NCBI GenBank assembly: GCA_012845835.1
Contig: JABAKD010000026.1
Span: forward strand, 8,316,058-8,380,057
DNA from: Undaria pinnatifida
Lineage: Eukaryota > Sar > Phaeophyceae > Laminariales > Alariaceae
Reading direction: 5' to 3'
DNA length: 64,000 nt
Made by a program: the position numbers and the translations under genes. Below are positions 1 through 64,000 of the stretch, piece after piece. A model generated the notes under the pieces. It was given only the letters and a program-made list of their open reading frames with translations, was not told the origin of the DNA and did not search any database. Position 1 is the first letter of the stretch. Every line of letters starts with the position of its first letter.

Positions 1-79
1 GAAAATACGTGGAAGTGTGGTGAGCTAAAGCTTTATTTTTCCCCATCCGCCGGAGGATAAAAAAAAAAAAAAAAAAAAA
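1..79 (+). repeat. 3' end of a retroposon-like repeat with poly(A) tail
   Basis: The last ~58 bases before the A-tract, ending in CCATCCGCCGGAGGAT, recur almost unchanged at 29807-29866. Here they are followed by about 20 A; there they are followed by a long AAT/AAC tract. One 3' end with different A-rich tails is what retroposed elements show. The 5' part lies outside the window, so family and length are unknown. Confidence 0.5.
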
Positions 80-414
80 GCTACGAGTATTCGTAAGGAA
101 CACCTGGGACATAACACCAAACGCCAACAAGACTTCACAGACGCTCCGAGTATGCTTCACAAACGTCCGAGTTCACCACGAATACTTCGAGTATTTGGTA
201 CTGCGAGTACTCGGAGTACTGCCAGTATTGACGGCCTTAAATACTGCCAATACCGGCAGTATGAGCAGTACCGACGTCTTAAATACCGCGTGTACAGCAA
301 CTTCTCCGGCGGCCAAACACATACGGAACACACGAGCAGGAACAACCCATCGCAGGGCCCGGTGCAATCGCGATGGCTCTCTAGTACATACAAATACAGT
401 AGTGGTGCCAATAT

Positions 415-560
415 AGTGCCGGTTAAGTAATGCGGGTCGCCCGCTATAATGCCTGTGAAATCGTTTGGCATAAATGGGACCAACATGTATGGCAGTAAGC
501 GAAGTAATCCCGGTTGACGCTACCGTATGGTGCCGGTATTTTCGGCTAGCACACACCGGC
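415..560 (+). repeat. Interspersed repeat, GGCACTATAG family (copy 1)
   Basis: Contains the family signature: a GCCGGTTAAGT segment, a CCCGCTATAATGCC segment, then GTGAAATCGTTTGGCA followed by AATGGGAC. Related copies lie near 1590, 3400, 12990, 25630 and in a cluster at 28045-28445. I see no coding capacity. The inverted CCGGCACTATAG motifs suggest a MITE-like element, but ends and target-site duplications were not resolved. Confidence 0.45.
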
Positions 561-1186
561 GCAGCAGTAGAGAGACCACTACTGCATGTGCATTGTTGGT
601 ACAATGTATCACATATGATCAAAACACCGAAAACAATCAGGGAGCCACGAATAAACAAAGTTTTCGTTAGCGTGCCACTTACTTGGAGCTAGAGCGCCGC
701 AAAGCCTTACTTTGTTACTTTCAAAACTACCACGCCACCACAGCGCAAAAAAAAAGAACAACCACAAAAGCGCACGTACACACGCCAAGATTCCATGCCA
801 GCATGCCAGCACTTCTTGTGGAAGGAAATAAAACTGTTCGCGTAAATGAAACAACCGAGAGGAAACATCAGCTGAATAAACATGACACGTCTTCAAAATA
901 CCCATTTGTATGCAATTTAACTTTAATGTACACCAGGTAGTAATGGCAGATTTACGAGGTGATACTTCGTACTCTGTAAGCACATACCAGGAATATGTAC
1001 CTGGTATACCAGACTGCAGATACATCGGACCGAAGTATATCAGACGACTACGAAAAACACCATAAACACCAAGTACAGCATGATGCGACAATATTGTGAT
1101 CGTGTGATACAACATAAGTTCAGCAGCACCTTTCCAAGACGGGGAGGATGGTAAGGTCGCCGCGAAGAAACACCAACACACTGGCA

Positions 1187-1320
1187 CTCAATGATATATA
1201 CGCGCACCACGTATGGTTCGCTCTGTTTTTTCCCTGGGGCATTCTTTCACACCAGAGTGACTGGAGCCTGTCCTGTGACCACGGCCTTGATCATGCGAGT
1301 TAATCCGAGAACAACAACCC
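1187..1320 (+). repeat. SINE-like repeat B (copy 1, partial)
   Basis: Shares the segment CTGGAGCCTGTCCTGTGACC and the following GATCATGCGAGTTAA with copies at 6082 and 30285 (+) and at 1866-2050 (-). The opposite-strand copy continues through the same ATATATAC and CCCTGGGG blocks. No protein is encoded. Confidence 0.5.
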
Positions 1321-1589
1321 ACCGCAGGCCTCCAACCGTAGCCAACCCCCATGACAAAAGCAAGCCCAATAATAATCTTACGTCAAAACGCCTCCGTTTG
1401 CAACGAGACCTTAAGACCCCAAGGTCACCGGGCGCATACGATCGTACGTCGAAGCCTGGTATGATAATATCACGTGGATCGTTTCTGACAGCGCGCGCGG
1501 CCTCGAAGAGAGCAAGAAAAGTTCTTGGGGGAGAGACTTGAACCATCTGAAGATGACGATGCCACATCTACTAAACAGCAGTAGTGTTC

Positions 1590-1756
1590 CCTATATAATG
1601 CCGGTTGCGCAGCGCCGGTTGCCGTTAAAAAGTAGTCACAGTGTCTGCGGAATCGCTTGGCATCGCGGATGTGATTCCGCAGACCTGGTGGTATGCGGAG
1701 TAGTGCCGGCTGCCGATATATAAGTGCCGATATATAAGTGCCGATATATAAGTGCC
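1590..1756 (+). repeat. GGCACTATAG-family repeat with a 17-bp triplication
   Basis: Carries the family signature (TATAATGCCGGTTGC, GCGGAATCGCTTGGCA). Its right end contains three tandem copies of the 17-mer CCGATATATAAGTG(CCG) at about 1708-1756, and then runs straight into the TTG microsatellite. Confidence 0.45.
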
Positions 1757-1757
1757 G

Positions 1758-1868
<111 letters not shown>

Positions 1869-2050
1869 CTCCACATGAACTCGCATAATCAAGTCCGTGG
1901 TGACAGGACTGGCTCCAGTCACTCTTGAGCTGAGGAATACCCCAGGGGAAAAACACAAACAAACCGAAGGTGATACACGTATATATCACAGCTGACGCAA
2001 TCCATGCCTCCACCAGAAACATATAAAAGTGAAATCGGGAGTCAGCCTAC
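1869..2050 (-). repeat. SINE-like repeat B (copy 2)
   Basis: Reverse-complement match to 1187-1320: the CTGGAGCCAGTCCTGTCACC block, the CCCTGGGG/TTTCCC block and the GTATATATCACAG end are all present. Its 3' end, in minus-strand sense, is the (CAA)n tract. Confidence 0.5.
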
Positions 2051-2059
2051 GATGTGCAA

Positions 2060-5000
2060 GGTCCATACCGGTGCATACGTCTCACTACTCGCGCCTGGAA
2101 AACCGACTATACCGCTTGCCACCCAAGAAGGACTACCACGTATATATTGCACGTAGTACCTATCACTACGCGTACGCATGACAGACACAAGTCAACTGGA
2201 AAGAAGAAACAAAGAGAAGAAAAGATAAAAGGAAATAAAAGAAAAGACAAGAAAGCGAAAAAACGAAAAAGGAAAGGAGAGAAAAGAAAAATATTTCCGA
2301 CTGGAACATACCGGCGCTATAGAAGGAACACTATTAATAGCATGGGCGGAAAGACCAGATTAATGTGAGGAACACGCATTGTTGAACGTGTTCTCCATCT
2401 TTTTTCCATCCCGTCCGCTATCTTCGCCCTCTTTCTTTCTCCTTCTCTCTAGACGTACCTCAGTTCCGGGGCCACTAAACAGGCTCTGCCCCCCCCTCCC
2501 CACAACGGTACGCGCCTTCATTTTTATGTATAACCTATATCGTAATCGCAACACATCATATACCGGTGAAAACGATCAACCTGGTAATCGGTTTCGTAGA
2601 AACATGCCGCGCCCACAGGGGCACGAGACGAAATCCGATTGATATCAACAAAAACCATACCGCGCACATGAACAAAAATACTTGAACGTAGTATGGACAG
2701 CACGCAGAACGCGACACAACCAGAAGGGACAAATTTATATTTTATAAAAATATTTTCAGGACGTCAGCTGTGAGTTGGACGATTTTCGGGTCAATACTCA
2801 TCTTTACAAGCTGTTCCGCGAGGCCCATCATTATTAGAGCTCGATCAGGCTACGACAAAACCACGAAATCAGAGGTACTCTTTTCGCTACGTTGTACATG
2901 AAACGGAAGAACCGCATCCCTGGTTTGGGGCGGAAACTACGTGTGGAAACGAAGTGTAGAATAAGCTTTGCATAGGTAGAAGGGTAGACGTCAATCAGCA
3001 AGGGCGGTCAAAGCAGGGTTTATGGTTGCTCCCAGTACCACATAGTGTCTCTATTGAGGAGACCGGGTGTGATAAAAGCAGGAATAACCAGAAGGAAGAC
3101 ATTTACTTGTGTTCTGCGAGCCCTGCCGTTATTAGAGCTCGTCAGGTTACGACAAAACCATATCAAGGGTACTCTTTTCGATATGTTACCAGGGTACACA
3201 AAATAGAAGAACTGCATCACCACATAGCTTGTCTATATACGAGACCGGGTGTGCAGGATGTCAACGAGTGGAAAGAACAGTTTAACGTGAAGTACACACA
3301 AGCACACACACAAGTGAGGGTCGGGGGTCGGGGAGCAGCGCCTCCAACAGGAGCTACGGTAGCACCGTCCTCTTATTATCAGATAGTTACGAGTACGTAG
3401 CGGCCCCTCTATAGCGCTGGTTGGGTATTGTCGGTTTCCCGTTATAGTGCCTGTGTAATAAATAGGTTGGAACGTTGGCACAGAGGAGGACAAACCAGTA
3501 TTAATAGTGGGAGTATACGGAGTAGTGCTGGTTGCCGCCATAGCGCCAGAATTTCCGTCCGACACGCTCCGGCACTATAGAGGCACCATGCATCAATGCA
3601 TCTCCGCGAGCAAGTCGGCGAGTTTCCCGTCGATTGGCAACCAACCCCACCTCGGCTTGCATCTCGTATCAATCAGATCACAGCACCATATCGTACCTGC
3701 ATAGCGGCCTTCCAAGGGTCCACTCCATCGATCTCCGGTTCCGGCTCAGACTCATGCATCTTTTCATCTGAAGCTGAGTATGCCACAGCCTGGGCCATGG
3801 CGACCAGCGTCCACGTATGAGATGTGGCTCCTCTCTCGTCTGTTCTGCTCGGCTGGTTGGTCACAGGCAGGACTGCTGCTGTAGAGTGAAGTATGGGTAG
3901 GGGGTGGGTCGAGTTTCAAGTCAGACTGGAAGGTGGGGGTAGGGAGGGGTTGGTTGTTCCTACCCTGTACAACAAGCGGTGCTTGTTTGCTTTAGCTTTT
4001 TAGCTGTAGCTTTTGTCGCTGCTGCTGCTGTTGCTGTCGCCGTGCGACGTTCCGAGACTCGCCTAATTCTACTCAAGTAGGAGGCGCGTCCATACTCTAG
4101 TATTCTTCGCATTAAACTGACATTTCTGTGTGTACAGCAGCAGTAGTGCAGTAGTGCCCGTATCAAATACGATACCACTATCTCGTGAATGCAGGCAGAG
4201 ATCGCTCTGCTAGAGTGGCCTTTTGATTTGTGATGACGAGGGCAGGCAATGACGACCGCACTCCGACCTTACCAGGATCAGGATCACGATGGCCCAGCCC
4301 AGCGGGACGCTACGTCAAGTTCGAAAGGAATGGATGCATTGAGAGAGAACTCTACCTACCGACAAAAGGAACACATCAGATTGGACTCTACCATTTTCTG
4401 AACGATATCGCTGCGCGGGCCTTCCCGACCTCTCTCTGCGGGTATCCACTAGAAAGCCGAAGCCGAAGCTTACATTTTCCATCAAACCGCCGCGTAGACC
4501 AGACCATTTTTTTCATACTAAAAACAACTGCAAAAAAATATGATTTAGTCGTTCAATTCAATCGTTACACCAAGATAGGCACGTTTTGTTGTGAAGACAT
4601 CACACACAATAGTTCGTGCCCAACGGTACCCTGCGCAGGCAACCGACATAACGACGCCCGGTCACCACCAAAATCGTTGCACCCACATGCAAGGGTAGGT
4701 GTATCAGGGGCTTAGGATAGCCCTCGCCCGGACGAGGAAGGCGTGGCTGCCTCGCCCCGCACCCTTGGGAAAACTGCCTCGTCGACTATTTGGGGAATTA
4801 TCTACCTCTTAGTCAATCACACTCGTCGGGTGACTTGCAAATCCAAATTACTTCATCTCGACCTCGGCGACTACGACGCCCGGCGGCCTTAGATGAAAGA
4901 GGACGCACGCCGACAGCAGGCTGCCGACGCACACCTAGCTCGTTCGTAGAAGCTATCACTTGTCCTTCACCGGCGGCTAATTCCGAGACCCTGTCTCGCT

Positions 5001-5520
5001 TGCTCTCACCGACACGCGCTCGTCGCAGGCTCACACGCCCGCAGGTGCAGTCCTAGTCCTTCCTTCCAAGGCTATAAGAATGTTGCACCGTGGACCCCCG
5101 TTCCAAGGTCGCCACAAATACGTACGCTCCGCAAACTTTCCACGCGTCCACCTTCGCTGTCGGGGGAGCTAGGCAACCCTTCGGTGCCCTATGTGCACTT
5201 GCTGTGGCTGGGGCCTCTGCGGTTCTAACGAGAAACCCGAAATTCACCCCTGGGCGGAGAGCTTCGAAAAACGCTTCTCCGAGTAGAAACCCCACCCCGA
5301 AAAACGTTGAGATTCCCCCCCCCCCAAGGCGGCGTGCACGAAAATCGAAATACAAACAAACGCACGTATTCTTCAAACAGGGCGCGAGCGATGCTTTGAT
5401 TTGCCATGGGGTGATGTTTCTGGGATATCAAGGGCTCCCACTTTGTTGCACCCAAAAACCGTGTTGCAAACGCACCGAGGCATAGCACAGCATCATTATT
5501 TCACTCGCACAACGGGTTTA
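2060..5520. other. Gene-poor repeat region left of the PAP gene
   Basis: No reading frame here resembles a known protein. The region holds a purine-rich tract (2190-2300), a minus-strand repeat B fragment (2372-2525), a minus-strand copy of the AGATGAG/CTCACAGCTG motif (2762-2822), a diverged direct duplication (2826-2918 against 3124-3216, sharing TTATTAGAGCTCG, TACGACAAAACCA and GTACTCTTTTCG) and a GGCACTATAG-family copy (3390-3580). At 3690-3820 a short frame ends in SSEAEYATAWAMAT, which weakly resembles a Ty1/copia RNase H. The 4230-5490 stretch is GC-richer, but its frames look random. Confidence 0.5.
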
Positions 5521-5530
5521 AATTGTTGGT

Positions 5531-5580
5531 TTTCAAGTTTTATACTGCAGTTTGTAGCAAGTTTTATACTGCAGTTTGTC
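5531..5580 (+). repeat. Two tandem 24-bp copies upstream of the PAP start
   Basis: The unit AGTTTTATACTGCAGTTTGT occurs twice, 24 bp apart, just upstream of the first ATG codons of the PAP gene. It contains TTTTATA-like and palindromic CTGCAG elements, so it may be part of the core promoter or 5' UTR. That is inference from position only. Confidence 0.5.
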
Positions 5581-5664
5581 TAGGAATCGTAGATGATTGG
5601 GTTTGAAAGTTCGGGACAGCTCCGCCAAGCCAGCAGCACGGCAACAGCAGCAGCAACAGCTCGC

Positions 5665-31797
<26,133 letters not shown>

Positions 31798-31811
31798 CTT
31801 CGCCCGTGACG

Positions 31812-32200
31812 AACTAGACCATGGATTTATGGGAATGGAAGGTGTGCGGAACCTGGCGAATCCCCGTCTCCTCTGCTATTGGTGTCGTTACGGGTGTTGG
31901 TGTTGGTGGCGGAGTTGGCGGTGTTGGTGTTGTTGTTGGTGGTGGTGTTGATGTTGTTGGTCGTTGTCGTGGGTGAATGTGGTGATGGTGGTGTTGTTGC
32001 TGGTGGTGTCGCTAGTGTGTTGTTTGATGAGGTGGTTGCTGTTGTTGGTGTTACTGGTGGCGCTGTTGGTATTGTTGTTGTTGGAGTTGCCGCTGATGAT
32101 GATGTTTTTTCATGACGTTGTCGTCGCTGTTGTTGTAGTAGCTGACTTTTTCCGTGTGATGGGCTCGACCATGATCTTACTTTATTGGTAACGGAACGTG
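31812..32200 (+). pseudogene. Two decayed duplicates of the PAP exon 9 end in a TTG-rich array
   Basis: ACCATGGATTTATGGGAATGGAAGG (read as 20-base blocks) at 31818 and GCTCGACCATGATCTTACTTTATTGG at 32162 both resemble exon 9's CTCCACCATGGCCTTGTGGG end. Each is preceded by a GTT-rich tract ending AGCTGACTT, so the unit is about 330 bp. Confidence 0.6.
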
Positions 32201-32754
32201 AGCTGACCCCCCTTCCCCCTCTACTCTGCTGCCAACTTGAGTGCCATTGTTACTTGTGGTAGACACCAACCTGCGGGAGAAACAACAGGTTAGGCAACAT
32301 GTACTTTCGCCCCAGTTGGGGACAGATAAACCACTCCAAGCTCCCCACCTCGTGCGGAGATATGTTTACACGAAAAGAAGAAACAAAAACACCTGAGCTG
32401 TGAAATCGATCATTTGAACGGCGCATCAGTGCGATTTCTTTCTTTTGTTTGCGTGTTATGTGCATGACGTAGCATGTGTTATATGCAAGCCTGAAGAGGC
32501 AATGTAGGTATTGTCTTGTAAGAGACGCCGATGAGGGACACTCGACTTGCGTACGTGTGTCTGACTTGCCACAGTACCACTGTAGGAGGTTGCCTAACAC
32601 TGCTACACTACTGAGGCTCTTTACCTGGGGAAGTCTCGACCCCGCCCGAAAATTACTCCGAGAAAATGTACGAGTACGATTTACCGGATGAAAAACCTCA
32701 TAGCCAAGGCACATTGATAACAGAAATTTATAAAACGCGCTTCGCTCAGGAGAG

Positions 32755-33520
32755 AAAGATGCAACGAATTATGTGAAGCAAGCAGAGATCCACGATTGAT
32801 TGTAGGTAAAAAATGGCGACTTTGATAATGCCAAGTGTCGCGCCGTTATGCTCCATGAAAACACCCCGGACGTCACATGCATGAGCATATACCGGATGTA
32901 CCTGGTATCTTGCTTTACGTGTTTGCGATGTATATATCGGTCTCGAAGATTGACTACAGAGCTTTTGGCTCTCTCTAGGTTGACGGATCGGCACTATGGT
33001 AACACTGGGTGTGCTGGAAATCGATGGGTGGGAAAACCAATTTAATAAAAACGAACACACACAGCAGCATCCGCGTGGAACATATGGTTGAAGTGGCAGC
33101 AAAGAGACCGCACTTTTAAGTAACGTCTGTAACACACACTATGTTCCATACTAAATTACATATATTGCGTCTAGACGGCGATCCGTCACGAGGCTGGGTG
33201 TCAACGGTACTTGGAAAAAATCATTATTTTGTTGCTGGTGGCTTTATTACGCATTTTTCAAACATGGCGACAACAAAAGGGAAAGAAAGGAAAGGGAAAT
33301 ACTCTTGCGTACACGTACATAGTGGCTGTCGACAAATATTCGTTATTGTCGGCTCGCTTGCGTTGTCGCACTCTCCTGCCTGGTCGACACAAACGTACCG
33401 CTGTACTTCGCTCCTCTGTGCAGGGCCGATTGCAAGCTGTTCTGTTGTGCATTGCGTAGGTACTGTGGCTTTCGGAGCTCGGTTTGTCCCTTCACTCGCG
33501 GTGTGCGCAGAAGCATAGTG
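32755..33520 (+). repeat. Repeat G copy 1, split by a ~395-bp insertion
   Basis: 32758-32905 and 33303-33515 align with 45325-45712 (GATGCAACGAATTATGTGAA, TGGCGACTTTGATAATGCCAAG, TGTCGCACT, CGGAGCTCGGTTTGTCCCTT). The middle 32906-33302 has no counterpart there and is a candidate insertion. Confidence 0.55.
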
Positions 33521-34149
33521 GGTTCAAAAACAAAGATAAGGAAAAAAGGAAGACGAGGAAAAAAAATAATAAAAGAGTTCAAGGATCGGTCCAAAAAATC
33601 TATTTTCTCGTCGGCCATTAAGAGCTGAGAGTAGTCTGAGAGGCCGGAGAACTGCCGTGGGTGGCCCCCGAAGGCATCGACTTTACAGTAAGTACATATA
33701 TAGTAAACGACGAGCGGGATTCCATAGATTTTGGGTATGAAGTTCCTCATTGACGAGCTCCGCCAGCCTAAGAGTGTTTACCCCGTCGTATCACGAGCAA
33801 GTCGTTGTGTTTCACTTGCGGACTCGCACATTAGTATACCTATATCAATATGTCCGCGAATGTATCAACCGCCTAATGATATTATTAATGTGATTGTAAT
33901 CCTTGTATTTATGGACATAATGGCATTCTTACGCAGGTCGGGTGTGAGAACATCCGGCGGAACAGCTGCACGCGGGTCGGGTCGGGGATTCTTACTTATT
34001 AAAGTTATTGTTTCCGATGGTTGGCCAATCTGAATATTGCATAGGTATCGGGTGTCAACGAAAAAAAAACGCGAGGCTTGCAAGTTGACTGGTGCGCGGG
34101 TTTCGGTTTCCGACGTTACCCAATCACTCTGTTGTTTGCTCCTCGACCC

Positions 34150-34362
34150 CACCCACCTACCCACCCATCCATCCATCCACCCACCTACCCATCCACCCAC
34201 CCATCCACCCACCTACCCATCCACCCACCCATCCACCCACCTACCCGCACCTACCCACCCACCACCCACCCCGCTCACCCCACCCCGCCCACCCCACACC
34301 CACCCACCCACCCACCCACCCGCCCACCCACCTACCCACCCCTCCACCCATGTACTCATCCA
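34150..34362. repeat. (CACCCACCCATC)n array
   Basis: About 210 bases of C/A/T-rich repeats, mostly CCACCCAC with CATC and CTAC variants. All six frames stay open only because of the repeat. Confidence 0.85.
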
Positions 34363-35413
34363 GTGACCGACACGTGCTATAGTAGGGGTGGCGCTTTTTT
34401 TGCGAAAATATTTAGTGAATGCCGGGGCTCCTTAACCTAGTAATAGTATTGATACTATTAATACTATATTAACGTCATTTTTGTTTGGCGATAAAATTCC
34501 AGTAGTTGTAGTTTGTATAGGTGTCCCATGGGATTGTTCATCGGATTGCGCTTTAGAATATCTCCAAATCAATGTCTGGGTGGGGTAAAGAGCTCCTCGA
34601 GTAATAACAACATCAAAAATAAGTTGAGCACCTCCACCATAGTGGCTTCATCCTGGGATCTCTGCTTGGCTTTATGTTGCATGCACTTGCGTTGGTGTCT
34701 AGACGGAGCCGTGGGGAGTCAACCGCCGTGAGAAATGCGAGACTGACGTTGTTATATATACATACCTTGGTATCTTCGACACGTCCGTGAGTGTATGTAA
34801 AAGCGTGTCATACAGTACCTGGTGGTACGAAGCATCTCCTTTGTTTTTACTCAAAGTGTCTCCTTTCCAATGTTTCTTTTTTCTGAAGTTCTAATTGCTG
34901 CACATATGTCATGTACATATCGTATCTCCTTTACTACTCTTCTCCAAAATGCTTGCTGGTGTGTTTTGTCTAGATAGCACACGGACAAAAGTGTGAATTT
35001 TCAATTTTCGAGTGAAGTTGTGAATTTTCGTTTTTAGTTCTGAGTTCCGGGACCCGGTGTAATTTTACGTTTGTACTCTGAAATCTAGCGACAGAAAACG
35101 TATGTTATGTATGGAGTTCTATACACGCTCGTCCAAATCATATCAATTATAGGATCTCTATACCTCCGGTTGCGATTTTTTTTCTCCGAGGGATGAATGT
35201 CTCCGTCGCAAGGCACATAGACCGTCTTTAGTTTTTCATTGCTACGCTGTACAGAAACACATATTATCATGTCTACCGCGACTCTAATTCCAAGCAAATT
35301 TTCTCCGAAACGGGAGCGCAGCAGCCCTTAGCCCCCGTCCAACTCCTAAGTTGATCCTACTCTTACTTCGAAAGTTTTTCGTCCCCTTTTCAGAAGTGCA
35401 GCACTAAAAGGAT

Positions 35414-35494
35414 TTACCCCTTTAGAACCCCAAAAATCCCTCCCTATACTAACTTCAAGTAATTTGTCCCCAAAGAGGGTTTCCATTAGTGAAG
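35414..35494 (-). repeat. TTAA-type MITE, diverged copy
   Basis: Reverse complement of the 82-bp element: CCCCTTTAGAACCCC, ATCCCTCCCTATACTAA, TTGTCCCCAAAGAGGGTTTCC. Confidence 0.6.
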
Positions 35495-36959
35495 GCTAAG
35501 TATTTTAGTAGTAGTGCACTGTAGCACTGCACAGTCCAACGAGTAATGTTAAAGAAATAGCAAGTTGCAACGCGGGTCATCAACGCACTACAGCGAACAC
35601 GGAAGGTCCCACGCCAAGCAAACGTCTAACCGACGTGACCTTTGTATCATGATTTGCCATCGTTTTAACAACGATCAACAATGTAATTATTGTATCGCGA
35701 AAATATCAAACATCAAACTACCCACACATCCAGGGCACTCCCCCGTACCGGTTTTTCGGGTCGGGAAACGATCCCGTGGGATCGAGTCGTCGCCGGATTG
35801 CACGTGACGGGATATTAGGAAGGGACACTGTATGCACGGTACGGTACAGGACGGAATGCCCTCATGATACAGCAGTTTTTTTTTCTATATGGGAACGCTG
35901 TGTAGGAGTGGTCGACGTTGAACCTAGAGTATACACACTTCTGGGTCAAGCAGGGTCTACTGACCAGGGAACACTCCCCCTTGGCCTGAGGGAGGCTGGT
36001 CTACACCGTTCAGGTGCTGATGAAAGAGAGAGAGAAGTTGTGTATTGTTCAAACCGCGAAAGTGATAATCTCGTATCCCCGGATCCCCATTCAACATCCA
36101 TAAGAAGGAATGGAAGCCCCTGCACCATAAGATCCATTGCACTCGCTTATCGGATCCTCAACGGTAAATCACCGCTATCATCACTTATCACCACTCATGA
36201 TCACTCTCTGGTGCGCTACGGTCTACAAACCTCATGCTACACATTGCCGAGTGACAAAACAGAATGCTTCGATACTACATGACCTATCAAAGTACAACTA
36301 TGTGATACATGGCTGCCAAGCTAACAGCGCCACTTCCTCCTTCTTTTTCTTTTCGCCTCGATGCTCGATTTTGTGTCAAACCACTGCTTGGTGCTTGCTG
36401 CAGTCAAACGAGCTGGAGGCTGTGGTGCATGACTCCACGTGGATCTCCAATCCCTTCGGGAGAGACTGACTGCCTCACTCTATTATATATATAGATAATT
36501 GATTGTACATGTAGAGAAGGTGTTGATTTTAATGTGTTACTCACGTGAAAGAAAGAGAGAGAGAGACAGACAGACAGTCTCCTTGGGCAACGGAGGCGAG
36601 GTATTGGAAGCCGCGGTTAACGTGCATGGTGTAATACAAAGCACCTGTTGATAATGGACCTCTGCCGTTGCTTCTGCCAAGCGGTCTCCTCCGAGATCCC
36701 CATGCGTGCTGCAAAAAAATGGGAGAAGGCTGGTGCGTGCTTTGGGGTTCGGGATGGTGAGATGATTGCGGTCTCACCGTAACCCACTATTCTGTATCAA
36801 AGGTTGCTTCGTTATATCAAAACATCATCGGGGTACATATGTATATCAGTGTATGAGGGGCACGCACGCGCGGTACGGGATGGGACCGTCTGGCCCGCGG
36901 CAGACGGATGTTTGTTTGGGTCTTGCCGAGGGGCGGTATGGGAAAATGTTCCGGTTTGT

Positions 36960-37200
36960 TTACCGCGGGGTGGGAATGGGACGGGAAGGCGGGAGGCCAT
37001 TTAGTTGACGGGACGGAATGGGAGTACACAAATTATTGTTGGGACGGGACGGGATCGGGAACGGATCGGGACATCGGTCGGGAACATAGTCGAGATATCG
37101 GTCGGGACTGTTGGTAAGGAAAACGGTCGGGACATGGGTCGGGACATGGGTCGGGAACATGGCCGGGAAAATAGTCGGGAGGCGCACCCGGGATTGGTTG
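36960..37200 (+). repeat. GGTCGGGACAT minisatellite
   Basis: Degenerate units such as GGTCGGGACATGGGTCGGGA over about 200 bp. A related GGGACGGGAA-type stretch is at 38955-39115. Confidence 0.7.
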
Positions 37201-37790
37201 GGAATATGATCGTGAACGCGAATCGTGTGTGCGGAGCTTTTATCCCCCTCGAGGGCAACAATATTTAGCTGGCTTTATTACCGAATTATTGTAGTGATTG
37301 GGGTGTGTGTGATGTTATTGTATACCAGTACCTTGTATGACATATCATGTAAACCAGGGGAGCACGACAAAAACTAAAAAAAAACGAACGCCACATTACT
37401 CTTTTCGAGAGCCCAGACAGGGGGGGGAGGAGGGGTGTTAAAACCAAGTATAAAAAAGTTGAAAAAAAGTCATTTATTTCGTCGGTTCGTACGCGCGCAG
37501 AAATCCCGACGCTCCGATTTGTCGCTCCGATTTGTTTTTCATGTTGGCTGTTGTGTAGGAGTGATGAGTGCGGCGTCTGGGGTTGTTTCAATTTTTGGAT
37601 TTAAGAAAAAATATATTAATACGAGCTGGTTCCAGCGAGAGCAGGAACGTTTGGGCTTCAGAATTTTGCACCCTAATTGAAAACGAGTTGGAAAATGAAA
37701 ATTTTGGCAGGGTTATTCTTCGTGACCTTACGAAAAACGTCATTATGGCCTTTTTTGAAAAAGTGTTTTTTTGGTGAAGGAGGTATATTA

Positions 37791-37840
37791 GCCGGTCGCC
37801 CCGGTGGCGTATCAGGTTATCCTCGAGCCTGATATCTTTA
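37791..37840 (+). repeat. SINE A head fragment
   Basis: GCCGGTCGCCCCGGTGGCG and TATCAGGTTATCCTCGAGCC match the first ~45 bp of the 48942 copy, then stop. Confidence 0.6.
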
Positions 37841-37995
37841 GTTTTGATATATTGAACGCATTCCGTTCGGAATTTTGCCCGAAGGTGGAATTTGATGTTT
37901 TTTCCTGGAACCAGCTTGTACATATTATTATTTGCCCCCCCCCCCCCCCCCTCTTTTTTCCCGCTCCATCTTGCTCAAACGCCCCACCCAACTTC

Positions 37996-38745
37996 GAAAT
38001 CTGCTAAAGTAATAAACACTTCCACGCACTTGGTATCACCTCATTATCTTCCTAGAACCATCCATGCCGCTGCTTCATTTCATCCCCCTCCCCCCCCCAA
38101 CGCCCCCTCCTTCCCCACCACCCACACCATCGCCTAGACCTAGCACCACGCGAATAGCAAACCCCTACATCTATGCGATCTAAAGCTGTTATAAAAACCC
38201 CTTTCGCCCCCCCCCCAACCCCCTCAAACACTCTGCCCTCTCCTCACTGGTTGTACGACTTACAGGATATACATGATAAACTGGTGCATTCTTTCCAAAA
38301 CCGTCAGATTTATCCCCTTTAGGATTTATAGTTTCCACGCACAGATTGAGTTGCCCCCCCCCCCCCCCCCCCCGCTCCCTCTTGTTCAAACCCAGGCCCC
38401 CACGCCCTACAAAATTCACCCTCCCCTCGCCAGTTATTATACGACTTACAGGATTCACTTGATAAACTGATGCATTTCCTTCCACAGCTGTCAGATTTGT
38501 CCCCCTCAAAAACGGGTTTTATAGTTTCCGCGCACAGACTGCATAACATCACCCTGTTGACCCTGATAGCTACACTGTAGTTGCAAGGGGAGTCGCCGAC
38601 CTATATCCTTAATGAGGACACACAACCCGTAATACGCGCAACCGGAGTATCACACACAGCTTGCAAAGATGAGTGTCGACGAAATCTTCGATCTCACAGC
38701 TGGAGTGTATTTTTATTTTTCATGATATTAATAATAATAAAACAC
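37996..38745 (+). repeat. 740-bp repeat C (copy 2)
   Basis: Collinear with 8008-8748 throughout, including both GGTTGTACGACTTACAGGAT units, the poly-C tracts, CACCCTGTTGACCCTG, GGGGAGTCGCCGACCT and the AGATGAG...CTCACAGCTGGAGT end. Confidence 0.75.
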
Positions 38746-38749
38746 TATT

Positions 38750-41700
38750 TTCGTGCAGCAGTACGCATACTTGATTTTACAAAGGCGGGGGGAATAGCAT
38801 GCACCAGATCCAGCAATCTCTCCGTTGCATCCAAAGTTGCACACAATACCATCAGGCCGTCAGTTAGTTGCATCCATAGTGGTCGTATGATTGGAAAATG
38901 AGAAAATCTGATTGTAAATGGACTGGAATAAAAATAACTACTAGTAACTCCAGTATTGAGATGCGTGATGGGAACACGTGGCGAGGCAGTGGGACGGGAA
39001 AGTTTCGGAAGGGAGCAGGCAGCGGGATGGTAGACGTGGGAACAGAAACCAACGACGGGAACGGTCGCGAAATCGCGGTCGGGCACGAAACATCACACAC
39101 TGTTTCCCGTTCCCGTCCCGACCTTTATTTACGACGTCTCTTGGACGAAGAATCTCAGAATCAACACGGACGCTTGGTGTACTGATATCTATATCTCCTT
39201 AATGACGGCTACAGTAGCTAATGAGGACACACCTAGTGACAAACAAGCGCGATCGGAGTGTCACACAAAGCTAGCAAAGATGAGTTTCGACGAAATCTTT
39301 TAATCTTATCATTCATGTAACACCTTGTACCTACCTGTAGTGTGTGTTGCCATGACATTAAAACGTTGTTTCTACCCAACGAAAGGAGATATAGGTCGCC
39401 GACTCCCCTTAGAACTGCAGTGTAGCTTGTACCAGTGTCAACAGGGTGATGTCAATCAATCTGTGCACGGAAACTATAAAACCCGTTTTTGTGGGGGACG
39501 AAATCTGACGGAGGCTGTGGAACGCACCAGTTTATTATGTATACAGTCGAGTAAACGGTGAGTGGAGGGCGCTTTTTTGGGGGGGGGGGTGGGGGTTCAA
39601 CATGTTTCAAAATGTAGCATATATGATAGGAGCTTACTGCACGCGTGGTGTTATATAAAACCCATTTTTGTCGAGGACGAAATCTGACGGCTGTGGAACG
39701 CACCAGTTTATCATGTATACAGTCGAATAAACGGTGAGGGGAGAGCGCTTTGTTTTTTTTTTTGGGGGGGGAGGTTCAACACAATTAGGTCGCATATATG
39801 AGCTTACTGCACGCATGGTGTTATAGGTCTAAGTAGGGTCTAAGATCTAAGACGATGATGGGTGCCGCAGGGAAAGTGGGGGGGGCGACTTGAAGACCAT
39901 ATATAATACTTCGTATAAATGAATTGGAGCTGCTGCATGGATGGATTGATGGATGTGATCGGAGCCACCTGTGGATCGGATAATTATTATTATAAACCCC
40001 ATCAGAACTTACAACTCCACCCGTGTTTGGGGTACAGACTACTTGGGATTAGTATGGGATGGCTGTTACGGTGGGAAGCCCCAAATACCAGCATATACCG
40101 ACCGACGGCTGCTTGTGTAGGCTGTGTAGCTTTGGCTTGTCTTACCTTGCCACAACCCCTCTGCGTGTGAATATACGTAACTTATTGCGTACCGGGTATG
40201 TAATATTTTCCTTGCTTCGTTTTCTATTTCTCTCGTTTTTTTCCTTCTCCCTTAGGGCCCGTCTTAACGAGGGAAAAAAACGAAAAGAAGGATTAAAGAA
40301 TAGCCGAGTTTCATTCGTCAGACAGCAGGAACTAGCAGCAGGGATCCCGATAAACCCGTGTTGCTTTCTCGTTTGTTTTTAATCCCAAAACCATTTCAAA
40401 TAAACGAAATAGGGTAAAAGAAACGAAATATGGGATAAACAGCGCGAAGAGGAACGTAGGGTGACCGGTTCGCAGGCGCACGGAGCGCACGGTGGGTGGG
40501 TTAGTGCGTGAGGCTGCCAAGGTGCGTGTCCGCCGTCGAAACCAGCATGCATGGGTAGGGTATGACCAAGGGGTGGCTATGCAAGACACCACGGGGTCAG
40601 GACGTGGCTGTGGCGATACATTTTTCGATGAGGTTGCCACCCAGTATTCCAACGGCTGCCGACAAACAACCATGACCGGAACACAACTTGTAGAGCACTC
40701 CCGAGGGAGCGGGTTGGACCACAAGCACCGCCTACTCTCAGGGGTGCCTCGGGTGTGCGAATTGGGTGTGTTCAGCTGCGTCGTTGGGTGCATTCGCCGC
40801 GAATTGGTGTGCTGTGGCGGTTGAGTTATTCTGTCAAGTTGCACCGCGAGTTTTAGCGTGGAAGGTCAACAATTTTTAGTTTTTTGCATATTTTTTTGGG
40901 TGTCGTTTGGAATGAACATGCTTTTTTTCGTATCAAAAGCGAAAGGATCTTCCCGTTTTCGTTTTTTTTTTCCTCGTTCGGACGGGCCCTTAGGCCACCA
41001 TTGTTTATGGTACCCCGATCCAGATCACAGATGTTCCTGACATTTGTTTCGCCACCTAAAGATAAGGATGCCGAGGTACGATTTCTAAACACTGGTAGAT
41101 ACCCAGCAAAACAAAAATACGACAGCACTACTGCATGGTAATAACGAGTCTAGATGCAGAAGCTAACGGCAATTTTCAATACATTCGTTGGCGTTTTCCA
41201 GAGGGGTGGTTGTACGATTTCGAAAAGACGAAACACACACACGCGCCGCAGCGCCACAACACGCTACAGACCATGGCGATCGAGGTGCGCGAGGGTCAAG
41301 CGGCAGCTGCTCGGCAAATGGCCCAGGGGGCTGCCGCATCTTCGCGAATTACTGTTTTGTGCGTGTGTGCGCGCGGGGGCAAATTTGCGGCCTAACGTCG
41401 AGACAACACCTGGAGAAGAAACACCTTATCCCGATCTCAGCCTGAGATCGGGACGAAACACCCCTCTTCGGTGGATTTTCCGATCTTGGAAATTGTCAGA
41501 ACCAACCTTCGTCTCCACATGCATGCAGTGTACACAGATCTTAAGGCGACTCTTGAATCTTGTATAGATCAAGATCTATGGCCTACATCGGGGTACCATA
41601 AAACACAGACAGTGGTATTTTTATAACAGCGGTGTTTTTCATTCACGGATGCGTACACGTGCATTGCTTTGGTTTCCTGGGTTTCATGTAGCATGCGGTG

Positions 41701-42785
41701 CAGTCGGTTTCAGCTGCGAGTCTTGAAACGGCTGTGTACCAGCAGTATGGGCCTGTTACGTACGTACGCTGACTTCCGATTTCACTTTTATACAGCAGTA
41801 TGATGATGTTGGCGGAAGTTCCAGCAGGGAAGTTCGACTTGCTTCAGCTATGATACACCGGGTACGTCTTTTTCTCCCTGCTGTAACATTTCGCGGACGC
41901 TTTAACTTGTACTCCGGAGTATATAGTTTGGGATCAATGAGGCCTCTCTGCTGCGATCAGCCGGAGACTCTCACCCAGGGCTATCCCCGCGTTGATTCGA
42001 TGTTAATCAACGCGGCACCTCGTCTTAGAGAGTAGTTACCCCGGGTAAAATAAACACTACAAAATAAAACTGATGTCGTTGTCGGCGTGTCTCGCGCACA
42101 ATGATGGGTGGGCGGGATGGTCTGTTTTCCCTAACCGCTTATGACTCTCTCTAGCTGCTGCACGGGAGCCGACAATGCAAGTGGGATCGTCTTGCTTTTC
42201 CTGTACAGCTAGCAGGCTTTTCTCCCACCTCCGGGACGGCCTTCTTCCGTCCCCGGGTCTTGCTCCAAGATTGCTGCTGTAGCATTTCGCCGACGCTGTA
42301 ACTCGTATATAGTTTGGGATCAATGAGGCCTTTCTGCTGCGGCATGAGATCACACCAACACTTGTTGCCCATTTTCCCTTCTCTCGGGGCGCAGTTTATT
42401 TGTCTCTCAAAAAATCCTTCCTTCGGGTTTCTCGTCGTTCTTATGATACCCAAACTTCTATTATAGTACCTTGACCCCTAGTAGATCCGGCTTCTATAGT
42501 CCCGTGCACACCCTGTGTGCAAACGTGCAAGCTTTGCGGAAAGTCTGCAGGACGTCCGCCTCTATGAACGCCGTTTGGCGAGAACGCTTTACTCCCGCCA
42601 CGGCGGTGGATGCTGTTAACCCTATGTGTCTGTGTGTGCGATGGGTGCGGACTGTCACCCTACGTATGATACTCCGTAAAAATGCCCATGGCCAGGTCAA
42701 CGGGTGGTTTATCCTCTGCTTGATACATCCCACAAATGAGCCCCTCGTCGAGGTAGGGTCGCAGCGACAGCTACGATCGCCATGG
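38750..42785. other. Repeat-derived and unrecognised intergenic sequence
   Basis: 39203-39310 is a partial plus-strand repeat C. 39377-39560 and 39640-39760 are minus-strand pieces of it (GGGGGACGAAATCTGACGG, CACCAGTTTAT(T/C)ATGTATAC). At 40490-40825 a 110-codon frame is open, but I cannot assign it. 41880-41970 and 42275-42350 are duplicates (GTATATAGTTTGGGATCAAT), and 42120-42250 recurs diverged at 42880-42990 (AGCTGCTGCACGGGAGCC). No gene is supported. Confidence 0.45.
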
Positions 42786-42792
42786 TTGTTAA

Positions 42793-42874
42793 CCCCTTGA
42801 CAACTGGGAACCCGTTTTTGGGGACAAAATTACTTGGATTTAGTATAGGGAGGGGTTCGGGGGCTCTAAAGGGG
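42793..42874. mobile_element. 82-bp MITE with TTAA target duplication (copy 1)
   Basis: Flanked by TTAA on both sides (42789-42792, 42875-42878). Ends are CCCCTT... and ...AAAGGGG, with an almost identical interior to 56634-56715 (ACCCGTTTTTGGGGACAAA, TTAGTATAGGGAGGGGTTCG). TTAA duplication with CCC-starting ends is the hallmark of piggyBac-type transposition; the element has no coding capacity. Confidence 0.8.
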
Positions 42875-43407
42875 TTAAGAAGGCTCTGTTTTCCCTGACC
42901 GCTTCCTACTCGCTCTAGCTGCTGCACGGGAGCCAACGATGCAAGTGGGATCGTCCAGCTTTTCTCCCACCCCGGGTTTCGCTTCAAGATTAACAAGGTA
43001 TACGATAGTTTTGGTATTGCCTCGCCATTGACCCACCTATCAAATTCATGTATGTGGTGCCTGTGGCTGTGATACAGACGAAACCCTCAACACTATCAAC
43101 ACCAACACAGAACAAAACCACAGCAGTGGTGTGGTGTGCAAGACGAAGGAAATCTCACCTTCATCCTTCGCGATGTCTCTGCCTCCCCCGCACTTGATCG
43201 AAGATGAGACTCCGCCTTCATAGCTGCCGTTGGAACTTGTTCGAAATTCAAAAATCAAAAATCAACACAAAAACCGGCATAGTAGTTGCCAGCGACATTC
43301 AGCACAGAACAGAAACAAACGCTGGAGCCACCCAGGCCGGCACAGGCAGGCCAGCACAAAGCAAAGCGAGCAGAGGAAGGAAACAACGTTCTTCGTTTGA
43401 GCTTGGT

Positions 43408-43424
43408 GGTGTTGAGTAAACACC
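43408..43424 (-). terminator. Histone 3' stem-loop (H4)
   Basis: In transcript sense GGTGTTTACTCAACACC: 6-bp stem GGTGTT/AACACC with a 5-nt loop, 86 nt past the H4 stop. Identical to the element behind H3 and stem-identical to that behind H1. Replication-dependent histone mRNAs end at such a stem-loop instead of poly(A). Confidence 0.85.
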
Positions 43425-43509
43425 AGGTTTTGTGCAAAGCGCCCTCGCTCGTTAGAGCATCGTAACAGACGACCGAGATGGGGAGTTGACACCGAGGGAG
43501 GGGGGTGGT

Positions 43510-43977
<468 letters not shown>

Positions 43978-43978
43978 T

Positions 43979-43989
43979 TATGATTGGCC
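43979..43989 (-). promoter_or_regulatory. CCAAT box upstream of H4
   Basis: GGCCAATCATA in the H4 sense, about 158 bp upstream of the ATG. The same 11-mer lies upstream of H3 at 54392. CCAAT boxes are common in histone promoters; function here is inferred. Confidence 0.55.
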
Positions 43990-45143
43990 ATTGCTATTAA
44001 TTGCTGTTTTAATATTTTTATATACATAGACTTTTACCGATCTTTTACTGATTCATAGAAAGTTAGCCGATTTTCCAAGAACCGAATCAAGTTTTGTTCC
44101 AAAACCTCGTCGACACTTGTATTTACAGGCGGCATAATGACGAGCCAATGGGAAGCGAGGAGCGGACGAGCACCAGGCGGAACAGCAAGGCAAAAGGATC
44201 ATGATCCAGGACTACTGCTGTGCAGCGGTGGAGCATCAGAGACGGGAAGTACAATTCTGAAGGTGCAATGACATGTACACGTACCTGGTGAGTTAGCCCT
44301 GCTTGTGTTGTGGGTGTGTATTGGCATGCATGGCCATTTGCCTGTGAATAACAAAATATTCGAAAATGCGTCGTACTCGTATATTCCCACGTCCCAAGTA
44401 CCAGAGGTATGATACCAGGTAACATACGGAGGTACTTGTATTAAAGGTGTCTGTCTGTCGTTCGACAACAATGACTCCAGTCTATATTGTAACCAATCGT
44501 TTCCTACAAGTACGAGTAGAACCCAACACCATACCACCGGTGTCGCGGGACCTGAACCGCCTGCCATCGGCACCTACAGTGGAGCATGTGAAGCTTCCAA
44601 GGGTCGTGCGAAATTAATTGTATTCCAATTGGGTCACAGAAGAACTCAAACAGAGTTAGTTGTGGTACGTACATTCAGCAGTGCGGCGGTGTGCTGGCAC
44701 CCGGACCCGGTATAATGCCTACCCTGATACCTACTACCGCTGTACTGAGAAACACGCGAGATAACGCACCCCCTGTGATGAATTTTTTGAGCCGAGGGCG
44801 GCACGCACAATGAAAATGGCGGCTTTGAAAAGGTCTCGTCGAGATATATCTCCGTAAACGCGCCTCTCGGCGTTTGCTTTTTCTGTGCTCAAGAAAAGCA
44901 GCTTTCAAATTCGGCCGAGGAACGGCGCCTATTTACAACCCATGGACTGCGGGTCAAGTACAGCAGTAGTCCACACCGCAGTATTGTGTTTTTGTGTGCT
45001 AGGGCTGAAATGGTCGAAACGGGGTCCTCAATAGGCCACACCTCCTCCGCTTTTATTCACCAACACCTCTACCCTCATCCCGCCCGAACCGGAACCCGTT
45101 TGGCACCCTGCTCCCTCTCAGTAAGTGCAGAAGATTTAGTACA

Positions 45144-45166
45144 GGTTTAGGGTTAGGGTTAGAGTT
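45144..45166 (+). repeat. Short interstitial telomere-like repeat
   Basis: TTTAGGGTTAGGGTTAGAGTT: three to four TTAGGG-type units in the middle of the sequence. Such runs can mark double-strand-break repair, or can be chance. TTAGGG is the telomere unit of many eukaryotes including brown algae. Confidence 0.5.
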
Positions 45167-45324
45167 AGTGGAATAATGTATGGACCGTAAACAGTCCCTG
45201 GTGTTCTATCTTGCGTGTGAGACTCTGGCGAACCGCCTTGCACATGCCTACCTGGGGTAGGTATGTACAAGGCGCTTCGCTTCGCGGGCGGCGTTCGCGG
45301 TCCGCTACGCGCTACGCTCGCCCA

Positions 45325-45712
45325 GGAAGGAAAATGCAACCAATTATGTGAAACGGACAGAGGTTCACGATTGGGTGTAAGTGCAAACTGGCGACTTTGA
45401 CAATGCCAAGCATCCGTCTGCTATGCTCGAGGGGAACAGCCCGAACGCCACATGCATTGTAGTATACCGTATGCACCTTGTTCGTACACGTGGTTGCCGT
45501 TGGCACACACTCGTTTTTGTTTGCTGGCTTACGTTTTCGCACTGCTGTCTGGTCGACACGAACATACTGTTCTACTTCGGAGTATGTACTTTCCTGCTCT
45601 GTGCAGGCGTTGCGGGTTGTTCTGCTGTGCATGCGGTGCGTAGGTCCTGTGGCTGTCGGAGCTTGGTTTGTCCCTTCACTTAGGAGTGTGCAGAAGAAGC
45701 AGGTTAAAAAAC
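45325..45712 (+). repeat. Repeat G copy 2
   Basis: Uninterrupted copy of the repeat split at 32755-33520. A third, minus-strand copy (60770-60918) is interrupted by the NADAR element's LTR. Confidence 0.6.
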
Positions 45713-48700
45713 TTTTATAACTTAAATAAAAGAGGAAACAGTAAAGGGTTGTTCCGGAAAAAATCTTCCCGTCGACAATTAAGAACTGGAGATGGGTGAG
45801 AGGTGGTAGAATATGCCGAGGGCGACTTCCGGAGTGCCCGACATCACAGCAGTAAGTGAGTTTATATATGGAATGCCACAGGTATGTTCAGTCACATATG
45901 TCCAGCTGTGGCAGCGTCGTCGACTTTTTCCTAAGATATAAGGCACGTTATATTCCAGCCCGTTTATGAGGTACCAGGTCGTACGTATGCAGTCGTCTTC
46001 ACGTGTTTTACCCTTTTTGGAATTGTGGTCGTCAGGGTTCCGGTCGCCTTCTGAGAACCGCGTGGTCTGGCAGCCACATTTGCGGGCGTGCAGGGGGGGA
46101 GAACTTCAATACCCGACATGTATCGTCGCTGGGGTCTATTAGTATGTCGCGTTGGCTGATTTACTAGTCTGTATCACATCTTGGACCTGTAGCTCTGACT
46201 CTGCTCCCCTACGCGCTCCGCGTGCAGGTCGTCGCCTACACAGCTGGGCCAGGTGTACCCAAGACTATCGTTCATACGACTATGAATTACCGCATTGATC
46301 TGATTGGTCAAACTTCTTACGTACGTACAAAACACATATTTTCTTATACTTCGATAATATTCTGCATACGGCAGTAAACAGCTTGGTCGTGACGCAGATT
46401 GTCGGTGCGAGTGAGTGAGTATACGCCCTACTGCTGTGTGTAAGGGGGCCGTAGGACAGAGTGTTTGAGAATACGAGTACTATCTGTAGTTGGTACGTGT
46501 GAGTGACGATTACGACCAACACCAACAACGTCGACACAAGGGCCTCGCGGACAGCGCCCGGCGTGAGTCACGACTCTGAGACGAAATATGACGACTTTTG
46601 GAAGAGATGAACCGTTTACGCACGTAACCTCACCGAGTGTGGTGTTTGTGCTATTGGTATACTAACAGCGATGTACGTTTCTTGTCCGTTAACATCAAGT
46701 CTGATCTATTTCACTAGCAGCGGTGGTTCGCAGGCGGGGCCGTGACCGACAGAAAACGGTGTTGACAGGCAATCTCGTGTAGGTGCTGAAACTTCCGAGA
46801 TAGGCGCATATTCTCCCTCCTACGGGTAATTCGTGGATTGCAGTTGGTGCGAATGAACGATATCCTGTTCGTGTCTCGCCCGATTGCGTAGATCTGTGCC
46901 ATCATCACCTGCACAGCGGCGGGATACCCAGGATATCACCTTCGCTAAGCTGCCTCGTGTGAATGCCGTTTGGTGGTAGATTTGGAAGTGACTCGCCTCC
47001 TGATGACCCCTGATGTGTGTTTAGTCGATGTGACTTGATCGAAGCCCTCCTGTCGCTCGTTGCTGTATCGGTGGAAAAAACGAACCCAACGCAGACGACA
47101 TGTACCTCCTGCTGCACGAAGAGCCGACAAGGTTTTCACGGCGACCTTGGCTCTCAGACGAGGGCGGTGTCCCTTCCCTCTGCGAGCGCGATGACTGAAC
47201 CAGCCCAACCGGACACATCCTTCGGGGGGCGTGCAAACGGCTACAGTATGCGTAACCCAGAGTCGCCAGGTGTATCCCATATCGGGTTCAGCAGCGACGG
47301 GCGCTTACGATGGGGAGCCAGACAATTCTAGAGCCCAGCAGGAAGCCACGACGACGAGAGCGGTAGGGATATCATTATCGCTCATCCGGATGAGCGACTA
47401 GGGCAGACAGGCCAGCCGGTCCAGGACGCGGACGACGGGGATACAGACAAAGCAACATATTTAAAGGTCAGGGCGTAGATTAGCATGCAAAAAGGTCAGA
47501 GTAACAAATGCAGAAGCGCGGGGGTCCTCGCAGAACGGTCTCAAAATATCAATGACGACGGCCGTCGCAGGACCCTCTCAATTTCAACGACGACAGCCGA
47601 CTAGCGCAATCTAGGGGCTCGAGCGAGCCCAGCACGGCAACACCAACATGGAGATAGTGCAGGATGGACGGCTACACCCCCCCCCCCCCCCCAAGCTTTG
47701 CTGCATTATGAAAAACTTCGGATTATGATAACTAGTTGGACATGAAGACATCACGCTCGGAATGGTAATATTTTATGGCGTGAGTTGAGAAGGCGCACCA
47801 GCATCATCCTGTAGAAGAGATCGAGCTAGAGGGTCGGACTGTTGCTGGCATTGCACACGGCAACAATTGTGCACGACGGGGACATTTGTTACCGACGAGT
47901 GACACTTCCGGCAAGTATGAAGAGTTTGTGTAGGACCCTCACGATCCGATGGCGCAATTTATACCGCACGTGTAGGATCACCCCCTTTACAAAGCATCGT
48001 GATCGGTGATGTTGTTGGTTTACCCGCACCCGTCCTGCGGGAGTTACAGCGTTTTTCCATGAAAAAACATTCAACATTTTCACCTCATTATGACCTTCAT
48101 TGCATGTTACCACTCTGTGCTTGAACGAGAAGGCGCGTTTTGCTGTTGCCTTGCCGCCTCATCCGATGCCACACACAGCATGTGCCAACAGAATGACGAA
48201 CAGGCGGAGGCCGCGTTGCCACTGTGTTTCCACGCTAATGTTCGGAGTCCCCGCCATGGTCACGGCGACTGGCGCCCTTTTCATAGGAAGGTCAGTCCTG
48301 GGTACCGAGAAAAGGATGGCACCGCGATTCTGACCTGGGGAGCAGACATAAAACAAGGTGGATCTCAAGTTGACTATCATCGTGAACACGCAAGGGTCCT
48401 TTTTCAGTTCCCGGTAGATATACGCCGTGAATACTCGATATGCTAACGCCGCGAACCTATCGACTATCAATGCGTCATCAGCCAACTCACTCAATTTGTA
48501 TCGGTTATATAGTAATACTGTTTTTTGGTGCTGTGTATCACGTCAGAGTAGTAAAATGGCGACATTATGTGCGAAAGTACAGTACTTGGAAAGGACCCGC
48601 TGCAGAGTGAACCACGGAGCCGCCACTTTGAGCGTGCTATTGCTCTTCATTATATATAGTAATTTTAATCGAAACAACCTATGCAAAACATCAAGGGGAA

Positions 48701-48941
48701 GCACGGGGCATACAGCTGTGCGGTATTTCTCACTGCGTCCTGACTTTTCCATCTCTTTCGCGTGGCCCTTGGGATGCAAAGGTACTCTACCTCCATGCGG
48801 CGGGGCACACAACCAGCTTGGAAAGACGACCCCGGAAGGCGGGTGGGAAGCACATGTGAAATTTGGTTGCTAGCTGCGGTGAGGGAAAGGCCCGCCACGC
48901 ATGGGAGGTTTTCGGAATCAATGAGCATTGTATATGGTCGA

Positions 48942-49252
48942 GCCGATCGCCCCGGTGGCGTATCAGGTTATCTTCGACCCTGGTATATTAGGTCAGTTTC
49001 GTGAGTTCGAGCCCCGCCGAGTGCATACTCGTATAGATCCGTTGGGACTTTTTCTTGTGCACAAATTGACTTGCGGAAAGCGCGAGAGCGTGAGTTGGCA
49101 ACACTCGATGAGAAATCGACGAGCAGTGGGATTGCTGAACCCTATGCGCGATAAAAATTGAAGGCAAGAACCGGGGGGGAGAAGGGTCAACACCTGTGAC
49201 CACGGCTTGTCCAGAATCTGGAAAGTAGAAGTGTGAGAAAAAAAAAAAAAAA
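48942..49252 (+). repeat. tRNA-related SINE A (copy 2, full length)
   Basis: Nearly identical to 6536-6850. Box A-like GGTGGCGTATCAGG near 48954 and box B-like GAGTTCGAGCCCC near 49003, closer to the consensus GGTTCGAnTCC than in copy 1. It ends in poly(A) of 14-15 bases. The high identity of the two copies suggests recent activity. Confidence 0.8.
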
Positions 49253-49259
49253 TGGTCGA

Positions 49260-52200
49260 AAAATGAAAATGATGGCGATCAGGAATCCCTGCACGCTAAG
49301 GATTTGATAAGCTGAACACAGTGGTGCTGGTGGTCTGTTAATAGTTTAAATAGTCAGAGGGCTGGAGTACGCACTGTATTTTTCTCACGAGAAACAGCTG
49401 TCACTTACATGCGTATTACGCGAGGACCTTGTTCTGCTGTGGGTGTCTGCGTCACGATTGGCTGGTAAGCCAATATCCACAGCCCGATTGTCTACCCCCT
49501 CCCTCCACTCCACCTCGACCCCCACGTCCGTTGCATATTTCTGTAGGGGCAGCCGACGCCATGTCCGGTGTTTGAAAGCTCCCTGTCCTACCACTTGGAT
49601 TGAAATTTGGAGAAGTGAGGCGCGATAACACGCGAACGCACTTGCCCGCGGTGAGGCCAATAAAACCTCGTGGGCACGCCAAGTCTCGGAGTTAGAGCAA
49701 ACGCTTTGGAGAGTGTTTTGTAGCGCAAGTACGGCCGCCTTGAGCTAAGCGGGGTGACTTCTACACCACGAGCTTCGTCCGCGGCCCAGACCGCGATAAT
49801 GAGGGGATTCCACGACATGGGATGGGTTGGCATCACCGGGGCGGCTAAGCGCCATTATTTGAGTTGCCTGGCTGGGTTGACGGACCTTACACGTCAAAAT
49901 TATGGGCGAGGGTGGGGCATAATACGCGAGGGGGAGACGAGCCTTTCGGGCGCTGTCCGGGAAAAGACGCCCCGGCCGTGATATTGTGATATTGTAATGT
50001 AACCGTGATTAGTGCAGCTGGGCGCAGTGCCGAGCTAACGCTTGTTTTTTTGTCACTTCCTACGAAAACGTTAGCAATGAGTACGACTGATTGAGTGGTC
50101 GATACTCAACTTGGCAAGCTGCGTCGTATATCATACGTCGGCCGCCGCCCATGTTCTGTATTTCTCTTGAATTATATGACATTGTGCACACATAGGACAG
50201 ATGAGATCCATATTGATCTGTGTGATCTGTCTTTAAGGGAAGGAAGATCCCTTATCTACAAGATCTGCATGGCATATATATCACGTTGTCGGCTGGGAGA
50301 CGGATGATATGAATAATCTAGCACACGTTTCCATCCTTGGTTGAATCTGTAACTCACAAATCCTGCACAACATACCATGACGGCGGGTATAGGATCTAGT
50401 GATGGTATTGATAGATTATCTAGATGATCTAGATCATGATGTGTCCAATGTGTGAAATTGTTACAAGTTGCAAATACTGCCCATACGCCAGTTGTGAGTT
50501 TATATAACGCAAACAAACAAGGCTGCTCCTATCGAGGTTGCAATGGCCGGGGCCTGTACCCTGTACCTGTGGGGGCAAACACGTGGAGATAAGGTTCCCG
50601 GTCACTGTTGCGGTAACTAGGTGACGACATCGCTTGTTTTGACCGGCAAGTGACCGCATCCCCTATCCCCTCCGAGTTCAAAATCAATCACATCTATCTG
50701 AAAGCCCATGGACTCGTAAAGTATGGATCTCTCGGCTCTCGGCCAATCCAAAAAACAAAACAAAAAATGGCTCAAATCCTTACGTAACAAAGGACCATTA
50801 TTGAAATTATATTTATTGCATTTTTTTTTAGAGGCTGTTTTTTAGCAAAACGTGGACCATTCGTTGAGTGTCCCCAGGTTTATCCCTCACATGCCACCAA
50901 TGTTACTCAGCTGCCCATTTCTGTTCACGTAATACAAGAAAAGCTGCGGTCACTCCGCGTGGGGGAGGGGGGAGCAGCGAGCAAAAGCGTTTAAACTTTC
51001 GTCGGGAGTCTTGGGCACGCAAAAAGTCGCCCGACCAGCCCTACTGCCCATTTGGAACGGCGTGGAAGCTGCTCTTCAAATTCAACAGGGTCGACCAGTA
51101 CAGATTGACGGAAAACGTACGCAAGGCACCGATTTCTCCGGTACTTTTAAAGAGACGAACATGCATTCAAGTAACACAATTTGAGTGAGTACTCCAAAAT
51201 TCGTAAGTTGTTCGTTATAACGGACAAAACGCTGCCCGTATAGTAGGAAGTAGCCGAACGTGGAGGCAAAAAGGAGCGGCCGGGTTATTATGCAGCTGTG
51301 AAAGTAAAGAGGTTCAGCGGACGGATGAAGAAATATTTACCCGGTATCACGACAACAAGGATAGTATACGCTCGCACATCTACATACCATTATGCTTACT
51401 GTGGTCTACCTGGTATATCATTAGGTGCCGCTGGTTACTGGCAGAGGCATTGACACCAACAATAGACATATAGCGTTGTCTGAAAGACTTTTTCAACAAT
51501 AATAGCCCGCAAATGCTTCGTAGGCAGCTATATTTAATACTACAGTCACCTACAGCAGTACTACTGAATCTATGTATAAAAAAAGGGCCATGAAAAGAAC
51601 AGGCTTTCGTTTGGTGAAAGCCACACGCCTCGTTCCGTGTCAAATCTGGGGCATCCACGTTAGCTATGCCGTGTGCAGTCCCTTTTATTCCGGCGTCTTC
51701 GATGGCTTCGTATTGTACCATGTCACAATAGCTCACAGAGAGTAGGTCCGTTACGCCCTTCCGGCTATTCCATGATTGTCCGTGTCATAGCAGGCTACAT
51801 GATAGGGAGTAGATCGGCCACGTAGCTTAAGATAAGGGTTGCTTCTCACCCCATTTCCGCGTAGCTCTCGCGAATGAAACTATAGCGGCCCGCCGTCAAC
51901 GAGCGCGCTGCTAACGGAGCCTCCACGATGTGAAATTTCGTCGACGTGTGCTCTTCGTCGCCTCCGCCCTCCCACGACCACACCCTGAACCATTGGGGTA
52001 AGAAGGGCCGCTCTCGATTTTTCTTTGCGATGTTGCATGCCAGGACAAAATCAGTGCTAAGGTCGATTTATACTCGTGATGGAAAAGAACAGAAAAGAGG
52101 TTGGGGCGCACTCACATACCTGGTACATGCATAGGCTCTGTATGCTGGGCGGCTGATTCTCGCCCGTGCTTTACTCATAGGCAGGTAATCGGCTGTACCA

Positions 52201-52700
52201 CAACCCCACAAGGGGCGGTTTCTAGCCATATTTACCGCGTGGAAACAGGACCACGAATGACAAGAACAGCTGCTCCTACTCAAACACAAAACTAAAACTG
52301 CACCCGTTCGGTCTCACGCGTTCCACATTTTGATCCGTCTTCTAGGAAGGGAGTGCAGGATTGAAAGAAAAGAAATAAGGAAAATGCCGCTATACCAGGT
52401 AATATGAATCATAGCGATGGTAATGGAAGAAAATGAGGGAAATATGCACACGAACCACCAATCGTGCCAGCATGTTAGGGGGTTGGGTTGATCTCTCTGT
52501 TGTGTCAAGATGCTGCCTATACAAAAAAAAACAAATACCGCTACCGAAAGCAAACAAGATTTTTTTTTCATAAAACCTACCTGGTACAAAGTGCGCAGAA
52601 GCTAAAGTTGCTTGCTCTTGCCATCGCGGTTTGAGTGGGGGGTGGAAGGCAGCAAAAACAAACAAAACAACAAACCAGAACGCGCATGCGCGCGACGACC
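49260..52700. other. Intergenic sequence between SINE A and the H1 gene
   Basis: Two overlapping minus-strand frames around 49385-49836 are open for 80-90 codons with ordinary composition, but show no domain I recognise. 50200-50470 is related to 7250-7735. Several ACCTGGTA/TACCAGGT motifs occur (51410, 52120, 52393, 52580). No gene is supported. Confidence 0.4.
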
Positions 52701-52721
52701 TTTATCTCCCGTTTAAAGGGT

Positions 52722-52737
52722 GGTGTTTTGAAACACC
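52722..52737 (-). terminator. Histone 3' stem-loop (H1)
   Basis: In transcript sense GGTGTTTCAAAACACC: a canonical 16-nt element with a 6-bp stem and a 4-nt loop, 86 nt past the H1 stop. The loop differs from that behind H3 and H4 while the stem is the same. Confidence 0.82.
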
Positions 52738-52822
52738 AGGTGGGTTTTGGGGCCAAGTCGTCGAGACGAGACCGCGAACACATTCATAGCTCACAGGAGA
52801 TGAGGTGAGATCCGAGCTTAGC

Positions 52823-54253
52823 TTAATCCTTCTTGGGGGTGGCGGCCTTCTTAGCAGCAGGCTTTTTCTTGGGGGCAGCCTTCTTCTTGGGGGTGGTGGC
52901 CTTCTTAGCGGCGGGCTTCTTGGTCACGGTCTTCTTCTTAGCTGCCTTCTTGGGGGTAGAGGACTTCTTAGCCGCCGTCTTCTTAGGGGTGGACGCCTTC
53001 TTGGCGGCAGGCTTCTTGGGGGTGGAGGCCTTCTTGGCGGCGGGCTTCTTCTTGACAACCTTGGCGACCTTCTTCACCACCTTCTTGGCGGGCTTCTTTT
53101 TCTTGACCACTTTTTTCACCACCTTCTTGACCACCTTCTTTTTCGGGGGGGGCTTCTTCGCCTCGGCGCTGAGCTTGTACGAGCTCTTCACCTGCGGTGA
53201 TGATGTTTTTACGGAGCGGGGAAGTAGGGAAGTTGCACTTGAGCGGCAAATTTGCAGATACTTTTTGTTGTGATACACGTTAGAATTCGAAAGGCTACTC
53301 GTATAAGACAGAAGTATCAAAAGGTCGGAACGCAAGTGCAAGATCAACATCTCAAATGAAAATAATAAAATATGAAAAAAGCGAGAAACAAAAGCAAATG
53401 ATGATTTGTCACCGTCAAGGCAACCTTGACCGAAGAGCAACAGCTCAACAGCATGCAGTACGTACTTGTACGAGGAGCGCGATACCCCTTGGTACAATGA
53501 CCCCAGCAGCAGTAACTCTAAAGGGATCGAATCGTATCAGAAGCTAACGCAGGGCGCACCCAACGCACGCGCGAGATACTCGATTCGCGGGGGTCGGAAA
53601 AAATTAGGCTTTTCATAGCTACAAAGATCGCCTGACCTAACGACGACCATCTGCTCCATCTGCGATGTTGCGCTGGGATCGAGCCGGCGACAACATTGAT
53701 TGTCCGAGCAACCAAACCAAGTCACCCTCACGACCAAGAACGCACGCAAATAAACCAACTGGTACAACACACGAAAGCAACAGCAGCGTACACCGAAAGA
53801 GACCAGGGTCGTTGGCTTACCTTGACGAACTTGCCGGCCTCGGTTCCCTTCTTGAGGGCGCTGCGCATCTGGTGCGGGGTGAAGTTGAGGGTGGGGTGGC
53901 TGGAAGTGATGTGCTTCTTGATCGCCTGGATGCTGGATCCGTTGCGCTCTTTGAGAGCCTTGATGGCCTCGAATACCATCTGTCATGGTTCGGAGAGGAG
54001 AGGTACGAGCGCATGAAGGCAAAGCTCTGCTGGGCGGCAATGCGGTGGCTGCCTGGGTGTAACAGATCCCATCGCAATTCGAGTCACGGAGCCATCAAGT
54101 ACTGCGAGCGACCTGCAAGCAAACGTCGACGGTGCCCCGACGAGTGCAAAAATAAACGAGAAACATGAAACTTTCAATATTAGTATGTCGACACAAAACA
54201 CAACTCATCAACACAGCAAGGAGCTGGCATCTCACGTCATTGTAGGTCGGCAT
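52823..54253 (-). CDS. Linker histone H1, three exons
   Basis: Exons 54253-54236 (MPTYND), 53979-53821 and 53191-52823 join in phase 0 at GT-AG sites to give 181 residues. Residues 7-62 form the winged-helix H15 globular domain (MVFEAIKALKERNGSS, IQAIKKHI, MRSALKKGTEAGKFVKVK, SSYKLS). The tail from about 70 is Lys/Ala/Pro-rich, with repeated AAKKA(S/T)TPKK units that resemble CDK-type S/T-P-K phosphorylation sites. H1 binds linker DNA and compacts chromatin. Introns are 256 and 629 bp, unusual for a histone gene that also ends in a stem-loop. Divergent from H3 with a 305-bp shared upstream region. Confidence 0.92.
54236..54253 (-). CDS. H1 exon 1 (six codons)
   Basis: ATG CCG ACC TAC AAT GAC, followed by donor GTGAGA. 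It joins to ATGGTATTCGAGG after acceptor ATGACAG. P-T-Y-x-(D/E)-M/L is the usual start of the H15 domain, which makes this exon preferable to starting at the Met of exon 2. Confidence 0.8.
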
Positions 54254-54969
<716 letters not shown>

Positions 54970-55041
54970 GCAGCACGCTTACATCCATCAGGCTCCACGC
55001 TCTGAACGCTACTCAGTTGCGGTGCGCCCTCTCAACATCCT

Positions 55042-55058
55042 GGTGTTTACTCAACACC
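55042..55058 (+). terminator. Histone 3' stem-loop (H3)
   Basis: GGTGTTTACTCAACACC, 72 nt past the H3 stop; identical to the H4 element. Confidence 0.85.
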
Positions 55059-55570
55059 ACCCTTTCTCTAAGGAAAGCGTATGCTTATGTGTGCTTACGT
55101 ACCTGCCCTTGCTGAACGGCCTTCGAGCAGGCATCGTATTTTGAATTCCATGTTTTGTGGCGCTGTACCAGGTCGAGGTGCCAGGTACAGCAGTATATGA
55201 CATGGGTTTGGCTTGTTTTTGCTGTGTTTTCATTTTTCCTTGGGGGGGCGACATCGTGGGCGCCGAAATCGGAGACAGCTGTGGACGGGAATAGGAAGGA
55301 GGTGGGAAACCATGCGGCTAGTTTCCCGGCTAGGCTAGGTAGCAGAGGACCGGGGAACTATGTATGCTGCTCGTGCTTCCCCTGAGGTACGAATCGATTT
55401 TGAACTTGCTAGGCCTTAGACTACATCCTTGGACTACATCTCTTGCTTTTGTTCTGTTTGACTGCAACGTACCAGCTCGACTAATAAGTGGAGCGTGTGC
55501 TACTATAGCCCTGAGCCCTCTGCAGCGGGTGGACGTTTCCAAGGTTTTGTTCTGTAGGGTTTATGGATTT

Positions 55571-55925
55571 CGGGTAAGGGTATGGGAGTCTTGAAAGAAC
55601 TTCCAGTAGTTTCGGGTACGGATATGGGAGTCTTACAGAACTTCCAGAAGTTCCGGGTATTGTGGCGCGGGCGTAGAGAACTCACAGAAGTTCCTGGCGG
55701 GTACAAAAAGTGCTGTACCCGTACCCCGGGTATTGTGGCACGGGTGTACAGAATTCACAAAAGTTCCGGGTGCGGGTATGAAAGTCTTACAGAACTTACA
55801 CAAGTTACGGGTATTGTGGCACGGGCGTACAGAACTTACGAAGTACAAAAGTTACGGGTACGGGTATAAATGTCCAACAGAACTTGCCGAAGTTCCGGGT
55901 ACGGGTAATACCCGGGTAAATTTAC
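55571..55925 (+). repeat. ~40-bp minisatellite with CCGGGTA units
   Basis: About eight degenerate units of the type GTTCCGGGTATTGTGGCACG then GGCGTACAGAACTTACAGAA, or with CGGGTACGGGTATGGGAGTC. A second array with the same units and orientation lies at 58195-58510. Confidence 0.8.
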
Positions 55926-55929
55926 AACC

Positions 55930-56620
55930 CCCCGGGGGGAAGTTCGATTTGAAGTGGAGGATTTCATCCGCATTGCATGTTCTCGCTGGGCCAACGTCTC
56001 CGAGGCAATCCGTCGTCCCGTTAATATTATCGACAGAAATAAAAAACCTAGTACTTGCAGCCTGCCCGATGAGCCTTTTAGTTTTGTGATCTACGGACAC
56101 AAGATTCATGATTCACGTATGTACGAGCGATATAGGATATATGCTATTGGGAAATGAGTGTTTTCTATTGGATGGTGGTGTGTTGTCAGAATGTCAGCCA
56201 CCCCGCTGGAAACATGCCTTCTACGGTATGTTTAGTTCTGGGTTGATTCCGATGGGGTACACGCCCTTTATATCATTCTTGTTTTGGTCCAGTTTTTACC
56301 CCTGATTTGTGGGCGGCTTCTGGCCGATCTTGACTCATCCCATGTCTTGATTGCGATAATATACTCGGATACGCGACAATAATATAATGGATTTTTCTAC
56401 ATAATGATCAACATCTGGAACTTTCTTTTATCCGCTGCCACCGCGCAACCAAGGCCCCCGCATCAAAGTTGGAGGTTGGGGATACGTAGTAACCCCCCCC
56501 CGTGACTGAGCATGGGGTTTCCCATCAAGAACCACCATACGAGCGAAGTGATCAATCGTGAACCTCAATGAGTGGCGACCGGGGCGACAACCTCGCTCAC
56601 GGCTACTACTGCTCTGTAAC
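55930..56620. other. Unrecognised intergenic sequence
   Basis: No gene, no repeat with another copy in the window. AT-rich around 56090-56400. Confidence 0.4.
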
Positions 56621-56627
56621 AGATCAT

Positions 56628-57004
56628 TGTTAACCCCTTTACAACTGGAAACCCGTTTTTGGGGACAAAGTTACTTGGATTTAGTATAGGGAGGGGTTCG
56701 GGGGCTCTAAAGGGGTTAAGGTATTAGTGGGGTATTAGTCTGTTTGACCACTTGCAAAAGGTTAACCAATAGCTTACCCAAACTAAGCCTTATAACACTC
56801 TCCCCCCCTGAACCGGCGGGATAGCAGATCGGCCGGACATACCGGCGGACCTGTCAAAACGTCCAAGCCGTTTCATTTCCTGGGTATACCGGTGAGAGTA
56901 TTTTTCAAGTTCGACATGGGGAAAGTCTGAAAAAGTTTATTATGGTGGATGTGGGATTTGAACCCACGACCCAAAAAAATCATGGTCCTGTCGACGACGC
57001 CATT
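56628..57004 (-). mobile_element. TRIM-like miniature LTR element, copy A (with nested MITE)
   Basis: In minus sense: primer site TGGCGTCGTCGACAGGAC (57002-56985), a ~205-bp interior, polypurine tract AGGGGGGGAGAG (56809-56798), then an LTR starting TGTTATAAGG (56797) and ending CCTTAACA (56628). The LTR is split by an 82-bp MITE in its terminal TTAA. The interior contains a perfect T-arm-like hairpin (56951-56967). The second LTR, expected above 57005, is only weakly recognisable. Confidence 0.7.
56634..56715. mobile_element. 82-bp MITE (copy 2) inserted in a TRIM LTR
   Basis: Almost identical to 42793-42874. Flanked by TTAA (56630-56633 and 56716-56719). Removing the element and one TTAA restores the TGTTAAGGTATTAG LTR terminus seen intact at 59803, which proves the target-site duplication and the nesting order. 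Confidence 0.88.
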
Positions 57005-57089
57005 TGTGAGGTTATAGGTGGGGACCCAGAGTGACCCCTGCAGGTTTGCCAATTGAGCAGGTCGTCGGAGAGTACTCACTTTCTTTTCC

Positions 57090-57765
57090 TTCGTAGAGAC
57101 ATTGCTTTATTCGATTCCACCAGAGCCCCGGATAGCTTCTGGGATCGGAGGCACGTGCCTCCGATCAATTCCCTAACTTTCCCGAATATAAAATGCCAAC
57201 CTTATCATACGAAACCCATCCAAATGATCTCAAACTCGGATAATTACAGGCCTTTCGAGGCCGTATCTTGACATCATACCATAGCATACCCTGGCTGTGG
57301 CGCCTCAAAAAAAATAATGGCGGTCGCAAGCCCAATTTTGGCCACCAGGTCGATAAGCCAACGACAAATCGAGGACACCGAAAAAACACGGTCGATCTAG
57401 TTCAAGACGTCGATGATTAAATTAAAGCTGAATCGCCGTCACGATTTTTTTAATATTCCGATCGGAAAAAACATTGCCAATACGCAATAATACGAGGTTT
57501 CCCGATAGGTAGGACCCAAATTCGTATGTTTCCTCTAAATCGAATCGAGTTCAATTCGATTCACAATAAAAAAAGAACATTTTTTCAATTAAAAAGTGTT
57601 CGTTAATATTGTACGAAAATTGATCGCTAATTATAGTACGTACCCTTAGAAACGAAAGAAACGTGAACAGGACCTATACAGCAGTGAGTGGGTGTTACTA
57701 TTTTAATATGATACGTGCTGTGAATGTTCGGTGTTCGGTTTGTCTCACTGACAAGATATGACATA
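57090..57765. other. AT-rich unrecognised sequence
   Basis: No gene or repeat recognised. AT-rich from 57410 to 57660, with ATTCGAATCG/GATTCAATTCG-type short inverted motifs near 57540. Confidence 0.35.
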
Positions 57766-57770
57766 ATAAC

Positions 57771-58122
57771 GGAGTATCACACACAGCTTGCAAAGATGAG
57801 TTTCGACGAAATCTTCGATCTCACAGCTGGAGTGTATTTTCATTTTTTATAATAATTGGATACATTTCCCTCCACAGCTGTCAGATTTTGTCCCCCTCAG
57901 AAACAGGTTTTATAGTTTCAGCGCACAGACTGACTAACATCACCCTGTTGACCCTGATAGCTACACTGTAGTTGTAAGGGGACTCGCCGACCTATATCCT
58001 TAATGAGGACACACAACTCGTAATGCGCGCGATCGGAGTATCACACACAGCTTGCAAAGATGAGTTTCGACGAAATCTTCGATCTCACAGCTGGAGTGTA
58101 TTTTCATTTTTTATAATAATTA
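57771..58122 (+). repeat. Repeat C, tandem partial copies
   Basis: An ~88-bp block (CGGAGTATCACACACAGCTT through CTGGAGTGTATTTTCATTTT) occurs at 57771 and again at 58033, 262 bp apart. The intervening part of repeat C (CACAGCTGTCAGATTTTGTC, CACCCTGTTGACCCTG) is present once. Confidence 0.7.
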
Positions 58123-58194
58123 AATGCATACACACTCTCTTTGGGTTTAAACCTGAATTAATCGATGTGGACTCCTCGGGTATTGTAACAAAGG

Positions 58195-58510
58195 TATACC
58201 CGTACCCCGAGTATTCTTGTGCACAGAAGTTCCGGGTACGGGTATGGGGATCTTACAGAACTTACAGAAACTCCGGGTACGGTACGGAAGTGTTACAGAA
58301 CTCACAGAAGTTCCGGGTATTGTGGCACGGGCGTACAGAACACACAAAAGTTATAAAAATGATATACCCGTACCCCGGGTATTTGTGCCATTGGCGGACA
58401 GAACTTTCAGAGGTTCCGGGTACGGCTATGAATGTCCTACAGAACTTACAGAAGTTCTTTGTAGGGCGATACCCGGGATAAATACCCCGGGTATGGTTTG
58501 CGCGTACCCG
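58195..58510 (+). repeat. ~40-bp minisatellite, second array
   Basis: Same units and orientation as 55571-55925 (GTTCCGGGTACGGGTATGGG, GGTATTGTGGCACGGGCGTA, CAGAACTTACAGAA). Confidence 0.8.
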
Positions 58511-58519
58511 ACAGAACAC

Positions 58520-59480
58520 AACCTTGGACGGTTTCTGCTTTGTTGAGTGCAATGGGCGGAGTGCGAAAGTGACAGCAGTTCAAGTACAAGTAATGACTCG
58601 CTGTTGTCCTTTCTTTCGTTTCTTTTTTCGTGTTTTTTGCCCCCTCATTTTCAGATTTCCCTCCCCACCGGCCTTACATATGCCGGTATCTTCCTCTTCG
58701 TGCTGTTTTTGGTTTTGTTTGTGAAGCAGCAGTTAGTTGTCTTCGTCTTGGTTTGTCCGTGCAACAGGTAATATATTTTCCGTATACTTCGTATATGTTC
58801 TTGCAGCCTTTCCTTTCCGATCTCCTTGAATAACATTCTTCAGAACACCTGTCGTTTGTTTTGCGTTATTGTTTTCTTTTTTCTTTTCTATCTTCTTCTG
58901 TATTTTTATGGGCTGGCTTGTATTGTGTTCTCGTACCCGGTACGCTAGCTTCGCTTGCTTTACCTCGATGAATTGCGGCTGTTTGGTTTACTCTGTTTCA
59001 CAGTCTGTGACCACAGAATTTGTACAAATTCTCTCTAGGATGAAGAATCAGCACGCACGCACTCTGGGTGTGCTCGTGTCGTTGGGTAGAAAGAACGCTT
59101 CAATGTGAAGACAACGTTTGTTTGTTGATCTCTGCACTCGATGCCAGATTGTGCTGATATCGTGTTTGCCAATCAGATACGGAGATTGACGGTTACAAAG
59201 TATTTTGTTTATTTATTTTATTATGTCGACGATTGATGCTTCTGCGTCGGTGGGTTGGGTGCAGGTTGTGTGATCCGATGCTCCCCTATCAAGGGTACTC
59301 CAGGCTGTGAACCAACTTATACAAGACTATCGTCCATAATCCTCTTCAAGCCTCTCGACCTCTCGGTCGGTAGAGCTATCATACCTTCGGCAGGATTCTA
59401 TGAATACAACACACACGCACTGCCTCTCCTTCGTTTTCCTTCCTTCTTTAGCGTTGATATTGATGTACCACACTCACTCA
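58520..59480. other. Unrecognised intergenic sequence
   Basis: T-rich stretches at 58600-58900; short frames only, no domain recognised. Confidence 0.35.
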
Positions 59481-59487
59481 TCCATAG

Positions 59488-59891
59488 TGTTTAGGTATTG
59501 GTGGGGTATTATTAATAGTCCGTTTGACCACTTACTTGCAAAAGGTTAACCAATAGCTTACCCAAACTAGGCCTTATAACACTCTTCCCCCCTGAAACGG
59601 CGGGATAGCAGGTCGGCCGGATATACGGGCGGACCAGTCAATATCCACGCGGTTTCATTTCCTATTAATAGGGATACCGGGGAGAGCAATATTCAAGTTC
59701 GACATGCATAGGGAAAGTCTGAAATTTTTCATTATTATTGTGGATGGTGGGATTTGAACCCACGGGACACAGAAAAAACATGGTCCTGCCGTCGACGCCA
59801 GTTGTTAAGGTATTAGTAGGGTATTAGTCCGTTTGACCACTTGCAAAGGGTTAACCAATAGCTTACCTTACCGAAACTAAGCCTTGTAACT
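59488..59891 (-). mobile_element. TRIM-like miniature LTR element, complete (404 bp)
   Basis: Minus sense, 5' to 3': LTR 59891-59803 (89 bp, ends CCTTAACA), 2-nt spacer, primer site TGGCGTCGACGGCAGGAC (59800-59783), interior of about 200 bp, polypurine AGGGGGGAAGAG (59593-59582), LTR 59581-59488 (94 bp, TGTTATAAGG...CA). The interior has no reading frame of note but conserves a T-arm-like hairpin (59747-59763). Without gag or pol it must depend on another element. Confidence 0.8.
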
Positions 59892-60012
59892 TGTAATAAT
59901 AAACTATGTCCTCGTATATATGTGCGTGGCACATTAGAGATTAGGACGGTTCATTTATTCAATTATTTTTTCCTCGCGTCTTTCAGACCTTACCTATTTT
60001 ATAACTAATTTT

Positions 60013-60072
60013 CAAGGGCGTCAGCCGTGAGTTTGACGAATTTCAGGTCAATACTCATCTTTGCAAGCTGCG
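60013..60072 (-). repeat. AGATGAG/CTCACAGCTG motif
   Basis: Minus sense CAGCTTGCAAAGATGAGTAT then ACCTGAAATTCGTCAAACTC then ACGGCTGACGCC: the terminal block of repeat C in its second sequence variant, also seen at 2762. Confidence 0.5.
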
Positions 60073-60079
60073 TTGTTGG

Positions 60080-60765
60080 TACTCGTAATATACTATATGA
60101 GTGAGTTTTTATTGGGAGGTGTCTTCTTTTTTGTCCACTATTGTAGTTCTCTTTATACATGTCCCATTCCAGGAGTCCTCTTGTTTTTTTCGTATCAATA
60201 GTTATGGGTTGCTTTTTTATAATTTCTTATTTCGCTTGTTTTTTGCTGTGCATGTATATTTGCACCCGGTGCGGTGACATTTCGTTTGCTTTCCTCAACA
60301 CTGGATGTTGTGCTGTATCATAGTAGTGAGTGATATCGTTGGGTGCAAATAACCGATTTATTGTGAACACAACACACGCAGCAGCAGTACGAGTACGAGT
60401 GAGTACTGGAGTACTGGCAGTGAATCAGATTTTTCACGCTTCCTATATACGCCCGTAGACCTCATGCGTGTACGTACGTGGTCGTATCCCTGGTATCATA
60501 CTATTAATAATATCGCGATGTCTTGCCTCTGTGCGCCACAATGCACAAGCAGTCGAGGTACCACAATGCACAAGCAGTCGAGGTACTCTACGCTTGGCCT
60601 TGTGCGCGACCATTTCAGAAATTCGGGCATCGCTTGGAGGGTTCTGTTTATTGACTACCAGGTGTAGACACACTTACTATATGTCTGTATCTTCGGTCTC
60701 TTCCGCGGTAGCTCTTGATAACCGACGAGAAACTTCTTTTTTCCGGGCCGATCCCTGACTGGTGT
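60080..60765. other. Unrecognised intergenic sequence
   Basis: AT-rich, with a 23-bp direct repeat ACAATGCACAAGCAGTCGAG-GTA at 60538 and 60561. No gene recognised. Confidence 0.4.
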
Positions 60766-60769
60766 TGTG

Positions 60770-60918
60770 TTTTTTACTTTTTTTCCTTTTTGAACCTGCT
60801 TCTTCTGTGCCCACCGCAAAGTGAAGGCAAGACCAACCTCCGAAAGCCGCAAGACAGGATCTACGTACCGCAAGCACAGCACAACATCCTGCAATCGGCT
60901 TGCGCAGAGCAGCATAGT
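60770..60918 (-). repeat. Repeat G copy 3, interrupted by the NADAR element
   Basis: Reverse complement of the right part of 45325-45712 (CTTCTTCTGTGC, AGTGAAGG, CAACCTCCGAAAGCC). The match stops near 60912, just before the TGTGACTAC that I take as the LTR start. Confidence 0.5.
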
Positions 60919-60919
60919 T

Positions 60920-61465
60920 TGTGACTACAGGTTAGTAGGGCCCAGACAAGCAGTAGGCTCTCACCAGCAACCAGCAAATGTAATAGAGTGTCCAGTATAG
61001 CTGGAAATAGATTCGGTAAGATAGCCCGCAGAGTCACGGTCTATTGGCCACAAGAAGATTCTCTTAAACGGAATATTCTGAGTGAAGAAGATAACCCGTA
61101 GAATCTAGCTAGCTTATACCACAAGAGCGTTCTCGGTAATGGAACGTTCCTCCTCTGGACAAGATAGATAGATGTAAGCGCATTAAGCGCTCATAGGAAT
61201 ATAGAACATCTAGGAGAACGTTCCTTGTACGTTCCATAGGTCAAGGTCCAGCAGAGAGCACAGCAGCAATACTGGGCGGAAGCGGATTCCGTGAGCCTCA
61301 CCCCACCCCCATGCTCTCATTCCTCCTTTCCTGCCTCCTCGAGCTTCTCATAGCTCAACGCCAACAATAAGAAATCTACAAAGAAGAACCGGTGCTGTCT
61401 CCAAGCGAAGCTGATATCCCTGCGTCCCTTCCCTCACACCTTCCCGGCACCACGACTATTAGCCA
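60920..61465 (+). repeat. 5' LTR of the NADAR retroelement (candidate)
   Basis: 546 bp beginning TGTGACTACAGG and ending ATTAGCCA, followed by a 2-nt spacer and the primer binding site. The left edge coincides with the break in repeat G. The 3' LTR is outside the window, so the boundaries rest on TG...CA ends, spacing and the host repeat. Confidence 0.65.
61054..61223. promoter_or_regulatory. Cluster of four heat-shock-type GAAnnTTC dyads in the LTR
   Basis: GAAGATTC (61054-61061), GAATATTC (61071-61078), GAACGTTC (61142-61149) and GAACGTTC (61216-61223), with additional half-sites (GTGAAGAAG at 61083, GTACGTTCC near 61228). Inverted GAA units two bases apart are the core of heat-shock elements bound by HSF. 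About 0.1 dyad is expected by chance in 550 bp. Confidence 0.5.
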
Positions 61466-61467
61466 AT

Positions 61468-61525
61468 TGGCGTCGTCGGCAGGACTCGAACCTGCGCGTG
61501 AAATCACAATGGGTTTCCAATCCAT
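61468..61525 (+). mobile_element. Extended primer binding site complementary to tRNA-Ser(GGA)
   Basis: The first 18 nt, TGGCGTCGTCGGCAGGAC, are a standard LTR-element primer site. The complementarity to tRNA-Ser goes on: T arm (GCAGG-TTCGAGT-CCTGC), the long variable arm of a class II tRNA, and the anticodon loop TTGGAAA with anticodon GGA, ending within the anticodon stem (58 nt). No D arm or 5' acceptor strand follows, so it is not a tRNA gene. Confidence 0.8.
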
Positions 61526-62598
61526 GCCGGGGCAACAACGGACAATCCAACAAGAGACGCCACAACAACAGCCGCTCCTACGGCAACGGCAACCGACAGT
61601 CGCAAGGGCAGCAGTTTCAACAACGGCGCGCCGCGGCCGCGACGCAGTCGACAGCCATGACGGTACACGACCCGGCGACCAATGCCCTCGCAGCCGCCGC
61701 CCCGTCGAACTTGCGGATCGACAACAACGACGCCACCAACCCGAACCAACGGCAACCGGGCACCTTTCGCACCAACTGACGAGCCGGTGGTGGAGCAACT
61801 GCAGCATCTCCGCCAACAGCACTTGCTGCGAACACCGGATCTCAAGACGCCCGAGTACACCACGTGAAACACGCCTCCCTGCCCCCTGCTCCCCTACGCA
61901 CCCCCCCTACCCCAGCCCAATCCCCGACCACTTGCTCAAGCACTGATCCTCTTGCTCCAGTGATAGCCTTGAGGTGTGGGCGGGAGGAGGACAAGACGTC
62001 GAGCCCTACCGGGATGCTCCACTCGACATCTTCCGGCGATGTGCAACGCTACGTGCCGACTATCGCTGATACTCCAGACATTGCTAACCTGGGCGAAGTC
62101 TCGACAATTACGACTACCAGCGGTTCCGGTTCACACGAAACGGCTGTTTCGCCTACCGGGCCATCGCCCCCTGAGCCTGCCTCGACCCCAGATTGGCGAC
62201 TGCCCACCCGCTCGTCACAGGACGTGCGCTTTTTCAGTGACAACGTTGCGCCCGCGAACGACGGGTCCCCACTCGCTGCCACGGTGTTGACAGCACCACT
62301 GCCCCTGAGCTCGAGGGACAGTCCCGTCCTACACACGGAAGATTCGCAATCACAGTCGACCAGGACATGCTCTGAGCACCCTGCCCCATCATCCTCGCCG
62401 GCTTCACGCATTGCGTGGACTCGGGCGACAGGATCTACATGCCCTAGCGAGTACAGCCCTGCTCTCCAAACGCCTGAAGCCAGGATCCCCTAGGGTATCC
62501 CCGCCCAGCGTACGCGCCACCGCGTGGACCCTCCCGGTACCTCGGCTTTGCCGAACAATTCCCCCGCGAACTCGGACGTTCAAGTCAGCACCGCCTGA
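61526..62598 (+). pseudogene. N-terminal part of the retroelement polyprotein (gag-like region, interrupted)
   Basis: The same frame as the NADAR-protease segment is open except for TGA at 61777, TAG at 62491 and TGA at 62596. It encodes an Asn/Gln/Arg-rich segment (RRHNNSRSYGNGNRQ) followed by long Ser/Thr/Pro-rich disorder. No capsid fold or CCHC zinc knuckle is visible. A short frame +2 segment (TDEPVVEQLQHLRQQHLL, near 61775-61830) could indicate a frameshift. Expected to be gag-derived from its position only. Confidence 0.5.
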
Positions 62599-63906
62599 TC
62601 GGATCTGACTCCACCCCCGACAACGCCAACCGGCAATGTCACCAACAATCGCCGACCCCCACCCCCGCCACCCCCATCAGACGAATCACCCTCGCCAGAA
62701 CACGACACCGCGGACCCTCCGGATTCTTTCCATTTCTTCTGGAACTCCTCGTCCGTCTTCTCACAGTGGTACCTGTGCGACATCGAGTACGAGAGCGTCC
62801 CGTATAACTGCGCCGAACAGATGATGGCGCAGAAGGTTGCGCTCTTCGGGGACATCGCGACAGAGCTTCGCATCCGAACCACCTTTGACCCCGCCGACCA
62901 AAAATCTCTTGGACGCACCGTGTCCGGCTTCGACCAGGAGTGTTGGGAGCGACATCGCTACGACATCGTCCTCAACACCAACTTCTGCAAGTTCAACAAG
63001 AACCCGGACCTACAACGAGCGCTCGAGGCAACTGGCGAGAAACACATCGATGAGGCCAGCCCGTACGACCTCGTCTGGGGCATCGGCTACAGGGCTGACC
63101 ACCCGCTCGCCTGCGAAAGGGCGCGTTGGCGCGGTCGGAACCTGTTAGGCCGGGTACTTATGGACGTCCGCGAAAGCCTTCGCTCGAGCCTCAACACCAC
63201 AAGCGCCCCCCTCCCCTGCTCTCGTGAGCCAACATCCACTCTCACCGACTCCAGCCGGGTCTTCCCCACCGCCGATGGCATCCACGAGACAGGCCCCTCC
63301 CCCCTTCAGAAAACGCCGGGTACCCCGCTTGAACTTCTTCTGCCACCCTCCACCCCGGACGCTTTGCCCAGCAGCCACTTCGCTCAGGTCTCCGCCGTCG
63401 ATGCCGCTGCCAACCTATACCCTGCTGCCACCGCGCCGACGATACCAGAACATGGACCATGCCTTACAAGCGGCATTCTAACAGTCGAAGACGCGTCATT
63501 CACGACCGAGGTACTAGTCCACAGCGGCCCTACCGCCGCCAAACGCGGCAAACTCGTGGCGCTGCTCGATACAGGCTCCCCTCAGTCGTTCATCACCGCC
63601 GCGGCCGTGGAACAACTGAAGGCCTTCCGGTCAGCAACGGATGAGTGCGAACGACATAATTCACCTCGTTCATGGGGAGGTTTCGGAACCTCGACTCCCC
63701 TCTCCACCTCCGTTTCCACCCGCTTAAGCATCCAGTTTAAGCACTACCAAACTCCCACCGCCGCCCTGGCAGTATGGGCTTGCGTCGTTCCGGCAGGAAC
63801 TAGGCAGCACCCCATCCTCTTGGGGCGAGATAGCTGGATGCGCTTCGAGCGACGCTCGTATACCACGCTCCCGCGACAGCCCCAGCTGCCACACCAGCCC
63901 CCCTAA
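62599..63906 (+). CDS. NADAR domain-retropepsin polyprotein segment
   Basis: A 435-codon open segment. Residues 44-195: NADAR/YbiA-like domain (FHFFW, FSQWY, YNCAEQMMAQKVALFGD, LGRTVSGFD, W in ECWERH, NFCKFNKNPDLQRAL, EASPYDLVWGIGY, WRGRNLLGRVLMDVRESL). The family's Glu (62815), Trp (62944) and Asp (63067) are present. Known members act on N-glycosidic bonds of ADP-ribose or NAD-related substrates. Residues about 290-435: aspartic protease-like domain with LLDTGSPQSF (DTGS, 63568-63579) and HPILLGRDSW, as in retroelement proteases. A Pro/Ser-rich linker joins them. No ATG lies between the TGA at 62596 and the NADAR start, so it must be read from upstream. Stop TAA at 63904. Confidence 0.8.
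   Translation, partial: SDLTPPPTTPTGNVTNNRRPPPPPPPSDESPSPEHDTADPPDSFHFFWNSSSVFSQWYLCDIEYESVPYNCAEQMMAQKVALFGDIATELRIRTTFDPADQKSLGRTVSGFDQECWERHRYDIVLNTNFCKFNKNPDLQRALEATGEKHIDEASPYDLVWGIGYRADHPLACERARWRGRNLLGRVLMDVRESLRSSLNTTSAPLPCSREPTSTLTDSSRVFPTADGIHETGPSPLQKTPGTPLELLLPPSTPDALPSSHFAQVSAVDAAANLYPAATAPTIPEHGPCLTSGILTVEDASFTTEVLVHSGPTAAKRGKLVALLDTGSPQSFITAAAVEQLKAFRSATDECERHNSPRSWGGFGTSTPLSTSVSTRLSIQFKHYQTPTAALAVWACVVPAGTRQHPILLGRDSWMRFERRSYTTLPRQPQLPHQPP
62728..63183 (+). other. NADAR domain
   Basis: The complete domain boundaries within the polyprotein, from FHFFWNSSS to MDVRESLRSS. All conserved blocks of the family occur in order and without indels, so the domain itself is intact in this copy. 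Confidence 0.82.
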
Positions 63907-64000
63907 CCGACCCGTGGCGAACTTTCTCTGCACCACCACGGCCCCAACGGGGCCTTCGCCTTCATTACCGACGACCGATACACCGACGACGTCTACCACC
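63460..64000 (+). mobile_element. Retropepsin-like domain and continuation out of the window
   Basis: After the TAA at 63904 the same frame stays open to the window end (PTRGELSLHHHGPNGAFAFI...). The polyprotein therefore probably continued into reverse transcriptase beyond 64000. Whether TAA is decay or a recoded stop cannot be told here. Confidence 0.55.

What the first reader, a model, noticed from the sequence alone, without database searches (positions are those of the whole stretch)
61468..64000. LTR retroelement whose polyprotein carries a NADAR domain upstream of its protease
Seen: primer site, then one frame encoding disorder, a complete NADAR (YbiA-like) domain and a DTGS retropepsin-like domain. 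Known: NADAR proteins act on ADP-ribose or NAD-related N-glycosidic linkages, and some reverse DNA ADP-ribosylation in toxin-antitoxin systems. Inference: the element may carry it to counter ADP-ribosylation-based defence, or to process NAD-capped or ADP-ribosylated nucleic acid in the particle. I do not know of an established description of a NADAR in this position, but I could not search.
Basis: partly seen in the sequence, partly recalled or inferred. Interest (0 to 1): 0.9.

Follow-up and report, generated by a model that had tools for sequence, protein, structure and literature searches.

The report
NADAR-carrying Gypsy retrotransposon in wakame kelp
The end of this window holds a decayed copy of a kelp jumping gene whose enzyme protein carries a NADAR domain, a kind of enzyme that can erase ADP-ribose marks; the same arrangement has already been published for a related brown alga, but what the domain does there is untested.

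Summary
Window 62599-63906 is one open frame with a complete NADAR domain (Pfam E 2.9e-43) and a retropepsin-like fold, inside a 5' LTR. The genome is almost certainly Undaria pinnatifida: one contig length equals that assembly's published scaffold N50 exactly. The window copy is dead: most of gag, RT and RNase H are deleted and its frame has stops. Relatives keep open pol frames: of 150 NADAR places scored in the genome, 22 lie in open frames of 2000-2473 aa. Order there: Gag with a zinc knuckle, in-frame TGA, then Pol = disordered lead, NADAR, protease, RT, RNase H, integrase. Active-site residues are kept; signs of purifying selection are moderate. [quoted passage not shown] Not seen in the passages of that paper that I read: the in-frame TGA before Pol, and an intron-bearing host NADAR gene as a second possible donor. 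The biochemical role stays open.

The parts
60974..61460 (+). 5' LTR (aligned part)
   Evidence: 95.9% over 487 bp to L021:4072-4557, the 3' LTR; about 90% to the 3' LTRs of two B copies, L039 and L041
61468..61525 (+). 58-nt stretch antisense to the 3' part of tRNA-Ser(GGA) including CCA; its first 11 nt (61468-61478) equal the primer-binding site of the A copy
   Evidence: 58-nt exact match to the tRNA in L067; A-copy primer site matches for 11 nt then diverges; CANN-TGGCGTCGTCG 5276 sites against 60 for the reversed control; 25-nt tRNA stretch 40 sites
61526..61776 (+). remnant of the 3' end of gag (most of gag deleted)
   Evidence: blastn to L030 from position 3750 on, while the L030 gag frame begins at 1233
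61777..61779 (+). TGA at the gag/pol boundary, in the NADAR frame
   Evidence: same boundary in L030 and, in subfamily A, in 15 of 20 loci by motif
61780..62733 (+). low-complexity lead of Pol; in-frame stops at 62491-62493 and 62596-62598 in this copy
   Evidence: the homologous stretch is open in L028 and L030
62734..63183 (+). NADAR domain, Glu at the position of E125 of 8bau (YbiA type)
   Evidence: one residue shorter than most copies between the E43 and K50 positions, as in L082 and L085
63502..63858 (+). retropepsin-like protease domain; DTGS at 63568-63579
   Evidence: AlphaFold model and Foldseek; no Pfam match
63907..64000 (+). start of the protease-RT linker; beyond the window RT and RNase H are deleted (by position), integrase region and 3' LTR present in L021
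   Evidence: L021 aligns to L031 at 1-181, then 184-3577 after a jump of about 2.9 kb; Pfam was not run on L021

Best explanation
Identity (about 0.95): a decayed copy of a Ty3/Gypsy LTR retrotransposon of the brown-algal NADAR-bearing kind, in Undaria pinnatifida. Mechanism (about 0.42): Gag is made from the first frame; some ribosomes read through the TGA and make Gag-Pol, so NADAR is packed at the low dose of protease, RT and integrase. In the particle or the early replication complex NADAR acts as an N-glycosidase that removes ADP-ribose from guanine (or a like linkage) of element RNA, primer tRNA or cDNA and so keeps the template copyable, much as the dUTPase of some retroviruses keeps uracil out. 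Shown: architecture, kept active-site residues, moderate signs of selection. Inferred: read-through, packaging, substrate and benefit.
For: NADAR in one frame with protease, RT, RNase H and integrase in copies with an open pol, read in pieces. TGA in the NADAR frame at the end of gag in 15 of 20 loci by motif, in a 16th (L007) by eye, four loci lacking the junction; also in B copy L030. Gag has one CCHC knuckle in 4 of 4 gag frames looked at. Positions of E43, K50 and E125 of 8bau kept in 39 of 41 own copies each and in 53, 52 and 50 of 54 rows (53 database proteins and the window frame). pN/pS among 15 open copies 0.22 for NADAR and 0.76 for the lead beside it. Subfamilies A and B keep 48% NADAR identity with synonymous sites saturated. 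Known NADARs remove ADP-ribose from guanine in DNA (PMC11543638 section 12; PMC11125620 discussion).
Against: No call tests activity, read-through or packaging. No DarT match in the genome; one short PARP match (53 positions, 33.6 bits, over the cut-off) and a Tpt1-like gene in three pieces leave the source of the mark unknown. Contacts differ: Y84 is F in 41 of 41, D86 is kept in 0 of 41. Segregating codons, NADAR 8 syn:5 non against lead 18:40, give only p 0.056; with 28 A copies, older ones included, NADAR shows 33 syn:48 non; in three A copies NADAR rests on 2 and 2 changes and linker+protease has 0 syn:4 non, and the B pair has NADAR 1 syn:2 non. Linker+protease gives 0.72 in the set where NADAR gives 0.22, so the measure is noisy. 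Of five further copies looked at, only one has both LTRs whole in the pieces fetched.
Confidence: 0.5

Rival explanations
1. NADAR serves RNA metabolism: it acts on small ADP-ribose derivatives or processes the RNA intermediate (RNA repair, end clean-up), rather than removing base adducts.
For: PMC9503650 (passages) argues that viral NADARs may prefer soluble ADPr derivatives or RNA-processing by-products; PMC12477816 suggests processing of the RNA intermediate; in nematodes the NADAR protein SNA-3 is needed for trans-splicing and mutation of its conserved NADAR residues impairs it (PMC9303266, passages). The host has a Tpt1-like gene, which can yield ADPr derivatives of RNA ends (recalled).
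Against: NADARs tested on nucleic acid act on guanine-linked ADPr, but YbiA is also an N-glycosidase of riboflavin intermediates (passage), so substrate range is open; no call discriminates.
Confidence: 0.28
2. The domain has become a non-catalytic binder of nucleic acid or ADP-ribose that helps Gag-Pol assembly or tRNA placement.
For: Some ligand-contact positions vary (D86, R93).
Against: E43, K50, K75, R79, W89, E125, D130 and W133 are each kept in 39 to 41 of 41 own copies.
Confidence: 0.15
3. NADAR is a passenger, kept for chain length or by chance.
For: The lead beside it is near neutral (pN/pS 0.76; 0.93), and the selection tests on NADAR are few in changes.
Against: Held across subfamilies A and B with saturated synonymous change and found in many other database proteins of the kind.
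Confidence: 0.05
4. A host NADAR exon lies beside the element by chance.
For: Undaria has a host NADAR gene.
Against: That gene is on another contig (C20) and its NADAR is split over three exons; 22 of 150 scored NADARs sit in one frame of at least 2000 aa.
Confidence: 0.01

Closest known systems
NADAR-bearing Gypsy lineage of Ectocarpus (Gypsy-12_Ec32 and kin; PMC12477816, 2025)
   Same: [quoted passage not shown] that lineage's example has a C-terminal chromodomain, and a chromodomain-like stretch is seen here below the cut-off
   Different: Another brown alga (kelp). Added here: the in-frame TGA between gag and pol, the host gene, copy-level data. The sequence of Gypsy-12_Ec32 itself was not compared.
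Tx1 LINEs of Crassostrea gigas with NADAR in ORF1 (reported in PMC12477816)
   Same: Retroelement with a NADAR domain
   Different: Non-LTR element, divergent NADAR, other ORF; known to me from that paper only
DarT-NADAR and YarT-YbiA toxin-antitoxin pairs (PMC11543638, PMC11125620)
   Same: Same domain; catalytic Glu and Lys kept; Glu at the E125 position as in YbiA
   Different: No partner ADP-ribosyltransferase found in the element pieces; no DarT match in the genome
Viral polyproteins with embedded NADAR (nidoviruses, hepe-like viruses, picornaviruses; PMC9503650)
   Same: NADAR embedded in a polyprotein with the polymerase
   Different: RNA viruses without reverse transcription; known from passages only
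Nematode SNA-3 (PMC9303266)
   Same: Eukaryotic NADAR protein tied to RNA
   Different: Host trans-splicing factor with three NADAR domains, no retroelement; known from passages only
Retroviral dUTPase in Pol or Gag-Pro (recalled)
   Same: A nucleic-acid-quality enzyme carried in a retroelement polyprotein
   Different: Unrelated fold and substrate

Membership tests
Ty3/Gypsy LTR retrotransposon | Two LTRs and a tRNA primer-binding site | tested here: met
   Window copy: LTR pair 95.9%. One A copy: 267-bp LTRs, identical, with TGGCGTCGTCG after the 5' one. In the other four copies the 5' LTR was absent, partial or inverted in the pieces fetched.
Ty3/Gypsy LTR retrotransposon | Pol order protease, RT, RNase H, integrase | tested here: met
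   RVT_1, RT_RNaseH, Integrase_H2C2, rve in that order in L025; protease by fold in the window frame
Ty3/Gypsy LTR retrotransposon | RT falls in the Gypsy clade of a tree | not tested
   Only Pfam matches and domain order
NADAR superfamily, YbiA subfamily | Whole NADAR domain with the conserved Glu and Lys, and Glu rather than Asp or His at the E125 position | tested here: met
   E43, K50 and E125 positions each kept in 39 of 41 own copies; window copy has all three but one residue less between the first two
NADAR superfamily, YbiA subfamily | De-ADP-ribosylation or N-glycosidase activity | not testable with these tools
   needs an assay
[quoted passage not shown]
Ectocarpus NADAR-Gypsy lineage | C-terminal chromodomain | tested here: inconclusive
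   Chromo E 0.06 and 0.11, both under the curated cut-off
Ectocarpus NADAR-Gypsy lineage | Same RT lineage as Gypsy-12_Ec32 | not tested
   Its sequence was not at hand. Two of the 73 hits are named Ectocarpus; their listed domains are RVT_1 and RNase H without NADAR.
DarT-NADAR toxin-antitoxin system | Adjacent ADP-ribosyltransferase toxin | tested here: not met
   No DarT match in the genome (control rings in 1 of 14 genomes); no such Pfam match in the element pieces scanned

The most novel reading that the evidence does not exclude
Brown-algal Gypsy elements carry an active nucleic-acid de-ADP-ribosylase in Gag-Pol that protects their RNA, primer tRNA or cDNA from host ADP-ribosylation: a retroelement counterpart of the counter-defence proposed for phage NADARs, implying an undescribed nucleic-acid ADP-ribosylation defence in brown algae.
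Probability: 0.3. Interest if true: 0.85.

Novelty: new member of a known kind. Interest (0 to 1): 0.42.

Why it matters
The roles of NADARs outside DarT operons and of NADARs across eukaryotes are called unclear in PMC11125620; the nematode trans-splicing factor SNA-3 is one eukaryotic case with a process attached (PMC9303266, passages). A domain kept inside an abundant retrotransposon, probably made at enzyme dose with RT, ties another eukaryotic NADAR to a defined process and makes its substrate testable on the purified domain. If it erases ADP-ribose from nucleic acid, brown algae should be making that mark.

Tried and rejected
Host exon beside the element: rejected. tRNA gene in the window: none.

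Donor of the NADAR, host gene against bacteria: not decided. Best identities of the subfamily A NADAR are 62.3% to algal standalone proteins, 61.7% to the Undaria host gene and 61.0% to named bacterial ones; subfamily B (51.7 against 53.7) and the two database elements compared (56.2 against 60.3; 58.2 against 60.0) lean to bacteria, L091 (49.3 against 47.3) to algae. First tree, 111 rows: the element label needs 7 changes, at least 4 forced by well-supported branches. I then dropped two long-branch rows (P0088, P0141) and relabelled five unnamed rows as element fragments; the label then needs 2 changes and, with the Undaria host gene added, 3. Elements plus algal standalone form one side of a branch with SH-aLRT 82; in the free tree they do not, though the tree that holds them together scores 19.3 log units better, and holding elements alone together scores 12.2 and 11.5 better. 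The AU p values (0.75, 0.753, 0.635) mean only that these groupings are not rejected; the quick search missed better trees and the topology is weak. Unnamed standalone rows had been thinned to every third plus seven chosen.

Lead-in motif: my first motif fitted 5 of 5 algal, 4 of 51 element and 0 of 103 other rows; a form widened after looking fits 5, 39 and 0, so it is post hoc. In one search seven minus-strand loci were read on the wrong strand; corrected. In one search the 80 database rows included many without NADAR; one search repeats the count on whole NADAR domains. Read-through is inferred from one stop codon at a fixed place; no downstream structure and no peptide was looked for. LTR dating was not done for want of a rate; no target-site duplication was assigned for the window copy.
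Full report
What is there. The last 3 kb of the window holds an LTR, a short primer site, a remnant of gag, and a frame (62599-63906) with NADAR and a protease-like domain. NADAR is complete: profile positions 1-163, E 2.9e-43. By sequence the one solved relative at E up to 0.01 was 8bau, the ADP-ribose-bound NADAR of Phytophthora nicotianae; the profile of 30 relatives adds E. coli YbiA 2b3w at E up to 0.1. The AlphaFold model has mean pLDDT 65 and pTM 0.44; ten-residue blocks score 69-87 over most of NADAR (its first 25 residues 41-58) and 75-96 over most of the protease part. It matches 8bau and 2b3w and, in its second half, retroviral and DDI1 proteases.

Which organism. The window is G000:C33:8316058-8380057 of a 511,146,479-base genome. 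Contig C34 is 16,510,065 bases. PMC7058681 (passages) gives scaffold N50 16,510,065, length 511,280,173 and GC 50.14% for Undaria pinnatifida. The identical number makes the identification close to certain.

The window copy is dead. It belongs to subfamily B (about 91% to L028 and L030 over 1.6 kb). Most of gag is gone, in-frame stops lie at 62491-62493 and 62596-62598, NADAR is one residue short between the E43 and K50 positions, and about 2.9 kb, by position RT and RNase H, are missing beyond the window; the 3' LTR is L021:4072-4557.

Relatives with open pol. The own-genome search scored 150 of 1454 candidates; 150 of 150 passed the NADAR cut-off, and by my count of that listing 22 of 150 lie in open frames of 2000-2473 aa. 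I fetched five of these in pieces (three A, two B). Pol holds NADAR, RVT_1, RT_RNaseH, Integrase_H2C2 and rve in that order, with DTGS between NADAR and RT. The C-terminus resembles a chromodomain below the cut-off (E 0.06 and 0.11). Gag frames run 414-938 aa in the five copies, so gag is not equally whole in them; 4 of 4 gag frames looked at hold one CCHC knuckle. One A copy has two identical 267-bp LTRs (C30, about 15.5 kb from end to end by coordinates); in the other four the 5' LTR is absent, partial or inverted in what I fetched. An open pol therefore does not mean an intact element.

Gag-Pol boundary. In L022, L024, L026 and L030 the gag frame ends in TGA and Pol follows in the same frame; in L028 gag ends in another frame. 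Among the 20 loci L001-L020, 15 have the junction motif, all 15 with TGA in the NADAR frame; L007 shows TGA at the same place with a motif one base different; L001, L011, L016 and L017 lack it. This fits termination suppression, so NADAR would be made at enzyme dose, not Gag dose. That is inference.

Active site and selection. Numbering by 8bau as in PMC11543638 (section 12 read): in 41 own copies E43, K50 and E125 are kept in 39 each, K75 39, R79 41, W89 39, D130 40, W133 39; Y84 is F in 41, D86 is kept in none, R93 is K in 31 and R in 10. The 41 are the 20 best-scoring loci, 20 chosen from lower ranks, and the window. In one search the same three are kept in 53, 52 and 50 of 54 rows (48 element proteins, five relabelled fragments and the window frame). 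Among 15 of the 20 loci with both flanks open, pN/pS is 0.22 for NADAR, 0.76 for the lead, 0.72 for linker plus protease; over all 20 NADAR gives 0.15, over 28 A copies 0.30. Three A copies in pieces give lead 0.93, NADAR 0.29 (2 and 2 changes), linker plus protease 0 synonymous and 4 replacement changes, RT+RNase H 0.13, integrase 0.11; the B pair has too few changes (NADAR 1 and 2). Segregating codons give only p 0.056 for NADAR against the lead. Between A and B NADAR keeps 48% identity with pS 0.776, saturated; the lead keeps 25%, RT+RNase H 78%. So NADAR is held, less tightly than RT.

Elsewhere. Searches, both capped at the candidates sharing most words, returned 90 relatives of the window frame and 73 of a protease-RT piece. 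Of the 73, 13 list NADAR and RVT_1 in one protein and 9 of these RNase H as well; one such cluster stands for 415 sequences. Two of the 73 are named, both Ectocarpus, neither listing NADAR; most rows carry no name, so the spread over species is unknown here.

A host NADAR gene. Five database proteins of 209-252 aa are standalone NADARs: two named Ectocarpus, one Pylaiella, one Scytosiphon, one from EukProt. In the four named ones I see by eye a Cys/His-rich stretch ahead of NADAR; P0132 lacks it and Pfam does not name it. Undaria has such a gene at C20:5683.3-5686.3 kb: the Cys/His stretch and the NADAR start in one frame that ends at GTAAGT, and two further NADAR stretches by tblastn. The element NADAR is uninterrupted. 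PMC12477816 leaves Ectocarpus out of its blastp comparison and suggests a bacterial donor; the host gene is a second candidate, but trees and identities here do not decide (details under tried and rejected).

Prior art. Listings for NADAR with retrotransposon (20 of 104 papers seen), NADAR domain (15 of 15), NADAR with brown alga (20 of 80), YbiA with Gypsy (1 of 1) and Gypsy-12_Ec32 (1 of 1), in a library of open-licence PMC papers, gave one paper that describes the arrangement: PMC12477816 (passages and part 1 of section 5). [quoted passage not shown] Subscription papers and preprints were not searched. The finding is therefore a new member of that kind.

Mechanism. NADARs hydrolyse ADP-ribosyl-guanine in DNA; YbiA is also an N-glycosidase in riboflavin metabolism and SNA-3 shows a NADAR tied to RNA splicing (passages). 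A low-dose enzyme in Gag-Pol most simply serves the nucleic acid being copied. The source of a mark is unknown: no DarT match, one short PARP match over the cut-off, a Tpt1-like gene in three pieces; six-frame searches can miss genes split by introns.

Side observation. The tract after the window's LTR is 58 nt of tRNA-Ser(GGA) antisense including CCA. The A copy's primer site matches for 11 nt only. CANN-TGGCGTCGTCG occurs 5276 times against 60 reversed, the 25-nt tRNA stretch 40 times. Of those 40, 30 were cut out: 28 of 30 carry CCA by eye, the tRNA part ends at different points, ARAGORN calls a whole tRNA in 4 of 20 scanned, two loci form a head-to-head palindrome, and 9 of 30, the window's own among them, hold a stretch like the window's LTR; the others were not checked for LTRs. 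Reading: reverse transcriptase sometimes copies on into its primer tRNA, and the window copy joins such a product to internal gag.

Noticed in passing
window 61468-61525; L049, L051, L052, L060, L064, L065, L067, L069: tRNA-Ser 3' stretches of varying length, CCA included, in loci that also hold a stretch like the window's LTR; far beyond the 11-nt primer site, up to a whole tRNA. Suggests reverse transcriptase running on into the primer tRNA.
   Followed up: partly
L042/L043 (G000:C1:448118-448212): Head-to-head palindrome of two tRNA-Ser 3' parts.
   Followed up: no
L092 160-723; L094 1085-1339 and 1609-1773 (G000:C20:5683.3-5686.3 kb): Host NADAR gene of Undaria with introns inside the domain, related to standalone proteins of Ectocarpus, Pylaiella and Scytosiphon.
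   Followed up: partly
G000:C61:8427152-8492210: Four of the seven weak matches to the Cys/His-rich part of that host gene lie in this 65-kb stretch, away from the NADAR places listed.
   Followed up: no
L038:4492 to L028:666 against L040:4423-3257: A segment of about 1.2 kb ahead of gag lies in opposite orientation in two B copies that are otherwise about 99% identical from gag on.
   Followed up: no
L032 4179-5101 and L022 4-882: 84-bp minisatellite array in the long 5' leader of a subfamily A copy.
   Followed up: no
L025 and L029, last 250 codons of pol: Chromodomain-like stretch below the Pfam cut-off, followed by what looks by eye like a Tudor/SH3-like stretch.
   Followed up: partly
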